Below, in pieces: positions 1 through 64,000 of a DNA stretch of 64,000 nucleotides. The DNA comes from Prosthecobacter debontii. Its GTDB lineage: Bacteria; Verrucomicrobiota; Verrucomicrobiia; Verrucomicrobiales; Verrucomicrobiaceae. The stretch is from contig NZ_FUYE01000017.1 of NCBI RefSeq assembly GCF_900167535.1, positions 62,001-126,000 on the forward strand. Direction: 5' to 3'. Made by a program: the position numbers and the translations under genes. The notes beneath the pieces are model-generated. The model was not told where the DNA came from. It did not search any database and was given only the letters and a program-made list of their open reading frames with translations. Position 1 is the first letter of the stretch, and each line of letters begins with the position of its first letter.

Positions 1-672
1 ATGAGCTACTACCGTTTTGACAATCGCTACATGCTGGACTGCATGGCAGCTCATCCGGGCGTCTTTTCAGGGGTGGCCATCATCGATGAAAACGCGGCGG
101 ATGTGAAGGGCCGCATGAAGGATCTGGCCAAGCAGGGGGTGCGTGGGTTTCGCCTCTATAAAGGAGATCAAGAGGTGAGTGCCTGGCTCAGCTCCCCAGG
201 GATGCAGGAGATGTGGAAAGTGGCGGCGGATGAGGGGCTCAATCTCTGCCTGCTGATCAATCCCGAGGAATTGGCCGCCGCCGATAAGATGTGCATCCAA
301 TACCCCCAGACGCCGGTGGTGATCGACCACTTTGCCCGAGTCGGCATGGCGGATGCCATTACCCGTGCGCATCTAGATCGCCTCCTGCACATGTCCGCTC
401 ATCCGAAGGTGACGCTGAAAACATCCGCGTTTTATGCCCTGGGCCGGAAGACGCCACCCTACACGGACCTGGGCGGGATGATCAAAGAGTGCCGCCAATA
501 CTTCGGGGCTCAGCGGCTCATGTGGGCCAGCGATTGCCCCTTTCAGGTGGACCCTGGGCACACCTACGCGGACTCCATCTCTCTGATCCGCGATCATCTC
601 CCCTTTCTGACGGCAGAGGACAAGGCCTGGATGCTGGGGAAAACGGCGGAGAAGGTGTTCTTCGGCGCGTGA
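1..672 (+). CDS. Amidohydrolase family protein (TIM-barrel metal-dependent hydrolase), probably 5'-truncated by the window edge
   Basis: The 223 residues match the C-terminal two thirds of the amidohydrolase-2 family (2-pyrone-4,6-dicarboxylate lactonase / fuconolactonase-like hydrolases). Visible family features are the strand ending in VVIDHFAR (about residue 105), which carries a metal-site histidine, and the late motif MWASDCPF (about residue 175), whose Asp is the usual catalytic base. Family members are usually 270-300 residues and begin with an HxH metal motif, which is absent. The ATG at base 1 is therefore probably internal and the gene starts before the window. The substrate cannot be told. 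The gene converges on the minus-strand gene that follows, with only 15 bp between them and no clear terminator. Confidence 0.8.
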   Translation: MSYYRFDNRYMLDCMAAHPGVFSGVAIIDENAADVKGRMKDLAKQGVRGFRLYKGDQEVSAWLSSPGMQEMWKVAADEGLNLCLLINPEELAAADKMCIQYPQTPVVIDHFARVGMADAITRAHLDRLLHMSAHPKVTLKTSAFYALGRKTPPYTDLGGMIKECRQYFGAQRLMWASDCPFQVDPGHTYADSISLIRDHLPFLTAEDKAWMLGKTAEKVFFGA

Positions 673-687
673 CGGAAATGCCGAAAC

Positions 688-1221
688 TCACCTGACTCGA
701 GCGGCGTGCAGGATCATGGGTAGCACGCTGAGGGATTTTTCTTTTTCTTCCTCGGACATGGATTCGCCAAGCTTCCAAAACAGCTCTTCCAGGCGTTCCG
801 TGTATTCGGAGATGTAGATCTCCGTGCCTTGGCGGCTTTTGGCCACCACTGCATTGATGCCATTGTTGTAAAAGGTGTGCATGCTGACGATGTCGCTCAG
901 CGGGATCTGCTTTTTTCGCCCCCAGAAGTTCGGGCCAATCAGCACATCGTCTTTGATCACGACGCTGTAACTCTTCATGGCGAGGGCGATAAGGAAAGTC
1001 AGGCAAGGGATTCCGGCCAGGAATCCTGCAATGATCCAGGCTATTTCTGAAGACGACAGAGCGTCTGCCGGGGGCTCGGTAGGTTGACGAGAGAAACCCA
1101 ACAACGAAGAAACCCCGACGATCACCAGACCTGCTACACCGGCCCCGACAAGCGCGAAAAAAATATGTTTCATCAGGGACTTCCAGAGGGAAAACCAGCG
1201 GATCGGGAAGATGTCGTTCAT
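688..1221 (-). CDS. Small membrane protein with PH-like cytoplasmic domain, function unknown
   Basis: A 177-residue protein that I cannot assign to a named family. It has two hydrophobic segments (about residues 18-40 and 55-77) separated by a short polar loop. After them comes a beta-rich stretch (about 85-150) with the pattern SYSVVIKDDVLIGPNFWG and then IPLSDIVSM, which resembles bacterial PH-like (bPH) domains found behind two membrane helices. The last 30 residues are charged and helical. It stands alone on its strand between a convergent amidohydrolase and a divergent kdsA operon. The PH-like call is an inference from the pattern of strands. Being a real gene is well supported by the membrane topology and the lack of any good ORF on the other strand. 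Confidence 0.65.
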   Translation of the reverse strand: MNDIFPIRWFSLWKSLMKHIFFALVGAGVAGLVIVGVSSLLGFSRQPTEPPADALSSSEIAWIIAGFLAGIPCLTFLIALAMKSYSVVIKDDVLIGPNFWGRKKQIPLSDIVSMHTFYNNGINAVVAKSRQGTEIYISEYTERLEELFWKLGESMSEEEKEKSLSVLPMILHAARVR

Positions 1222-1337
1222 CGGAATGTGCTCCTAGAGAAACCCGAAGAGCAATAAAGAGTATGTCATGGTGCGGAGTGTCCCTCCAAGCTGAAAACCC
1301 CCGGTCGTGCTTTTACACGTTCGGACCACTTTGGCGG

Positions 1338-1366
1338 TTGTCAGGGAGAAGGGGCTTCGCTATGCT
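1338..1366 (+). promoter_or_regulatory. Sigma-70-type promoter for the kdsA-lpt operon
   Basis: TTGTCA (1338-1343) and TATGCT (1361-1366) are separated by exactly 17 bp. This is close to the consensus and lies about 50 bp upstream of the chosen kdsA start. A promoter here also argues that the upstream-extended reading frame from 1307 is not translated. Confidence 0.5.
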
Positions 1367-1417
1367 GATTCCCCGCAAGGTGGTGCCGTGCCACCGGGCG
1401 GATTTCTCAAGATCCCC

Positions 1418-2248
1418 ATGCTCCCTCTCCCTGTCGTTAAGGTGGGCTCCGTGCCGGTCGATGGCACGCAGCCTCTGTTTATCCTCGGTCCTTGTGTCAT
1501 CGAGAGTGAGGAGTTTATCTGGGATGTGGCGGAGCGCTTGGGGGCCATCGCCAATAGCCTGCGCCTGAAGTGGGTCTTCAAGGCCTCCTACGATAAAGCC
1601 AACCGCAGCGCCATCAGCTCCTACCGTGGACTCGGCGTGGAGAAAGGCTGCCGTATTCTCGCCGAGATCGGGGCGAAACTGGGCGTGCCTGTCACGACGG
1701 ATGTGCACTCTCCTGAGGAAGCCAAGATTGCCGCTGAGCACATCGATCTCCTGCAAATCCCGGCTTTCCTGAGCCGCCAGACCGATCTCATCCTCGCCGC
1801 AGGGGAGACGGGGCGGGCGGTGAATGTGAAAAAAGGCCAGTTCATGGCCCCTTGGGACGTGAAGAACATCGCCGAAAAACTGGCCAGCGTCGGTTGCGAA
1901 AACTTTCTTTTTACTGAACGCGGCACCACGTTTGGGTATCAAAACTTGGTGACGGATATGAGGTCGCTATACTGGATGCGGGAGTTGGGCTATCGCGTTA
2001 TTTTCGACGCGACTCACTCTGTTCAACGCCCCGGCGGCCTCGGCACCACCACGGGTGGTGATGGCAAGCTGGCTCCGGTTTTAGCCCGCGCGGCAGTCGC
2101 CACCGGCTGCGATGGTGTCTTCATGGAAACCCATCCCGATCCCTCCAAGGCTCTTTCGGATGGCCCCAATCAAGTGCCCATGGCGGACATCGCGCAAGTG
2201 GTGGAGAAACTGCGCCGTATCCATAGTCTCGTGACGGAGGACTCTTAA
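1418..2248 (+). CDS. kdsA: 3-deoxy-8-phosphooctulonate synthase (KDO-8-phosphate synthase)
   Basis: This enzyme condenses phosphoenolpyruvate with arabinose 5-phosphate to make KDO-8-P, the committed step to the inner-core sugar of LPS. The 276-residue protein has the family length and the motifs FILGPCVIESE near the N-terminus, KASYDKANRS (PEP/A5P pocket), GTTFGYQNLV and FDATHSVQ, and an HPDP motif near the end. An open frame runs back to 1307, but those 37 residues do not look like protein and would start upstream of a good promoter, so the ATG at 1418 is chosen. The stop codon overlaps the next start in a TAATG junction, indicating translational coupling with the lptC-like gene. The context of LPS-export genes supports the assignment. 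Confidence 0.96.
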   Translation: MLPLPVVKVGSVPVDGTQPLFILGPCVIESEEFIWDVAERLGAIANSLRLKWVFKASYDKANRSAISSYRGLGVEKGCRILAEIGAKLGVPVTTDVHSPEEAKIAAEHIDLLQIPAFLSRQTDLILAAGETGRAVNVKKGQFMAPWDVKNIAEKLASVGCENFLFTERGTTFGYQNLVTDMRSLYWMRELGYRVIFDATHSVQRPGGLGTTTGGDGKLAPVLARAAVATGCDGVFMETHPDPSKALSDGPNQVPMADIAQVVEKLRRIHSLVTEDS

Positions 2249-2763
2249 TGATGAAGTCAGGTGATCTGCTGAGAACCCTCAGCCTCTGGCTCGGCCTGGG
2301 GCTGGTGATGACCGCCCTTTCCCAAACCACGACGCCTGAAGAGATCACCAACGATGGCATGGCGGCGTTTGGCAAAATGATCCCCCAGGGCTTTGTGAAC
2401 GCCGATATCCAAGTGCCCTCCTTCCAGAATGGGCAGCCCTCATCCTTGCTGACGGCGGCCACAGTGACCCGTTTGGACGATGACCGCCTCTCTGCCGAAA
2501 ACGTGGTGGTGGAGATCTATGGCCAAACTCCGGCGGAAAACATGCGCGTGGATCTGAAAAGCGCGATTTACAACATGACCGAAAAAGTGCTGCGCAGTGG
2601 CGAGCGCAGCCGGGTTTCTCGTGCGGATTTCGAGATGGAGGGAGATTCCATGGTCTTTAACTCGGCCACCTCTGTCTCCAGCATGAAAGGCCGCGTGCGC
2701 ACTTTGATCTTTGACACTGACACGGTCTCGGGCCAATCGAAAGACAACCAACCAACCAACTGA
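2248..2763 (+). CDS. LptC-like periplasmic protein of LPS export
   Basis: A 171-residue protein with an N-terminal hydrophobic segment (about residues 8-25) that serves as signal or membrane anchor. It is followed by a beta-rich domain containing alternating short strands (residues 60-160), as expected for the beta-jellyroll shared by LptC, LptA and LptD. Sequence similarity to proteobacterial LptC is weak by eye. The call rests mainly on position: it is coupled to kdsA by a 1-bp overlap and lies directly before an LptA-like gene and an LptB ATPase. LptC would link the inner-membrane LptBFG transporter to the periplasmic LptA bridge. An unrelated lipoprotein-like beta protein remains possible. 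Confidence 0.65.
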   Translation: MMKSGDLLRTLSLWLGLGLVMTALSQTTTPEEITNDGMAAFGKMIPQGFVNADIQVPSFQNGQPSSLLTAATVTRLDDDRLSAENVVVEIYGQTPAENMRVDLKSAIYNMTEKVLRSGERSRVSRADFEMEGDSMVFNSATSVSSMKGRVRTLIFDTDTVSGQSKDNQPTN

Positions 2764-2764
2764 C

Positions 2765-3754
2765 ATGAGAACGATCACCAGCATAGCCATGGCACTGAGC
2801 TGCATGGTCCTGTCGGCCAGCGGGCAGGGGGCGTCGCGTCTCACCACGCCCACCGGAGAGCAGAAAAAGCAGATGGAAGAGGCTGCGGAAAAACTGCGTC
2901 AGGCTCAGGCCAATGGTCAGCTCGATAAGGCGAAGGAAGCCGCGAAAGGCTTGATGGGAAATCTGCCGGGTAATCTCACCGATGCAGCCAAGGCCGCTCT
3001 GCAATCTCCAGAAATCAAAGCGCAAGCGGCTGAAGCGGCCAAGGCGGCTGCTAAAAACCTCCTCCCTGAGGCCCAGAAGCTGATGGACGCCCGTGCTGCG
3101 GCTCAGCAACAGACCCCTCCCGCTGCCACCACGACCACCCCGGCGGCCGATCAACCCCCAGCGGTGGCTCCGACCGGCCCTCAACCGCAACTGCTTCAGC
3201 CTCTGGCTTCCACCCCCCCAGACCCGAGCACGCGTAAACCCATGGCGGTGATCGAGGCGGATTCATCGGTGTTCGATCCGAATACCAGCGTTCTGGTTTA
3301 CTCCGGCAATGTGCGTGCACGTCACCCGCAGTTTTACATCGAGTGTGAGGAACTGACCGTGCATCTGGAAAAAGATGAAGAAGGGAAAGAGGCAAAGAAG
3401 CCCGCTGCGCCTTCCAAAAACGATGCTATCTTAGCTAAACCGAAAAAAGATGAGCAGGAGCGTCAGAGTAAAGTGAAGAAAGCCATCGCGACCGGACCCA
3501 TGGTGCGGATCGAGAAGGCCAATGAGCAAGGTGAAGTGCAAAGAGCCTTCTGCCGCCATGCGGTTTACGACGGCACCACAGGCATCATCACGATGCGCGA
3601 TAACCCTCAAGTGCAGACTGGCAATGTGATGCAGGCTGCCATTACCCCCGATACGGTGATGACCTTCGACGAGAAGGGCAACTTCACCTCCAACCGCCGA
3701 ACCAAAACCATCATCCTCTCCGAGAGTGAGAATGCGGGTCAAGTCGCGCAATAA
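2765..3754 (+). CDS. LptA/OstA-like periplasmic LPS-transport protein with long Ala-rich helical insert
   Basis: The start at 2765 lies one base after the preceding stop and gives a protein of 329 residues with a signal peptide (about residues 1-20, ending near ASGQG). Residues 25-115 are Ala/Lys/Glu-rich and probably a coiled coil. Residues 120-160 are a Pro/Thr/Ala-rich linker. The C-terminal half carries the OstA/LptA beta-jellyroll: SVLVYSGNVRARHPQF, then IATGPMVRIEK, then a strand pattern ending GNVMQAAITPDTVMTFDEKG. LptA forms the periplasmic bridge carrying LPS to the outer membrane. Canonical LptA is about 185 residues, so the N-terminal helical region is an extra module. A Lys/Glu-rich loop interrupts the first two strands of the fold. 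Confidence 0.75.
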   Translation: MRTITSIAMALSCMVLSASGQGASRLTTPTGEQKKQMEEAAEKLRQAQANGQLDKAKEAAKGLMGNLPGNLTDAAKAALQSPEIKAQAAEAAKAAAKNLLPEAQKLMDARAAAQQQTPPAATTTTPAADQPPAVAPTGPQPQLLQPLASTPPDPSTRKPMAVIEADSSVFDPNTSVLVYSGNVRARHPQFYIECEELTVHLEKDEEGKEAKKPAAPSKNDAILAKPKKDEQERQSKVKKAIATGPMVRIEKANEQGEVQRAFCRHAVYDGTTGIITMRDNPQVQTGNVMQAAITPDTVMTFDEKGNFTSNRRTKTIILSESENAGQVAQ

Positions 3755-3778
3755 CTTCCAATTCACTTATCCAGGGCA

Positions 3779-4669
3779 ATGTCCGCCTCACGTTCCAAAC
3801 GTCCACGCACTAAGGATGCCGGGATGCTCCCCCTCATGGAGAACCCGCCGCCAGAGAGCACGGCTACGTCATCCATGGCGGCTGAAGCTGCTGTCCGAGA
3901 TCCAGCCTCGGCACCTGAGGGTGCTCAGGAACAACCTATCGTGGGGAATGTCCTCCTGCATACCGAAGGCCTGAAAAAGGTCTATGATGGCCGCGCTGTG
4001 GTCAACGGTGTGGATATCGAAGTGAAAGAGGGAGAGATCGTTGGCCTTCTGGGGCCGAACGGTGCGGGTAAAACCACCACCTTCTACATGATCGTCGGCC
4101 TCGTGCGCCCCAATGGTGGCAAGGTGATGTTCAATGGCAATGATGCCACGCAAGAGCCGATGTTTAAGCGCGCTCGCCTCGGCATGGGGTATCTGCCCCA
4201 GGAAGAGTCCATCTTCCGCCGCCTCACCGTGCGGGAAAACATCCTGGCCGTGATGGAAACACAGAGCTACACCAAGAAAGAGCGCGAGGATCAGTGCCAG
4301 CAGCTCATGGAGAAGTTCGGCATCGATCACGTCGCGGACAACCTCGCGCTCACGCTGTCCGGGGGTGAAAAACGCCGCCTGACCATTGCCCGCAGTCTCG
4401 TCACCGAGCCGAAGCTGCTGATGTTGGACGAACCTTTCAGCGGGGTGGACCCCATCGCTGTGAGTGAGATTCAGGACATCATCCGCATGCTGCGTAAAGC
4501 CGGTCTCGCCATCCTCATTACCGACCACAATGTTCGCGAAACACTGAACATTGTAGATCGTGCCTATCTCATTTACGAAGGACAAGTGAGACGGCATGGA
4601 ACCAAAGATTTTCTCGTCAACGATCCCGAGTCTAGGCGCCTGTATTTGGGCGAGGACTTCTCCATGTGA
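3779..4669 (+). CDS. lptB: LPS export ABC transporter ATPase LptB
   Basis: The cytoplasmic ATPase that powers LPS extraction from the inner membrane through LptFG. Motifs are Walker A GPNGAGKT (92-99), Q-loop near YLPQEESIFRRLT (138-150), signature LSGGEKRR (193-200), Walker B LLMLDEP (213-219) and the H-loop in LITDHNVRETL. YLPQEESIFRRLTV is a hallmark of LptB as opposed to other branched ABC ATPases. The protein is 296 residues against about 240 for the family, because of a 55-residue Pro/Ala/Ser-rich N-terminal extension. A downstream start at an in-frame Met (for example residue 16 or 20) would shorten but not remove this extension. It lies 24 bp after lptA in the same operon. Confidence 0.95.
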   Translation: MSASRSKRPRTKDAGMLPLMENPPPESTATSSMAAEAAVRDPASAPEGAQEQPIVGNVLLHTEGLKKVYDGRAVVNGVDIEVKEGEIVGLLGPNGAGKTTTFYMIVGLVRPNGGKVMFNGNDATQEPMFKRARLGMGYLPQEESIFRRLTVRENILAVMETQSYTKKEREDQCQQLMEKFGIDHVADNLALTLSGGEKRRLTIARSLVTEPKLLMLDEPFSGVDPIAVSEIQDIIRMLRKAGLAILITDHNVRETLNIVDRAYLIYEGQVRRHGTKDFLVNDPESRRLYLGEDFSM

Positions 4670-4726
4670 TCCCTGATTCCCTTTCCCACCAACCTTTCAA
4701 CCAACCCTAAAAGGAGGACATACACC

Positions 4727-5317
4727 ATGCAAAAACATAACGTGAACCTGCCAATCATCGTCACTGGCCGTCACATTGAGATCACGGAAGCCATTCGTGA
4801 CTACGCCCATAAGAAGATCGAAAGCCTCCACCTAGATTACCCGCGAATCATCGAGGCTAAGGTCATCCTCGACGTGCAGCAATACCGCCAGATGGCGGAA
4901 ATCATCCTGTTCTGCGCAGACCACATTCATATCGAGGTCCGCAGCACCACGGAAGACATCTATGCTTCGATCGACGAGTCCATCGCCAAGATCGCTCGCC
5001 GCATGCGCAAGTATAAAACCCGCCTGCTCAAGAGCCATCGCCCTCGTAAAGAAGGCAGCATCCGTCATCTCGAGCAGAAGGTCTTCCACGCAGACGACCT
5101 TCACAGCGAAGACGAAAACATCGAGCATTCCTACGTTCACCAGGAGCAATACAAGGTCCGCCCTCTGTATCCCGATGAAGCCATCATGGACCTCGAAATC
5201 AGCCAGCGTCCATTCGTGGTGTTTCACAACCAGAAGACTCACCGCTTGGCCATCATGTTCCGCCGTAACGACGGTGAATATGGCCTGATCGAGCCCGAAG
5301 ACAAGCTGGCTGCCTAA
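4727..5317 (+). CDS. hpf: Ribosome hibernation promoting factor, long form
   Basis: Binds the 30S decoding region and dimerises 70S ribosomes into inactive 100S particles in stationary phase. The 196-residue protein has an N-terminal S30AE domain (about 1-105; GRHIEITEAIRDYAHKKI is characteristic). A charged linker follows, then the C-terminal dimerisation domain of the long form (about 138-190; VRPLYPDEAIMDLEIS, FRRNDGEYGLIEPE). A very strong ribosome-binding site, AAGGAGG at 4711-4717, sits 9 bp before the ATG, stronger than for its neighbours, which suggests high expression. It is the last gene of the kdsA-lpt operon and is followed by a clear terminator. Confidence 0.95.
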   Translation: MQKHNVNLPIIVTGRHIEITEAIRDYAHKKIESLHLDYPRIIEAKVILDVQQYRQMAEIILFCADHIHIEVRSTTEDIYASIDESIAKIARRMRKYKTRLLKSHRPRKEGSIRHLEQKVFHADDLHSEDENIEHSYVHQEQYKVRPLYPDEAIMDLEISQRPFVVFHNQKTHRLAIMFRRNDGEYGLIEPEDKLAA

Positions 5318-5371
5318 CGATTCCAGCGACCGGCAGGCGTTAGGCCCTGATCGGTTAGGATCCTTCCCATT

Positions 5372-5405
5372 CCCCGCATGCAGTTGCTGTATGCGGGGTT
5401 TTTTG
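5372..5405 (+). terminator. Rho-independent terminator after hpf
   Basis: An 8-bp stem, CCCCGCAT (5372-5379) pairing with ATGCGGGG (5391-5398), is followed directly by a run of six T. It closes the kdsA-lptC-lptA-lptB-hpf transcription unit. Confidence 0.85.
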
Positions 5406-5428
5406 TGTCGCTGGCATGGTCGCGGAGG

Positions 5429-6061
5429 TCAATACACATCCTCGTCCAGTTCGGCAGGCTCCATTTCCTCCAGCAGGCTATCGGAACTACTGTACCAGGT
5501 CTGAACGGGAGCGAGACCGAACGTTTTAGGCAGGGCGTTCAGCACTGTTCTGAGCTGCCGCTCGAGTTCTCGCACAAAAGCTTCGATCGCGGCGCCACAT
5601 CGGCCTTTGGCGAGGGATCCTGAGGCCGCCGTCAGGCAGATTTCCAGAGAGAGTTCCGGGATGAACGGCTCTAAACCGTAGCCCACCATGGCGGCACTGC
5701 GTCGTTGACTGGGATCCAGCAGCAAGAGCACGCCATGGTTATCACCACCCTTTTCCACGGCGCTGAAGAGACTGCCTTTATTGAACAGCCAAAACGCCAT
5801 CAAGGCGGGAGCGATGTCGGCGGGCCATTCCTGGATGACCACTGCGAAGCTGAGCTGTGGAAAGGTTTGATGTAGAGTTTGGATCACCGCGCGTGCGGAC
5901 CTCTCTTCTCCTGAGCTCAAAGTTCCTGTCATGTCCGACAACGGGGGCTCCAGCAGAGGAGGCAGACCCAGGGTCTGTGACAGCCCTTCCAAAGTCAAAC
6001 CACACTGCCTGCACGCTGGATCAAGCTCCAGGGCTGGGGTTTGGCAGGCAGGACAACGCAT
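5429..6061 (-). CDS. Zinc-ribbon plus TPM-domain protein
   Basis: A 210-residue protein beginning with a two-knuckle zinc ribbon (Cys3, Cys6, Cys17, Cys20). About residues 50-175 resemble a TPM (TPM_phosphatase) domain, with FPQLSFAVVIQEWP, then the strand GVLLLLDPSQRRSAAMVGYGLE and a following helix. TPM domains are found in thylakoid and bacterial membrane-associated proteins, and some have acid phosphatase activity. No clear signal peptide or membrane helix is visible, unlike many TPM proteins, so it may be cytoplasmic. The C-terminal tail is acidic (ending DEDVY). It is transcribed toward the hpf terminator, with a divergent glycosyltransferase upstream. Confidence 0.6.
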   Translation of the reverse strand: MRCPACQTPALELDPACRQCGLTLEGLSQTLGLPPLLEPPLSDMTGTLSSGEERSARAVIQTLHQTFPQLSFAVVIQEWPADIAPALMAFWLFNKGSLFSAVEKGGDNHGVLLLLDPSQRRSAAMVGYGLEPFIPELSLEICLTAASGSLAKGRCGAAIEAFVRELERQLRTVLNALPKTFGLAPVQTWYSSSDSLLEEMEPAELDEDVY

Positions 6062-6166
6062 GCCTCACTGAAACGAGAGCCGATTCCTCACTGCAACGGG
6101 TTTTTCAGCGATGGCTCGTTAGTTCCCCAGGTGTGGGAGCTAGCATGATCTTCGGCACGACTTGCA

Positions 6167-6196
6167 TTGCCAATACCCCATTATGGAGATTATAGT
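6167..6196 (+). promoter_or_regulatory. Possible promoter for the double glycosyltransferase gene
   Basis: TTGCCA (6167-6172) and TATAGT (6191-6196) are 18 bp apart. If used, transcription would start about base 6202, only a few bases before the ATG at 6205. The mRNA would then be leaderless, or translation would start further downstream. Sequence-only prediction. Confidence 0.3.
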
Positions 6197-6204
6197 TCAA
6201 CCGA

Positions 6205-8562
6205 ATGCCCGAATGCCCAGTGCCATGCCGACTTGCCTTTCTGATCCGTGACCTCGGTCACGGCGGGGCTCAGCGGCAGTTGGTAACGCTTGCACGGGCC
6301 TTGGCTCAGCGGAGCGAGTGTAGCCTTACGGTGGTGCATTTCTATCCCGGTCCTATGGAGGCGGATCTCCACGCGGCAGGGATCAAGACGGTGTGCATTG
6401 GCAAACGGCATCGCTGGGATCTGGCGGGTTTTTTCTTCCGACTCCTGCGCACGTTTCGGGAGATGAGGCCGGATGTCATTCATGGCTACCTCCATGAGTC
6501 CAACCTCATGGCGTTGCTGCTGAAGCCGCTGTGCGGGTTTCCCAAAATCGTCTGGGGTATTCGCGACTCTCAGACCGATGCGGCGACCTGGGGGATTCTG
6601 GGGAAACTGAGCTTCCGTCTGAATTGCCTGCTTTCGGGTTATGCGGATCTCATCATCGCTAACTCTCAGGCAGGGCGAAACTATTATCGAAAACACGGCT
6701 ACCCTGCGGAGCGATTCGTGGTGGTGCCCAATGGCATCGACATCAGCCGCTACAGCGCCAAGACATCAGGCTCGACAGGGAAGACCTTCACCCTCATTGG
6801 CCGCCTTCATCCGATGAAGGATCACGCCACTTTCCTCAAGGCCTTGGCTGAGGTGTCAGAGGCTCAGGGACGCATCATCGGTCAGGGAGACGCGGTTTAT
6901 ATGGAGGCCATGCAAGCGCTGGCGTCTGAGCTCGGTGTTCAAGATCGAATCACGTGGGAACCAACTCGGGATGACCTACCCACTCTTTACCCCCTGCTGG
7001 ATTGCGTCGTTTCTAGCTCGGCCTATGGCGAAGGTTTTTCCAATGTCTTGGGTGAAGCCATGACCAGTGCCTTGCCCTGCATCGCCAGTGATGTGGGAGA
7101 CTCTGCGTGGTTAGTGAATGACCCCGCGTGGATTTTCCCCGCCGGAGATGAGGCGGCTCTCGCAGAGAGGATGCGGGCCTTTCTTGCTCTAGCGCCTGAG
7201 GGGCGGCACCAACTCGGCCTGAAAAACCGCCAACGCATTTTGGACCATTTCACCGTTCAGCGCATGGTGGAGAGAACCGCTGCCTTGATCAAACCGTCTC
7301 TGGTAGGGACCCGCTGCGCCGGGTCCGTAGAATCATCGGATGAGGCAGGTATCTCCTCCTACGACGACGCTGCTATCTCACGCTTTCAAAAATTGTCGGA
7401 CCAGACGCAGCGGGTCCCTACCAGCCAGACCAGGGTGCTTTGGATCACCACGGGGCTAGGCACGGGAGGCGCTGAAATGATGCTGACGCAGCTGATCGGT
7501 GGCCTATCCGGATGTCATCATACGGTCATCTCCCTGACTTCTGGGGGCAAATACGTGAAGCCACTGAAATCTCTGGGAGCGACGGTTCACAGTCTAGACA
7601 TGCCTGCGGGCAAACCGACACCGAGAGCCGTATGGCGTCTCTTCAAGTTCGCTCGCCAATCCAGGCCCACCGTGATCATGGGTTGGATGTATCATGGTTG
7701 CCTGGTGGCTTCCTTGGCACGCCTCTCCACTCCCGCAAGAGTGATCTGGAACATTCGCCAATCGCTCTATGACCTTGCCTTGGAGAAACGAGGCTCGGCG
7801 ATGGTCATCCGTGCATTAGCTCTGCTTTCCCGGTTTCCTGAAGCCATCACTTACAACTCGGAGGTGAGTGCCCGACAGCATGAAGCCATCGGTTATCGCA
7901 AAGCACGCACGAGGCTCATCCCCAATGGCTTCGATCTCAGTCGCTGGGGCAGACGTTTAACGCAGCCCTTGAGGCGTGATCAACCTTATCGTCTCGGTCG
8001 TTTCGGTAGATATGCCGCCATGAAAGACTATCCCACCTTTCTCGAGGCCGCAGCCTTGATCGTGAAGAAAGCTCCGCAGGCTGAATTTGTGCTCGTGGGT
8101 ACTGGCGTGGATGAACAAAACGAAGAACTTACCACTCACATCCATCGCCTCAACCTAACAAAAAACGTTCAACTAATGGGTGAACGTCACGATCTCCCAG
8201 AGCTCACAGCATCGCTTGATATCGCAGTCTCATCCTCGGCTTTTGGCGAAGGGTTCCCGAATGTCGTCGGCGAGGCCATGGCGTGTGGTGTGCCGGTTGT
8301 GGCTACGGATATCGGCGATACCGCCTGGGTCATGGGTGACACTGGGCGGTTGGTGCCGCCAAGGAACCCTGTTGCATTGGCCCAGGCCTGCCTGGACATT
8401 CTGCGTCTTCCAGACGAAGAGCGTCGCGTTCTTGGCCATGAAGGGCGAGAGCGCATTGAGAACCACTTTTCCCTTCAGAGTGTCATAGCCGAATTTGAGA
8501 CCTTGCTCAGTCATGGCCCTGAGCGGGCAAGCGTGCCTGCTTCACTGAATCCTGAATACTGA
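6205..8562 (+). CDS. Tandem double glycosyltransferase (two GT4 modules in one chain)
   Basis: The 785-residue protein holds two complete GT-B glycosyltransferases of family 4. Module 1 (about 1-365) starts RLAFLIRDLGHGGAQRQ and carries the donor-site motif GEGFSNVLGEAM at about 275. Module 2 (about 408-785) starts VLWITTGLGTGGAEMM and carries GEGFPNVVGEAM at about 681. Both keep the E-x7-E pair that binds the nucleotide sugar. The modules are clearly related to each other. The linker (366-407) is encoded by a 125-bp inverted-repeat element, so the fusion may be recent. GT4 enzymes add sugars to lipid-linked glycans. The following AsnB-like and O-antigen-ligase genes suggest a role in surface polysaccharide assembly. 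Donor and acceptor are unknown. No frameshift is seen in either module. Confidence 0.88.
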   Translation: MPECPVPCRLAFLIRDLGHGGAQRQLVTLARALAQRSECSLTVVHFYPGPMEADLHAAGIKTVCIGKRHRWDLAGFFFRLLRTFREMRPDVIHGYLHESNLMALLLKPLCGFPKIVWGIRDSQTDAATWGILGKLSFRLNCLLSGYADLIIANSQAGRNYYRKHGYPAERFVVVPNGIDISRYSAKTSGSTGKTFTLIGRLHPMKDHATFLKALAEVSEAQGRIIGQGDAVYMEAMQALASELGVQDRITWEPTRDDLPTLYPLLDCVVSSSAYGEGFSNVLGEAMTSALPCIASDVGDSAWLVNDPAWIFPAGDEAALAERMRAFLALAPEGRHQLGLKNRQRILDHFTVQRMVERTAALIKPSLVGTRCAGSVESSDEAGISSYDDAAISRFQKLSDQTQRVPTSQTRVLWITTGLGTGGAEMMLTQLIGGLSGCHHTVISLTSGGKYVKPLKSLGATVHSLDMPAGKPTPRAVWRLFKFARQSRPTVIMGWMYHGCLVASLARLSTPARVIWNIRQSLYDLALEKRGSAMVIRALALLSRFPEAITYNSEVSARQHEAIGYRKARTRLIPNGFDLSRWGRRLTQPLRRDQPYRLGRFGRYAAMKDYPTFLEAAALIVKKAPQAEFVLVGTGVDEQNEELTTHIHRLNLTKNVQLMGERHDLPELTASLDIAVSSSAFGEGFPNVVGEAMACGVPVVATDIGDTAWVMGDTGRLVPPRNPVALAQACLDILRLPDEERRVLGHEGRERIENHFSLQSVIAEFETLLSHGPERASVPASLNPEY
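7300..7424. repeat. 125-bp element with 19-bp perfect terminal inverted repeats, inside the glycosyltransferase gene
   Basis: The left end CTGGTAGGGACCCGCTGCG (7300-7318) is the exact reverse complement of 7406-7424. Complementarity continues imperfectly for about 10 more bases on each side (GGTCCG at 7322-7327 against CGGACC at 7397-7402). It has no room for a transposase. Its size and structure fit a MITE or REP/BIME-like dispersed repeat. It is read through in frame as the linker of the double glycosyltransferase. No second full copy was seen in this window. Confidence 0.75.
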
Positions 8563-8585
8563 TCACCGTTTACTGACCTTTCTCC

Positions 8586-10541
8586 ATGTGCGGCATCTCT
8601 GGCTTTTTCACGGTCCCCCGATCACGCTCTTCTGCGCAGATGACAGCGGAGGTCACGCGCATGACCGATGCCATTGTGAGTCGAGGCCCTGATGATCATG
8701 GAGCCTGCGTGGATGGGGAAACTGGCATCGCTTTGGGACATCGGCGTTTATCCATCCTCGATCTGTCACCCTTGGGGCATCAACCGATGACGAGTGCCGG
8801 CGATGGCGGGCGTTATGTCATGGTTTTCAATGGCGAGATCTACAATTTCCAAAGCTTGCGTGCGGAGTTGGAGAAGCATGGCCACACTTGGCGCGGCCAC
8901 TCGGACACGGAAGTGATGCTGGCGGCCTTTGTGCAGTGGGGAATCCCCGAGGCAACACGTCGATTCAATGGCATGTTTGCCTTTGCCGTGTGGGATCGCC
9001 AAGAGCGTGCCTTGCACCTGGGACGTGACCGCCTGGGGGAGAAGCCGCTTTATTATGGTTGGTTAGGTGAGACCTTTCTTTTTGCCTCCGAGCTGAAAGC
9101 CATTCGCCAGTTCCCCGGCTTCAATGCAGCAATCAACCGCGATGCTTTATGCAGTCAGATTCGGTTCAACTACATCCCCGATCCTCAGTGCATCTATCAG
9201 GGGTTTCATAAGCTACCACCGGCCACCTTGCTGACGCTAGGCAACTCGCAGGAGCGACCTCAGCCACAGACTTACTGGTCACTGCGTCAGGTCGTCGAGC
9301 ATGGCGTTGATCATCCATTCAGCGGCACGGATCAGGAAGCCATTGAAGCTTTTGAATCCATGCTCAAGGAAGCCGTGGGCCTGCGCATGGTGGCCGATGT
9401 GCCGCTGGGGGCCTTCCTTTCTGGGGGGGTGGATTCCTCGCTCATCGTCGCGATGATGCAGGCCCAGAGTTCACGCCCTGTGCGCACCTTTACCATCGGC
9501 TTCGATGTGCCGGAATACAATGAGGCGCAGTTTGCCAAAGAAGTGGCCGCGCATCTGCACACGGATCACACCGAGATGTATGTGACAGGGCAGGATGCGC
9601 TGAAGACCATCCCTCTCATGCCCGGGCTGTATGATGAACCTTTTTCAGATTACTCTCAGATCCCCACTTACCTCGTCTGTAAAATGGCGCGCCAGCATGT
9701 GACGGTGGCGCTCAGTGGAGATGCTGGGGATGAGTTGTTCGGAGGGTATGAGCGTTACTTCGTGGGGCGAAATCTCTGGAACAAATTCGCCTGGATGCCA
9801 CCGGTTCTGAAAAAGGCCGCCGCCGGAGGCATGACCCTGCTGCCGCCGCAAACGCTCAATGCGTTAGGCCAAGTCGCGCGCCCAATGCTGCCGAAGCGCC
9901 TGCGGCATGTGCCATTCGGTGACAAGCTGCACAAACTGGCGGAAGTGGTGGCCGCTCCAGGTATGGAGACACTTTACCTCACGCTCATGTCGCACTGGAA
10001 GCAGCCCGCACAGGTGGTCATCGGCGGGCATGATCCACAGACGAGCATCACGAACACGCAGGGCTGGCCACGCGTCAGTGACTTCACCCATCGCATGATG
10101 CATCTGGACATGGAGACTTATCTGCCGGGAGATATCCTGGTGAAGGTGGATCGTGCCGCCATGGGGGTCAGTCTGGAGGGGCGTATTCCCCTGCTGGATA
10201 CCAACCTCATCGAGTTTGCCTGGACGATCCCGTATGCGATGAAAGTGCGTGAGGGCAAAGGCAAGTGGCTGATGCGAGAGACGCTTTACCGACATGTGCC
10301 GAAGGCTTTGATTGATCGACCCAAACGCGGCTTTGGAGTGCCCCTGGAGCATTGGCTACGGGGTGAACTGCGCGAGTGGGCGGAGGATCTGCTGAGTGAA
10401 AGCCGCCTGAAGCGTGAGGGGTATTTCCATCCCGCGCCCATCCGTCAAAAGTGGCAGGAGCATCTGAGCGGCACCCGCAACTGGCACTTCTATCTTTGGG
10501 ATATCCTCATGTTCCAGGCCTGGCTGGCGGAGCAAAAATGA
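8586..10541 (+). CDS. asnB: Asparagine synthase (glutamine-hydrolysing) family amidotransferase
   Basis: A 651-residue class-II glutamine amidotransferase fused to an AsnB synthetase domain. Processing after Met1 exposes the catalytic Cys2 (MCGISGF). The glutaminase domain covers about 1-215, with RGPDDHG and MVFNGEIYNF. The ATP-pyrophosphatase loop is SGGVDSS at about 279-285, and ALSGDAGDELFGGYERY lies near 380. The family includes true asparagine synthetases of about 550-650 residues and exopolysaccharide-cluster enzymes that amidate sugar acids or glycan-linked carboxylates. Its position between a glycosyltransferase and an O-antigen ligase favours a polysaccharide-modifying role, but a housekeeping role cannot be excluded. 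It starts 23 bp after the previous stop, so co-transcription is likely. Confidence 0.9.
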   Translation: MCGISGFFTVPRSRSSAQMTAEVTRMTDAIVSRGPDDHGACVDGETGIALGHRRLSILDLSPLGHQPMTSAGDGGRYVMVFNGEIYNFQSLRAELEKHGHTWRGHSDTEVMLAAFVQWGIPEATRRFNGMFAFAVWDRQERALHLGRDRLGEKPLYYGWLGETFLFASELKAIRQFPGFNAAINRDALCSQIRFNYIPDPQCIYQGFHKLPPATLLTLGNSQERPQPQTYWSLRQVVEHGVDHPFSGTDQEAIEAFESMLKEAVGLRMVADVPLGAFLSGGVDSSLIVAMMQAQSSRPVRTFTIGFDVPEYNEAQFAKEVAAHLHTDHTEMYVTGQDALKTIPLMPGLYDEPFSDYSQIPTYLVCKMARQHVTVALSGDAGDELFGGYERYFVGRNLWNKFAWMPPVLKKAAAGGMTLLPPQTLNALGQVARPMLPKRLRHVPFGDKLHKLAEVVAAPGMETLYLTLMSHWKQPAQVVIGGHDPQTSITNTQGWPRVSDFTHRMMHLDMETYLPGDILVKVDRAAMGVSLEGRIPLLDTNLIEFAWTIPYAMKVREGKGKWLMRETLYRHVPKALIDRPKRGFGVPLEHWLRGELREWAEDLLSESRLKREGYFHPAPIRQKWQEHLSGTRNWHFYLWDILMFQAWLAEQK

Positions 10542-10563
10542 GTTAGCTTTCTCCCGCTTTCCG

Positions 10564-11832
10564 ATGTCACCTTACCCGACTAGCTATCCCGTAGCTCCTG
10601 CACCCTCCGCTTATGCCGGTCGGGCTCTGCCTGCACCGGTCGTGAAAGAGCCGCTATCGCATCGACTGGTCATTTGGGTCTGTGGCACCATTCTCGGCCT
10701 GCTCGCTGCGGATGTGATCATCGGTTCTTACAATGCGGGAATTTCGCCGTTGAAGCCGTCCTGGTTCACCGTGCTGGCCTTCAGCTCCTGCATGGGGCTA
10801 TCCCTCCTGGCGGGTATCCGGTTGGCTCCTGCGGCCCTGCTGGTCTTGCTGCTGCCGTCGGTGCGTCTGTTCGATGCCGCTTTTCTGTCTCGGGCCGTCA
10901 CCAGCCTCCAGGGACAGATGGGCATGGACCATGCCCGTGTGATGCTCGTCATCGTGGTGACACTCGTGGTGCTTTCCACACCAGTGGGGCTTCGGGCGGT
11001 GCGTTGGGCCGCCATCTTAGCCATCTTCATGACCACCGGTTCTGAACTGGCCGAGATGCTTGGAATGGTGAAGTTCACCAGCATCGAGGGGCGTTTCGCG
11101 GGGTTTAACAGCCACCCCAACTTCCCGCCCGTTTTGTTGTGTGAGATGTTAGGCATCACCTTCGCTTTGGTTCGGAGTTTTCGACTCAACTGCCTGCTCA
11201 TCGCCGTCTCCTTCGTCGGCGTCGCACTCACGTATGGACGCAGCGGTTTCGTGGTGCTGATCCTGATGGTGGGGGTTTATGTTTTGGTCAATGCACGGCG
11301 TAACCTCCCTTTTTTGCTGCTGATGGCGGCACTCGCCATTCCCGCAGCCGGGATTGGTTTTGCGGTGCTGCAGAGCCGCACGGAGCAAGGCATCCTCAAA
11401 GATAAAAACACAGCTGATCGTCTCCAAGCCATTTACGAACTGGACTTTGAAAAACTGAAATCCCCCGAACGTGCCAAAGACCTGGCGGATGCTTGGGAAG
11501 GCGTGATGAAAGCGCCCCTGCTCGGCCATGGCACAGGTGTCTCTGGCGTGCTGTGGGCGCCCCACAATGAGTATGTCTCCCTGTGGCTGGAGCTCGGGAT
11601 TCCCGGCCTGCTGCTCTTTGTCGGCACACTCGGTTCCTTGGTCGTGCGCAGCATCATGACCGGTGGGAAGGCCGGATATTTGCTCTTCGCCATCATCGCT
11701 TACACGCCTGCAGGGCAGGGGCGCATCGAGATGCCGCATTACTATCTGGCCCTCTCCACGGCGGCCTTCATTCTGTGGCCGAAGATGTATCGCCTGACGT
11801 TAAGAAGCCCGACCCAAACCGAGGCGGCGTAA
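10564..11832 (+). CDS. O-antigen ligase / polymerase-like (Wzy/WaaL superfamily) membrane protein
   Basis: A 422-residue polytopic inner-membrane protein with roughly ten hydrophobic segments. Its family features are a large periplasmic loop before the last helices containing LLGHGTGVSGVLWAPHNEYVSLWLELGIPG, where the His and the E-x2-L-x2-G pattern are typical of O-antigen ligase family proteins, and an earlier RSGF segment in a transmembrane helix. WaaL joins O-chains to lipid A-core and Wzy polymerises O-units; the two cannot be separated from sequence alone. An N-terminal Pro/Ala-rich tail of about 35 residues is cytoplasmic. It lies 22 bp after the AsnB-like gene and completes a three-gene polysaccharide unit. 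Confidence 0.8.
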   Translation: MSPYPTSYPVAPAPSAYAGRALPAPVVKEPLSHRLVIWVCGTILGLLAADVIIGSYNAGISPLKPSWFTVLAFSSCMGLSLLAGIRLAPAALLVLLLPSVRLFDAAFLSRAVTSLQGQMGMDHARVMLVIVVTLVVLSTPVGLRAVRWAAILAIFMTTGSELAEMLGMVKFTSIEGRFAGFNSHPNFPPVLLCEMLGITFALVRSFRLNCLLIAVSFVGVALTYGRSGFVVLILMVGVYVLVNARRNLPFLLLMAALAIPAAGIGFAVLQSRTEQGILKDKNTADRLQAIYELDFEKLKSPERAKDLADAWEGVMKAPLLGHGTGVSGVLWAPHNEYVSLWLELGIPGLLLFVGTLGSLVVRSIMTGGKAGYLLFAIIAYTPAGQGRIEMPHYYLALSTAAFILWPKMYRLTLRSPTQTEAA

Positions 11833-11905
11833 GGGGCACCGATCACGCTCGTCTTAGACCTCTGCCTCTTGCACCCGGCCTTTTCCCATGAGACAACAGG
11901 GGCCG

Positions 11906-12457
11906 ATGGAAAAAACTGAGGCCATTTTGATCGGTCGCACACGCTACTCCGAGACGACCCTCATCGTCCAATGGTGCAGTGCCGAGATGGGCCTCTTTCG
12001 CACCATTGCGAAAGGAGCGTTGCGGCCGAAGTCCGCTTTTGCTGGTCTGCTAGATCTCTTTGTCTCCGCCGACATTCACTATGCGCCTGCACGTAAAGGG
12101 GATCTGCATACGCTGGTGGAGGCCCACTGGCAGACTCCACGGTTAGGGCTGCGCAACAGCTACGGGCGTGTCCTTGCCTCGACTTATCTGGTCAAACTGA
12201 TTCAGCTCGTGGTGGAGCCGCACGCTCCGCTCCCCGCCATTCACGACCTGCTGACCAAGGCCTTGGATTATCTCAATGATCACGACCCGAGTCAGGCCTT
12301 GATCCAGCGTTTCGAGCTTCGCCTCGCCGAAGACCTGGGCCTTATCGCTGGGGCGAGCAGCGGGGATGAGGCGGTCTTAGCCATCTCGGACAGCTTTCAC
12401 CGGCGTCTGCCCGTGCAGCGGAGGCAACTGCTGGAGTGGATCGCCAGCCGCCCTTGA
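11906..12457 (+). CDS. recO: DNA repair protein RecO, short form
   Basis: RecO loads RecA onto SSB-coated single-stranded DNA together with RecR. The N-terminal OB fold is recognisable: EKTEAILIGRTRYSETTLIVQW, then GLFRTIAKGALRPKS. It is followed by a helical C-terminal region. The chosen ATG gives 183 residues. An ATG at 11888 would add six residues, MRQQGP, and is also possible. RecO is usually 230-260 residues with a four-cysteine zinc site in the C-terminal domain; neither that site nor the last part of the domain is present. The reading frame shows no break that would explain the shortness. It stands between the polysaccharide genes and a TPR gene on the same strand. Confidence 0.82.
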   Translation: MEKTEAILIGRTRYSETTLIVQWCSAEMGLFRTIAKGALRPKSAFAGLLDLFVSADIHYAPARKGDLHTLVEAHWQTPRLGLRNSYGRVLASTYLVKLIQLVVEPHAPLPAIHDLLTKALDYLNDHDPSQALIQRFELRLAEDLGLIAGASSGDEAVLAISDSFHRRLPVQRRQLLEWIASRP

Positions 12458-12585
12458 TGGAAAATCCTGCCTCACTTTTGATACAAGACTCTTTAGCCCC
12501 CTCCAAAGTCTGTCTTTTTTGCTTGATGTCGGAAGGGTGAAGCCGCGATGTTATAGGCTCATTACCAACCCCCTGCTTCTTAACT

Positions 12586-13479
12586 GTGTCTGCGAGTCTT
12601 TCGAGCTTCTCCAATCTGCTGGATAATCACGCCGCGACTCTCTTGCGCGAAGGAAAACTGGATGAGGCTCTCAGTGCCGCCACCAGTGCCCTTTCTGGTC
12701 TTCGTGAAGCGGTGGAGGATGAACCCGCAGAAGCTCCGCGTTTATTCACCGGTCTGCAGGTCTTGGGCGACATCCAGCGGGAGATGGGCGATGCAGCAGG
12801 CTCTGAGGCCAGTTACGGTGAGGCTTTGGAAATCGCCGGGAAGACCACCATCCCACCTTCTCAGGTGGCCCGTGCTCGCACCCAGCTGGCCACCTTGCTG
12901 GACTTCAGTCAGCGGGAGGCGGAGGCCGCACCGCTTTATGAGCAGGCCATCAGCGATTACGAGGCGCTCACCCCGCCGAATGAGGAAGTGGCGGCTCAGC
13001 TCCGCAATAATTTGGCGATGATTTACAAAGGCCTCGGCAAATACGCCCTGGCTGAGCAGCACTACCTGCGGGCACTGGAAGCTTTAGAAAACCGTCGAGG
13101 CCGTGAAACGGAGGAAGTCGCTTCCGTTTATAACAATCTCGGCAGCCTTTATTACACCGCTGGTTTTCCTGACCAAGCTAAGGAGATGTTCACAGAAGCT
13201 CTGGACATCCGCATGAAGCTGCTGGGCACGAATCATCCCGATGTGGCGCAGTCTTACTGCAATCTCGCCACCGCCTGCCATGAGCTGGGCGATAATCCGG
13301 CCGCCATTCTGAATTATGAAAATAGCCTGCGCATTCTCGAGCAGCATCTGGCCACAGAGGCCGTTAGCTACGAGGCTGTGGGCCAAGACTACATCTCTCT
13401 GCTGGATAGTCTGGGTGAAGAGCGCAAGGCTCAGGCCGCCCGCAAGCGTCTGGACAAAGTCCTCTCTGAAGCGGCCTAA
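12586..13479 (+). CDS. Tetratricopeptide-repeat protein (kinesin-light-chain type repeats)
   Basis: A 297-residue protein starting at GTG. It lacks a signal peptide and is built almost entirely of TPR helices. At least five repeats are visible, the clearest being NNLAMIYKGLGKYALAEQHY, YNNLGSLYYTAGFPDQAKEM and CNLATACHELGDNPAAILNY. The 42-residue spacing and the pattern ALDIRMKLLGTNHPDVA are typical of kinesin-light-chain-like TPR_12 units. Such proteins are scaffolds for protein contacts; the partner is unknown. The 128 bp upstream have no obvious promoter or strong ribosome-binding site, so the GTG start is the best in-frame choice rather than a proven one. Confidence 0.8.
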   Translation: MSASLSSFSNLLDNHAATLLREGKLDEALSAATSALSGLREAVEDEPAEAPRLFTGLQVLGDIQREMGDAAGSEASYGEALEIAGKTTIPPSQVARARTQLATLLDFSQREAEAAPLYEQAISDYEALTPPNEEVAAQLRNNLAMIYKGLGKYALAEQHYLRALEALENRRGRETEEVASVYNNLGSLYYTAGFPDQAKEMFTEALDIRMKLLGTNHPDVAQSYCNLATACHELGDNPAAILNYENSLRILEQHLATEAVSYEAVGQDYISLLDSLGEERKAQAARKRLDKVLSEAA

Positions 13480-13583
13480 ACACGGCCTCTGTTTCGGAGA
13501 AGGAGCACATCGGATGGTCTTCTCTCCCTAGCGTCGGTTTCTTCTCTGGCGCTGGCACGCATTTTGGTGCGTAGTGAGGGATC

Positions 13584-14375
13584 ATGAGAGTCGCTTCCTT
13601 TTTCCTGCTGCCCCTGCTGAGCCTTTTGATCACTCTCACCGGTTGTTCGAGAAAGGAGCGCGAGGCACTCGTCATCGGCATGGACGCCACTTACCCCCCC
13701 TTTGAATTCAAAGACGCGCAGGGTAAGGTCAGTGGTGTGAGTGTGGCCATCGGGGATGAGATTGGTAAGACCTTGGGGAAACAGGTCATTTATGAAAACA
13801 TGAGCTTCGAGGGGCTGATCCCAGCGCTTCAATCTGGGCAGATCGACCTCATCATTTCCTCTCTCACGGCCAATGATCAGCGGCGGAAATCCATCGACTT
13901 CTCGGACCCTTACGTCAAAACGGGCCTCTCCATCCTGGTGGCCAAGAACTCGACCGTGCAATCTGCGGCCGACTTGAAAACCCCGGGACGCAAGCTGGCG
14001 GTGCGCATCGCCACGACGGGTGAGCAATGGTGCCGTGCGGAATTACCCGGGGCACAACTCGTTGCGCTAGATACCGATGCTGCCTGCGTGCTGGAGGTGG
14101 TGAACGGCCGGGTGGACGCCTGGGTGTATGATCAAATTTCAGTGATGAACTACCATGAGCAGCACCCGGACACGACCCGGGCGATCTTGGCCCCACTGCG
14201 TGAGGAGGTATGGGCGGTGGGCATGAAGAAAGGCCGCGACGAACTTCAAGCCCAAGTGAACGCAACACTGGCCCGCATGCGCGCGGAGAAGGTCTTCAGC
14301 AAGCTGGCGGATCAATACATGGCCAAAGAGCGGGACCTCATGAAGGCCCAAGGACTGCCGTTTGTGTTTGAGTGA
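13584..14375 (+). CDS. Amino-acid ABC transporter substrate-binding lipoprotein (SBP family 3)
   Basis: A 263-residue periplasmic binding protein with a lipoprotein signal peptide (lipobox LTGC, Cys21). The mature part matches extracellular solute-binding family 3: LVIGMDATYPPFEFKDAQGKVSG at the start of lobe 1, FEGLIPALQSGQIDLIISSLTAN, and IDFSDPYVKTGLSILV at the hinge. The residues SSLTAN and the later IATTGEQW line a polar amino-acid pocket in relatives. No permease or ATPase gene is adjacent, so the transporter partners are encoded elsewhere or the protein has a sensing role. The start ATG is preceded by GTGAGGGAT, a moderate ribosome-binding site. Substrate specificity cannot be read from sequence. 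Confidence 0.9.
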   Translation: MRVASFFLLPLLSLLITLTGCSRKEREALVIGMDATYPPFEFKDAQGKVSGVSVAIGDEIGKTLGKQVIYENMSFEGLIPALQSGQIDLIISSLTANDQRRKSIDFSDPYVKTGLSILVAKNSTVQSAADLKTPGRKLAVRIATTGEQWCRAELPGAQLVALDTDAACVLEVVNGRVDAWVYDQISVMNYHEQHPDTTRAILAPLREEVWAVGMKKGRDELQAQVNATLARMRAEKVFSKLADQYMAKERDLMKAQGLPFVFE

Positions 14376-14473
14376 TCGGTAGGGACATCTCAAGGCCGCA
14401 CTTTTTTCTTCAGGGCTGAAAAAATTAGCGTTCACTTGAACTGTTCTGGCGTAACTCTATCCTGCGCCACCCC

Positions 14474-17400
14474 ATGCCGAAAAAAACTGCCGCTAAGCCC
14501 AGCCCGACCGCCATCGCCGACGTCATCCAGGTGCGTGGGGCGACTCAAAACAACCTGCGTGGTATCAGTCTGGACCTGCCTTTGGGCAAGCTCTGTGTGG
14601 TGACGGGACCCAGCGGCAGTGGCAAGTCATCGCTGGCCTTTGATACCATTTATGCCGAGGGGCAGCGGCGCTATGTGGAGACCTTCTCGCCTTACACACG
14701 GCAGTTCTTTGAGCGCATGGATAAACCCAAGGTGGAGGCCATTCATGGCATCCCGCCCGCCATCGCCATTGAGCAGGTCAATAACATCCGCTCCACCCGC
14801 AGCACGGTTGGCACCATCACGGAGATCAACGACTACCTGAAGATGCTCTTCCCGCGTCTGGCCGAGGGACGTTGCCCAGAGTGTCACCGGCCGGTGAAAC
14901 CGGAAACGCCAGAGAGCATTTTGCGTGAACTGCTGACCAAGCATGCGGGGAAAGCGGCGCTGATTTGTTTCGGTGTGCCTGTGCCGAAAGGGACTCCCGT
15001 GGAGGAGTTTTTTCCCTTCCTCCAGAGCCAGGGTTACCTCCGCCTGTGGTTGTATGGAGAGGCCATTCGCACCGATGAACCGGACTCGGTTAAAGGTCGT
15101 AAGCTTCCTGCGGTGGCCTTGGTGATTCAGGATCGCGTGACCCTGGAGCCTAACCAGAAGTCACGCGTCAGTGAGGCGCTGGAGGCGGCTCTGCGTTATG
15201 GTAAAGGACAGGTGACGGCGATCATTCAGGATCAGTCCTTTGCTTTCAGTACCGACTGGCGCTGTGCGGACTGTGATGTGCAGCTTCCGCCTCCGACCCC
15301 GGGTTTATTCTCGTTCAACAGTCCCATTGGAGCGTGTCCAGCGTGTAAAGGTTTTGGCCGGACTCTGGGCTTGGATTTGCGCAAGGCCATGCCGGACGAG
15401 TCCTTGAGCATTCGTGAGGGTTTGGTCAAAGCTTTCACGGGAAGCACGTATCGCGAGAGTCAGGATGATCTGGAACGCGCGGCTAAAAAGAAGGGTGTGG
15501 ACTTGGACACGGCCTTTTGCGATCTGCCAGAGGATCAGCAAAAATGGATTGTCGAGGGCTCGGGGAAAGATCCTGAAGAAGCTTGGCAAAACGGCGAGTG
15601 GTATGGCGTGCGCGGTTTCTTCCGCTGGCTGGAGAGTCGTGCTTACAAGATGCACGTGCGCATCTTCCTCAGCCGTTTCCGTGCTTACACCACCTGCCAG
15701 GAATGCAATGGCGGTCGCTTGAAAAAAGAGGCTTATCACTTTCGCATCGGCGAGCACACCATTGCGGATCTCTGGAACCTCGCCGTGACGGACCTGCTGC
15801 CGCTGATCCAGAGTTGGCCAGTGCATACTGGCGACAATGCCGCAACGATGCTGCGGGATGAGATCCTGAGTCGTCTGAGCTACTTGGAGCGTGCTGGGTT
15901 GGGCTACATTCATTTGGATCGCCAAACCCGTACCTTGAGTGGAGGTGAGCTTCAACGTGTTAACCTAACCACCTGTTTAGGAGCATCGCTGGTGAATACG
16001 CTGTTCGTTTTGGATGAGCCGAGTATCGGTCTGCATCCGCGTGACATCGGGCGCCTCATCGGGGTGATGGAAGGGCTGCGTGACAAGGGCAATACCCTAC
16101 TGGTGGTGGAGCATGAAGAATCCGTCATGCGGGCAGCGGATCATCTCATCGAGATCGGGCCGGGCAGGGGTGATAAAGGCGGCACATTGGTTTACGATGG
16201 ACCTTTGAGCGGGCTGGAAAAGCAAGCGGGCTCATTGACGGCGGATTATCTCACGGGGCGTAAAACCATCCCGGTGCCGGCACAACGTCGTGCCGTTGGG
16301 GTGAAGCCGAGCGGCAAAGGGAAAACCTCGAAGAACCTGCCCTTCATCACCATCAAAGGAGCGAAACAGAACAACCTCAAGAACCTGGAGGTGGAGATTC
16401 CTCTCGGTGTCTTCTGCTGCATCACCGGGGTGTCGGGCTCGGGCAAAAGCACCCTCGTGCATGAAGTGCTGTATCGGAATCTCCAGCGTCTGCGGGGGGA
16501 AGTGAGTGAGGATGAACCCGGCCGAGTTCGGTCCATCTCGGGCCATGAGAATCTCAGCCAGGTCATCATGGTGGATCAGTCGCCTCTGGCTCGGACACCA
16601 CGCAGCACTCCCGCCGTGTATGTAGGGGCCTTCGATACCATTCGTGCCTTGTTTGCCGAAAGTGAAGATGCTCGCACCCAGGGCATCAGCGCCGGGTTCT
16701 TTTCCTTCAACTCGGGTGAAGGCCGCTGCGAGCGCTGCATGGGGAACGGCTTCGAGAAGATCGAGATGCAGTTCCTCAGTGACCTGTATGTGACCTGTCC
16801 CGAGTGTGAAGGGAAGCGCTACCAACCCCACGCCCTGAAGATCCAATTGCATGGTCGCAGCATTCATGATGTGCTGAGCCTGACCGTGGAGGAAGCCTCG
16901 GAATGGTTTGGCCAAATGGAAGCTCCAGGAGGGAATGCGGGGGCCCGAGCCGATGCGTCCTTCATTCGCAAAGCGCGTCAGGTGGCGGGACAGCTCGCGA
17001 TCCTGGTGGAAGCAGGGCTGGGTTATCTGAAACTCGGTCAGCCCCTGAACACCCTTTCCGGCGGTGAAGCTCAACGTCTTAAACTGGTGGGGCACCTGAT
17101 CGAAAGCGCCTCGGAGAAAGATCATGACGGTCGCCCCACTCTACTACTGCTGGATGAACCGACGACGGGCCTGCACTTCGATGACATCGCTTTGCTGGTG
17201 AAGCTGCTGCAGCGTCTTGTGGATGAAGGTAACAGCCTGTTGGTGATTGAGCACAATGTGGATGTGATTCAGTGCGCCGACTGGGTGATCGATCTCGGAC
17301 CTGATGGCGGGGCTCAGGGCGGTCAGCTCGTGGTGGCGGGAACGCCTGAGCAAGTGGCGGCCTGTGAAGGTTCCTGGACGGGGCATTACCTTGCAGAGAA

Positions 17401-20134
17401 GTTTGGAACGAAAAAATCCGCACGCTCCAGCAAGGTTCAGGAAGCCGCGACGGCGTATCAGACCCATAAACCCGAAAAGGCGGAGCATCTCGCTCCGAAT
17501 GCCATCAGCATTCGTGGAGCGCGCGAGCATAACCTGAAAAACATTTCGTTAGACATACCACGTGATCAGTTCGTGGTGGTTACCGGTTTGAGCGGCAGTG
17601 GTAAGTCATCCCTGGCTTTCGATCTGGTGTTTGCAGAAGGTCAGCGTCGTTTCCTGGACAGCATGTCCGTCTATGCACGCACCTTTGTCGAGCAGATGGA
17701 GAAGCCAGAAGTGGATGTGATCAGCGGTGTGCCGCCGACGGTGGCCATTGAGCAGCGCATCTCCCGTGGCGGTGGAAAATCCACCGTGGCCACGGTCACG
17801 GAGGTGTATCATTTCCTGCGCCTGCTGTTTGCCAAGCTCGGCACCCAATACTGCCCGCACTGCAACGTGCCTGTGCAGAAGCAGAGCCTGAGTGCCATCA
17901 CCCAAACGGTGGTGGATCGCGCTCGCAAAGCCGGGCTGCAAGTGTTGGCTCCGCTGGTGAAGGCTCGGAAAGGTTTCCACACGGATGTGGCGGAAGCCGC
18001 AGCGAAACAAGGCATCGAAACCCTGCTGGTGGATGGTCAGTTCGTTGGCACCGCCAATTTCAAACGACTAGAGCGTTTCAAGGAGCACAGTATCGATGCG
18101 GTTGTGGGCGAGATCAAAAAAGGAGCCTCCGCTCTGGAACCGCGCCCGCTTTTGGAAAAGGCCCTCAAGATGGGCAAGGGCACGGTCAAACTGTGGCTAC
18201 CCGGCAATGTCTCTCAAGTGCTGAGCACGGAGATGAGCTGCCCGAAATGTGATCTATCCTTTGAGGAACTCGACCCGCGTCTGTTTTCCTTCAACAGTCC
18301 GCATGGTTGGTGCCCAAGCTGTCGTGGTTTCGGCTTCAAAGTCTCTGCGCATGGGGCTGAACCTCGTCGCGATGACATGTCGAAGCTCGAAGCGGAGATG
18401 GAGGAGGAACGTCGTCTTTCCCGCAGCAGTGACGATGATGAAGCGGACAATGAGCGTGTGGTTTGCCCCGATTGCCAGGGCTCGCGCCTGAATGCGACGG
18501 CGCGTTATGTGCGTCTTCAAAACACCTCGGTGCCGCTGATCAATGCCATGTCCGCAGGGGATGCGGCGGCGGAAGTGACGAAGCTCAAGTTTGAGGGAAC
18601 AGAAGCGGTAATCGCCCGTGATATCATGGCTGAGATTGAGCAGCGTCTGCACTTCATGAAAGAAGTGGGGCTGGGTTATCTTCAACTCAATCGCAGTGCC
18701 GATACCTTGAGTGGTGGAGAGGCGCAGCGCATTCGTTTGGCTGCGCAGTTGGGGAGTAATTTACGTGGCGTTCTTTACGTGCTGGATGAGCCCACCATCG
18801 GTTTGCATCCACGCGACAATGAGCGCCTTTTGGACACGCTTTCCGCCCTGCGTGATAAGGGGAACTCGCTGCTCGTGGTGGAGCATGATGACGACACCAT
18901 GCGCCGTGCGGACACCATCATCGACCTCGGGCCCGGGGCAGGACGTTTCGGCGGGCAGGTCATTTCTCAGGGAAATTTGGAGCACATCTTGAACGACAGT
19001 CAGAGTGTGACAGGTCAAGGCCTGCGGAATCCTTTCAAGCATCCCCTGCGTGGTGAATGGCGTGATTTACCTGGCCCTCGTAGCAAGGATGGCTGGCTGA
19101 AGATTCAGGGCGCTTATGCGAACAACTTGAAGAATGTGGATGTGCAGATCCCGGTGGGGCGGTTGACCGTCATTACTGGCGTCAGCGGCAGTGGTAAAAG
19201 CACCTTTCTGCACCAGGTGCTGTTCCCCGGCGTGAAAGCCCTGCTGAGCAAGGAACGCAAGAAGAAGGGCTCCGTTCAGCCTTGGAAGGCCATCCTCGGT
19301 GTGGAGAACTTTGCCGCTGTTTATGAGGTGGATCAGTCACCCATTGGCAAAACGTCACGCTCTTGTCCTGCCACGTATGTGGGGGTGTTGGACGATATTC
19401 GTAAGCTCTTCGCTCAGGTGCCTACCGCGCGTGCACGCGGATACGATGCTGGGCGTTTTTCTTTCAATACGGAAGGCGGTCGCTGTGAAGCCTGCCAGGG
19501 CAACGGTTATGTGAAGGTGGAGATGAACTTCCTGCCCTCCACCCGCGTGCATTGTGAAGTCTGCCAAGGCATGCGCTTTAACTCCGCCACCATGGAGATC
19601 GAATACAATGGCAAGAACATCGGCGAAGTGTTGAAGTTGAGCATCACCGAAGCTGCGGAGTTCTTCGCCCATCAGCAGCGCATCGCCCGACCTCTGCAAC
19701 TGCTGGCCGATACCGGCGTGGGATACTTGCAGCTCGGCCAGCCAAGCCCCACACTCAGCGGTGGCGAAGCTCAGCGCATCAAACTGGTGACGGAACTGAG
19801 CGGCGGCGTCGCACGCTCCGCGACGGAGAAGCTGCGAGGGCTCAAAAACACGAAGAAGAATCTCTATCTCATCGAGGAGCCGACCATCGGTCTGCACATG
19901 AGTGATGTCGGTCGGCTCATTGATATCCTGCATCGTCTCGTGGATGACGGTCATACCGTGGTGGTTATCGAGCATCATCCGGACATCTTTGCCGAAGCGG
20001 ATTACCTCATTGATATTGGACCTGAAGCCGGAGCCGCAGGTGGTGAAGTTGTGGCTTCAGGCACCCCGCTGGAAGTGGCCAAACACAAGGTCAGCCGCAC
20101 GGCTCCGTTCTTGAAGAAGATGCTCATTCTATAA
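14474..20134 (+). CDS. uvrA: Double-length excinuclease ABC subunit A (tandem UvrA fusion)
   Basis: UvrA finds DNA lesions and loads UvrB in nucleotide excision repair. This chain of 1886 residues is twice the usual length of about 940 and contains two complete UvrA units, hence four ABC ATPase modules. Walker A motifs lie at about 45 (GPSGSGKS), 652 (GVSGSGKS), 1038 (GLSGSGKS) and 1569 (GVSGSGKS). LSGGE signatures lie at about 488, 859, 1411 and 1760. Zinc-finger CxxC pairs occur in both halves, for example CPECH and CPACK in the first, CPKCD, CPSCR and CEACQGNGY in the second. The halves are joined near residue 980-1015 by a short Lys/Ala-rich linker. In the last module Walker B reads LYLIEEP, with Glu in place of Asp. 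A tandem UvrA of about 1790 residues is known from Chlamydia, a relative in the PVC superphylum. Confidence 0.96.
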   Translation: MPKKTAAKPSPTAIADVIQVRGATQNNLRGISLDLPLGKLCVVTGPSGSGKSSLAFDTIYAEGQRRYVETFSPYTRQFFERMDKPKVEAIHGIPPAIAIEQVNNIRSTRSTVGTITEINDYLKMLFPRLAEGRCPECHRPVKPETPESILRELLTKHAGKAALICFGVPVPKGTPVEEFFPFLQSQGYLRLWLYGEAIRTDEPDSVKGRKLPAVALVIQDRVTLEPNQKSRVSEALEAALRYGKGQVTAIIQDQSFAFSTDWRCADCDVQLPPPTPGLFSFNSPIGACPACKGFGRTLGLDLRKAMPDESLSIREGLVKAFTGSTYRESQDDLERAAKKKGVDLDTAFCDLPEDQQKWIVEGSGKDPEEAWQNGEWYGVRGFFRWLESRAYKMHVRIFLSRFRAYTTCQECNGGRLKKEAYHFRIGEHTIADLWNLAVTDLLPLIQSWPVHTGDNAATMLRDEILSRLSYLERAGLGYIHLDRQTRTLSGGELQRVNLTTCLGASLVNTLFVLDEPSIGLHPRDIGRLIGVMEGLRDKGNTLLVVEHEESVMRAADHLIEIGPGRGDKGGTLVYDGPLSGLEKQAGSLTADYLTGRKTIPVPAQRRAVGVKPSGKGKTSKNLPFITIKGAKQNNLKNLEVEIPLGVFCCITGVSGSGKSTLVHEVLYRNLQRLRGEVSEDEPGRVRSISGHENLSQVIMVDQSPLARTPRSTPAVYVGAFDTIRALFAESEDARTQGISAGFFSFNSGEGRCERCMGNGFEKIEMQFLSDLYVTCPECEGKRYQPHALKIQLHGRSIHDVLSLTVEEASEWFGQMEAPGGNAGARADASFIRKARQVAGQLAILVEAGLGYLKLGQPLNTLSGGEAQRLKLVGHLIESASEKDHDGRPTLLLLDEPTTGLHFDDIALLVKLLQRLVDEGNSLLVIEHNVDVIQCADWVIDLGPDGGAQGGQLVVAGTPEQVAACEGSWTGHYLAEKFGTKKSARSSKVQEAATAYQTHKPEKAEHLAPNAISIRGAREHNLKNISLDIPRDQFVVVTGLSGSGKSSLAFDLVFAEGQRRFLDSMSVYARTFVEQMEKPEVDVISGVPPTVAIEQRISRGGGKSTVATVTEVYHFLRLLFAKLGTQYCPHCNVPVQKQSLSAITQTVVDRARKAGLQVLAPLVKARKGFHTDVAEAAAKQGIETLLVDGQFVGTANFKRLERFKEHSIDAVVGEIKKGASALEPRPLLEKALKMGKGTVKLWLPGNVSQVLSTEMSCPKCDLSFEELDPRLFSFNSPHGWCPSCRGFGFKVSAHGAEPRRDDMSKLEAEMEEERRLSRSSDDDEADNERVVCPDCQGSRLNATARYVRLQNTSVPLINAMSAGDAAAEVTKLKFEGTEAVIARDIMAEIEQRLHFMKEVGLGYLQLNRSADTLSGGEAQRIRLAAQLGSNLRGVLYVLDEPTIGLHPRDNERLLDTLSALRDKGNSLLVVEHDDDTMRRADTIIDLGPGAGRFGGQVISQGNLEHILNDSQSVTGQGLRNPFKHPLRGEWRDLPGPRSKDGWLKIQGAYANNLKNVDVQIPVGRLTVITGVSGSGKSTFLHQVLFPGVKALLSKERKKKGSVQPWKAILGVENFAAVYEVDQSPIGKTSRSCPATYVGVLDDIRKLFAQVPTARARGYDAGRFSFNTEGGRCEACQGNGYVKVEMNFLPSTRVHCEVCQGMRFNSATMEIEYNGKNIGEVLKLSITEAAEFFAHQQRIARPLQLLADTGVGYLQLGQPSPTLSGGEAQRIKLVTELSGGVARSATEKLRGLKNTKKNLYLIEEPTIGLHMSDVGRLIDILHRLVDDGHTVVVIEHHPDIFAEADYLIDIGPEAGAAGGEVVASGTPLEVAKHKVSRTAPFLKKMLIL

Positions 20135-20166
20135 ATCAAAAGGTGAGGCCTTTTGGGGCCTCACCT
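20132..20166 (-). terminator. Rho-independent terminator after rpoD
   Basis: A 10-bp perfect stem, AGGTGAGGCC (20141-20150) with GGCCTCACCT (20157-20166) and a 6-base loop. On the minus strand it is followed by TTTTGATTTAT, so it best serves rpoD; on the plus strand it may also help to end uvrA. A weaker GAGAGG/CCTCTC hairpin lies next to it at 20173-20192. Confidence 0.75.
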
Positions 20167-20211
20167 CAGGACGAGAGGGCCTGAGGCCTCTCACATTTGG
20201 ATGGTCATCAT

Positions 20212-22101
<1,890 letters not shown>

Positions 22102-22159
22102 AGAGACGCCGCGATTTCCTTGGGGGTAAAGAGGAGCCGGGGGAAGTGACTCCGAAATG

Positions 22160-22189
22160 TGAATATCTGGGACGTGCCGAGATGGTCAA
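22160..22189 (-). promoter_or_regulatory. Possible sigma-70 promoter of rpoD
   Basis: On the minus strand TTGACC (22189-22184) and TATTCA (22165-22160) are 18 bp apart. This puts a start site about 50 bp before the rpoD ATG. It would let rpoD be transcribed separately from the upstream muramidase gene. Confidence 0.4.
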
Positions 22190-22209
22190 GATTTTCTTTG
22201 ATGCCGGGA

Positions 22210-23466
22210 CTAGGCATACATCAGATATCTTTGCCGGGATTGCCGGAAAGAATGCGTCCAATTGGCCCAGCTACGGGTAATCTGGCTGCTGGGAACGCCT
22301 TTGCGTAGGTTGCTATAAAGAGATTCACTACCATACACTTTGTGAAAAAGATTCAGTTTGGAGCCACTCATGCGGCTGAGGGCTTTGCCTCCCGTGAGGC
22401 GATTCACCTCTGCCAGCAGCATGACATCCAGCGCCGTGAGGTCCGCCTGGGTGTGAGGATGGATGTTTAACCGCACGCCGCCGAAGCCGTTGCGGGAATA
22501 GGGGCTATAAGAGACACCGGGCAGACGCCAGCTCTGGCAAGCAGCCAGCATGGCCTGTGCATTCACACCGCTGCCCCCCGCATAGCCAAAAGGATTTTCC
22601 GTGCCGATGCCGATGTCCACGGCTGCGGCTCCACCGAGGATGCCTGTGGCCACATAATAGAAGGGGGAGGTGGCATGGGGGATATTCGGCGAGGTGCGAT
22701 ACCAGCGCAGGCCGGTGTCTTGCCACACCATATTGCGGCTCCAACCCTGCATTTTCACCACGTTCATGCGGGGAGATTGGCTGATCCATCCTCGGCTGCT
22801 GGCGGTCATCATGGCCAATTCACCCGCCGTCATGCCATGCACATAGGGCACAGGGATCTGACCGACGAAGGATTTCCACTTAGCTTCGAGGGGGGGACCC
22901 TCCACACGCCAGCCGCCCATGGGATTGGGACGATCCAGCACAACGAAGTGTTTGCCATTCTCGGCACAGGCTTCCATGGCCACCGCCATGGTGCTGATGT
23001 AGGTGTAGCTGCGGCAGCCGATGTCTTGGAGGTCAAAGACGAGCACATCGATCGGGGCCAGCATCTGCGGGGTCGGTTTGCGCGTGGGGCCGTAGAGAGA
23101 GTAAACCGTGAGGCCGGTGACGTGATCCCGTCGCGTGCTGACATGCACCCCGGCACCGATGGTGCCATCGATGCCATGCTCAGGCGCATACAGGGCCGTT
23201 AGCGAAGAGCCGAGCGCACGCTGCATGGCCACGCGGGTCATTTCACCGCGGCCGGTCATGCTGGTGTGATTGGTGATGAGACCCACGCGCTTGCCGCGCA
23301 GGAGGTCGAAGTTTCGCGAGGCGAGGAAATCGATCCCCAGCATGAAGGGCCCGCCTTGAGCTTGCGGCTGCGCCTGTGGATAGCCTGGCGCCATCCTTTG
23401 AGTCGCCATCTGGCAACTCGTTAAAAAAGCCGTGCCTGAGAGGATAAAGGAACGTCGTGAACCCAT
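22210..23466 (-). CDS. DUF1343 / NamZ-type exo-beta-N-acetylmuramidase, predicted lipoprotein
   Basis: A 418-residue protein of the DUF1343 family, whose characterised member NamZ of Tannerella forsythia removes terminal MurNAc from peptidoglycan fragments. Family motifs are GKRVGLITNHTS (about 60), LYAPEHGIDGTIGAG (about 92), VLVFDLQDIGCRSYTYISTM (about 142), FVVLDRPNPMGG (about 173) and PYVHGMTAGELA. The N-terminus combines a twin-arginine-like SRRSFIL with a lipobox-like LTSC (Cys18), so it is probably exported and lipid-anchored. It may serve peptidoglycan recycling or scavenging. It follows the NHL-propeller gene on the same strand with a 60-bp gap. Confidence 0.88.
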   Translation of the reverse strand: MGSRRSFILSGTAFLTSCQMATQRMAPGYPQAQPQAQGGPFMLGIDFLASRNFDLLRGKRVGLITNHTSMTGRGEMTRVAMQRALGSSLTALYAPEHGIDGTIGAGVHVSTRRDHVTGLTVYSLYGPTRKPTPQMLAPIDVLVFDLQDIGCRSYTYISTMAVAMEACAENGKHFVVLDRPNPMGGWRVEGPPLEAKWKSFVGQIPVPYVHGMTAGELAMMTASSRGWISQSPRMNVVKMQGWSRNMVWQDTGLRWYRTSPNIPHATSPFYYVATGILGGAAAVDIGIGTENPFGYAGGSGVNAQAMLAACQSWRLPGVSYSPYSRNGFGGVRLNIHPHTQADLTALDVMLLAEVNRLTGGKALSRMSGSKLNLFHKVYGSESLYSNLRKGVPSSQITRSWANWTHSFRQSRQRYLMYA

Positions 23467-23526
23467 GCCCTATGACAGAGGCGGCAGCCTAGGCGCGGGT
23501 CAAATGAAGAAAGCACATTCTTGAGA

Positions 23527-24573
23527 TCATATTCGCCGCAGTTTGTAGGGGTAAACTTGATCCGCATTCCACTGGCAGCCATACAGATCGCCGACATCAT
23601 CCACGCAGACATCGTGCACATTGCGGAAGACGGGTTGATCCTGGAGTAGCAGCTTCACCTGATCACCGTCATACTCAGGCGCATGGCCTCCTGGGGCGGA
23701 GATAACTCGGTGGTCTTGATCCAGGATGATGATGAATCCGCGTTCCCGCCACATGCGGTAGTCTCCGGGTTTCATGCCGAAGCAAACTCCCGATAGCAGA
23801 AGATCTCCCGCGATCACCGGGCGGCTCATGAAGGCTCCTGGCAGATACACGGAGCGCACATACTCGCCCGCCAGGGTGAACCAGTGAAACTCATTGCGGA
23901 CACGCTCCGTGCAGAGCACGAGCGGCTCGGTCCCACGCAGATCAATCGTGACGCCATGAGCCTGCATGAACTTGCCGGGATTCATGGCCTGGGTGCTCTG
24001 CCCGCCGAACTTGCGGATGAAATGACCCTGCGCATCGAAGTGCAGGATGAATTGAGAGCCATAGCCATCCGCCACATAGACATCGCCGTTTGGGGCTACG
24101 GCCGCTTCGGTCGGGGCATACTTGGTGATGGCATCGTAGGCGCCGCAGTCCTTGGCATGCGGAAGTTTGAGCAAGACTTCACCTGTCAGTGTAGTTTTCG
24201 CCACCGCGCCGCCGGCGGGGTCACAGAGCCAGAGGTATTCCTTGCCCTCCCGCGCATCCAGAGTCAGGCCATGGCCTGACTTGAGCTTGAGTGTCCAGGC
24301 ATCGAGCACCTGCCCGTTTTTATCGAAGATGAGCACGTTGTTACGCGCTTCATCAGTGATCATGATGAGGCGCTTTTGGGCATCCATCACCATCTCATGA
24401 CAGTTCTTCACCGGATGTTGCTCACGCTTCGCTTGGCACCAGTGGAGATCGACTTGATAACGGTGCTCTCCATGGCCGATGATCGCCCCTTGGAGAGAAA
24501 CTTTGCTTTGTGACCTAACAAAAGGTGCAGTCAGGGTGGCGGATGCCGTGGTGAGAAAGGTGCGGCGTTTCAT
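23527..24573 (-). CDS. Exported NHL-repeat beta-propeller protein
   Basis: The 348-residue protein starts at the ATG complementary to 24571-24573, because MKRRTFLTTASA is a good twin-arginine-like signal peptide; an upstream-extended frame to 24645 overlaps the PadR gene and is unlikely. The mature part shows NHL-type beta-propeller blades, about six, such as GHGLTLDAREGKEYLWLCDP, AAVAPNGDVYVADGYGSQFI, HGVTIDL and VHDVCVDDVGDLYGCQW. Proteins of this kind bind ligands or have lyase or lactonase activity, but no catalytic set is evident here. Similar exported NHL proteins are frequent in Planctomycetes and Verrucomicrobia. It lies between padR and the muramidase gene and may be under PadR control. 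Confidence 0.75.
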   Translation of the reverse strand: MKRRTFLTTASATLTAPFVRSQSKVSLQGAIIGHGEHRYQVDLHWCQAKREQHPVKNCHEMVMDAQKRLIMITDEARNNVLIFDKNGQVLDAWTLKLKSGHGLTLDAREGKEYLWLCDPAGGAVAKTTLTGEVLLKLPHAKDCGAYDAITKYAPTEAAVAPNGDVYVADGYGSQFILHFDAQGHFIRKFGGQSTQAMNPGKFMQAHGVTIDLRGTEPLVLCTERVRNEFHWFTLAGEYVRSVYLPGAFMSRPVIAGDLLLSGVCFGMKPGDYRMWRERGFIIILDQDHRVISAPGGHAPEYDGDQVKLLLQDQPVFRNVHDVCVDDVGDLYGCQWNADQVYPYKLRRI

Positions 24574-24641
24574 CGGATAGAACGCCCCGTTGCTATCAAA
24601 ACGGGAATGGAAAAGGAAGCACGGAATCCACACACAGGGGC

Positions 24642-24959
24642 TCAATGCCGTGCGACCTCGACTCCCAGCTCACGGAGTTGCTGACGGACGATCTTCAGCA
24701 CCTCCCGCCCCTCCTGAGTGATGCGGTAAGCACGAGGGGCCTTCGGTCCGCGACTGGCATCCGCCGTGGAGATCAGCCAGCCGTTTTTCTCCATGCGCTT
24801 CAGCAGCGGATACAGCGTGCCAGGGCTGACCTCGTAGCCGTGATGCCGTAACTCCTTGATCATCCATTGGCCGATCACCTCGCCCTCAGCGGCATGGTGC
24901 AGGACATGCACCTTCCAGAAGGAGAGCAAAATCTCGCGGTTGATCAGTTTCAGGTCCAT
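24642..24959 (-). CDS. PadR-family transcriptional regulator
   Basis: A 105-residue winged-helix repressor of the short PadR-s1 type. The core REILLSFWKVHVLHHAAEGEV, then GYEVSPGTLYPLLKRMEKNGW and APRAYRITQEGREVL, is diagnostic: the SPGTLYPLLKRME helix is the recognition helix and RAYRIT the wing. The start MDLKLI (24959) is preferred over an upstream ATG at 24986, which would add nine residues not typical of the family. PadR proteins respond to small molecules such as phenolics or antibiotics and often repress the neighbouring gene. Here the candidates are the co-directional NHL-propeller and muramidase genes, with the PadR stop 68 bp before the propeller start. Confidence 0.9.
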   Translation of the reverse strand: MDLKLINREILLSFWKVHVLHHAAEGEVIGQWMIKELRHHGYEVSPGTLYPLLKRMEKNGWLISTADASRGPKAPRAYRITQEGREVLKIVRQQLRELGVEVARH

Positions 24960-25089
24960 GAAGAAGACGCTGAGACTGTGTCGCAATCCTGAACGATGCC
25001 AAGTGCCGAATCATGGATTATTGCCGTGGAGGGCAAATAGCATCCATGCCGCATCGACCGCCTCACGGGTAGAGGCTGTTGGGCACCGA

Positions 25090-26433
25090 TTAACGGCGGT
25101 TTTTCATGAAACGCTCAAGCTCTTCGAGGAATTTACCCACGCTTTCACGGGGTTTGATGTCTTGGGCACGCTTGAGCAGCGGGATAGCATCCGCATACTT
25201 ACCCATGCCGGTGTAGAGTTGGGCGAGGCGCACTTTGGCATCGGCTTCGAAGGCTTCGATGCCGCCTGCGGTTTCATAATAAAAGGCCGCTTTTTCGTTG
25301 TTGCTCTCGCGTTGATAGTAGCCACCCAGCAGGAGCAGGGTTTCACCATCGAGCGGATCTTGTTCAGCCACTTTGCCAAGAATTTCGACCGCTTCTTTTT
25401 CTTTACCTTCCGCCATGCCGATCTTGGCCTCCAGTTTCATCACGCGGCGATTGTCTTCAGGGCTGAGTTTGGAACTGCCTGATTGCACTTTTTGCAGCAG
25501 GTCGCGGGAGGCTTTGTAGCCTTCTTTGGCGAGCAGGATCTCTGCGGCGCGAAGTGGGCCGGTCACATTGGTGCCGCCATCTTTTTCATAAGCGCGGAGG
25601 TAAGCCGTGGCGGCCACATCCAGCATGTTTTCATTCACGTAGATGTCTCCCAGGGTAGAGAGTTGGGCGGTCTCCAGTTTGCCCATGCGGTCCAGCACCT
25701 CAAAGTTGGCAGCGGCGGCCAGCATGTCTTTTTTCCCCATGTAGGCATTGGCCTGGAGAGACCAGAGGGAATCATCCTCGGGTGTCTTTTTCAGCATGGT
25801 ATCCAGCAGGGCAATGACATCCGTGAAACGCTCCTGCATGTAGAGCGCACGCACGAGGCCCATGACCCAATCTTTGACATCCGGGCTGAGCACCACGGCC
25901 TGACGGAAGGATTCCTCGGCGGAGGTGTAGTTTTCCAAACTCAGGTAGGAGATGCCGAGGAGACCGTAGTTGGTGCCATCCACGGCACCCAGGCGAATGG
26001 CCTCGGTGAAGTGGCGAACCGCTTCCTGATGCGCACCCGACTGAGCATACAGGATGGCGAGGTTGGCGTGGGCTTGGCGGTAGTCAGGGAATTTTTCGAG
26101 GGCTTTGATGAACTCTTTGGCGGCTTCCTGCTTGCGATCTTTCTGGAAGTGGAGGTTGCCGATGAGGAAGTCAAAGCGGGCGCTGCTGTTGGGCAGGGCA
26201 CGCAGTTGCTCCAGGTATTTGAGGGCCTTGTCGGGGTCATCTTTCAGCAGGGGGAGGATCTGCTCGTAGTCGGCCCGCTCAGTCTCGGACATGGAGGGTT
26301 CGACCTCGCTGGAATAGCCAAAACTGCCGAGAAGCTTTTTTTGGAAAACCGGGTTATCCCACAAGCTGGCAGCCGGGCTCAAGCTGCTGCTGAGCATGGC
26401 GAAGAGTGCGAGGGTGAAGGCGGACTTTTTCAT
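25090..26433 (-). CDS. TPR protein at the end of the TtpC-type Ton operon
   Basis: A 447-residue protein that starts with a signal peptide (MKKSAFTLALFAMLSSSLSPA, cleaved near residue 22) and is otherwise made of about ten TPR units, for example HANLAILYAQSGAHQEAVRH, YGLLGISYLSLENYTSAEES and LYTGMGKYADAIPLLKRAQD. An open frame extends upstream to 26523, but those 30 residues overlap no signal and are discarded. A TPR gene in this position, behind DUF3450, TtpC, ExbB, ExbD and TonB, is a recurring arrangement in marine gammaproteobacteria, where it is thought to help a TonB2-type complex span the periplasm. The gap to tonB is 34 bp. Confidence 0.85.
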   Translation of the reverse strand: MKKSAFTLALFAMLSSSLSPAASLWDNPVFQKKLLGSFGYSSEVEPSMSETERADYEQILPLLKDDPDKALKYLEQLRALPNSSARFDFLIGNLHFQKDRKQEAAKEFIKALEKFPDYRQAHANLAILYAQSGAHQEAVRHFTEAIRLGAVDGTNYGLLGISYLSLENYTSAEESFRQAVVLSPDVKDWVMGLVRALYMQERFTDVIALLDTMLKKTPEDDSLWSLQANAYMGKKDMLAAAANFEVLDRMGKLETAQLSTLGDIYVNENMLDVAATAYLRAYEKDGGTNVTGPLRAAEILLAKEGYKASRDLLQKVQSGSSKLSPEDNRRVMKLEAKIGMAEGKEKEAVEILGKVAEQDPLDGETLLLLGGYYQRESNNEKAAFYYETAGGIEAFEADAKVRLAQLYTGMGKYADAIPLLKRAQDIKPRESVGKFLEELERFMKNRR

Positions 26434-26467
26434 AAACGGAAACGAAACGGCGGGAGAAGGAGGGCGG

Positions 26468-27133
26468 CTACTTGCCAAACTTGAAAGGCATCTTGGTCTT
26501 GGTGGGCACGCGTTTGCCACCACGCTGACCAGGTTCGAAACGCCATTGCTTGATGGCGGCGATGACGGGTTCGTTCATCAGAGGACTGAAGCTGCTGGTG
26601 ATGCGGGGATTCTGCACACGTCCCTGGACATCGACGGTGAACTCCACCTCGACACGCCCATTGGCGTTGCGCAGGGTGGCGGGAATTTTGGGCTGCACTT
26701 GATAGACGGGGCGCGGTTTGGAGCCGCTGTCGCCGAGACTGAAATTGGCCACCGCGTTCTGCATCGCGGCTCCGCCAAAGTTCATGGGCATGGCGGCGCC
26801 AGTGCCACCCACCATGCCGATATCGAGCGAAGTCGAGCCGAGATCAGGTGGAGGTGCCATATCTGGTGGAGGTTCTTCTTGCGTGTCTGGCGGTGGTGGA
26901 GGCTGATCCAGCAAATTGTCTGACGGTGGCGGTGCGTCCACCGTGGCCACGGTGCGCACGATCAGGTCCTTTTTGGCTCCACCAGTGACAATCTGAAGGT
27001 AGGGGATGACGCCGAACACAAAAAGTGTGAGGCCAGCTCCATAGCCCACCATGAACAGCAATTGCACGAGGACCCAGAGGCCGGTGCCTTTGCGTTTGTG
27101 TGTCTTGGAGGCTGGGAGGGCCGTGGCTGACAT
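26468..27133 (-). CDS. TonB-family energy transducer
   Basis: A 221-residue protein with a basic cytoplasmic tail, one transmembrane helix (about 20-47), a short proline-rich periplasmic segment (about 68-100, runs such as QPPPPPDTQEEPPP) and a TonB C-terminal domain (about 140-221). The C-terminal domain shows PKIPATLRNANGRVEVEFTV, then VIAAIKQWRFEPGQR. It transmits proton-motive force from the ExbB/ExbD motor to outer-membrane receptors. The linker is short compared with E. coli TonB, as in TonB2-type proteins that need the TtpC partner. It is 9 bp downstream of exbD in a tight operon. Confidence 0.92.
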   Translation of the reverse strand: MSATALPASKTHKRKGTGLWVLVQLLFMVGYGAGLTLFVFGVIPYLQIVTGGAKKDLIVRTVATVDAPPPSDNLLDQPPPPPDTQEEPPPDMAPPPDLGSTSLDIGMVGGTGAAMPMNFGGAAMQNAVANFSLGDSGSKPRPVYQVQPKIPATLRNANGRVEVEFTVDVQGRVQNPRITSSFSPLMNEPVIAAIKQWRFEPGQRGGKRVPTKTKMPFKFGK

Positions 27134-27142
27134 GAGAAAAAC

Positions 27143-27547
27143 TTATTTCTGGGTCGCTACGGAGACCTTGGCCGCCCCACCGAGCTTGGCTTCGTCGATG
27201 ACCCGGACAAAGAGGCCGGACGGGGCTTTTTCATCCACTTGGATGATGACCGGAGTGCTTTCATCTTTCTCGACAAAGCGACGCACGGTGGACTGGACAC
27301 CGCTCATGCCGATCTCTTTACCGCCATAGACGATTTGGCCCTCGGCGGTGACTGCGATCATGACGCTTTGCTTTTCCAGATCCCCTGCGGAAGCGGCTTG
27401 CGGCTTGTCCACTTCGATGCCGGTTTCTTCCACAAAGGTGGTGGTGACGATGAAGAAAATGAGCAGGATGAAGATACAGTCGATGAGCGGCGAAATATCA
27501 ATCGCGGCCTCGTCTTCCGGCTCGGAGTTTTGTCCAAATTTACCCAT
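27143..27547 (-). CDS. ExbD-family biopolymer transport protein
   Basis: A 134-residue inner-membrane protein with one transmembrane helix (about 18-38) and a periplasmic domain. The proton-path aspartate is present as Asp23 in DISPLIDCIFILLIFF, matching Asp25 of E. coli ExbD. The C-terminal domain has the expected VMIAVTAEGQIVYGGKEI and TPVIIQVDEKAPSGL segments. With ExbB-type partners it forms the proton-driven motor for TonB. It sits between exbB and tonB with gaps of 10 and 9 bp, so translation is probably coupled. Confidence 0.94.
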   Translation of the reverse strand: MGKFGQNSEPEDEAAIDISPLIDCIFILLIFFIVTTTFVEETGIEVDKPQAASAGDLEKQSVMIAVTAEGQIVYGGKEIGMSGVQSTVRRFVEKDESTPVIIQVDEKAPSGLFVRVIDEAKLGGAAKVSVATQK

Positions 27548-27557
27548 GGTGGATGTC

Positions 27558-28265
27558 TCAGTCGTTGGCGTTGATTTCGTGTTTGGCCAGTTTCAGCACG
27601 CGCTGGCCGCAGGCGTTTTGGAGGTGTTCGATGAAGGCCTCGAACTTGCCACGTTTGCCCGTTAACAAATAATGCAAAAAGTAACCAGGGAGGGCGATCA
27701 TGAGGCCGGTCTCGGTGGTGATCAAGGCCTCGGAGATACCTCCAGCGACGATGTTCATGGTGCCTTCACCGCCGCCTCCTTTCGAAAGGCCGTCAAAGGT
27801 GGTGAGCATGCCGGTCACTGTGCCTAGTAGCCCCCACAGCGGAGCTGCGGCCACGGCGACGTTGATGAACTTGAGGTCGCGATCCAGGGGCGGCAGTTCG
27901 TGCACACGCAGTTCCTCAAAGGCGGCCATCACATCGTCGTAGCTGGCATTATCCCGCAGGCGCACTTCATGGAAGTCGAGGTATCTCTGGGCGCTTTGAT
28001 AAGCCGAGAGAGAGGCTGCGCTGTCGGCACCGAGTCGGGAGACCATCTTGTGGCCACCGAAGTAGCGATTCTGGCGGAAGTTCACCAGGAAGAAGGTGTA
28101 GAACATATCGCCACATTTGGCGTAGAGAACGAAGGCGGTGATGGCCAGAGGAATCATACCCCAACCACCCGCATCCCAGAGATCAAGGGCGCTCTGCACA
28201 TACGTAGCCAATCCTTTGGGCAGGGTGTCCGTGAGGCTGGCCAGTAATGGGGGGAGGATAGACAT
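27558..28265 (-). CDS. ExbB/TolQ/MotA-family proton channel protein (ExbB2-like)
   Basis: A 235-residue protein with three transmembrane segments: about 35-60, then a pair near 130-160 and 170-205 after a cytoplasmic helical region. The family core is INVAVAAAPLWGLLGTVTGMLTTFDGLS followed by GGISEALITTETGLMIALPGYFLHYLL, which are the MotA/TolQ/ExbB channel helices. The cytoplasmic region is shorter than in ExbB1 of enterics and fits the ExbB2 type. It lies 10 bp before exbD and 46 bp after the TtpC-like gene. Confidence 0.93.
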   Translation of the reverse strand: MSILPPLLASLTDTLPKGLATYVQSALDLWDAGGWGMIPLAITAFVLYAKCGDMFYTFFLVNFRQNRYFGGHKMVSRLGADSAASLSAYQSAQRYLDFHEVRLRDNASYDDVMAAFEELRVHELPPLDRDLKFINVAVAAAPLWGLLGTVTGMLTTFDGLSKGGGGEGTMNIVAGGISEALITTETGLMIALPGYFLHYLLTGKRGKFEAFIEHLQNACGQRVLKLAKHEINAND

Positions 28266-28311
28266 GCAGGATGGGGTTCTCTCAGAGCAAGCGTGAGGAA
28301 TGGCCGATCAA

Positions 28312-29811
28312 TCAGAGCGCAGGCGCGGTGATGGGGCGCAGACCGGTGGGCTCAGGTGCGGCGGGCGCTGGCGTGGCGGCACCGGTCAGCGGACCAGGAG
28401 GATTTCCCCCGACGTCTTTCGCATTGCGATGATTCATGATGCGCACGCCGAGCTTCTCCATGTCATCCATAGCAGCCTTGGAGAGGCGCGCCAGGAAGGC
28501 AGCCATGAGCAAGCAGGGGATAGCGGTGATAAGACCCCACTCGGTGGTGATGAGCGCCTCAGAAATACCCGAGGAGAAGGTGGAAGCATCCTGGGTGCCG
28601 AAGACGGTGATGAGCTTGAAGGTATTGATCATCCCGGTCACGGTGCCGAGCAATCCGAGGAGTGGCTCCACAGCGGCGGCGATTTTGATGAAGGGGATGT
28701 AGGAGTTCAGTTTGGTGCGGGCATCCAGCACGCGCTCGAACATCGACTCTTCCATCATGGAGGCTGGATCTGTGTAGTGCTTCACCGTGGCTTCCAGCAT
28801 CTTGCCGATTGGGCCACCGATTTTCTTCACCATGGTCTGTGCCTGAGGAGAGCGGCCTGCATCCAGATGAGCGAGCAGTTCTGTGACTTGCTTGTAGCTC
28901 GGCCGCTTCACGAGGCTGAGCTGGAGCCACTTGAGCACTCCTACAAGGATGGCAACGAGACCGAGACCGCCAATGGGCCACATGACGGGTCCCCCTTTGA
29001 GGAACTCTTCCAAGACGGTCATCTTGGTTTCTTCCACCTTGAAGGCGGAACCACGAGTGGAGTCGATGGGGAGCTTACCTTCACCTGCGGCGATGGTTTT
29101 GCCGATGTTCTCGGGTTGAGTTTCGGCAGGCAGAGTTAGGATGGCGGGCTCGGAGGAGTTCAGGCGCAGGTCGGCCAGACCCATGTGTTTGCCGTCTTTA
29201 CCGGCAAAGAAAGCCAGAGGTCCCATGACGAGGAACTCACCTTCCGACACGACCCCGCTTTTACCCTCGACCGCGCTTCCGTCGAAGATGACACCGCCGA
29301 CGGATTCCTCAATGCGATCCATGGCGAGATTGAGCACGTCCAGGCGGGCTTGAAGTTTGTCGTCGGCCTTCAGGTTGCCGTTGGCAGCAGCATTCTTCTT
29401 ATCCTTAATGGTCTTGCCATAGCGCTGGGCTTCGGAAATGTGGATGCGGGTCTCGAAGTTACGGATGAATTCATCCAGGATGTTGGAGATGTAGTTCGTT
29501 TGGTCTTCCTTGGCCTTGATCTGCGCCTTAAGGTTGGTGATGTCCAGAGTGCGGCTGTCGCTAATGCGCAGAATGCGATCGTATTCCTTGCGGGCTTCGA
29601 TGATCTTGTCGTCCAGCTCATTGAGCTGCTTGGTCATCGGCACCTTTTCGGTTTCGATCTGCTTGCGGGTCTCCGCCAACTCATGTGTCACGGTATCCAG
29701 GCGTTTCTGGAAATCATCCGCCACATTGGCGAGCGGGGAAGGTGCGGTCTGGGCGAAGGCGGCGGTGCAGAGGCTGCACAGGGCCAGGAGAAAAGTCACG
29801 GGGGCTTTCAT
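28312..29811 (-). CDS. TtpC-like protein: periplasmic coiled-coil domain fused to ExbB-type channel
   Basis: A 499-residue protein with a signal peptide (about 1-20), a periplasmic helical/coiled-coil region (about 28-165, heavy in Glu, Lys and Asp), a beta-rich segment (175-245), and a C-terminal MotA/TolQ/ExbB channel (about 265-460). The channel part contains AAAVEPLLGLLGTVTGMINTF and GISEALITTEWGLITAIPCLL. This is the architecture of TtpC, the extra component that Vibrio TonB2 systems need for iron-siderophore uptake. A Pro/Ala-rich tail ends the protein. It is the second gene of the operon and shows that a two-channel ExbB arrangement is used here. Confidence 0.88.
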   Translation of the reverse strand: MKAPVTFLLALCSLCTAAFAQTAPSPLANVADDFQKRLDTVTHELAETRKQIETEKVPMTKQLNELDDKIIEARKEYDRILRISDSRTLDITNLKAQIKAKEDQTNYISNILDEFIRNFETRIHISEAQRYGKTIKDKKNAAANGNLKADDKLQARLDVLNLAMDRIEESVGGVIFDGSAVEGKSGVVSEGEFLVMGPLAFFAGKDGKHMGLADLRLNSSEPAILTLPAETQPENIGKTIAAGEGKLPIDSTRGSAFKVEETKMTVLEEFLKGGPVMWPIGGLGLVAILVGVLKWLQLSLVKRPSYKQVTELLAHLDAGRSPQAQTMVKKIGGPIGKMLEATVKHYTDPASMMEESMFERVLDARTKLNSYIPFIKIAAAVEPLLGLLGTVTGMINTFKLITVFGTQDASTFSSGISEALITTEWGLITAIPCLLMAAFLARLSKAAMDDMEKLGVRIMNHRNAKDVGGNPPGPLTGAATPAPAAPEPTGLRPITAPAL

Positions 29812-29838
29812 CGGAAACGAAATGAGGGGAGGGAGGGT

Positions 29839-30636
29839 TCAGCGCACTTTCACCGGCAGAGAGACAAAGCCGGCCACCTTGTCGCCCTTGTTCATGGAGA
29901 TGACTTCATCCACCAGGGCAGCTACCTTCGGGTCTTCGATGGCTTCCCAGCCTTTTTCACCCGGAATGAGCATACCACCGACATCGGCGGTTTCACCACT
30001 GCCGGCGAAGTAGGCAGCGGCGAGACCAAAGTAGATCACACGCACTTCCAACTCGCGACCGCTGGCTAGTTTGCGACGCTCGCTGACCACGGTCACGTCG
30101 CTATGGAATTTGTTTACTTCGTTGATGACGATCAGCACGTTGACGAAGCGCTCGCCGACGCTGGATTTGATCTCTTCGGGCTTCAGACCCACTTTCGGGA
30201 GTCGTTCATACTGGCCACGGATCTTTTCCTGGAGCATTTCTGGAAGCAGTGGCCAGAGCTTGTGCACGCGACCTTCCAGTTTTTGGATGGCGGAGACTTG
30301 GAGGTCTTGGGTGGTCAGAAGTTCTTTGTTCTGTGCATCCAGCTTTTCCCGCTCGGTATCGTTGGTGGTGATGGTCTTCTGCTGTTCGGCCGTTTTTTCT
30401 GTCAGCTCCTTGAGCTGGGCCTGCATCAGAGCCAGACGGCTGCCGATGATTTCTTTGCCGGTTTTCCAGTCGGACTCTTCTTTGGAAAGCAGCTTCTGAG
30501 TCTCGTAGTATTTGTTCAACAACTCCCGGGAGAGAGCGAGGTAGTCTTTCGTGGCCGTAGCGGTGGGCGTCTGCGCCGCGACGGAGCCCAGGCTACCCAG
30601 CAGGGCAAAAATGAAGACGAAGAGAGAACGATTCAT
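29839..30636 (-). CDS. DUF3450-family periplasmic coiled-coil protein of the Ton operon
   Basis: A 265-residue protein with a signal peptide (about 1-21) and a long helical region (about 35-125, rich in Lys, Glu, Gln) followed by a mixed alpha/beta part (VGERFVNVLIVINEVNKFHSDV, then ELEVRVIYFGLAAAYFAG). This fits the DUF3450 family, which in gammaproteobacteria lies directly upstream of ttpC-exbB-exbD-tonB. Its role is unknown, but the constant linkage suggests a periplasmic part of the transducer. It is the first gene of the operon here, so the 304-bp region upstream should contain the operon promoter. Confidence 0.82.
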   Translation of the reverse strand: MNRSLFVFIFALLGSLGSVAAQTPTATATKDYLALSRELLNKYYETQKLLSKEESDWKTGKEIIGSRLALMQAQLKELTEKTAEQQKTITTNDTEREKLDAQNKELLTTQDLQVSAIQKLEGRVHKLWPLLPEMLQEKIRGQYERLPKVGLKPEEIKSSVGERFVNVLIVINEVNKFHSDVTVVSERRKLASGRELEVRVIYFGLAAAYFAGSGETADVGGMLIPGEKGWEAIEDPKVAALVDEVISMNKGDKVAGFVSLPVKVR

Positions 30637-30940
30637 GGCAAAATCTCCGCGTCAGCCAAGTGCTGAAAGGGAGGCCATGATAGGTGCCGGAGACCGCCAA
30701 AATCCAAAGATGATTACGGTGACAAAACAGTCACAAAAGGAATGCAACGGAAATGACAAGGGGGGATCGTAGGGGCACACATGCAACAGTTTTGACAAAA
30801 ACCGGATTCTGCATGCTGACAGCGCCGTCGGAAAAAGTGCCTCAGTAGGTAGCGAATCTGACGAAAATTCCTGACCTCTCTTGGCATTGAATCTGTTTGC
30901 TTGAACCAGCCGTTCTGGCAAGAAGAGTATCTCACGCCGA
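30637..30940. promoter_or_regulatory. Divergent intergenic region between the Ton operon and the ATP-grasp gene
   Basis: This 304-bp stretch has no gene. It should hold the promoters of two divergent units. A short inverted repeat, GTGAC (30719-30723) and GTCAC (30730-30734), lies about 85-100 bp before the DUF3450 start and could be a regulator site. A TTGACA at about 30812 has no convincing partner -10 box. No clear Fur-box palindrome was recognised by eye. Confidence 0.35.
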
Positions 30941-33487
30941 ATGCCCAACCCGCCACCCTTTACGCCAGAACCTGTGCCGCCTCGCAGCCAGCCCTCGTCG
31001 CCGCAGTCTCCACTGCCAGCAGGGTCATGCTTGGAGGGGTATCGGCCTGTGTCAGGCGTCTTTGATGAAATGGTGCTGCCCAACGGCAATCTGCGGCCGC
31101 ATTGGAAAACATTTGGCAGCTTTTTAGGCCAGTGTTCCGCTGCGGATCTCAAACAGCGCGCGGAGACCATCCAGCGCCTGCTGGCGGATCACGGGGCGAC
31201 CTACAACATCTATGACGATGCCCACGGCAACAGCCGTCCCTGGATGCTTGACTTGCTACCCGTCATCGTGGCTGAGCAGGAATGGCGCTTCATTCAGGAG
31301 GGCTTGGATCAGCGGGGCCGCTTGCTGAATGCGATTCTGCAAGATCTCTACGGTCCCCAGAACCTCATCCGCAATGGGTTCCTACCGCCCGGTATCGTTC
31401 AGGCAAATCCGGGCTTTTTGCACCCCGTGGTGGGAGTGAATCCCCCTGGCGGACGCTTCATTTTCTCCCTTGGCTGCGATTTGGTGCGGGATGCCTCTGG
31501 CATGTGGCGGGTGTTGGCAGACCGTGCCCAGGCCCCCAGCGGGCAGGGCTACACCCTGGAGAATCGCATTGTCATGTCCAACGTGTATGCCGAGGAATTC
31601 AACACCTCCCGTGTGCGTCGGCTGGCCAATTACTTCGAGGTGAAGCGTGAGATGCTGCGCTCTCTGGCGCCGAAACACCGTCATGGGGATGCAGGCATCC
31701 TGATGATGACGCCTGGGCCTTACAATGAAACCTACTTCGAGCATGCCTTCCAGGCTCGCTATCTGGGCTTTCCCCTGGTCGAAGGCGCAGATCTGACCGT
31801 GCGCGACCGGCACACCCAGCTCAAGACGTTGGAGGGCCTCCGCCGTGTGGAGGTGATGGTCCGGCATGTGGATGATGTGTTCTGTGACCCGCTGGAATTG
31901 AATTCTGGTTCGCTACTGGGCACGCCAGGATTGCTCGAGGCATGGCGCAGTGGCAACATCGCCTTGGCGAACGGTCTGGGCACCGGTGTGATCGAAACAC
32001 CCGCCTTGCACCCCTTTATGCCGGGCCTGTGTCGCCACATCTTGGGGGAAGAGCTGAAGCTGCCCTGCGTCCCCACCTGGTGGTGTGGGCAGAAGCGCGA
32101 GCTGGACATGGTGCTCAATCAGCCTGACCGCTGGGTGGTCAAACCCGCCTTCGTGCGGGGTGCCAGGGACCCGGTTTTTATCCGCAGCCTGGAGAAAGAG
32201 CAAAAGGCCCGTCTGCTGGCAAGCATCCGTGCGGCGCCGTATGAATGGGTGGCGCAGGAGGTGCTCAGCCTCTCCACCACCCCGACCTGGACAGGGACGA
32301 AGATGGAGCCGCGCTCACTCGTCTGGCGTGCGTTTGCCATCGCTCGTGGGGATGGCTTTACCACCATGCCTGGTGGCCTGAGCCGCGTGAGCCCTGAGCC
32401 CCAGCGCTGGTTGGTGACCATGCGCAGTGGCGGGATCAGCAAGGACACCTGGGTGCTCGGAGACGGCACTGAGGACACGAACTTTGGCCACCTCAACCAA
32501 CAGGCGCAGGTGATCCGCCCCGCCCGCCCACCGAGCGGGGTTCCGAGCCGGGCCGCCGATCATCTCTTCTGGCTGGGCCGCTACGCAGAGCGCCTGGAGC
32601 TGACCGTGCGCATGTGCCGTGTCATCATGCAGAGGCTGGCGGGTGAACGCGGGGCCGTGCAGAGCCTGGAGGCACAGAGCTGTGTCAATCTGATGGCAGA
32701 GATCGGGCTAGTGCCCGCAGGGGCGACGGGGCTGAGGGACCACCTTCAATCGTTGCTACAAGATGCCAAACGTGACGGCAGTGTGCCGGATTTGCTGTCT
32801 CGTCTGCGCTACAATGCCTCCGCAGCACGGGATCGCCTTTCCGATGACATGTGGCGCCTATTCAACCGCCTGGATCGGGATGCCCGGTTACCTGCCGGGT
32901 CTTTCAGCATCTCAGCCGCACAGCATGCGCTGGATACCCTGGTGTTGGACTTAGCCGCCCTCAGTGGCATGCAGCAGGAAAACATGACTCGTGGCCATGG
33001 CTGGCGCTTTTTGGAAATCGGTCGGCGTCTGGAGCGCGCCACCATCACCCTCACCCTGATGAAAGGGACGATGAAGCAAATGGAGCATGATGACAGCATC
33101 CTCAGCCCGCTGCTGGAGATCTGTGATAGCACCATGACCTATCGCCGTCTGCACTATGCACGGCCAGCCGTGGTGCCGGTGGTGGATCTGCTCATGCTCA
33201 ATGACATCAACCCCCGTTCTGCGGCCCATCAGCTCATGGTACTAGGGCGGCAGACGGCTCAACTCCCGCTCGACCCCACTCAGGACACCGGCATGCTGGA
33301 GAAGCAGCAGATTGATACCCTCCTCTCCGATCTCAGTACCCTGAACCTAGCCGCCCTTTCCCGCACCCCCGAACAAGTCCCGGCAGCTATCACCGCCATT
33401 TGTGATCATCTGATCGAAGGCCTGGAAAAACTCTCCGACATCGTCACCGAGCATTATTTCAGCCATGCCATCCGTAAAGGGGAATGA
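30941..33487 (+). CDS. Circularly permuted ATP-grasp / alpha-E fusion protein (predicted peptide ligase)
   Basis: An 848-residue fusion of two proteins that are often separate neighbours. Residues about 60-510 form a circularly permuted type-2 ATP-grasp domain (formerly DUF404/DUF407) with NRIVMSNVYAEEFNTSRVRRL, MTPGPYNETYFEHAFQARYLG, PTWWCGQK and KPAFVRGARDPVF. Residues about 535-845 are an all-helical alpha-E domain (DUF403) beginning SRAADHLFWLGRYAERLELTV. Comparative genomics links this pair with a transglutaminase-like protein, here the next gene, and predicts ATP-dependent formation of peptide or amide bonds on an unknown substrate. A Pro/Ser-rich N-terminal tail of about 30 residues precedes the core. 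The start is preceded by no strong ribosome-binding site. Confidence 0.92.
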   Translation: MPNPPPFTPEPVPPRSQPSSPQSPLPAGSCLEGYRPVSGVFDEMVLPNGNLRPHWKTFGSFLGQCSAADLKQRAETIQRLLADHGATYNIYDDAHGNSRPWMLDLLPVIVAEQEWRFIQEGLDQRGRLLNAILQDLYGPQNLIRNGFLPPGIVQANPGFLHPVVGVNPPGGRFIFSLGCDLVRDASGMWRVLADRAQAPSGQGYTLENRIVMSNVYAEEFNTSRVRRLANYFEVKREMLRSLAPKHRHGDAGILMMTPGPYNETYFEHAFQARYLGFPLVEGADLTVRDRHTQLKTLEGLRRVEVMVRHVDDVFCDPLELNSGSLLGTPGLLEAWRSGNIALANGLGTGVIETPALHPFMPGLCRHILGEELKLPCVPTWWCGQKRELDMVLNQPDRWVVKPAFVRGARDPVFIRSLEKEQKARLLASIRAAPYEWVAQEVLSLSTTPTWTGTKMEPRSLVWRAFAIARGDGFTTMPGGLSRVSPEPQRWLVTMRSGGISKDTWVLGDGTEDTNFGHLNQQAQVIRPARPPSGVPSRAADHLFWLGRYAERLELTVRMCRVIMQRLAGERGAVQSLEAQSCVNLMAEIGLVPAGATGLRDHLQSLLQDAKRDGSVPDLLSRLRYNASAARDRLSDDMWRLFNRLDRDARLPAGSFSISAAQHALDTLVLDLAALSGMQQENMTRGHGWRFLEIGRRLERATITLTLMKGTMKQMEHDDSILSPLLEICDSTMTYRRLHYARPAVVPVVDLLMLNDINPRSAAHQLMVLGRQTAQLPLDPTQDTGMLEKQQIDTLLSDLSTLNLAALSRTPEQVPAAITAICDHLIEGLEKLSDIVTEHYFSHAIRKGE

Positions 33488-33579
33488 GGTTTACCGTGGA
33501 GGCCATAGCTAACGGTCGTTCGGGAAACCCATCGCAAACAACAGCCAGCCGCCGCTAACAATCGCCAACTTTTTTAAAC

Positions 33580-34461
33580 GTGCGCTACAACATCATCCAT
33601 CGCACCACCTACACCTATGAAAGTGCCGTCACGGTGGGGCATTACACGGCTCGGTTGGAGCCACGGGCGCTGCCTTTTCAAGAGTGTCCCTGGCATGAGT
33701 TGGTGATTCGGCCCGAGCCGGCACAGCGTTCGGAGAGGTCGGACTACTTTGGCAACACCTCCGTGTACTTCGAGATTGAGGGCTCCCATCAAAAACTGGA
33801 GGTCATTGCCCGCAGTCTGGTGGAGGTGGGATGTGCAGAACCTTTTGATCCGGCCAAGACTCCAGCTTGGGAAACCATTCGCGATGCTTGCCGCAGTGAT
33901 GTGTATAACGTGGCGACGCCTGCCGGTGAACTGACCTTCGCTTCGCCATTGATCCCCATTGGGCCTCTTTATGCAGATTACGCCCGCCCTTCGTTCCCAC
34001 CCAAGCGGCCCATCTTAGAAGGCGTCTGTGATCTCAATCGCCGCATCTTCGAGGACTTTATTTTTGACCCCACCGCCACCGATGCCGCCACCCCGGTGGA
34101 GAAAGCCCTGACCCAACGCCGCGGTGTTTGCCAAGATTTTGCGCAGGTCATGATCGCCTGCTTACGATCACTGGGACTTCCCGCACGCTATGTCAGTGGT
34201 TACCTGGAGACGTTACCTCCCCCGGGACAAGTCAAGCTGGTGGGGGCAGATGCTTCCCATGCTTGGGTCTCTGTCTATTGTGGAGAGACCTGCGGCTGGA
34301 TGGATGCGGATCCCACGAATAACATCCTGCCTTCCGAGCGTCACGTCACCGTGGCCTGGGGGCGGGATTTCAGCGATGTTAGCCCACTTCGAGGCGTCAC
34401 CACCGGTGCTGGGGAGCAGCGCCTGCAGGTGGCTGTGGATGTGCTGCCTGATCCTGATTGA
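33580..34461 (+). CDS. Transglutaminase-like cysteine protease family protein
   Basis: A 293-residue protein starting at GTG. It has the bacterial transglutaminase N-terminal beta domain (about 1-85: RYNIIHRTTYTYESAVTVG) and the catalytic transglutaminase-like core (about 150-270). The catalytic triad is visible: Cys184 in RGVCQDFAQVM, His in DASHAWVSVYC and Asp in WMDADPTNN. Such enzymes usually act as peptidases or cross-linkers. The constant neighbourhood with ATP-grasp/alpha-E proteins suggests that it cleaves or transfers the product of that ligase. It lies 92 bp after the fusion gene, with no terminator seen between them. Confidence 0.93.
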   Translation: MRYNIIHRTTYTYESAVTVGHYTARLEPRALPFQECPWHELVIRPEPAQRSERSDYFGNTSVYFEIEGSHQKLEVIARSLVEVGCAEPFDPAKTPAWETIRDACRSDVYNVATPAGELTFASPLIPIGPLYADYARPSFPPKRPILEGVCDLNRRIFEDFIFDPTATDAATPVEKALTQRRGVCQDFAQVMIACLRSLGLPARYVSGYLETLPPPGQVKLVGADASHAWVSVYCGETCGWMDADPTNNILPSERHVTVAWGRDFSDVSPLRGVTTGAGEQRLQVAVDVLPDPD

Positions 34462-34492
34462 GTTTGCAGACGGGCTGAATTTTACTTTGGTA

Positions 34493-34804
34493 ATGGAACT
34501 GCACCGGCATCCCTGCGGGTTTTATTTTTCTCAGGATTTCGCGGTTTTCCTCTCTGAAAAACAGCGGGCCGAGGCGGCTCAGCATGCAGGGGAAATCTTG
34601 GCGTTGGATTACCTGCGCTGTCGCGAGGGGGCGCAGGCAGGGCAGGCGTGGTGGCAGTTGGATTGGGTGGCACTCCACACGGTGCCCGCCGATGCGCGCT
34701 ATAGCTTGGGAGATACGGAGATCGCTCTTTCGGTGAAAACCATTCACGGTCTGCGCCACCACCTAGTTCACTATGCAGACGGGCAGGTGGTGGTGAAGAA
34801 GTGA
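34493..34804 (+). CDS. Small protein of unknown function downstream of the transglutaminase
   Basis: A 103-residue reading frame starting at ATG 34493, 31 bp behind the transglutaminase stop. I do not recognise a family. It is polar, lacks a signal peptide and membrane segment, and shows an alpha/beta mix, with GFYFSQDFAVFLSEKQRAEA, a Trp-containing stretch AWWQLDWVALHTVPAD and C-terminal short strands ending YADGQVVVKK. The frame extends upstream to 34190, but that part overlaps the transglutaminase gene and is a shadow. Translation is supported only by its position and sensible composition; it could be a third component of the ATP-grasp/transglutaminase locus. Confidence 0.5.
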   Translation: MELHRHPCGFYFSQDFAVFLSEKQRAEAAQHAGEILALDYLRCREGAQAGQAWWQLDWVALHTVPADARYSLGDTEIALSVKTIHGLRHHLVHYADGQVVVKK

Positions 34805-34826
34805 TGGTTAGACCTGCTCTGTCTTG

Positions 34827-36224
34827 TCACCAGCCGCCGCCGAGAGCCTTGATGAGACGGACCGTGGCGAGGTGACGCTGAGCGGCAATCTGAGCGGTCT
34901 GGCGTTCGGTTTGCAGGCGGGTGCGTTCGGCATCCAAGAGCTCGAAGTAGCTCAGAGAGCCGCGTTCATAGGATTCACGGATGAGGTCGGTGGCCTTAGT
35001 GGCCGCGGTATGGGCTTCGCTGACGGCAGCGGCTTGTTCCTTCAGATAGCGTGTTTGAGCGAGGCTGGTTTCGACATCTCGAATGGCGGAAAGCACGGTT
35101 TGGCGATAGTCGGCGATGGCTTCCTCACGGAGGGCTTTCTGGCGTTTGACGTTGAATCGGATGACGCTGAGGGCCGTGATGGGCAGGCTGACGCTGGGGC
35201 CAATGCTCCAGACACGACTGTCGGCTCCGAACAAGGTGTCGATATCTTTGGTGAGGTAACCTCCCGAGGCGGTGAGTTTGACAGCGGGGAAGTAATCCGC
35301 TGTGGCGACTCCGATATCGGCGTTGCGGGCTTTAACGATGCGTTCAGCTGCGGCGACATCGGGTCGGCGCTCGATGGCGGAGGCTGGCACTCCGGCGGGG
35401 ATGGTCGGTGGAGCCTTGGCGACGATGGGGCGCTCACTCAAGGTGAAGCTGCTCGCTGGCTGACCGCAGAGGAGGGCCAGGGTGTCACTGGCTTCTTGAC
35501 GCTGGCGTTTCACATCGGCGAGTTCCGCCTTTGCGGTGGCCAGTTCCGTGACAGCTCGGGCGAGATCGGTTTCAGGGATGGCTCCAGCTTGAAACTTATC
35601 TTGTAGCAGATTTTTGAACTTTTCACGCAGGGAGATGGTGCGGCGAAGCGCATCGAGTTCCGCATCGGAGGAGCGTAACAAGAAGTATTGTGCGGCGACA
35701 TCACCCGTGAGGGTGAGCAGGGCGTTGTAATAATTGGCGGAAGCCGAGTCGGCGGTGGCGCGCGCGCTTTCCACCTGACGTCGGACTTTGCCCCAGAAAT
35801 CAATCTCGTAGCTGAGATCGATCATGGTACTGAAGCTATTGATGCGGCCACGTGGAATATCCACAGGCACAGGCGTGGGGAGATTGCCGGAGGTCTGCTC
35901 GCGGCTGGCATCGCCATTCAGGCGGATATCCGGTGACCATGGCGCGGTGCTGATGCGCGCGCCTGCACGTGCTTGATCCACTCGGGCGATCGCGGCCTGA
36001 AGGCTCGGGCTGTTATGCACCGCCAGGGTCTCCAGGCGATTCAATTCACTGTCTTTGAAGACCTGCCACCAGTCGCCACGCGGATGATCGTCGCGTGGTG
36101 CGGCCGTCTGCCAGCGCCATTGAGCGGGGGTGATGTCGGTGACATCAGGGGTTTTGTGATTGGGCCCAACGGCACAGGCGCTGAGAGCCAGTGCGGAGAT
36201 GAGAAGCAAAGAACGAGAATGCAT
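34827..36224 (-). CDS. NodT-family outer-membrane efflux lipoprotein (TolC-like)
   Basis: The 465-residue outer-membrane channel of a tripartite RND pump. The ATG at 36224 gives a lipoprotein signal with lipobox LSAC (Cys17), followed by the typical VGPNHKTPDV. Two outer-membrane efflux repeats follow: NRLETLAVHNSPSLQAAIARVDQARAGARI near residue 70, and the second ending ESYERGSLSYFELLDAERTRLQ near residue 425. It is the third gene of a tetR-adaptor-permease-channel cluster, 8 bp after the permease stop, so translational coupling is likely. It ends 22 bp from the convergent small ORF. Confidence 0.93.
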   Translation of the reverse strand: MHSRSLLLISALALSACAVGPNHKTPDVTDITPAQWRWQTAAPRDDHPRGDWWQVFKDSELNRLETLAVHNSPSLQAAIARVDQARAGARISTAPWSPDIRLNGDASREQTSGNLPTPVPVDIPRGRINSFSTMIDLSYEIDFWGKVRRQVESARATADSASANYYNALLTLTGDVAAQYFLLRSSDAELDALRRTISLREKFKNLLQDKFQAGAIPETDLARAVTELATAKAELADVKRQRQEASDTLALLCGQPASSFTLSERPIVAKAPPTIPAGVPASAIERRPDVAAAERIVKARNADIGVATADYFPAVKLTASGGYLTKDIDTLFGADSRVWSIGPSVSLPITALSVIRFNVKRQKALREEAIADYRQTVLSAIRDVETSLAQTRYLKEQAAAVSEAHTAATKATDLIRESYERGSLSYFELLDAERTRLQTERQTAQIAAQRHLATVRLIKALGGGW

Positions 36225-36232
36225 GGCGAGGG

Positions 36233-39200
36233 TCAAATGGGGGCTTGGAACACCTGCTGAGGCTTGGCTGCAGCTTTGGCGGCGCGCCGTTCACGCCAGC
36301 GTTGCCTGAAGTGGATGATGTCGTCGAAGATGGAGTAGATGACCGGCGTGGCCAGCAGGGTCAGCAGGAGAGATAGGCTCTGACCACCGAGAATGACCCC
36401 AGCCGTGGCATTGTTGTAAGCCGCACCCACGCCTTTCGCCAACATCATGGGCACCATGCCTGCCACGAAGGCGAGCGTGGTCATGAGAATGGGGCGGAGA
36501 CGTTCTTTATTCGCTAAGAGAATGGCTTCCAGGCGGTCCATGCCCTTCTCACGAAGTTGGTTGGTGTGGTCAATCTGAAGGATGCCGTTTTTCTTCACCA
36601 TCCCGAAGAGCACGAGGATGCCGAGCATGGAGAAGATGTTCACGGATTGATCGAAGAGAATCAGGGAGAGAATGGCAAACGGCAGGGTGAGCGGCAGGGC
36701 TAACAAAATGGTGAATGGGTGGACCCAGCTCTCAAACTGGGCTGCCAGGATGAGATACATGAAGATGAAAGCCATGAGGAAGGCGACCATGAAGGCCTTG
36801 CCGGCCTTGGCCATTTCCTTCGAGCGGCCCGCGCTGCCGCTGGTGTAATCTGCGGGCAGGCCGAGCCGTTGCACGGCGTTGGAGATGCCATCGAGGATTT
36901 CGGTTTCACCCACACCTGGCGCGTTGTTGGCGGTGATGGTGACCTGACGGCGTCGGTTTAGACGATTGATCTGCGAGGGGCTGTCGGTGTCGTCCAGGGT
37001 GAGGAGATTGGAGATGGCCACCGGGCCCGCTTTGAGGGAGGGCACGGTGAGCAGATTGAGGATGTCTCGTGTGTTGCGATAGGGTTCCTCAGCTTGGAGA
37101 TGGATGTCGTATTGCTCACCGTTTTCATCATACGTCGAGACATCCAATCCCCCCACGAGCAGTCGTAGCGCACTGGAGATGTCCGAAATGCTGGCTCCCA
37201 TCTCTCCTGCTTTGCTGCGGTCCACCGTGCCGGAGATTTCGGGCTTGCCCGGAATGAGTGAGCTGTCGAGATCGCGGATACCGGGTAGGTCTTTCACCTC
37301 TTCCATGACCTGCGTGGTGGCGCGGGTGAGCACATCCAGGTCGGGACCCGCTATGAAATATTGAACGTTAGCGCTGGACATCCCGGTATTGAAAGGCGGC
37401 ACGGACAGCACCGTGATGCGCCAGTCTTTCGGGAAGTGAGGAACGATCTGCTGGCGCACCTGATCCATGATGATCTGCTGTTCTTCCCGCAGGGCCGGAT
37501 CATTCAGGCGGACGAAGATGCCCGCGAGGTTGGGGGTGCGTTGGTCGTTGTCACCGATGGTCAGCAGGGTGCCTTCCACACCATTGAGTTTACGGACTTC
37601 GCGGGCAAAGCGCTCGGTCATGAGATCTGTGGCGGCGAGGCTGGTGCCTTCAGGCGTGCGGATATTGACCATGAACTCGGCCTCTTCGACCGGCGGTAAG
37701 AAGCTCTTCTTCACCGTGCGGAAGAGCATGGGCATCGCGGCGAGAATGCCAATACAACCGAGCACGATGATCCAGCGAAAGCGCATGGAGAAGCGCAGCA
37801 TGGCCATGTAAACGATCTCCACCGGGCGATAGAAAATATTCACCAGATGTTCCAGCCAGCGATCAAAGCGAGTGCCGTGACCGTTTTTAAACATGCGTGC
37901 GGATAGGGAAGGCGTGAGCGTGAAGCTAACCAACAGTGAGACCGCAATGGCGAAGGCCATGGTGAGGCCGAAGCTTTTCAGGAACATGCCAACGATGCCG
38001 CTCAGGAAGGCCACGGGCACGAACACCGCGAGCAAGGAAAGGGTGGTGGCCATCACGGCGAGACCGATTTCACGAGGCCCTTCGATGGAGGCGGTGAAGG
38101 AATCTTTGCCCTTTTCCTCCATGTGGCGGAAGATGTTTTCCACGACGATGATGGCGTCATCAATCACGATCCCCACGGCCAAAGCCAGGGCGACGAGGCT
38201 GATCACATTCAAGGTCACTCCCTGCGCCCACATGACGCCGAAAGCTGCGATGATGGAGGTAGGAATCGCGAGGGCGGAGATGAGGGTGGCGCGGGAGTTA
38301 CCGAGGAAAACAAGCACTACGATAGCAGCAAAGATGGCACCCAGCACCAAGTGCTCTTTCACGGCATCCACACTGGTGCGAATGACCTTGGAGGTGTCAC
38401 GCACGATCTCGACGTGATAACCCTCAGGCAGCAGGTGTTTGACATCCCCGAGCTTTTCCGTCACGGCATCCACCACAGCCACGGTGTTGGTGCCGCTTTG
38501 TTTACGGATGGAGAGCACCACCGATGGGATGCCGTTGTTACGGGCGACGGTGGTCTGCTCCTCCGCACCGTCTTCTACACGAGCCACATCCTGAATGCGC
38601 ACGAGGCCGCCCTCGGTTTCTCGGACGATGAGTTGACCGATTTCTGCCACACTGCGGGCTTTTCCCAACACGCGGAAGCCTGCCTCGCTGGCCGCATTCT
38701 TCACCGTGCCTGCGGGGATCTGCACGTTCTGTGCGCGAAGCGCACGTTGGATGTCGGCCGCTGTGAGATTGTAGGAACGCAGCCGCATCGGGTCTAGCCA
38801 GATGTTGATTTGGCGAAGGCGTCCGCCCAGAAGCGTGATCTGACCGACGCCGGGCACGCTTTCGAGCTGACGGCGCAGCACCTTGTCGGCATACTCCGTG
38901 ATCTCGCGGGTAGGTTTGTTAGCCACGAGAGCGAGGTTGAGAATCGGAGCGGCATCGGGGTCGAGTTTTTCGATGATGGGAGCATCCACATCTTCAGGAA
39001 GCTCTGGGATGATGCGGGCTATTCGATCCCTCACCTCCTGGGCGGCTACGTCAATGTTCTTCTCAAGTACGAAGGTGATGAGCACCTGCGAAATGCCTTC
39101 GCTTGAGACCGAGCGCAGTTCATCAATACCGGCGACGGTGTTGACGGCTTCCTCGATCTTGTCGGTGATTTCAGTTTCGATCTCTTTGGGTGTGGCTCCA

Positions 39201-39358
39201 TCTTGACGCGTCACCACACTGACGGTGGGGAAGTCAATTTTGGGGAAACGGTCCACGGGTAGTCGTGTGTAGCCGAGGATGCCCACAACGACGAAGACGA
39301 GGATGATGACGCTGGCGAAGACCGGGCGCTTAACAGAGATTGCAGCAAGCCATTGCAT
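36233..39358 (-). CDS. RND efflux transporter permease, HAE1 (AcrB/MdtB-like) type
   Basis: A 1041-residue inner-membrane proton-drug antiporter. It begins with the first transmembrane helix after the short amphipathic MQWLAAISVKRPVFASVI. It has the large periplasmic loops and the proton-relay pair in TM4 (ALAVGIVIDDAIIVVENIFRH, where the two Asp correspond to D407/D408 of AcrB). The C-terminal half repeats the fold with MLGILVLFGMVKKNGILQIDHTNQL. The sequence is closer to MdtB/MdtC-like multidrug exporters than to metal CusA. Substrate is unknown. It sits between adaptor and channel genes in the TetR-controlled cluster. Confidence 0.95.
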   Translation of the reverse strand: MQWLAAISVKRPVFASVIILVFVVVGILGYTRLPVDRFPKIDFPTVSVVTRQDGATPKEIETEITDKIEEAVNTVAGIDELRSVSSEGISQVLITFVLEKNIDVAAQEVRDRIARIIPELPEDVDAPIIEKLDPDAAPILNLALVANKPTREITEYADKVLRRQLESVPGVGQITLLGGRLRQINIWLDPMRLRSYNLTAADIQRALRAQNVQIPAGTVKNAASEAGFRVLGKARSVAEIGQLIVRETEGGLVRIQDVARVEDGAEEQTTVARNNGIPSVVLSIRKQSGTNTVAVVDAVTEKLGDVKHLLPEGYHVEIVRDTSKVIRTSVDAVKEHLVLGAIFAAIVVLVFLGNSRATLISALAIPTSIIAAFGVMWAQGVTLNVISLVALALAVGIVIDDAIIVVENIFRHMEEKGKDSFTASIEGPREIGLAVMATTLSLLAVFVPVAFLSGIVGMFLKSFGLTMAFAIAVSLLVSFTLTPSLSARMFKNGHGTRFDRWLEHLVNIFYRPVEIVYMAMLRFSMRFRWIIVLGCIGILAAMPMLFRTVKKSFLPPVEEAEFMVNIRTPEGTSLAATDLMTERFAREVRKLNGVEGTLLTIGDNDQRTPNLAGIFVRLNDPALREEQQIIMDQVRQQIVPHFPKDWRITVLSVPPFNTGMSSANVQYFIAGPDLDVLTRATTQVMEEVKDLPGIRDLDSSLIPGKPEISGTVDRSKAGEMGASISDISSALRLLVGGLDVSTYDENGEQYDIHLQAEEPYRNTRDILNLLTVPSLKAGPVAISNLLTLDDTDSPSQINRLNRRRQVTITANNAPGVGETEILDGISNAVQRLGLPADYTSGSAGRSKEMAKAGKAFMVAFLMAFIFMYLILAAQFESWVHPFTILLALPLTLPFAILSLILFDQSVNIFSMLGILVLFGMVKKNGILQIDHTNQLREKGMDRLEAILLANKERLRPILMTTLAFVAGMVPMMLAKGVGAAYNNATAGVILGGQSLSLLLTLLATPVIYSIFDDIIHFRQRWRERRAAKAAAKPQQVFQAPI

Positions 39359-39392
39359 GGGGGGAGAAAAAATGAATGGTTGTTAGGCCAAG

Positions 39393-40478
39393 TTAAGCCG
39401 CTGGTTGAAAGGCGAGACCGTCGGTCGCCTCTGGAGAGGGGTTGAGAAGCACCTTCTCACCCGTAGCGACACCACGGCGGATTTCAGTGAAGCCGTCACG
39501 GCTATCGCCAATCTCGACCAGGCGCTCAGACAGGGTGTTTTCCGCGGTGATCACAAAGACCTTCCGGCGAGAGCCCTCGATGCGGAGGGTGCCATCTGGC
39601 ACGGCCACGGCCTTCTCCTCACGGAGCAGGATGCGGGCATCGCAAAAGAAGCCGGGCCTCAGCTTACCCGACGCATTGTCCACCACCGCTTCCACCACCA
39701 GGTCCCGTGAGGATTCGCGCATGGCGGCGCCAAGAAATTTGAGGGTGCCTGTGAAGCGCTGATCGGGATAGGCGGCGGTGGTGAACTCCACGGTGCGGCC
39801 TGTCTCTAACACGCCAACCTGAGTTTCAGGCACATTCAGGACAAGGCGAAGTTGGGAGATATCGACCACACGTGCGACAGCCGAGTCTGGGCGCAGGTAT
39901 TCCCCGGGTTCCACCATACGCTCGGAGACGACACCGCCGAAGACCGCGCGGATGGTGCAATCATCCACGGCTTTTTGAGCGAGATCTCGCCGGGCTTGGG
40001 TGGCAGCGAGATCGGCTTCACGGGCGGAGGCCTCGGTGAGCAACTTCTGATAGTCGGAGTCTGAGATGGCTTTCATCTTCGCCAGAGGCTGGTTGCGGGC
40101 CTGTTCGTTTTTGGCGAGGGTGAGTTGAGCTTTGGCCAATTCGAGCGCGGCGTTAGCCTCCGCGAGCGACAGCTTGGCTTGTCGGTCATCGAGCGTAACG
40201 AGGACGTCGCCGGCCGCGACCTGGGTGCCGCGTTCCACGGGGGTGGTCAGGACACGGCCCGTGGCATCGGCGGCGATCACAGCATCATTTTTTCCCGTCA
40301 ATTGACCCGTGACGCGGAGGTAGCGGGGGAAACTGCGCTCCGATGCTTGGTCGGTGTCGCCTTGGATCGTGATGGCGGCGGTCTGGGGCGGCGCTTCGGT
40401 GGGTGCAGCAGGTGGCTTGTGACAAGCCGCGAGTGTGAGGGAGCTAACCACAAGTGTGGTGTATAAGGCCTTTTTCAT
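39393..40478 (-). CDS. RND efflux periplasmic adaptor lipoprotein (membrane fusion protein)
   Basis: A 361-residue adaptor connecting permease and outer-membrane channel. The ATG at 40478 gives a lipoprotein signal peptide with lipobox LAAC (Cys19). The longer open frame to 40760 overlaps tetR and is a shadow. Features include a lipoyl-like half (GRVLTTPVERGTQVAAGDVLVTLDD), a helical hairpin (about 95-155), the second lipoyl half with CTIRAVFGGVVSERMVEPGEYL, and a beta-barrel domain. It lies 19 bp after tetR and 34 bp before the permease gene, forming one operon. Confidence 0.94.
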   Translation of the reverse strand: MKKALYTTLVVSSLTLAACHKPPAAPTEAPPQTAAITIQGDTDQASERSFPRYLRVTGQLTGKNDAVIAADATGRVLTTPVERGTQVAAGDVLVTLDDRQAKLSLAEANAALELAKAQLTLAKNEQARNQPLAKMKAISDSDYQKLLTEASAREADLAATQARRDLAQKAVDDCTIRAVFGGVVSERMVEPGEYLRPDSAVARVVDISQLRLVLNVPETQVGVLETGRTVEFTTAAYPDQRFTGTLKFLGAAMRESSRDLVVEAVVDNASGKLRPGFFCDARILLREEKAVAVPDGTLRIEGSRRKVFVITAENTLSERLVEIGDSRDGFTEIRRGVATGEKVLLNPSPEATDGLAFQPAA

Positions 40479-40497
40479 GGGGGGAGTTGAGGTGTGC

Positions 40498-41202
40498 CTA
40501 GGGTTTGCGGGATTTTGACTTGGCGGCTGTAGGGGCGCGAGTGGACGTGGCTCTTTTGGCCAGCAGTCCATGCAGGGCCATATCGGCGATGCTATCGGCG
40601 AGACGGGCGATCTCGGTTTCGGTTTCAGGCAAGCCCATGCCCAGTCGCCCAATGATCTCGCGGCAGTGATGAAAGTGTGTGCACATGGCCATGATCTGCG
40701 TGGCGGCCATTTCTTGATGCCAGCGGTCGAAGGAGGTGTCTCTGCTGTCTCCAACCACATTGGCGACCATTTGAACCAATTGGTTGAAGAACGGCCTCAT
40801 CACACCTTCCACCAGCTCGCCCAGAGCCGGAGTCGGCTGCTGCATCTCATGAGCCATCAAACGACCCAGCACGGGATGTGCAGGCTTTTTGAGGAGCACG
40901 AAGCGCAAACAAAAATGCACCCACTGTCGGAGGGCGCGTTCGGGTTCGTCGTCGAACTCGGGAAGGGGCTCTTCCGAAATCATGCGCCGGTGGGACTCGA
41001 TCAGAAGCTCCCGATACAGGCCTTCTTTGCTACCGAAGTAGTAATTGATCGAGGCCACGTTGACGCCTGCCTTCCGGCTGATCTCACGCACGCTGCCATC
41101 GGCAAAACCGGTTTTAGCAAACACCTCACCTGCAGCCTTGAGGATTCGCTCCTTGCGGGCATCCGGGTCGCGTTCGCGGAGAGTGGGGGAAGTTTTAGCC
41201 AC
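40498..41202 (-). CDS. TetR-family regulator with CerR/DUF1956-type C-terminal domain
   Basis: A 234-residue repressor starting at GTG. The N-terminal TetR helix-turn-helix is clear (RKERILKAAGEVFAKTGFADGSVREISRKAGVNVASINYYFGSKEGLY, about residues 16-65). The C-terminal ligand domain, with FLRFVLLKKPAHPVLGRLMAHEM-like helices and a late MCTHFHHCREII, fits the CerR C-terminal (DUF1956) group that includes E. coli CecR, a regulator of drug-transport genes. The first gene of the efflux operon, it probably represses its own promoter. A tandem 13-bp repeat just upstream is the candidate operator. Confidence 0.92.
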   Translation of the reverse strand: MAKTSPTLRERDPDARKERILKAAGEVFAKTGFADGSVREISRKAGVNVASINYYFGSKEGLYRELLIESHRRMISEEPLPEFDDEPERALRQWVHFCLRFVLLKKPAHPVLGRLMAHEMQQPTPALGELVEGVMRPFFNQLVQMVANVVGDSRDTSFDRWHQEMAATQIMAMCTHFHHCREIIGRLGMGLPETETEIARLADSIADMALHGLLAKRATSTRAPTAAKSKSRKP

Positions 41203-41207
41203 AGAAG

Positions 41208-41233
41208 TTAAACAAGTGTTTTAAACGCGTGTT
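41208..41233. promoter_or_regulatory. Candidate TetR operator: tandem 13-bp repeats
   Basis: TTAAACAAGTGTT (41208-41220) is followed without gap by TTAAACGCGTGTT (41221-41233). Each contains the near-palindrome AAACnnGTGTTT. The site is placed 5 bp before the tetR GTG start and in the intergenic region shared with the divergent second RND cluster, so binding could control both. Confidence 0.6.
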
Positions 41234-41380
41234 TAATAAACCCCTTGGATGGATTGGTCAAGCGCTGGCGGCGAGAAAAGCCGGAAGGCCGTTTTTTCTG
41301 GATAGAAATGGCCAAAACACCGTTTTACGGTGCCCGTAATCGTCGCTCGTTTTTTAGTTCCGTTTCCAGACTCCTCCCGC

Positions 41381-44300
41381 ATGTCTTTAGCTCGTTATGC
41401 TCTCCGCCATCCCTGGACTGTTCTCGTTGCTGTTGTGGCGGTGTGTTTAGGGGCTTGGCTGGCGCTGCAGCGGATGACGCGGGATATTTTCCCGCCGCTC
41501 GGCATCCCCACCATCTATGTGGCGCAGCCTTATGGCGGTATGGACCCGCTGCAGATGGAAGGCTATCTGACTTATCGTTACGAGTATCACTTCCTCTACA
41601 TCGCCAACATTGAGCATGTGGAGAGCAAGTCCATCCAGGGCGCTTCGATCATGAAGCTGCAGTTTCATCCCGGCACGGATATGAGTCAGGCGATGTCGGA
41701 GACGGTGGCGCAGGTCAATCGCTCTCGCGCTTTCATGCCTCCCGGGACGGTAGCTCCCTTCATCATGCGCTTCGATGCGGGCAGTGTTGCGGTCGGGCAT
41801 CTGGTGTTCTCTACGGATGATCCGAACATCTCGCTGAATCAGATGCAGGATCAGGCCTTGAACCGAGTGCGTCCGGCCTTTGCGACCTTGCCTGGAGTCT
41901 CCGCTCCGCCACCGTTTGGCGGGAGCTCTCGCGCCATCGTGGTGAATGTGAATCCGGATCGGATGAAGGCCTACGGTCTCTCACCGGATGAGATCGTGCA
42001 GGCGATTGCACGTGGGAATCCCATCAGTCCCTCGGGCAATATCAATCTGGACGGTCGTTACCCCATCGTGCCGACCAACGCGATTGTCTCGAATGTGAAG
42101 GATCTGGAGGCGGTGCCTTTGAAAAAGACGGAGGCGGGGGCGGTCTTCATCCGGGATGTGGCGACTGTGGCAGATGGGGCTGATGTGACCACATCTTATG
42201 CCTTGGCCAATGGCAAGCGCACGGTGTATCTGCCTGTGACGAAGCGTGCTGAGGCTTCGACCTTGGAAGTGGTGAAGCGAGTGCGTGAAGCGGTGCCCGA
42301 GTTTCAAAAACTGCTGCCGGATGGGATCAAGGTGAGCTTCGAGTTTGATCAAACGCCGGTGGTGAATCGCAGCATTCAGGATCTGGTGAAAGAAGGCGCA
42401 TTGGGGGCTGTGCTCACGGGCTTGATGGTGCTGATTTTCCTGCGGGATCTACGCACCGCTTTCATTGTGGTGATCAATATCCCATTGGCCTTGCTCGCCT
42501 CAGCCTTTGGCCTCTGGATCAGTGGTCAAAACATCCACCTTATGACCCTGGGTGGATTGGCCCTTGCGGTGGGGATCCTCGTGGATGAGGCGACGGTGAC
42601 GGTGGAGAACATTCATACCCATCTGGCGCGTGGCAAGCCTCTGGCACGTGCAGCTCTGGAGGGGACCCTGGAGACGACTCAGCCACGTTTGCTGGCCATG
42701 CTGTGTATCTTGGCCGTCTTCATTCCTGCCTTCTTCATGGAGGGTGCGGCGAAGGCTTTGTTTGTGCCATTGGCATTGGCGGTGGGGTTTGCGATGCTGG
42801 CGTCCTTTCTCCTGTCCAGCACGCTGGTGCCCGTGCTCTCGGTGTGGTTCTTACCGACGAAACAAACGCTGCATGAAGAGTCTCTGGGATTCTTTGCGCG
42901 TAGCTACCAAGGTGTCGTGAAGGCCGCGGTGGCCATGCGGTGGATTCTCGTGCCCGCTTATCTCGCTGGGGCCGGTTTGATCATCGTGTCCTTCGGCCCT
43001 TTTCTAGGCACGGAGATCTTTCCGAAAACGGATAGCGGTCAGTTTGCCATTCGCTTTCGTGCCCCCAGCGGCACGCAGGTCGCTACCACCGAGAAGATCG
43101 CCCAAAAGATCCTGCATGTCATCGAACACGATCTGGGGGAGGGCGTGACGGTGGATTTTTCGTTAGGCATGGTCGGCGTGCATAACTCCAGCTTCCCGGT
43201 GAACCTCGTGCACCTATGGAATGGCGGACCGGAGGAGGGATGGCTGGCGGTGCAGATGAAGCCCGGACGCATGAACGTTGAGGAGATCGAGGAAAAGCTA
43301 CGCGCGATTCTCGCTCGTGAGTTGCCTGAGGTGCGCTTGTCTTTCGAGCCGCAGGACATCGTCAGCCGAGTGATGAGCTTCGGTGCTTCGACGCCCATTG
43401 AGATCGCGGTCAGCGGGCCAAGTTTGCCGACCAGCAAGGAACACGCGGAGAAGATTTTGGCGAAGCTCAAGGAACTGCCTTTCCTGCGCGATGTGCAGAT
43501 CGCGCAGACGCTCGATGCACCTACGGTCAATGTGCAGATTGATCGTGAGCGGGCGGGCTTGCTCGGGGTGGAGGTGGAGGATGTGACGCGCTCGCTTGTT
43601 GCTGCTACGACCTCCAGTCGTTTTACCACACCGGTTTTCTGGGCTGATCCAGGCACAGGCATCAGCTTCAACGTTCAGGTGCAGATTCCTGAAGAGCGCA
43701 CGCAATCGCTGGAGGATCTGGGAAATGTGCCGGTCACCTCGAAGCTGGGAAACCCCGTGCTGCTGCGTAATCTGGCCAAGATCGAACCCGGCACTGCGGT
43801 AGGCACCTATGAACGCTACAATCTGGTGCGTCTGGTAAGTGTCACGGCGAACATTCATGATCGCGACTTTGGCAGTGCGATCCATGCGGTAAATCAAGCG
43901 CTGAAAGAGATTGGGCCTGCTCCCGATGGGAAAACGAAGGTGGATGTGCGCGGGCAGGTGGTTCCGTATAACCAACTTTATGAGGGCTTTAGCCGGGGCT
44001 TGGTCATTGCCATTGTGGTGATCTTTCTCCTGCTGTGTGCCAATTTCCAATCGCTCCGCTTGGCACTCGTGGTGATTTCCACCATGCCTGCCGTCATCGC
44101 TGGGGTGGTTTTGGCGTTATTCTTCACCGGCACGACCGTGAATATCCAGTCGGCGATGGGGGCCATCATGGCAGTCGGGGTGGCCGTGGCGAATGCGATC
44201 TTGCTCGTCTCCTTCGCCGACCGTGCCCGGCGAGAGAAGCAGGGAGATCGGCATGCGGCTGCGGTGGAAGGTGCCGTGAGTCGCTTGCGCCCCATCTTGA

Positions 44301-44521
44301 TGACCAGCTTCGCCATGATGGCAGGTATGATGCCCTTGGCTCTGGGTGCGGGGCAAACGGCTCCTCTGGGGCGTGCCGTGGTTGGAGGACTGGCGTTGGC
44401 GACGGTGGCCACCCTGCTTTTCCTGCCCTCCGTGTTTGCTCTGTTGGCCAGTCGAAAGGCCACTTCAGCGTCGCTCGACCCCGACGATGAAAATGGCGCT
44501 CTTTATGAAGGTCGTGCCTGA
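41381..44521 (+). CDS. RND efflux transporter permease (second system)
   Basis: A 1046-residue inner-membrane RND antiporter. The start MSLARYALRHPWTVL (41381) is chosen because it places the first transmembrane helix in the usual position; an upstream ATG at 41330 would add 17 atypical residues. The TM4 region reads LALAVGILVDEATVTVENIHTH, so the usual Asp-Asp pair is Asp-Glu. The second half repeats the fold, with GAIMAVGVAVANAILLVSFADRA. This subgroup with RMTRDIFPPLGIPTIYVAQPYGG near the N-terminus is distinct from AcrB and found beside its own adaptor and TolC-like genes. Substrate unknown. It diverges from the tetR cluster. Confidence 0.94.
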   Translation: MSLARYALRHPWTVLVAVVAVCLGAWLALQRMTRDIFPPLGIPTIYVAQPYGGMDPLQMEGYLTYRYEYHFLYIANIEHVESKSIQGASIMKLQFHPGTDMSQAMSETVAQVNRSRAFMPPGTVAPFIMRFDAGSVAVGHLVFSTDDPNISLNQMQDQALNRVRPAFATLPGVSAPPPFGGSSRAIVVNVNPDRMKAYGLSPDEIVQAIARGNPISPSGNINLDGRYPIVPTNAIVSNVKDLEAVPLKKTEAGAVFIRDVATVADGADVTTSYALANGKRTVYLPVTKRAEASTLEVVKRVREAVPEFQKLLPDGIKVSFEFDQTPVVNRSIQDLVKEGALGAVLTGLMVLIFLRDLRTAFIVVINIPLALLASAFGLWISGQNIHLMTLGGLALAVGILVDEATVTVENIHTHLARGKPLARAALEGTLETTQPRLLAMLCILAVFIPAFFMEGAAKALFVPLALAVGFAMLASFLLSSTLVPVLSVWFLPTKQTLHEESLGFFARSYQGVVKAAVAMRWILVPAYLAGAGLIIVSFGPFLGTEIFPKTDSGQFAIRFRAPSGTQVATTEKIAQKILHVIEHDLGEGVTVDFSLGMVGVHNSSFPVNLVHLWNGGPEEGWLAVQMKPGRMNVEEIEEKLRAILARELPEVRLSFEPQDIVSRVMSFGASTPIEIAVSGPSLPTSKEHAEKILAKLKELPFLRDVQIAQTLDAPTVNVQIDRERAGLLGVEVEDVTRSLVAATTSSRFTTPVFWADPGTGISFNVQVQIPEERTQSLEDLGNVPVTSKLGNPVLLRNLAKIEPGTAVGTYERYNLVRLVSVTANIHDRDFGSAIHAVNQALKEIGPAPDGKTKVDVRGQVVPYNQLYEGFSRGLVIAIVVIFLLLCANFQSLRLALVVISTMPAVIAGVVLALFFTGTTVNIQSAMGAIMAVGVAVANAILLVSFADRARREKQGDRHAAAVEGAVSRLRPILMTSFAMMAGMMPLALGAGQTAPLGRAVVGGLALATVATLLFLPSVFALLASRKATSASLDPDDENGALYEGRA

Positions 44522-44566
44522 TCTCGTTGTTTCTCTTTGTCGCAAATCTTGTTCATCTCAAATCTC

Positions 44567-45568
44567 GTGAATCCCGTTCGTCCTCTTATCGCTCTCTGGC
44601 TCGCTTACAGCATCACCGCCGTAGGGGCTGTGGAAGTGCCCGCAACGAAACCGCAGAAAGGCACCATTCACCGGTGGATCAGCCTGCCTGCGACACTGGC
44701 CCCCTGGCAGCAGGTGGCCATGAAGGCGCGTGTGGCAGGCTACGTGAAAAGCGTGTCGGTGGACCTCGGCGATCAGGTGCGGGCCGGGCAGACGCTCATT
44801 GAAATCGAAGTGCCGGAACTCCAGGCAGACCAAGTCAAACGTCGCGCGGAAGTGACTGCTGCTGAAGTGGAGGTGAAGCGCCTGCATGAAGCGCGGAAGA
44901 AATCCCCCGATCTGATTTTGCCTCAATCGGTGGATGATGCCGAGGCGAGGCTGGCGATTGCGCAGGCGGGCCTGAAGGAAGCCGAGACACTGCTGGACCT
45001 AGCGCAAATCAAAGCCCCCTTCGATGCCGTGGTGACGGCACGACATGTGGACCCTGGCGCTTATGCCGCAGCTGGTGGGGAGACCTTATTGCATCTGGAA
45101 GATACGCAAACGATTCGGCTACGCGTTCCAGTTGTTGAGTTGGAGACTGGTTATCTCAAGACTGGGCAAGCGGTGGAAGCCCGCGCCGAGGTGCTGAAGG
45201 GCGAGGTGGTGAAAGGTCAGGTGAGCCGGATATCAGGCAGCCTGGATGAGGCCACTCGCACACTGATGGTGGAGGCGGATCTGAAAAATGAAAAGGGTAT
45301 GCTTCGGCCAGGCCTCTACGTGACCGCTCGTCTGGCGGTGGAGCAGCATGATGGAGCGACTTTGATTCCGGTGGCTGGACTGGTGAAAGAGAAGGCCAAT
45401 AGTTTTATCTTTAAACTGGTGGAGGGTAAAGCCGTGAAGACGGCCATCAAACCAGGTTTCAACGACGGTGTGAATGTGGAGGTGCCGGAACTGAAAGAGG
45501 GAGAGGTCATCTTGCTGCCAGGGACTCTGCCGCTGGTGGATGGTCAAGCGGTGACTGTGAAGCCCTGA
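44567..45568 (+). CDS. RND efflux periplasmic adaptor (second system)
   Basis: An adaptor of about 333 residues. The frame opens with TTG at 44537, but the GTG at 44567 gives a better signal peptide (NPVRPLIALWLAYSITAVGA), so this start is preferred without certainty. Lipoyl halves are GYVKSVSVDLGDQVRAGQTLIEIE and LAQIKAPFDAVVTARHVDPGAYA, with a short helical hairpin between them, followed by the beta-barrel domain and a membrane-proximal domain. It begins 45 bp after the permease stop and is followed after 25 bp by the channel gene. No lipobox is visible, unlike the adaptor of the first system. Confidence 0.88.
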   Translation: MNPVRPLIALWLAYSITAVGAVEVPATKPQKGTIHRWISLPATLAPWQQVAMKARVAGYVKSVSVDLGDQVRAGQTLIEIEVPELQADQVKRRAEVTAAEVEVKRLHEARKKSPDLILPQSVDDAEARLAIAQAGLKEAETLLDLAQIKAPFDAVVTARHVDPGAYAAAGGETLLHLEDTQTIRLRVPVVELETGYLKTGQAVEARAEVLKGEVVKGQVSRISGSLDEATRTLMVEADLKNEKGMLRPGLYVTARLAVEQHDGATLIPVAGLVKEKANSFIFKLVEGKAVKTAIKPGFNDGVNVEVPELKEGEVILLPGTLPLVDGQAVTVKP

Positions 45569-45593
45569 ACTCGAAATGGGTGAATCTTTGGTT

Positions 45594-46883
45594 ATGAAAA
45601 AAAGCCTGTTTTTGCTTTCTATTCTCATCGGGGCTGGGTCTGTGTTGGCCGCTCCCATGCACGTGAGCCTGCCGACTGTGATGAAGCTGGCCGGAGCGAA
45701 CAATGATGAGATCGAATTGGCTCGCGTTCGTCATCAGGAAGCCATTGCGGAGTCGAAACAAGCTTGGCAGCGCTTTTGGCCCACACTCACCTTGGCTGCG
45801 GGTTATCGCGGGCATGAGGGGAAGGTGCAGGACATTGCAGGGGCGGTCTTTGATGCCCGTAAACAGCAATACACGGTGGGCTCCACGGTGATGATCGACT
45901 GGTCACCGGGGGATATTTATTATGGGGCACTTGCTACGGAGCAAAAGGCTCTGGCGGCAGAGCAGTTGGCGGAGAAAGCGCGGCGAGACATTGTGCAACA
46001 GGCCGTGACTCGGTATCTGGACCTGCTCGCGGCTGAGGCCGACATGGCCATCGTGGCGGACGATCTACGCCTAACTGAAGATTATGCCGGACAGCTCGAT
46101 GGTGCCGTCAATGCCGGCACCGCCTTTCGGGCCGATCTCCTGCGTGTCAAAACTCAGGTGAGCCGAGCCAAGATCACCATGCGTCAGGCTCAAGAAAAGC
46201 GGGATCTGGCCGCTGCTGCCTTGGCCGAAAGTCTGCGTCTTGATCCAGCGACTGAGCTACGTCCTGCTAAGGCGGATTTGGTTCCGGTGAGCCTGACCTC
46301 AGTTTCCGGCATGGCCACCCTCATTTCACAAGCTCATCAAAATCGACCCGAATTACGAGCCATGACGGCGGCCCAATCAGCGGCCGGTTTGGAGAGCGAT
46401 CGTAGCCGTGTGGCTCCGATGATTCCAAGTGTGCAGGCAGGTTACAGCGTCGGTGGTCTCGGTGGCGGTTATGCCAGTGAGTGGGGTCACTTTGGCGATC
46501 AGCAGGATTTCTTCGTGGGGCTGGGTTGGAAGATCGGCCCCGGCGGGTTGTTTGATCTTCAACGTCAGAAGATCGCTGATGCCCGCGAGCGCGGCACCGC
46601 TTTGCAAGGAGAGCAGGTCAAGGCGGCAATTGGGCGCGAAGTGGTAGAAGCGGCCTTGAAGGCTCGTTCCGCCAAGGATCAGCTGGCCATCAATGACGAG
46701 GCCGTCACGGCAGCGGAAGAAATGGCCAAGCTGGCGAAGGAACGGCAGGCCAGTCAACTGGGGGTTGTCCTCGAGTATTTGTTAGCCCGTGAGGAACTGA
46801 CTCGTGCGCGTCAGGATCGCGTGAGGGCAGTGACCGACTACAACAAAGCCCAGCATGAACTGAAGCTCGCGGTGGGGAAGTAA
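45594..46883 (+). CDS. TolC-family outer-membrane channel protein (second system)
   Basis: A 429-residue protein with a non-lipoprotein signal peptide (MKKSLFLLSILIGAGSVLAA, cleavage near residue 20). Two TolC-like repeats follow, each with long coiled helices: VMKLAGANNDEIELARVRHQEAIAESK near residue 30 and the second ending ERQASQLGVVLEYLLAREELTRA near residue 390. The start at 45594 is chosen because it begins the signal peptide; an ATG at 45576 would add six residues. It completes the permease-adaptor-channel unit. A TolC-like protein is also seen in type I secretion, but the neighbours support efflux. Confidence 0.9.
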   Translation: MKKSLFLLSILIGAGSVLAAPMHVSLPTVMKLAGANNDEIELARVRHQEAIAESKQAWQRFWPTLTLAAGYRGHEGKVQDIAGAVFDARKQQYTVGSTVMIDWSPGDIYYGALATEQKALAAEQLAEKARRDIVQQAVTRYLDLLAAEADMAIVADDLRLTEDYAGQLDGAVNAGTAFRADLLRVKTQVSRAKITMRQAQEKRDLAAAALAESLRLDPATELRPAKADLVPVSLTSVSGMATLISQAHQNRPELRAMTAAQSAAGLESDRSRVAPMIPSVQAGYSVGGLGGGYASEWGHFGDQQDFFVGLGWKIGPGGLFDLQRQKIADARERGTALQGEQVKAAIGREVVEAALKARSAKDQLAINDEAVTAAEEMAKLAKERQASQLGVVLEYLLAREELTRARQDRVRAVTDYNKAQHELKLAVGK

Positions 46884-46894
46884 CGGATGGTGCC

Positions 46895-46938
46895 CAACAA
46901 AAAGTGCGATCATCATGCCGAGACTGACGACCGCACTT
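46895..46938 (-). terminator. Rho-independent terminator after the TlpA-like gene
   Basis: AAGTGCG (46902-46908) pairs with CGCACTT (46932-46938), extended imperfectly inward. On the minus strand the stem is followed by TTTTTGTTGG. It lies between convergent genes and may also stop transcription from the plus strand. Confidence 0.6.
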
Positions 46939-46957
46939 CAAAGAGGAAAGGGGACTG

Positions 46958-47947
46958 TTAGGGAGCCTGAATGGAAGCGTCCACTTTTTTCAGTGCCACC
47001 CACAGGGCGGGATCATCGGGATAACCGTTGAAAAGCACCTGACCCGTGGGGGCGATCAGGACCATGCGGGGGATGGTTTCGAGTTCGAGCTGTGTGGTGA
47101 AAGGACGTTCGGCGGGTTCGATCAACCAGGGGAATTCGATGCCCATGTTATCCTTCATTTTCGCGGCTATCACCTGGGCGTCCTTGTCATCCTTGTTCAT
47201 GCCTGCCACCACGATGCCGTGCTTGCTCAGCATCTCGGCTTTCTTTTTGACCTCAGGCATGAGCTGGATGCAGGGGGCGCACCAGGATGCCCAGAAGTCC
47301 ACGAGCAAAGCTTTCTTATCTCCCAAGACATCTTTGAATGTGGTGGCTTGTCCATCATGGGTGGTGATCACCAGATCCATATCCACCTTCACGTTGGCCA
47401 TCTTCTCCTGGATCTTTTGTTTCTCAATGGCCTGGAGGTAGAGCGGGGCTTGGCTGGGGCTGAGCCAGAGAGCTTCGAGGATTTGTGTTTTGAAAACCGC
47501 CTGATCACCCTTGCTATGGGCTTCCAGGGCTTTGGCATAAGCGATAAAGCTGCGAATCTCGTCTGCAGATTTGAAGCCTGCGGATTGAGTGCGATCAAAG
47601 TTTTGCGCTACGACTTCGAGTTCGGGAATAACCTTGGTCAGCCAGGGGATGTTTTGGTTACGCAGCCCCCAGACGAGCTTGGCTTCAATGATGCTTTGGC
47701 GTGGAATACCGGCCATCCCGGCTTTTTTGATGTTTTCCAGGAGGTCTTGCTCAGTGGCTTGGGGATCGAAGAGCCTCTGAATCATTTCTTGAGGGCTTGC
47801 CGGCGTGGGGGCGGCGGTCGTTGCTTCCTCAGCTTTCTGGGCCTCAGGCTTTGCTGTTTCGGCAGGGGGTTGCGTCTGAGCGGCTTCCTGCGCAGGCAGG
47901 TGGAAAGGCAGCAAAGACAGCAAAAGGATCGTGCGGAGAGGTTTCAT
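46958..47947 (-). CDS. Periplasmic TlpA-like thioredoxin with long N-terminal helical domain
   Basis: A 329-residue exported protein with signal peptide (about 1-19), an Ala/Pro/Glu-rich spacer (20-50), a helical region of about 120 residues, and a C-terminal thioredoxin domain (about 195-325). The active site is WASWCAPC, with Cys223 and Cys226, and the domain contains LVDFWASWCAPCIQLMPEV, FPWLIEPAERPFTTQLELE and the cis-Pro region IPRMVLIAP. Such proteins reduce disulfides in the periplasm, for example in cytochrome c or outer-membrane protein maturation. The helical region has no recognised family. It diverges from miaA. Confidence 0.88.
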   Translation of the reverse strand: MKPLRTILLLSLLPFHLPAQEAAQTQPPAETAKPEAQKAEEATTAAPTPASPQEMIQRLFDPQATEQDLLENIKKAGMAGIPRQSIIEAKLVWGLRNQNIPWLTKVIPELEVVAQNFDRTQSAGFKSADEIRSFIAYAKALEAHSKGDQAVFKTQILEALWLSPSQAPLYLQAIEKQKIQEKMANVKVDMDLVITTHDGQATTFKDVLGDKKALLVDFWASWCAPCIQLMPEVKKKAEMLSKHGIVVAGMNKDDKDAQVIAAKMKDNMGIEFPWLIEPAERPFTTQLELETIPRMVLIAPTGQVLFNGYPDDPALWVALKKVDASIQAP

Positions 47948-47980
47948 GGACAGGAGAGATTACGTCAGCTAGGAGGAGAT

Positions 47981-48922
47981 ATGTCGAAGTGCTTTTCGCT
48001 TCCCTTCTTCTTGGTGGGCCCGACTGCCAGCGGAAAATCCGCTCTGGCAGCGGCTCTGGCTGAGAAAATCGGGGGCGAGGTGGTGAACGCGGATGCTTTC
48101 CAGTTGTATCAAGGGATGGATCTGCTGACGGCAAAACCGAGCCTCGAGGACCTAGCTCGGGTGCCGCATCATCTCTATGGGGTGGTGCCGCTCACGGAGA
48201 GTTGCGATGCTCAGCGGTATCGCGAGATGGCGCTGGCGGTGATCGCAGAAATCCAGAGCCGGGGTCGTTGGCCTATCGTGGTGGGGGGCTCGGGTCTTTA
48301 CATCAAAGCGCTCACGCATGGTCTGGCTCCGCTTCCTCCGACCGACCCTGCCGTGCGTGCTCAGGTGAACGCCATGTCCTCAGACGAAACCCGGGAGATG
48401 CTGCTGCGACTCGACCCTCAGGCGGGGGACAATGTGCCCTTGGCGAACCCACGCTATGTCAGCCGTGCCTTGGAAATTTGCCTACTGACGGGCCAGCCTC
48501 AGTCGGTTCTGCGACAAACCTTTGCTCAAACCGAGCCCGTCGGCGTTGGCGTCGTACTTCAGTGGGAGCGGGAGGCGCTGTATGAACGCATCAATCAACG
48601 GGCATGGCAGATGCTGGACGCCGGACTCGTGGCGGAGGTGGCGGCTCTGCCTGCGGTGGGGGAGACAGCGAGCAAGGCGATCGGCCTCCGCGAGATGCAG
48701 GCCCATCTGCGGGGAGAAATGTCCCTGCAACAAGCGGTGGAGAGCCTGCAACAAGCCACCCGACGGTATGCGAAACGGCAGGCCACCTGGTTCCGCCGGG
48801 AGACTTGGCTGCAAACGATTTGCCTGAACTCAGAGACCACGGCAGAGTCAGGGCTCGATTTTATTCTCACTCACTTTCCATGTCTGACCTCGCCACCAGC
48901 CACACTGTCCCCGTCAACTTAG
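47981..48922 (+). CDS. miaA: tRNA dimethylallyltransferase MiaA
   Basis: MiaA adds the dimethylallyl group to N6 of A37 in tRNAs reading UNN codons. The 313-residue protein starts at 47981 behind an ideal AGGAGG ribosome-binding site (47971-47976); longer upstream frames are not real. Motifs: P-loop LVGPTASGKSALAAALAEKI (about 11-30), GEVVNADAFQLYQGMDLLTAKPS (the substrate region, which in most MiaA reads DSxQVYRGMDIGTAK, so the local sequence is somewhat divergent), VVGGSGLYIKALTHGL, and a late ATRRYAKRQATWFRR. The 3' end overlaps aroB by 43 bp in another frame. Confidence 0.95.
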   Translation: MSKCFSLPFFLVGPTASGKSALAAALAEKIGGEVVNADAFQLYQGMDLLTAKPSLEDLARVPHHLYGVVPLTESCDAQRYREMALAVIAEIQSRGRWPIVVGGSGLYIKALTHGLAPLPPTDPAVRAQVNAMSSDETREMLLRLDPQAGDNVPLANPRYVSRALEICLLTGQPQSVLRQTFAQTEPVGVGVVLQWEREALYERINQRAWQMLDAGLVAEVAALPAVGETASKAIGLREMQAHLRGEMSLQQAVESLQQATRRYAKRQATWFRRETWLQTICLNSETTAESGLDFILTHFPCLTSPPATLSPST

Positions 48923-49992
48923 GTGCCCGCAGCTACACCGTCCAGGTGGGGCGGGGCCTGCTTTCTGGGATCGGCGCAGCAGTCATGACCCTGGAAAAAC
49001 TCAGGGGGCGAAAAAGCTGTGCGGTGATCACCGACTCCAATGTGGCTCCGCTCTATGCGGAAACCGTTCTGCAAAGCCTGCGGGCAGCGGGTAAGGAAGC
49101 GCATCTCATCACGGTGCCTGCCGGGGAGGCGAGCAAGTCCCTGCTGGTGGCTCAGGATGTGTGTGGTGAAATGGTGCGTGCGGGTTTGGACCGAAAAAGC
49201 TTCGTGGTTGCCCTGGGCGGTGGCGTGATTGGGGATTTGGGTGGTTTCTGCGCCAGCATCTTCCAGCGCGGCATCCCCTATGTGCAGGTGCCCACCACCG
49301 TGCTCAGTCAGGTGGATAGCAGTGTGGGTGGGAAGACCGGAGTGAACCTGCCAGATGCTAAAAACATGGTCGGTGCCTTTCATCAGCCCGTGCATGTGAT
49401 TGCCGACATCGCCACGCTCGATTCCCTGCACAAGCGGGAGTGGAATGAGGGCTTTGCCGAGATCATCAAACACGCCTGCATTCGTGATGCGTCCATGCTG
49501 GAGGCGATTGATGCCGTGGCGGACGATGAAGGGGACCTCACGGATCTCATCCGTCGCAACATCGCCATCAAAGCCGCGGTGGTGGAAGCGGATGAGTATG
49601 AAACGCTGGGGCTGCGTGCGCTACTGAACTTCGGCCACACCCTGGGTCATGCCATCGAGGCAGCCGCAGGTTACGGCAGTCTGCTTCACGGCGAAGCCAT
49701 CTCACTCGGCTTGCGCGCCGCCCTCTGGCTTTCGGAGCAGGTTTCAGGCTTGTCTCAGGCGGAAAGTCAGCGTGTGATTGCTCTGTTGCAGAAGTTTGAT
49801 CTGCCTGTGCAGTTGCCAGAAGGCTTCGATACCGGGGAACTGCTGCGCATCACACGGATGGACAAAAAGTTCGAAACGGGAAAAATCCGCTTCGTGCTTC
49901 TGCCTCACATCGGAGATGCCTTTGTCAGTAAGGAAGTCACAGAGGCGCACCTGATTCAAGCGCTCGACGAACTGCGCAAGCCTGTGGCTTGA
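48880..49992 (+). CDS. aroB: 3-dehydroquinate synthase
   Basis: The second step of the shikimate pathway: DAHP to 3-dehydroquinate, using NAD and a divalent metal. The 370-residue protein has the family length and motifs: ALGGGVIGDLGGF (about 110), PTTVLSQVDSSVGGKTGVN, NEGFAEIIKHACI, NFGHTLGHAIE and the late TRMDKKFETGKIRFVLL. Metal ligands Glu and the two His of these motifs are in place. The chosen ATG (MSDLATSHTVPVN) lies inside the last 43 bp of miaA; the frame continues upstream to 48604 only as a shadow of miaA. The overlap indicates co-transcription. Confidence 0.96.
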   Translation: MSDLATSHTVPVNLGARSYTVQVGRGLLSGIGAAVMTLEKLRGRKSCAVITDSNVAPLYAETVLQSLRAAGKEAHLITVPAGEASKSLLVAQDVCGEMVRAGLDRKSFVVALGGGVIGDLGGFCASIFQRGIPYVQVPTTVLSQVDSSVGGKTGVNLPDAKNMVGAFHQPVHVIADIATLDSLHKREWNEGFAEIIKHACIRDASMLEAIDAVADDEGDLTDLIRRNIAIKAAVVEADEYETLGLRALLNFGHTLGHAIEAAAGYGSLLHGEAISLGLRAALWLSEQVSGLSQAESQRVIALLQKFDLPVQLPEGFDTGELLRITRMDKKFETGKIRFVLLPHIGDAFVSKEVTEAHLIQALDELRKPVA

Positions 49993-50101
49993 CGGTAAAA
50001 AAGCTTGAAGTTTTGATCTCTCCACAAAAGAGAATCGGGCCTTCGGTGAGATGTGATTTGGTGTGCTTTTTGTTAGGTGTTCGGTGTTATGCATTAGGCT
50101 T

Positions 50102-50138
50102 GGAAACAAAAACCCCGAAGAGTGGGGCTCTTCGGGGT
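50102..50138 (-). terminator. Rho-independent terminator after the coiled-coil protein gene
   Basis: An 11-bp perfect stem, ACCCCGAAGAG (50112-50122) with CTCTTCGGGGT (50128-50138) and a 5-base loop. On the minus strand it is followed by TTTTGTTTCC. It lies between convergent aroB and the coiled-coil gene. Confidence 0.8.
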
Positions 50139-50167
50139 CGTCTTGAGAGTGTGTGAGGTAAGTTAGA

Positions 50168-51073
50168 TCAAGCCTGTAGCACGAGGCCGCGTTTCACGAG
50201 GCGAGTGCGGGGGCTTGGCTTAGTTTTCGTCCGCGAACGAGAGCGTGCTTTCGTCAGGACCAGCTGAAGGGAGATGTTTTTTTTTTCGGCCGCAGCCAGC
50301 TTCTGTTCCAGTTCAGCAAACTTGGCGTCATCCATGGGGGCCGTCTCCAGGACAGGCAGGGAGGCCGGAGTGACCGGCAGGATGGAAGCCAGAGGTGAAG
50401 GAGGAGGTGGTGGTGGAGCCGCGAACTTAGGCGGAAAGAACGGAGAAGGCACGGGCAGCGGGGCTGGCGCAGGTGCGGGTGGCTCAGGCTCCTCCACAGG
50501 TGGTGCAGGGGGAGGGCTGATCATGAAGCCGCTAGGGCCACTGAGATCTGGCATCGGGCTGACAGGTTCTGGCACAGGCAGGCCGCCATCTTCGTCGGAG
50601 TCACTGCTGCTGCTCGGGCCGCTTTCAGGAGCTGGAGCGGGTGCGGGAGCTTGATTGGCCAGCGCTTTTTCCAGCAGGGATTCCAGATGCAGGATGCGGG
50701 CCTTCGCTTCGGGGAGCTCGGCACTCATCTGCTTCGTCACGTCCAGTTGTGTCAGCAGTTCATACTCGCGGCGCTGGGACTTGCTTAGGAGTTCGTTGAA
50801 GCGCTTCTCTTCGACGCCCAATTGATCACTGGCCATGTGGCGGAAGAGATCGAACTGACGCTGCATCTCCGAACGCCAGGCATTGGCGTCTTGCCTCACC
50901 ATCATGAGGTCTTTCTGCTGAGTCACGACCTGCTTTTCGAGTGCTGCTTTATTTTTGAGAAGCTGCTCTTCAACACGGCGTAGGAGCCAAAGTCGAATGA
51001 TCGCAGCAACGAAGAATGCCGCCATTATAGAGGTGGCAAAAATGTAGATTTGGTGTTCGGGAAGACTAGCCAT
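50168..51073 (-). CDS. Membrane-anchored coiled-coil protein with long proline-rich segment
   Basis: A 301-residue protein of no recognised family. A single transmembrane helix (about 8-30, IYIFATSIMAAFFVAAIIRLWLL) is followed by a coiled coil (about 32-125, rich in Gln, Lys, Arg, Glu, for example EEQLLKNKAALEKQVVTQQK). A Pro/Ala/Ser-rich low-complexity stretch (about 128-240) and a short C-terminal helix with a very basic tail (RSRSRTKTKPSPRTRLVKR) complete it. The start ATG at 51073 is preferred to one at 51112 because it begins closer to the membrane helix. The basic tail might bind nucleic acid or membrane, but this is inference. Confidence 0.6.
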   Translation of the reverse strand: MASLPEHQIYIFATSIMAAFFVAAIIRLWLLRRVEEQLLKNKAALEKQVVTQQKDLMMVRQDANAWRSEMQRQFDLFRHMASDQLGVEEKRFNELLSKSQRREYELLTQLDVTKQMSAELPEAKARILHLESLLEKALANQAPAPAPAPESGPSSSSDSDEDGGLPVPEPVSPMPDLSGPSGFMISPPPAPPVEEPEPPAPAPAPLPVPSPFFPPKFAAPPPPPPSPLASILPVTPASLPVLETAPMDDAKFAELEQKLAAAEKKNISLQLVLTKARSRSRTKTKPSPRTRLVKRGLVLQA

Positions 51074-51283
51074 CGGAGCCTGCATGCAAGCAGGTCTCAA
51101 ACCAAGAAACAAGGCTTGAGTCTTTTTCAGCTATGCAATTTGCGTTTTTTTGCTAATTGGTTGTCATCGCTTGAAAGTAAGACTCTTCGAATAAACTGAC
51201 ACACAGTCTCGAAATTCCTGCGTTCACTGTAGTCTCTGGGAGGCAATGAGCTTTTCTCGGAGGCTCGACTGCGATTCTTTTAC

Positions 51284-51355
51284 AATTTGATCATGCTAAA
51301 TGAAACGCCGTTGACGACGGCAAGGGTTTCATTTAGCATATTTAATAATCAAATT
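51284..51355. repeat. Nested inverted repeat upstream of the NtrC-like regulator
   Basis: Three nested pairs share one centre: AATTTGAT (51284-51291) with ATCAAATT (51348-51355); ATGCTAAATGAAAC (51293-51306) with GTTTCATTTAGCAT (51326-51339), a 14-bp perfect pair; and GCCGT (51307-51311) with ACGGC (51317-51321). It ends 23 bp before the ATG of the response regulator and could form an extended hairpin in RNA or a cruciform in DNA. It has no T-run that would make it a terminator of the usual kind. Confidence 0.7.
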
Positions 51356-51378
51356 TGACTCTCAATTTATAACTATTT

Positions 51379-52749
51379 ATGGCTAAACTGGTAATCATAG
51401 ATGACGAGGCCGCCATCCTTGAATTGATGAGCAAACTTTGCCGGGCTGCAGGGCACACAGTTTTTGGCTGCACCACAGGAATCGATGGCATGGCTGCCAT
51501 TCGTAGCCAGCAGCCAGATCTGGTGATCGTTGACCTTCGTATTGGCGACGTGAATGGCTTGGACATCGTCAGCATGTGCCGGGATCAGTTTCCTGGCACC
51601 GCCGTCATCATGGTGACCGGTCACGGCAGCGTGGAGACCGCCGTGGAGGCCATGCGTTTAGGTGCTTTCGACTACCTGACCAAGCCGTTTGACCTCGGTG
51701 ATTTGATCAAGACGGTCAATCAAGCTCTTAACAGGAATAATCCTGCGGCTTCTCAATCAGCACCCTCGATCAGCGTCAGCTCCAGCATCCGTAATGCCTC
51801 GGCGTCCAAGCTCATCGGTCATAGTGATGCCATTCAGCGCATCTTTGAAATCGTCCGCCGCGTGGCCGATAATGACAGCCCAGTGCTCTTAGAGGGTGAG
51901 TTCGGCGTTGGCAAACACATGGTGGCTCGGGCCATGCATGAGGCCAGCCGCCGTGCGGGAGCGCCATTCAAAGAACTGCAATGCAGTGCCATGCCGGAGG
52001 ATGCACTGGAGTCTGAGTTGTTCGGACATTCCAATGGCCAGGGCGGTGTGTTCAGCCGGGCCAGTGGTGGCACGGTTCACCTGGCTGAGGTGCATGTGCT
52101 GCCGGCCCGCATTCAGGCTCAGCTCAATACTTTCCTGGATGAGATGCAGGCCCGCCGCAGTGCCTGGAGCAACAACTCCACGGATTTCCGTCTCGTGGTC
52201 AGCACCACGATCTGTCTGGAAGAGGCCTCCAAGAAAGGCTCTTTCCGTGAGGACTTGTATTACAAACTCTCGGTGGTGCCTTTGAAGATCCCACCCCTGC
52301 GTGAACGCCGTGAGGACATCAAGCCACTGGTGGATCACTTCCTGAAAGAGCTGTCTGACCGCAGTGATTCCCGGGTCAAGAACATTGATACTTACGCTCT
52401 GGAGTTCCTGGAGAAATACGCGTGGCCGGGTAACATCTCAGAGCTGCGCAATGCAGTGGAGCGAGCCTGTGCCTTTGCCGAGAATGATCGCATCCGCCCT
52501 GTGGATCTGCCTACTAAGGTGACGCAGCAGATCGAGGTGCCTACGACGGCGGCCTCGGGGGGCACCACGCAGTTGCCTATCGGGTCCACCTTGGATGATT
52601 TCATCCGTGGCCAGGAGCGCATGTTCATTCAGGAGACGCTGAAGTATAACAACGGTTCTCGTGAAAAAACCGCCTCCATGCTCGGGGTCAGTATTGCGAC
52701 ACTCTATCGTAAGATGGGCTTGAATGTGGATCGCAAGACGACGGCATAA
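51379..52749 (+). CDS. NtrC-family response regulator with degenerate AAA+ domain
   Basis: A 456-residue protein with a receiver domain (1-118), a AAA+ domain (about 143-375) and a Fis-type helix-turn-helix (about 405-456, NNGSREKTASMLGVSIATLYRKMGL). The receiver is intact: Asp8/Asp9, phospho-acceptor Asp52, Thr80 and Lys102. The AAA+ part is altered. The Walker A reads GEFGVGKH (173-180) instead of GESGTGKE. The stretch where GAFTGA contacts sigma-54 reads GHSNGQGGVFSRASGG, with no GAFTGA. The Walker B is TVHLAEV, with Ala236 at the usual Asp. The arginine-finger region (FREDLYYKLSVVPLKIPPLRER) is normal. It therefore probably does not activate sigma-54 promoters and may work as a phosphorylation-controlled DNA-binding repressor or activator. 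No histidine kinase gene is adjacent. Confidence 0.9.
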   Translation: MAKLVIIDDEAAILELMSKLCRAAGHTVFGCTTGIDGMAAIRSQQPDLVIVDLRIGDVNGLDIVSMCRDQFPGTAVIMVTGHGSVETAVEAMRLGAFDYLTKPFDLGDLIKTVNQALNRNNPAASQSAPSISVSSSIRNASASKLIGHSDAIQRIFEIVRRVADNDSPVLLEGEFGVGKHMVARAMHEASRRAGAPFKELQCSAMPEDALESELFGHSNGQGGVFSRASGGTVHLAEVHVLPARIQAQLNTFLDEMQARRSAWSNNSTDFRLVVSTTICLEEASKKGSFREDLYYKLSVVPLKIPPLRERREDIKPLVDHFLKELSDRSDSRVKNIDTYALEFLEKYAWPGNISELRNAVERACAFAENDRIRPVDLPTKVTQQIEVPTTAASGGTTQLPIGSTLDDFIRGQERMFIQETLKYNNGSREKTASMLGVSIATLYRKMGLNVDRKTTA

Positions 52750-52845
52750 GTTCTTCGGACAAGCCGTCGTTTGTGACCGCATAAAGATCGTAGGATTGAA
52801 TGAAAAGACCTCGTCTAAGGTCTATGGGGAGTCGTTCACTGTCAC

Positions 52846-53559
52846 ATGAAACGCCGTCTTTTACTTTCTCTCGCCGCCCTCTGCACGCTGAGCTCATGGA
52901 GCTACGCCCAGACCACTGCTACGCCATCCGCCCAGGAGATCCTAGGTTTAGTGCGCCGCAGCTACGCTCTGCAGGACCATAAGATGACCGGGAAGCTGCG
53001 TGATGAAGACAGCGGGCGGGAAGAGCCGCTGGAGCTGACCCTCACGAGTTCGGTGATGCGTTTTCGTTTTGCCAGTTCGCCTCCCGAGATCATTCACTTG
53101 GACCTGACGACCTCTCCGGCCACGCTCTGGCAGGTGAAACCCGGCGGCAGCAGCCAAGTGCCACTTACCAATGCGGCTGATTCCGTGCGTGGTATGGACT
53201 TCAACTACGAGGATCTTTCTCAGCGCTTTCTTTACTGGAAGAATGTGAAGCTGATGGATGCCAATGCGCGCATCACGGCCGCGCGGATCAAATGCTGGCT
53301 GGTGCGCGTGACCGCTCCCAATACCAGTGGTCCCTATTACACTGTGGATCTCTGGGTGCATCAGGACAGCGGTGGCGTGGCCAAGATGGAAGCTTATGAT
53401 AAAGCCGGGAAGCTGGTGAAGCGCTTCGAGGTCACTAAAATGTGGAAAGTGGGCGAAGCCACCGCCCTGCGAGAAATGCGAGTCCAGTCCTTCAATCCTC
53501 TCAATGGCGAGCGCAAAGGCATGACCTACATGACCATGGACAAGCCGGAGAAGCAGTGA
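52846..53559 (+). CDS. Outer-membrane lipoprotein-sorting (LolA-like) family protein
   Basis: A 237-residue exported protein with signal peptide (MKRRLLLSLAALCTLSSWSYA, cleavage near residue 21). The mature part is an open beta-barrel-like fold seen in LolA/LolB relatives: strands ITAARIKCWLVRVTAP and GPYYTVDLWVHQDSGGVAKMEAY, then KRFEVTKMWKVG. It fits the broad outer membrane lipoprotein-sorting protein group rather than classical LolA. Its role could be carriage of lipids or lipoproteins across the periplasm. It stands between the response regulator and the helicase gene on the same strand; no operon signal is clear. Confidence 0.72.
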   Translation: MKRRLLLSLAALCTLSSWSYAQTTATPSAQEILGLVRRSYALQDHKMTGKLRDEDSGREEPLELTLTSSVMRFRFASSPPEIIHLDLTTSPATLWQVKPGGSSQVPLTNAADSVRGMDFNYEDLSQRFLYWKNVKLMDANARITAARIKCWLVRVTAPNTSGPYYTVDLWVHQDSGGVAKMEAYDKAGKLVKRFEVTKMWKVGEATALREMRVQSFNPLNGERKGMTYMTMDKPEKQ

Positions 53560-53642
53560 TGGAAGTCAGTGACCGGTTTCCCCTTTCAATGCTCGCCTAC
53601 TGAACCTGCTGGAATAGCCAGAGTCCCTTTTCCCCCTTCAGG

Positions 53643-56417
53643 GTGGAAAAGCACTTGGCAGGGGGCCTCTGCACGCTAAGCCAAGATGTCCGCGTGCCTG
53701 ATTCATTCCCCTTTTCCCAGCTCTGGTCCCAGGTCCGCCGCAAATCGTGGATGTGGCTTTTCAAGCGCCAGCAGATCGAAGCGGCGGCAAAGTGGGTGAA
53801 GTCCCACGCACGGGTGAAGTCGGTGACGCTGGTAAATGCTCAGGAGCTGGAATTGGCCGGGTCTGTGGGTCGGAGTGAACTCACCCATGAAGAGCCTCGG
53901 CTGCGCCTGCGACTGAGCGAAAGTGGGGATCTGCACCTGACGACCGAGTGCACGTGTCATGCCGGTTCCTTATGCGAGCATGCCGCCGCTCTGATGATGT
54001 TGTGTGAGGATGATCGGCAGCGGCAGGCGATGGAAGGCATGGCCCAGCGGGGCCAGGGGCAAGTCGGCCAAGGCGCACCCGGCGGCATGGCCGAGGGGGA
54101 AGATACAGCCGTGCAGGTGGACAACGATCATCCCCAGCCGGTGGTGCGCCTGCGTCGTCTTATCATCGAGCGTCCGCAGGTGAAGATGGGGCGCACTCAG
54201 GTCAGCCATGTGCAGGTCAGCATTGGCGTGGCGGAGCCCGTGGTTGCCTATGCAGGTTGCCCGCAACTCTTTCCCATGCTGGGGCGGCAAAATGGCGCGC
54301 GCTGGACTGGCGAGGATGGGCGCACCTATGCTCTGACCCGCAATGTGCGTATGGAGCGCCTGCTATTGGCCGATCTCATGCATGTTGGGCTGGGGTATCT
54401 GGCGGAGGCTATTCCTGATGCGCGGGCGGCTGAGCCGCTGGCTCCCTTGTTAACGATGCCCGAGCATCGGCAGGCCATCGAGTGGTCGCAGTTTTTACGC
54501 GATGTGCAGCCACAGCTCCTGGCGGAAGGTTGGCAGGTGGAGGTGGCGGAGGACTTTGGTTTCAGCATCCATCAGGCGGAGGAAGAATCATGGTTCACGG
54601 ATGTGGATGGCGCGGCCAGCACGGCTGAGACTTACTCGCTGGACTTGGGCGTGGACGTGAAAGGTGAGCGCATCTCGCTGGTGCCGCTGCTGGTGGATTG
54701 CATCGATCAAGGACTGACTCCGGCCACCCTGGAAGCCAATCCAGATCAGCAATACCTCATCGCCCTGCCCGGGCCGGGAAACCCGGTGCTGGCGGTGCCT
54801 GCGCGGCGTCTGCTGGTGCTGCTCCGGTTTCTCAACGAACTCCTGGCGACTCGTCCGGTCCAGAAGAATGGCCGCCTGCAATTGGACAAACTGCGCGCCG
54901 CTCAGCTCGCCAGTTTGGAGGGATTGCCCATTCGTGTGCCTGCGGAGTTGGCGGTGTTGCGGGAGCGGCTGAAGGGCTTCAAGGAGCTGGCCCTGGTGGA
55001 GCCTCCTCAAGGCCTGCGTGCCACACTGCGTCCGTATCAGCGCGAGGGACTGAGTTGGTTGCAATTTTTGCGCGAGTTTGGTCTTCACGGGGTATTGGCC
55101 GATGACATGGGCTTGGGCAAGACCTTGCAGACGTTGTCGCATCTGTTGTTGGAAAAAGAGTCGGGCCGCATGGATAAACCGTGCTTGATCCTGGCCCCGA
55201 CCTCGGTGCTCCGAAACTGGGCTCGGGAAGCGGCCAAGTTTGCTCCTGAACTGCGGGTGCTCCTGCTGCATGGTGAAGAGCGGCGCAGTGCCTTCCGTCG
55301 TATCCCTCGGCACGATTTGGTGATCACCTCCTACCCGCTTCTGGTGCGGGATGCAGCGGAACTTCAGAGCATCGAGTGGAATGTGGTGGCCTTGGACGAA
55401 GCCCAGAACATTAAGAACTCACGCAGCAAGGCCTCCCAGGTCTGTGCGGGCTTGAAGTCGCGTCATCGTCTTTGCCTCACCGGCACGCCGATTGAGAACC
55501 ATCTGGGCGAGTTGTGGAGCTTGTTTCAGTTCCTCATGCCCGGCATCCTGGGAGATGCGGACAGCTTCCGCACCTTCTATCGGAATCCGATTGAAAAAGA
55601 CGCGGATCAGGAACGGCAGCAGCAGCTTGCGGATCGGCTGCAACCGCTCCTGTTGCGCCGAACCAAAAGTGCCGTTGCGAAGGATCTGCCCCCCAAGACC
55701 GAGATTCTGCATCGTGTCGAATTGGGGCAAGCTCAGATGGATCTTTATGAGACCATTCGCGCGGCCATGGACCAGCGTGTGAAAGAAGCCATCGATGCCC
55801 AAGGACTGGACCGCAGTCAGATCATCGTGCTGGATGCCCTGCTCAAGCTACGCCAAGTCTGCTGCCATCCGCATCTGCTGAAGATCGAGGCGGCGCAAAA
55901 GGTGTTGGAATCGGCCAAGACGGCCTACCTCATGGAAGACCTGCTGCCGGAGTTGATCGATGAAGGCCATCGCGTGCTTATTTTCTCGCAGTTCACCCAG
56001 ATGCTGGCAATTATTGAGAAGCAGCTCAAAGAGGCGCGGATTCCCTTTGTGAAGTTGACCGGGGATACCGAAGACCGTGAAACGCCGATGCGTCGTTTCC
56101 AAAAAGGTGAGGTGCCAGTCTTCCTCATCAGTCTGAAAGCCGGTGGTGCGGGGCTGAATCTCACCACTGCGGATACCGTCATCCATTACGACCCCTGGTG
56201 GAACCCCGCCGCGGAAGCCCAGGCCAGCGATCGTGCGCACCGCATCGGGCAGACCAAACCGGTATTCATTCACAAGCTCATCTGTCAGGACACCATTGAG
56301 GAACGCATCCTAGAGATGCAAAAGAGTAAAGCGGCTCTGATCGAAGGCTTGCTCGCAGGGCGCACGGATAAGCTGAGACTGACCCAGGAGGACATCCAGC
56401 GTCTATTGGCTGCCTGA
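53643..56417 (+). CDS. SWIM zinc-finger SNF2-family DNA helicase/translocase
   Basis: Up to 924 residues, starting at a GTG; an ATG at 53751 (MWLFKRQQ) is an alternative start. A SWIM zinc finger CTCHAGSLCEH lies at 103-113, a helical region follows, then the SNF2 ATPase. Helicase motifs are I DDMGLGKT (487-494), Ia LAPTSVLRNW, II DEAQ (about 585), III LTGTPIENHLGELWS, V FLISLKAGGAGLNLT and VI DRAHRIGQTKPVF. SNF2 proteins with SWIM domains are widespread in bacteria, translocate on double-stranded DNA and may remodel protein-DNA complexes or RNA polymerase. Its specific role is unknown. The next gene follows after a 123-bp gap. Confidence 0.93.
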   Translation: MEKHLAGGLCTLSQDVRVPDSFPFSQLWSQVRRKSWMWLFKRQQIEAAAKWVKSHARVKSVTLVNAQELELAGSVGRSELTHEEPRLRLRLSESGDLHLTTECTCHAGSLCEHAAALMMLCEDDRQRQAMEGMAQRGQGQVGQGAPGGMAEGEDTAVQVDNDHPQPVVRLRRLIIERPQVKMGRTQVSHVQVSIGVAEPVVAYAGCPQLFPMLGRQNGARWTGEDGRTYALTRNVRMERLLLADLMHVGLGYLAEAIPDARAAEPLAPLLTMPEHRQAIEWSQFLRDVQPQLLAEGWQVEVAEDFGFSIHQAEEESWFTDVDGAASTAETYSLDLGVDVKGERISLVPLLVDCIDQGLTPATLEANPDQQYLIALPGPGNPVLAVPARRLLVLLRFLNELLATRPVQKNGRLQLDKLRAAQLASLEGLPIRVPAELAVLRERLKGFKELALVEPPQGLRATLRPYQREGLSWLQFLREFGLHGVLADDMGLGKTLQTLSHLLLEKESGRMDKPCLILAPTSVLRNWAREAAKFAPELRVLLLHGEERRSAFRRIPRHDLVITSYPLLVRDAAELQSIEWNVVALDEAQNIKNSRSKASQVCAGLKSRHRLCLTGTPIENHLGELWSLFQFLMPGILGDADSFRTFYRNPIEKDADQERQQQLADRLQPLLLRRTKSAVAKDLPPKTEILHRVELGQAQMDLYETIRAAMDQRVKEAIDAQGLDRSQIIVLDALLKLRQVCCHPHLLKIEAAQKVLESAKTAYLMEDLLPELIDEGHRVLIFSQFTQMLAIIEKQLKEARIPFVKLTGDTEDRETPMRRFQKGEVPVFLISLKAGGAGLNLTTADTVIHYDPWWNPAAEAQASDRAHRIGQTKPVFIHKLICQDTIEERILEMQKSKAALIEGLLAGRTDKLRLTQEDIQRLLAA

Positions 56418-56540
56418 TGCCTCGTGACTGAGCGCTTCGTGCAACTTGCTTGCTTGGCCAATCCTGCTCTCCGGAAGATCCGAGTTCAGAGTTGTCTTTT
56501 TTGCTGGTCGTCTTCCACACCATTGGATAAAAGAGCGCGA

Positions 56541-56777
56541 ATGATCGAAATCGAAGTTTATGCCCCCGGCCTCCGTGCGGAATCCAACTTGCTGGAGTTG
56601 CGTGGCCAGATGGACCTTTTCCAGCAGGTGAATTACAAGGTGGATGCCAACCATGACCTCGTTTATTTCGAGGTCAAAGATCCTCAAACGATCACGATGC
56701 AGCAGATCATGGAATGCTTCACCAACATCGGGCTGGCTCCGCGTCTCGTGGGTCAGGCCCCTGAAGGATGGAACTAA
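56541..56777 (+). CDS. Small conserved-looking protein of unknown function
   Basis: A 78-residue protein starting at ATG 56541. I do not recognise a family. It is alpha/beta: strand IEIEVYAPGLRA, helix NLLELRGQMDLFQQ, strand YKVDANHDLVYFEVKD, helix TMQQIMECFTNIG and strand LAPRLVGQ. This beta-alpha-beta-beta-alpha-beta order is the ferredoxin-like (ACT or HMA-like) fold, seen in small ligand- or metal-binding domains, but no CxxC metal motif is present. The frame extends upstream to 56424, but that part is not supported. It lies before the mla operon on the same strand. Confidence 0.7.
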   Translation: MIEIEVYAPGLRAESNLLELRGQMDLFQQVNYKVDANHDLVYFEVKDPQTITMQQIMECFTNIGLAPRLVGQAPEGWN

Positions 56778-56890
56778 AGGTGATGCAGAGACACTGGCCT
56801 AGATTCCTTGCGTTATCTTGATCGGTTGCCCTAGAAGAACCTTCAGCGAGACGTTGCAAGCTGCCCTCAAGTGCGCGAACGTGATGGCTC

Positions 56891-57667
56891 ATGGTGCGCG
56901 CTCTGGGCAGTCATACTCTTGCAATCGTTCACGGGCTGGGGGACTTCGCTCTATTTACAGGGCGGTCTTTCCTCGCGGCTTTGGGCTCGCGGCGTTTATT
57001 CCGCCGGGTGGTGCGCGCTGCTTTTGAGCAAGGCGTGCGGTGTCTTCCCGTGATCTTGATCGTGGGTTTATTCACAGGGCTGGTGCTGGGTCTTCAGGGC
57101 TACTATGTGCTGAATCGCTTCGGTTCGGAGGGGCTTCTGGGCGCGTTAGTCTCTTTGAGCCTTGTGCGGGAGATGGGGCCGGTTTTAGCGGCCTTGATGC
57201 TCGTGGGTCAGGCGGGCTCGGCCTTGGCAGCAGAGTTGGGCATTCAAAGAAACACGGAGCAGGTGGCGGCGCTGGACACCATGGGCATCAATAGCTTGGG
57301 TTACTTGGTGGCTCCGCGCCTGCTGGCGGCGCTGCTGGTGTATCCCATGCAGACGGCTTTGTTTGTGACGATTGGCCTCATCGGTGGCAGTCTCTCGGGC
57401 ACCTGGCTGCTGGGGCTGGAGACGGGCATTTACTGGTCCGCCGTGGAGCGGGCAGTGGAGATGCCGGATGTGCGGGAGTGCTTCATGAAAGCGGCTTGCT
57501 TTGGCCTGCTCACGGTGGCGCTGTGTGCGTATCATGGGTTCAATGCGCATCGCTGCCGTTCAGCGACGGGTGCGCGGGCAGTGAGTGCATCCACCACACG
57601 GGCAGTCGTGCAGTCCAGCATCACGGTGTTGGCGGCGGATTATGTGATCACCTCGTTCCTTGTCTGA
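56891..57667 (+). CDS. mlaE: MlaE-family ABC transporter permease (phospholipid transport)
   Basis: A 258-residue inner-membrane permease with about five or six transmembrane helices. Family motifs are RCLPVILIVGLFTGLVLGLQGYY near residue 50, LVREMGPVLAALMLVGQAGSALAAELG (about 90-115), where the ABC coupling helix follows in QRNTEQVAALDTMGI, and VTVALCAYHGFNA. MlaE together with MlaF, MlaD and MlaC moves phospholipid between outer and inner membrane to maintain lipid asymmetry. The next gene, mlaF, begins 11 bp after its stop. It opens the operon. Confidence 0.94.
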   Translation: MVRALGSHTLAIVHGLGDFALFTGRSFLAALGSRRLFRRVVRAAFEQGVRCLPVILIVGLFTGLVLGLQGYYVLNRFGSEGLLGALVSLSLVREMGPVLAALMLVGQAGSALAAELGIQRNTEQVAALDTMGINSLGYLVAPRLLAALLVYPMQTALFVTIGLIGGSLSGTWLLGLETGIYWSAVERAVEMPDVRECFMKAACFGLLTVALCAYHGFNAHRCRSATGARAVSASTTRAVVQSSITVLAADYVITSFLV

Positions 57668-57678
57668 CTGGAAACCTC

Positions 57679-58491
57679 ATGGCTGCTTCATCCCCAGATC
57701 TCCTGCTGCAAGTCGAAGGCGTGACGAAACGCTTCGGAGACAACGTGGTACTGGCGGGTGCCGACCTGGAGGTGCCGCGCGGCAGTGTGGTGACGGTGAT
57801 GGGCCGCAGCGGCACGGGCAAGTCGGTCTTTTTAAAGTGTCTGGCGGATGTGATCCAGCCGGACTCCGGCAGCATTCGCTTCGACGGTCAGCTCCTGAAA
57901 AGCGGCGGACATGCGAAGTCGCGAGCGGAGTTCCGCCAGCGGTGCAGCTTCCTGTTTCAAAACAATGCCCTCTTTGACTCGCTAACCGCGCTGGAAAATG
58001 TGGCCCTGCCTCTGGAGCAGATGACGGATCTGCCGGACCGCGACATCCAGTCGCGGAGTCTGGAGGCGCTGCAGCAACTGGAACTGGAGAAGTTTCAGGA
58101 CAGCTACCCCAGCCAGCTTTCCGGTGGGATGCAGAAGCGGCTGGCGCTGGCTCGGGCCATTGTCACCCGGCCTGAGTTGGTGCTCTTCGATGAACCCACG
58201 GCAGGCCTCGACCCCTTGCGCCGGAATGCGGTGTTTCTGATGATTGCCAAATACCAACGGCAGTTTGGCTTTACCGCCGTGATGGTGACCCACGATGTGC
58301 AGGAGGCCTTGATCGCCAGTGATCGGGTCGCGCTGCTGGATCAGGGGCGCATGCATTTCCAAGGCACCCCGGAGCAGTTCCGATCCTCGGCAGATCCGGT
58401 GGTCACCAGCTTCCGGGATAACACCTTCACCCTCACTCAATCTCTGGCCGCCATCCGCAGCGGGCAGAGCTTTTCCTCAGACGACTCATGA
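57679..58491 (+). CDS. mlaF: MlaF ABC transporter ATPase
   Basis: The ATPase of the Mla system, 270 residues. Walker A GRSGTGKS (about 42-49), Q-loop CSFLFQNNALFDSLTALENVALPL, signature LSGGMQKRLALARAIV, Walker B LVLFDEPTAGLDP and H-loop VTHDVQEAL are all present. LFQNNALFDSLTALENV and GGMQKR are typical for the MlaF/Ttg2A subfamily. The start MAASSPDLLLQVEG (57679) is chosen; the frame runs upstream inside mlaE only as a shadow. Its stop overlaps the start of mlaD by 4 bp (ATGA), showing coupled translation. Confidence 0.95.
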   Translation: MAASSPDLLLQVEGVTKRFGDNVVLAGADLEVPRGSVVTVMGRSGTGKSVFLKCLADVIQPDSGSIRFDGQLLKSGGHAKSRAEFRQRCSFLFQNNALFDSLTALENVALPLEQMTDLPDRDIQSRSLEALQQLELEKFQDSYPSQLSGGMQKRLALARAIVTRPELVLFDEPTAGLDPLRRNAVFLMIAKYQRQFGFTAVMVTHDVQEALIASDRVALLDQGRMHFQGTPEQFRSSADPVVTSFRDNTFTLTQSLAAIRSGQSFSSDDS

Positions 58492-58973
58492 AACAAAGTA
58501 AGCTGGAATTTCTTGTCGGAGTCTTCGTGCTCCTGGGCTTGGCCGCTGTGGCTTATCTGACGATCCAACTCGGCGCGGGCTCTCTGCTCGGTGGCGATAC
58601 CTATGCGTTGGAGGCTCGGTTTACCAACATCAGCGGCCTGAACACAGGGAGCAATGTGGTGGTGGCCGGTGTGAATGTGGGAAAAGTCGAGGCCATCCGC
58701 ATGGAGCCATCCGAATACACTGCGATTGTCACTTTCCGCGTCATGTCTGGACTGAAACTTCCCACCGACTCTATGGCCTCGATCAAAACGACGGGGCTGA
58801 TTGGTGATAAATATGTGGCGCTTTCTCCAGGAGCAGACGAAACTTATTTGGAACCAGGGGCGCGGATCACCATGACGGAGTCGTCAGTTGATCTTGAGTC
58901 GTTGATTGGGAAAGTGGCTTTCGGTAGCGTTTCAGAAACACCTCAAGAACCAGAAAAAACACCGCCCCAATGA
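58488..58973 (+). CDS. mlaD: MlaD: membrane-anchored MCE-domain lipid-binding protein
   Basis: A 161-residue protein with one N-terminal transmembrane helix (about 7-30, LEFLVGVFVLLGLAAVAYLTI) and a single MCE domain (about 38-115). The MCE domain shows YALEARFTNISGLNTGSNVVVAGVNVGKV and the later IKTTGLIGDKYVALSPG. MlaD forms the hexameric tunnel for phospholipid on the periplasmic side of MlaEF. It overlaps mlaF and mlaC by 4 bp at both ends. Confidence 0.95.
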   Translation: MKQSKLEFLVGVFVLLGLAAVAYLTIQLGAGSLLGGDTYALEARFTNISGLNTGSNVVVAGVNVGKVEAIRMEPSEYTAIVTFRVMSGLKLPTDSMASIKTTGLIGDKYVALSPGADETYLEPGARITMTESSVDLESLIGKVAFGSVSETPQEPEKTPPQ

Positions 58974-59554
58974 CCTCCCGTTCCTTTCTCGCTTTGCTGC
59001 TGGTCGTCCCCTTCATTCCCGTGCAGGCCCAGGCCTCCACGGCAGCCGCTGAGCAGCGCCTGCGCAGTGCGGTGGATGATGTTCTGGTCATCACCAACAG
59101 TGCCTCCAGCCGGGCAGCTCTGGTGCAAAAAGTCAGCCCGGTGCTGCAAAAATACATCAGCTTTGAAACCATGACCCGGCGGGCTGTGGGAGTGGGCTGG
59201 AGACAGTTTTCAGGAGCCCAGCAGAGCCAGGCGGTGAATCTCTTCACCCAGCTCGTCATCCGCACCTACAGCGGTAAATTCACGCCAGGGGCCCAGGCGG
59301 TGATCAATTTCAAAACCTCCACGGAACCGGCCGCCGGTCGTGTGGATGTGCCCACGGATCTGGTCTATAATGGCAGCCGCTACAATGTGATCTACCGCAT
59401 GGAGCAGGCGGGGGGCACCTGGGCCATCGCCGATGTGGTGATCGAAGGTGTCAGCATGGTGGCCAACTACCGGTCTCAGCTCGATGCCACCTTCAAACGC
59501 GGTGGTGCCGCCGCTGTGATCAGCTCGCTCGAACAATCTGTCTCCCGCCAATGA
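58970..59554 (+). CDS. mlaC: MlaC: periplasmic phospholipid shuttle
   Basis: A 194-residue protein with a signal peptide (about 1-20, SFLALLLVVPFIPVQAQA) and the MlaC/Ttg2D fold: LVQKVSPVLQKYISFETMTRRAVGVGWRQFSGAQQ, FTQLVIRTYSGKF, then the strands VDVPTDLVYNGSRYNVIYRM and WAIADVVIEGVSMVANYRSQL. It carries phospholipids between MlaA at the outer membrane and MlaD at the inner membrane. It overlaps mlaD and mlaA by 4 bp on either side (ATGA type), so the five genes form one translationally coupled unit. Confidence 0.94.
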   Translation: MTSRSFLALLLVVPFIPVQAQASTAAAEQRLRSAVDDVLVITNSASSRAALVQKVSPVLQKYISFETMTRRAVGVGWRQFSGAQQSQAVNLFTQLVIRTYSGKFTPGAQAVINFKTSTEPAAGRVDVPTDLVYNGSRYNVIYRMEQAGGTWAIADVVIEGVSMVANYRSQLDATFKRGGAAAVISSLEQSVSRQ

Positions 59555-60357
59555 AACCCGGAACCGCTCTACGCCTGCTGTTGCTGGCCCTTGCGCCATG
59601 CCTGAGCTTGACTCAGTGTGCCACCCCGAAGTCTGCCGCCACCTCCTCCCAGGCAGGCATCCAACCCGTCTCCGACCAGGCCGCCCCCGCGGGTGACCAT
59701 GCGGTGGATGAACTGGACGACTACGGTGAAGCCGCCAAGATTTCTGATCCCCTCGAGGGCATGAATCGCGTCACCTTCGCCTTCAATGACGGCGTGTATA
59801 ACTTCCTCCTGCGCCCAATTTCCAAAGGCTACCAGATCATCACCCCAGACCCCATGGAAAAGGGCCTGAACAACTTCTTCGACAACGTGAAGTTCCCTGT
59901 CCGCCTCGTGAACTGCGGGCTTCAGGGGAAGTTCAAACGTGCCGGCCAAGAGGTGCAGAAATTCGGCGTCAATACCGTTGCCGGGTTCGGTGGCTTCATC
60001 CGTCAATCGGATAAAATCCCCTCCCTGGCCAACGTGCCGCAGGAAGACACCGGCCAAACTCTGGCGGTGTGGGGCATCGGTCATGGTCCCTATCTCGTGC
60101 TGCCCATCGTCGGCCCCAGCAGCCTGCGTGAGGCGGCGGGATACGCCGGTGACTACATGCTGAATCCTGTGAACTGGGGTTTTGCGCTGCGGCATGATGC
60201 CGATGACTTCGCTTGGATTCCAGGGGCGGTGAATACCGTGCGCTCGCTGCCAGATCAGCTCTACTACTACGACGAGGCTCGCAAGAACTCGGTGGACCCT
60301 TACATCTCCGTGCGCAGCATCTACGTGCAGAACCGCGACTCCGCCGCGAAGGAGTAA
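59551..60357 (+). CDS. mlaA: MlaA/VacJ: outer-membrane lipoprotein of retrograde phospholipid transport
   Basis: A 268-residue lipoprotein with lipobox LTQC (Cys23), then an Asp/Glu-rich linker and the VacJ domain (about 65-255). Diagnostic segments are ISDPLEGMNRVTFAFNDGVYNFLLRPI, FDNVKFPVRLVNCGLQGKFKRAG, AGFGGFIRQSDKIPS, QEDTGQTLAVWGIGHGPYLVLPI and GPSSLRE. In E. coli mlaA is encoded apart from mlaFEDCB, whereas here it is the fifth gene of the operon, overlapping mlaC by 4 bp. A strong terminator lies 35 bp downstream. Confidence 0.95.
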   Translation: MKPGTALRLLLLALAPCLSLTQCATPKSAATSSQAGIQPVSDQAAPAGDHAVDELDDYGEAAKISDPLEGMNRVTFAFNDGVYNFLLRPISKGYQIITPDPMEKGLNNFFDNVKFPVRLVNCGLQGKFKRAGQEVQKFGVNTVAGFGGFIRQSDKIPSLANVPQEDTGQTLAVWGIGHGPYLVLPIVGPSSLREAAGYAGDYMLNPVNWGFALRHDADDFAWIPGAVNTVRSLPDQLYYYDEARKNSVDPYISVRSIYVQNRDSAAKE

Positions 60358-60391
60358 AGCCGAGGCCGCTCTTCCCATTGTTTCTCCAAAA

Positions 60392-60426
60392 AGAGCCGGA
60401 CGTGAAGTCCGGCTCTTTTTCTTTTG
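60392..60426 (+). terminator. Rho-independent terminator after the mla operon
   Basis: A 10-bp perfect stem, AGAGCCGGAC (60392-60401) with GTCCGGCTCT (60407-60416), loop GTGAA, followed by TTTTTCTTTT. This is the strongest terminator in the window. Confidence 0.92.
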
Positions 60427-60567
60427 TCCCTGTGAACCTAGGTCTCGCCCGCCAGCCTTTAGCGGCATATCCGATTATCCTTCATCCGCAGCCTAAGCTC
60501 TTTCTTTTTCGGATTCTGCCGATGAAAAGTTCCCTGAGGTGTGTAGAAGTGGGCGCGACTTTTCCTC

Positions 60568-63500
60568 ATGATGGCCTCCGCTCTGTTTTCCCCTCTCGTG
60601 TCAGCACGCACGTGGCTGGCTCTCGTGGTGTCCGCGTCTCTGCTCTCGGGGGCCCAGAGGGGACAAGCCGTGGAGGCCACGTGGTCGGGAGGCGGTGCCA
60701 ATGACAACTGGAGCACTGGGCTTAACTGGGGCGGCGCAGCCCCGGTAGCGGGAGACTCGCTGCTCTTCAGCGGCAGCACCCGCCTCGGCCCGGTGAACGA
60801 CTTCACGGCCGATACCAACTTTGCAGGCATCACCTTCGCTTCGGGTGCCGGAGCTTTCACCGTGACAGGAAACCGCATCACGCTGGGCGGCAATGTCACA
60901 AACAACGCGTCCTCGGCGCAGATCCTCAATCTGGCGTTGATCCTGGATGCCACACGCACCTTCGATGCGGCCTCAGGAAATTTGACCTTGGGTGGCGTTA
61001 TCAGTGGCAACGGAGGTTTGATCAAAACCGGCGCCCAGCAGTTGACGCTGAGTGGCTCGGCTCATAACACCTACATCGGTGTGACCTCCGTCACGGCAGG
61101 GACCCTGCGTTTGGACAAGTCCCTCAACATCAACGCGATTGCAGGCAATCTGGAGATCTCCTCCGGTGCCAAGGTCATTTTTGGCAAGTCCAATCAGCTC
61201 GCAGATACCACCGTCGTCACGGTGACGGGAGCGGGCTCCGTCTTCAATGGCACGGCAGCCAATGGAGGACAACTTTCCAACATTACCGAGACCATCGCCG
61301 GACTCAGTGTGAACGGCGGTGTCTTCAATGGCAGTGCGGGCGGCAACTGGACGATCACTGGCGCGGGCAGCTTCACCGGCAGTGTGGATAGCACCGTGTT
61401 TGTCGGAAACAGCGGCACGCGGCTGAGCTTCGGCAGCCTGACGCTCACGGGTATGACCGCCACAGCGGGGAGCAATGTGGCCTTGGCCAATAGCTTCACT
61501 TTGTATGGCAACTCAACCACCACCCTCTCCTCCATCACCGTCGGCTCGGGTGGATTGACCCTGGATGGCTCTCGCTTCAATCTCCGCCGCGGAGGTGCCG
61601 GAGCATTGGGGAGCCGACTGGTGCTCAATGGCAATGTCACAGCCGTCGGCACGACGGCATCCACCATTTTAGAAGATACCAATGGCGGATCCGCTGGCCA
61701 AGTGGACCTGGAACTCAGCGGCACCTCGGCTGCGGTGGATCGCCAATTCACTGTTGAGGAAGCGACTGGCTCCCTGACCATCAGTGTGCCCATTACCAAC
61801 GGTGCCTCCACCGCTGCTGGCCTGATCAAAGCAGGGCTGGGCAGCCTGACTCTCTCCGGCAGCTTGGCCAATACCTACACCGGCCTCACACGCGTGAGCG
61901 CAGGGACGCTGGTGCTGAATAAAACCGCAGGCGTGAACGCCGTGGCCGGAAACATCGAGGTGGCAACAGGTGGCACCCTCACCCTGAACGCCAATGAGCA
62001 AATCGCAGACACCGCAGGCATCACCGTCTCAGGCGGCACCATCTCTGCCTGGAGCCGCACGGAGAAAATCGCCTTTTACACCCAGACCGCGGGCGGCGTC
62101 ACGGGCTCGGGAAACAGCGGACAGGTCACCATCACGGGTGCCATGAGTCTCCTCGGAGGTAATACCTTCACCCTCAATAGCAATAGCGGCGGCACCCCCG
62201 CCCACTTCCAGATGGACAGCCTTATCATGAGTGGTGCTGACATCGTCATGGGGGGGAACAATGGCGTGGGGGCTGTGCGCACTGCCATCACTGTGGGCAG
62301 CGGCGGCATCCAGATGACAGGCCGCGCCATCAATCTCTACCGAGGCAGCGCAGGAACAGTCTTGAACCTGAATGGCGACTTCTCGGGCTCCGGCAACAGC
62401 GCGATCCAGGTAGGTGCCACGGGCGACGTGGAACCCCAGCTCAACCTGGGCACCGCCACCCGCACCTTCACCATCGCAGACAGCAGCACCACCACCATCA
62501 ACGTCGGCATCGTGGGTGATGGTGGTTTGACCAAAGAAGGCAATGGCACCCTGAGTTTCACCGGTAACCTGAACAACACCTATGCCGGTGTCACTACCAT
62601 CAATGGCGGTATCCTGGCCCTCAACCAAACCTCTGGCACGGACGCCATCACCAACGGCGTGGACGTGCGCACCGGAGGCACCCTGACCCTGAGCGCCAGC
62701 GAGCAAATCGCCGACAGCTCAGGCATTACTGTTAACGGTGGGTCGATCACCTCCCTGAAGTTTACCGAAACCTTGTCCTACTACACCCAGAATAGCGGCG
62801 GTTTTGCCACCAGTGGCAATGTGGGCAATCTCATCGTCACCGGCACCCTGACACTGGCAGGCGGTAACACGCTGACCATGAATAGCAGCTCCATCCCTGC
62901 CAACTGGGATCTGGCCAACGCCATTTTCAGTGGCGCTGACATGATCATGGGCGGCAGCAATGGCGCGGCGAATCCCAAAACCCGTCTGACGATTGGCAAC
63001 CTCACGCTGACAGGCCGGAAGATCACCATGAACATCGGTGATGCAGGCACCGAGATGTATCTCAATGGAAATCTCACCGCCAGCGGCACCAGCTCCATCA
63101 CCACTGGCTCAGCCACTGGAAGTGTTCAGCCTGAAGTTCATCTCGGCACGGGCACCCGCGTTTTTAATATCACCTCAGGCATCACCACCATGGGCGTGAC
63201 TCTGATGGATGCCGCAGCCATCCAAAAGACCGGAAGCGGCGTCCTCGTCCTGAGTTTGCCGAACAGCTACAGCGGTGGCACCACCATCAGCGCTGGGGCC
63301 ATCCGCGTGAGCAATACCTCTGGCAGTGCGACCGGCACTGGCAGCCTCACCGTCGCCAGCGGAGCTACCCTCAGCGGCGCTGGTCGTGTGGCCCCGGCCG
63401 CAGGGGGGAATATCAGCATCAGCGGCACCGTGCTGGTGGGAAATCCCAGCCCCACTCAGGGGGAAACCCTCACCCTGGTGACCAGCGGAGCAGGAGCCAT

Positions 63501-63957
63501 TGAGCTTCTCGGCACCGTCACGCTGGATCTGTTCAGCGGTCAGGGCAGCGGCACGCTGAATGGTGCCACTACGGCGGATCGATTGGTCACCAGCAGCGGC
63601 AGCAACCTCACCCTCGGTGCCTCCTCGGTGCTGAATGTCACCACCAGCCTAGCCATAGATGCGGGTAACAGTGCGGGCTGGGCGGTCGGAAGCACGTGGC
63701 AGATTTTCGACTGGAGTGGCCTCACCGGTGTGACCGGCAGCTTCAGCAATCTCTCCGCAGCCAGCCCGAACAACTATGTCAATCTGCCCAACCTCGGCGT
63801 GCTTGGTATGGCCTGGGACATTTCCAATCTCTACAGCGCTGGCACCATCACCATCGTCGCCATCCCCGAACCAAGCCGCGTTGGGTTTTTAGTGCTGGCC
63901 TTGAGCTGTGGTCTGATACGCCGCCGCCGTGTGCGGTCGGGCAGGTGCCTACCGTGA
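60568..63957 (+). CDS. Autotransporter-associated beta-strand repeat protein with PEP-CTERM anchor
   Basis: A 1129-residue exported protein rich in Gly, Thr, Ser and Asn. It has a signal peptide (about 10-36), then VEATWSGGGANDNWSTGLNWGG, a start typical of large Verrucomicrobia and Planctomycetes surface proteins. Autotransporter-associated beta-strand repeats (G-L-x-K-x-G-x-G-x-L-x-L-x-G, then YxGxTxxxxGxLxL) begin at about residues 150, 416, 651 and 883, spaced by 230-265 residues; the second and third units resemble each other closely. The C-terminus is a PEP-CTERM sorting signal: IPEPSR at about 1102, a hydrophobic stretch and RRRR, which would be processed by an exosortase. A right-handed beta-helix on the cell surface is likely. 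No promoter was recognised in the 140 bp after the mla terminator. Confidence 0.9.
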   Translation: MMASALFSPLVSARTWLALVVSASLLSGAQRGQAVEATWSGGGANDNWSTGLNWGGAAPVAGDSLLFSGSTRLGPVNDFTADTNFAGITFASGAGAFTVTGNRITLGGNVTNNASSAQILNLALILDATRTFDAASGNLTLGGVISGNGGLIKTGAQQLTLSGSAHNTYIGVTSVTAGTLRLDKSLNINAIAGNLEISSGAKVIFGKSNQLADTTVVTVTGAGSVFNGTAANGGQLSNITETIAGLSVNGGVFNGSAGGNWTITGAGSFTGSVDSTVFVGNSGTRLSFGSLTLTGMTATAGSNVALANSFTLYGNSTTTLSSITVGSGGLTLDGSRFNLRRGGAGALGSRLVLNGNVTAVGTTASTILEDTNGGSAGQVDLELSGTSAAVDRQFTVEEATGSLTISVPITNGASTAAGLIKAGLGSLTLSGSLANTYTGLTRVSAGTLVLNKTAGVNAVAGNIEVATGGTLTLNANEQIADTAGITVSGGTISAWSRTEKIAFYTQTAGGVTGSGNSGQVTITGAMSLLGGNTFTLNSNSGGTPAHFQMDSLIMSGADIVMGGNNGVGAVRTAITVGSGGIQMTGRAINLYRGSAGTVLNLNGDFSGSGNSAIQVGATGDVEPQLNLGTATRTFTIADSSTTTINVGIVGDGGLTKEGNGTLSFTGNLNNTYAGVTTINGGILALNQTSGTDAITNGVDVRTGGTLTLSASEQIADSSGITVNGGSITSLKFTETLSYYTQNSGGFATSGNVGNLIVTGTLTLAGGNTLTMNSSSIPANWDLANAIFSGADMIMGGSNGAANPKTRLTIGNLTLTGRKITMNIGDAGTEMYLNGNLTASGTSSITTGSATGSVQPEVHLGTGTRVFNITSGITTMGVTLMDAAAIQKTGSGVLVLSLPNSYSGGTTISAGAIRVSNTSGSATGTGSLTVASGATLSGAGRVAPAAGGNISISGTVLVGNPSPTQGETLTLVTSGAGAIELLGTVTLDLFSGQGSGTLNGATTADRLVTSSGSNLTLGASSVLNVTTSLAIDAGNSAGWAVGSTWQIFDWSGLTGVTGSFSNLSAASPNNYVNLPNLGVLGMAWDISNLYSAGTITIVAIPEPSRVGFLVLALSCGLIRRRRVRSGRCLP

Positions 63958-64000
63958 ACAGGCATTGTCTGAACCTCGGCTAAAGACAGCCCGACTTGCA

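What the first reader, a model, noticed from the sequence alone, without database searches (positions are those of the whole stretch)
7300..7424. Inverted-repeat (MITE/REP-like) element exactly at the joint of a double glycosyltransferase
Seen: a 125-bp segment with 19-bp perfect terminal inverted repeats is read in frame as the linker between two complete GT4 modules. The flanks are typical C-terminal and N-terminal ends of separate GT4 proteins. Inference: a mobile repeat inserted at the end of the first gene, and because 125 is not a multiple of three the insertion changed the frame, bypassed the stop and fused two tandem genes. This would be a repeat element creating a new bimodular enzyme.
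Basis: partly seen in the sequence, partly recalled or inferred. Interest (0 to 1): 0.75.

Follow-up and report, generated by a model that had tools for sequence, protein, structure and literature searches.

The report
REP hairpin inside glycosyltransferase linker
A small mobile hairpin repeat of a known class has landed in the connector of a two-part sugar-transferring enzyme and is read as protein; relatives show the two parts were already joined without it, so the repeat lengthened the connector but did not create the enzyme.

Summary
In detail: 7300-7424 has 19-bp perfect inverted ends and is read in frame between two GT4 modules. It is a pair of inverted REPs (REPIN-like), each a GTAG head plus a hairpin whose stem covaries. 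The arm recurs in 34 of 68 family genomes (control 0) and in relatives lies beside REP-associated tyrosine transposase genes (8 of 9). In 46 of 50 examined loci, the sister species included, the double GT4 is continuous in one frame, and only the window's locus has this element. Three loci have separate genes and no such REP. The fusion therefore predates the insertion, which lengthened an existing linker; AlphaFold2 gives no confident structure at 367-406, the REP-coded stretch. In three genomes of another genus the same linker carries an unrelated GTRG-headed REP, and elsewhere in this genome a REP is read in a variable loop of a squalene-cyclase-like protein. In-frame REPs and REP dimers are already described, most of the GTAG type in a verrucomicrobium (PMC3733652, passages and section 15). 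I file it as a new member of a known kind: probably neutral REP capture at a permissive linker.

The parts
6205..8562 (+). double GT4 glycosyltransferase ORF, 785 aa
6205..7293 (+). GT4 module 1 (aa 1-363)
7300..7424 (+). inverted REP pair (REPIN-like element), read in frame as aa 366-407
7302..7326 (+). left REP arm; GTAG head 7303-7306 followed by hairpin GGACCCG-CTGCGC-CGGGTCC
7398..7422 (-). right REP arm in inverted orientation; GTAG head at 7421-7418 on the - strand
7328..7396 (+). spacer between the REP arms, partly alignable to the spacers of two other REP pairs of the genome (C4:204020-204165, C13:40403-40545)
7426..8562 (+). GT4 module 2 (aa 408-785)

Best explanation
7300-7424 is a REP doublet (two inverted GTAG-headed REPs with a spacer, REPIN-like) of a family spread through the Prosthecobacter-related genomes of this bacterial family. 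It was inserted into the interdomain linker of a double GT4 glycosyltransferase that was already one polypeptide. The copy persists because the linker tolerates changes of length and the element can be read through in the frame used; the insertion is most likely neutral. Movement was presumably catalysed in an ancestor by the RAYT transposase whose gene lies among such REPs in other genomes. This genome has no close homologue of that RAYT subtype, so the copy is probably a fossil. Shown: the element's anatomy, its dispersed relatives, the REP-RAYT association in other genomes, and fusion without the element in the sister and outgroups. Inferred: RAYT-mediated insertion, neutrality, disorder of the linker and present immobility.
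For: Arm pattern GGTAGGGANNNGCTGCGYCNNGTCC: 14 matches in the own genome with up to 3 mismatches (reversed-pattern control 1); 34 of 68 family genomes with up to 1 mismatch (control 0 in all 68). At the two stem pairs left free in the pattern, 38 of 39 and 36 of 39 distinct arms pair, against shuffle means of 20.8 and 25.2 (0 of 5000 as high). RAYT-like genes (NCBIfam NF047646, E 5e-15 and 6e-16 for two of them) have REP arms (up to 3 mismatches) within 1.5 kb in 8 of the 9 genomes with a close homologue, control 0; 4 of the 9 had been found through REP clusters, leaving 4 of 5 found independently. REP copy number is higher in those 9 genomes than in the other 59 (Mann-Whitney p 6e-5, no correction for relatedness). 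Fusion: 46 of 50 loci continuous across the linker, 37 of those with a linker of at most 12 residues; this REP in 1 of 50 junctions, the window's own. Tree: G000 with G035 (support 0.94), within a clade of six with four other fused proteins lacking the element (support 0.999). AlphaFold2: mean pLDDT 86.5, under 50 at 367-406.
Against: No strain of the same species was available; the nearest relative is about 69% identical in this protein, so the insertion event itself is not seen and its exact length and footprint cannot be defined. The RAYT matches fall below the NCBIfam cut-off (48.6-58.7 against 80 bits) and Pfam does not call this subtype. Low pLDDT at 367-406 is also what one expects where no homologue aligns, so it does not prove disorder. 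Sister G035 and Brevifollis gellanilyticus G018 have long linkers too (23 and 50 residues) that are not palindromic, so linkers also grow in other ways. A third stem pair (9,22), one side fixed by the pattern, pairs in only 103 of 123 arms. The bases just before the arms show no clear preference for CT, the reported cleavage site (CT 28, AT 28 of 123).
Confidence: 0.87

Rival explanations
1. One reading: the element inserted at the end of the first gene, shifted the frame past its stop and fused two tandem genes into a new bimodular enzyme.
For: Two adjacent separate GT4 genes do exist in G062, G063 and G005, so two genes may be the older state.
Against: The sister and the other examined members of the genus are continuous across the linker without the element; the three unfused junctions overlap as ATGA and hold neither REP.
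Confidence: 0.03
2. The insert is functional: a selected long linker, or an mRNA hairpin (-65.8 kcal/mol) that slows ribosomes between the modules and helps them fold one after the other.
For: Very stable hairpin between the domains; a different REP occupies the same place in G006-G008.
Against: 37 of 46 fused homologues have linkers of at most 12 residues; another REP sits in an unrelated loop; the element was found in no other of 50 junctions.
Confidence: 0.09
3. A chance palindrome or a non-mobile, gene-specific structure.
For: The complete 125 bp occurs once in the genome.
Against: Arms and spacer have homologues at other loci; 34 of 68 genomes have the arm; stems covary.
Confidence: 0.01

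Closest known systems
GTAG-tagged REPs and intragenic REP dimers (Di Nocera et al. 2013, PMC3733652; passages and section 15 read)
   Same: GTAG head, hairpin, dimers in opposite orientation, in-frame location inside ORFs; the verrucomicrobium Opitutus terrae had the most intragenic GTAG repeats; linkers and loops suggested as tolerant sites; different REPs at about the same site in two Xanthomonas recB genes.
   Different: Prosthecobacter is not named in its main text and I saw no REP with this arm in the passages read; here REP-free fused homologues and a second REP family at the same linker are added.
REPINs of Pseudomonas fluorescens (Bertels and Rainey 2011, PMC3116915; passages read)
   Same: Two inverted REPs with a spacer forming one long hairpin, with stem changes compensated.
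   Different: Those are described in extragenic space (1,053 REPs); here a low-copy family with copies inside genes.
REP-associated tyrosine transposases, RAYT / TnpA-REP (PMC2817692, PMC8266576; passages read)
   Same: The same REP arms lie beside RAYT-like genes in related genomes.
   Different: The window genome lacks a close homologue of that RAYT subtype; homologues score below the NCBIfam cut-off.
Rickettsia palindromic elements, RPE (PMC2229807 review, passages read)
   Same: Works alike: a palindromic repeat read in frame inside a conserved protein.
   Different: R. conorii RPE sequences end in CGTC according to PMC3733652; ours carry GTAG and have a transposase association.

Membership tests
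REP (GTAG class) | GT(A/G)G head followed by an imperfect palindrome | tested here: met
   Both arms; the two free stem pairs pair in 38 of 39 and 36 of 39 distinct arms
REP (GTAG class) | multiple dispersed copies in the genome | tested here: met
   14 pattern matches at 11 places in the own genome with up to 3 mismatches, control 1, so some 3-mismatch matches may be chance; up to 61 matches with 1 mismatch in G023
REP (GTAG class) | mostly extragenic | tested here: inconclusive
   Of 11 own-genome places, 3 lie in ORFs with a Pfam domain (C17, C1, and a 3-mismatch match in a DCC1-like gene). At 7 of the other 8 no scanned ORF had a domain and at one there was no ORF of 70 aa; 10 of 19 overlapping ORFs were scanned. 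No gene annotation was available.
REPIN | two REPs inverted, with spacer, folding into one hairpin | tested here: met
   two further pairs in the own genome aligned
RAYT-mobilised REP | cognate RAYT gene flanked by the same REPs | tested here: met
   In relatives: REP arms within 1.5 kb in 8 of 9 close-RAYT genomes, on both sides in some, one side in L155. Not in the own genome: no match at E 1e-10
RAYT-mobilised REP | observed excision or insertion | not testable with these tools
   No reads or same-species strains held
classical MITE | target-site duplication | tested here: not met
   By eye: no direct repeat of 4 or more bases abuts the two ends
Rickettsia palindromic element | CGTC tag | tested here: not met
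   Head is GTAG

The most novel reading that the evidence does not exclude
The joint of this double glycosyltransferase is a recurrent capture site: two unrelated GTRG-headed REP families were independently recruited as the interdomain linker in two genera, and in one of them also as a C-terminal tail. The coding hairpin might serve as a translational pause or a tunable tether between the two catalytic modules.
Probability: 0.1. Interest if true: 0.55.

Novelty: new member of a known kind. Interest (0 to 1): 0.3.

Why it matters
It corrects an attractive but wrong story (a repeat creating a bimodular enzyme) and replaces it with an order of events: fusion first, REP insertion into the linker later. 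It adds a natural example, with homologues lacking the element and a second REP family at the same place, of how small palindromic repeats become protein sequence where the protein tolerates changes of length. It also ties a verrucomicrobial REP family to its likely transposase.

Tried and rejected
Rfam gave only a 6S RNA match far below its gathering score (15.7 against 46.4), rejected. Linkers of G035 and G018 as decayed REPs: no palindrome (z +2.5 and +1.3), and the G018 linker has no second copy in its genome, rejected. Linkers of G029 (L036) and G054 (L040) fold only a little better than shuffles (z -1.4 and -1.1); I did not search their genomes for copies. CT preference next to the arms: not supported. 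The 3-mismatch match inside a DCC1-like gene (C2:265319) may be chance and is not counted as an in-gene REP. Long ORFs overlapping REPs in relatives often look spurious; beside the window I kept only the two with Pfam domains (L016, L061). L049 is cut by its contig end, was undetermined and was left out of the tree, though its ORF crosses the linker in the alignment. L046 has a TAG inside module 2, not at the linker. L238 dropped out of the squalene-cyclase alignment by a script filter. In that alignment L228 reads LVGRRCV at the loop, which resembles a REP-coded peptide; not followed. The mended points of this version: counts of fetched stretches and scanned ORFs, the caveat on pLDDT, and the added junction scan and paper search.

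Full report
Observation. The window carries a 785-aa ORF at 6205-8562 with glycosyltransferase domains in both halves. At 7300-7424 lie 19-bp perfect inverted ends within 28-nt arms at 93% complementarity. It is the longest perfect inverted repeat of its kind in the window, it folds far better than shuffled sequence, and of its six frames only the one used is open.

What the element is. Each arm is a GTAG head followed by a hairpin (GGACCCG-CTGCGC-CGGGTCC on the left), and the two arms are inverted, the plan of a REP doublet. The own genome holds further arms: 14 matches at 11 places with up to 3 mismatches, control 1. They include two other complete pairs whose spacers partly align. With up to 1 mismatch the arm occurs in 34 of 68 genomes of the family, with none for the reversed pattern. 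At the two stem pairs that the pattern leaves free, 38 of 39 and 36 of 39 distinct arms pair, with 0 of 5000 shuffles as high; a third pair, half fixed by the pattern, pairs in 103 of 123 arms. I read the changes at the free pairs as compensatory; the shuffles do not correct for kinship.

The transposase. In G023, G017, G012 and G009 REP clusters surround an ORF similar to RAYT-like genes. The proteins of G017 and G012 match NCBIfam REP_Tyr_transpos at E 5e-15 and 6e-16, those of G009 and G023 at 8e-13 and 6e-16, all below the curated cut-off, and none is called Y1_Tnp by Pfam. A search with the G017 protein found matches in 25 of 68 genomes at 1e-10, nine of them below 1e-40. Of these nine, eight have REP arms (up to 3 mismatches) within 1.5 kb, control 0; the miss, G041, lies near a contig end. 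Four of the nine had been found through REPs, so the independent score is 4 of 5. Genomes with the close RAYT have more REPs (p 6e-5, 9 against 59 genomes, uncorrected for kinship). The window's genome has no match. It has 10 Y1_Tnp genes; of the five I scanned, three are RAYT-like of another subtype. So the copy here is probably no longer mobile; that is inference.

Did it create the fusion? No. One search found relatives of the double protein in 54 of 68 genomes; I examined 50 loci. In 46, the window's own included, the two modules are continuous in one frame across the linker (one of these, L046, has a stop later, inside module 2). In 3 they are separate genes (G062, G063, G005) and one is truncated by its contig. 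Linkers are at most 12 residues in 37 of the 46; the nine longer ones are 13 to 50 residues. A scan of all 50 junctions found this REP only in the window's locus. A tree of the two modules without linkers puts G000 next to G035 (support 0.94), which is fused and has a 23-residue linker that is not palindromic, inside a clade of six (support 0.999) whose other members are fused and lack the element. The separate genes of G062 and G063, which I used as root, and of G005 overlap as ATGA, which suggests two overlapping genes as the older state. The REP came after the fusion. Because linkers vary, the exact inserted length cannot be fixed.

The same place, another repeat. In G006, G007 and G008 the linker of 37-47 residues is also strongly palindromic (z -3.4 to -4.8). 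It contains a different hairpin, GTGCAAGCATCTTGCTTGCAC or close forms, with 33 to 51 matches per genome at up to 2 mismatches and none for the control; the junction scan finds it in these three loci only. Of 107 strand-hits collected, 47 have GT(A/G)G directly before the hairpin and 40 have its complement directly after, 2 both, 18 neither, so this too is a GTRG-headed REP family. It recurs in the C-terminal tail after module 2. In the tree these three form one clade (support 1.0) apart from G000, so at least two independent insertions hit the same linker.

Other genes. In the same genome a degenerate REP pair lies in a squalene-cyclase-like gene (L016), in a loop whose length varies; the REP-coded peptide is absent in the 18 relatives aligned, of 19 loci fetched from 40 other genomes with a match. 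In G013 two arms lie in a beta-ketoacyl-synthase-like ORF (L061).

Why it is tolerated. An AlphaFold2 model on 26 sequences has mean pLDDT 86.5 (505 of 785 residues at 90 or more; pTM 0.51, so the placing of the modules relative to each other is uncertain) and pLDDT below 50 at 1-3, 367-406 and 773-785. The long low stretch is the REP-coded one (366-407). Low confidence is also expected where no homologue aligns, so this is consistent with, not proof of, disorder. The C-terminal low stretch is the other place where REPs accumulate in G006-G008. The simplest account is neutral insertion in a length-tolerant segment. A role of the hairpin in pausing translation is not excluded.

Prior knowledge. 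Di Nocera et al. 2013 (PMC3733652; passages and section 15 read) describe GTAG REPs and dimers inside ORFs, most in the verrucomicrobium Opitutus terrae, propose linkers and loops as neutral sites, and note different REPs at about the same site of recB in two Xanthomonas species. RAYT (PMC2817692), REPIN (PMC3116915), TnpA-REP biochemistry (PMC8266576), a review with RPEs (PMC2229807) and a 2025 REP survey (PMC12306157) were read in passages. The listings of searches (15 of 100, 20 of 46, 10 of 45 and 1 of 1 papers shown) held no title or abstract start on REPs in Prosthecobacter, and one search (REP, glycosyltransferase, intragenic) found no paper; the library lacks most subscription journals. 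The finding is a new member of a known kind.

Noticed in passing
L028, L029, L033 (G007, G008, G006), C-terminal end of the double GT4 ORF: The same GTRG-headed REP family that fills the linker is also translated as a tail after module 2 (peptides such as KVVQASCLHS).
   Followed up: partly
L016 (G000:C1:85176): A degenerate REP pair is read in frame (..LVGTRRTASSLSDTTQRVPA..) in a variable loop of a squalene-cyclase-like protein, giving peptides close to those of the window element.
   Followed up: yes
L061/L140 (G013:C5:307596-307773): Two REP arms are read in another frame (PGRDALRRVRLDA) in a beta-ketoacyl-synthase-like ORF.
   Followed up: partly
L114, L115, L116 (G062, G063, G005): The two GT4 modules are separate genes overlapping by ATGA, possibly the arrangement before fusion.
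   Followed up: partly
L013, L019, L011, L023 (G000 C13, C4, C8): A further hairpin-like repeat (..GTAGGCTGAGCGAAGCGAGGCTACTCGCC.. and similar) seems to recur beside REP arms in the own genome.
   Followed up: no
window 8586-11829: Directly downstream of the GT gene lie an asparagine-synthase-like and an O-antigen-ligase-like (Wzy_C) gene, suggesting a surface-polysaccharide locus.
   Followed up: no
L046 (G036:C564): A TAG stop lies inside module 2 of an otherwise fused double GT4.
   Followed up: no
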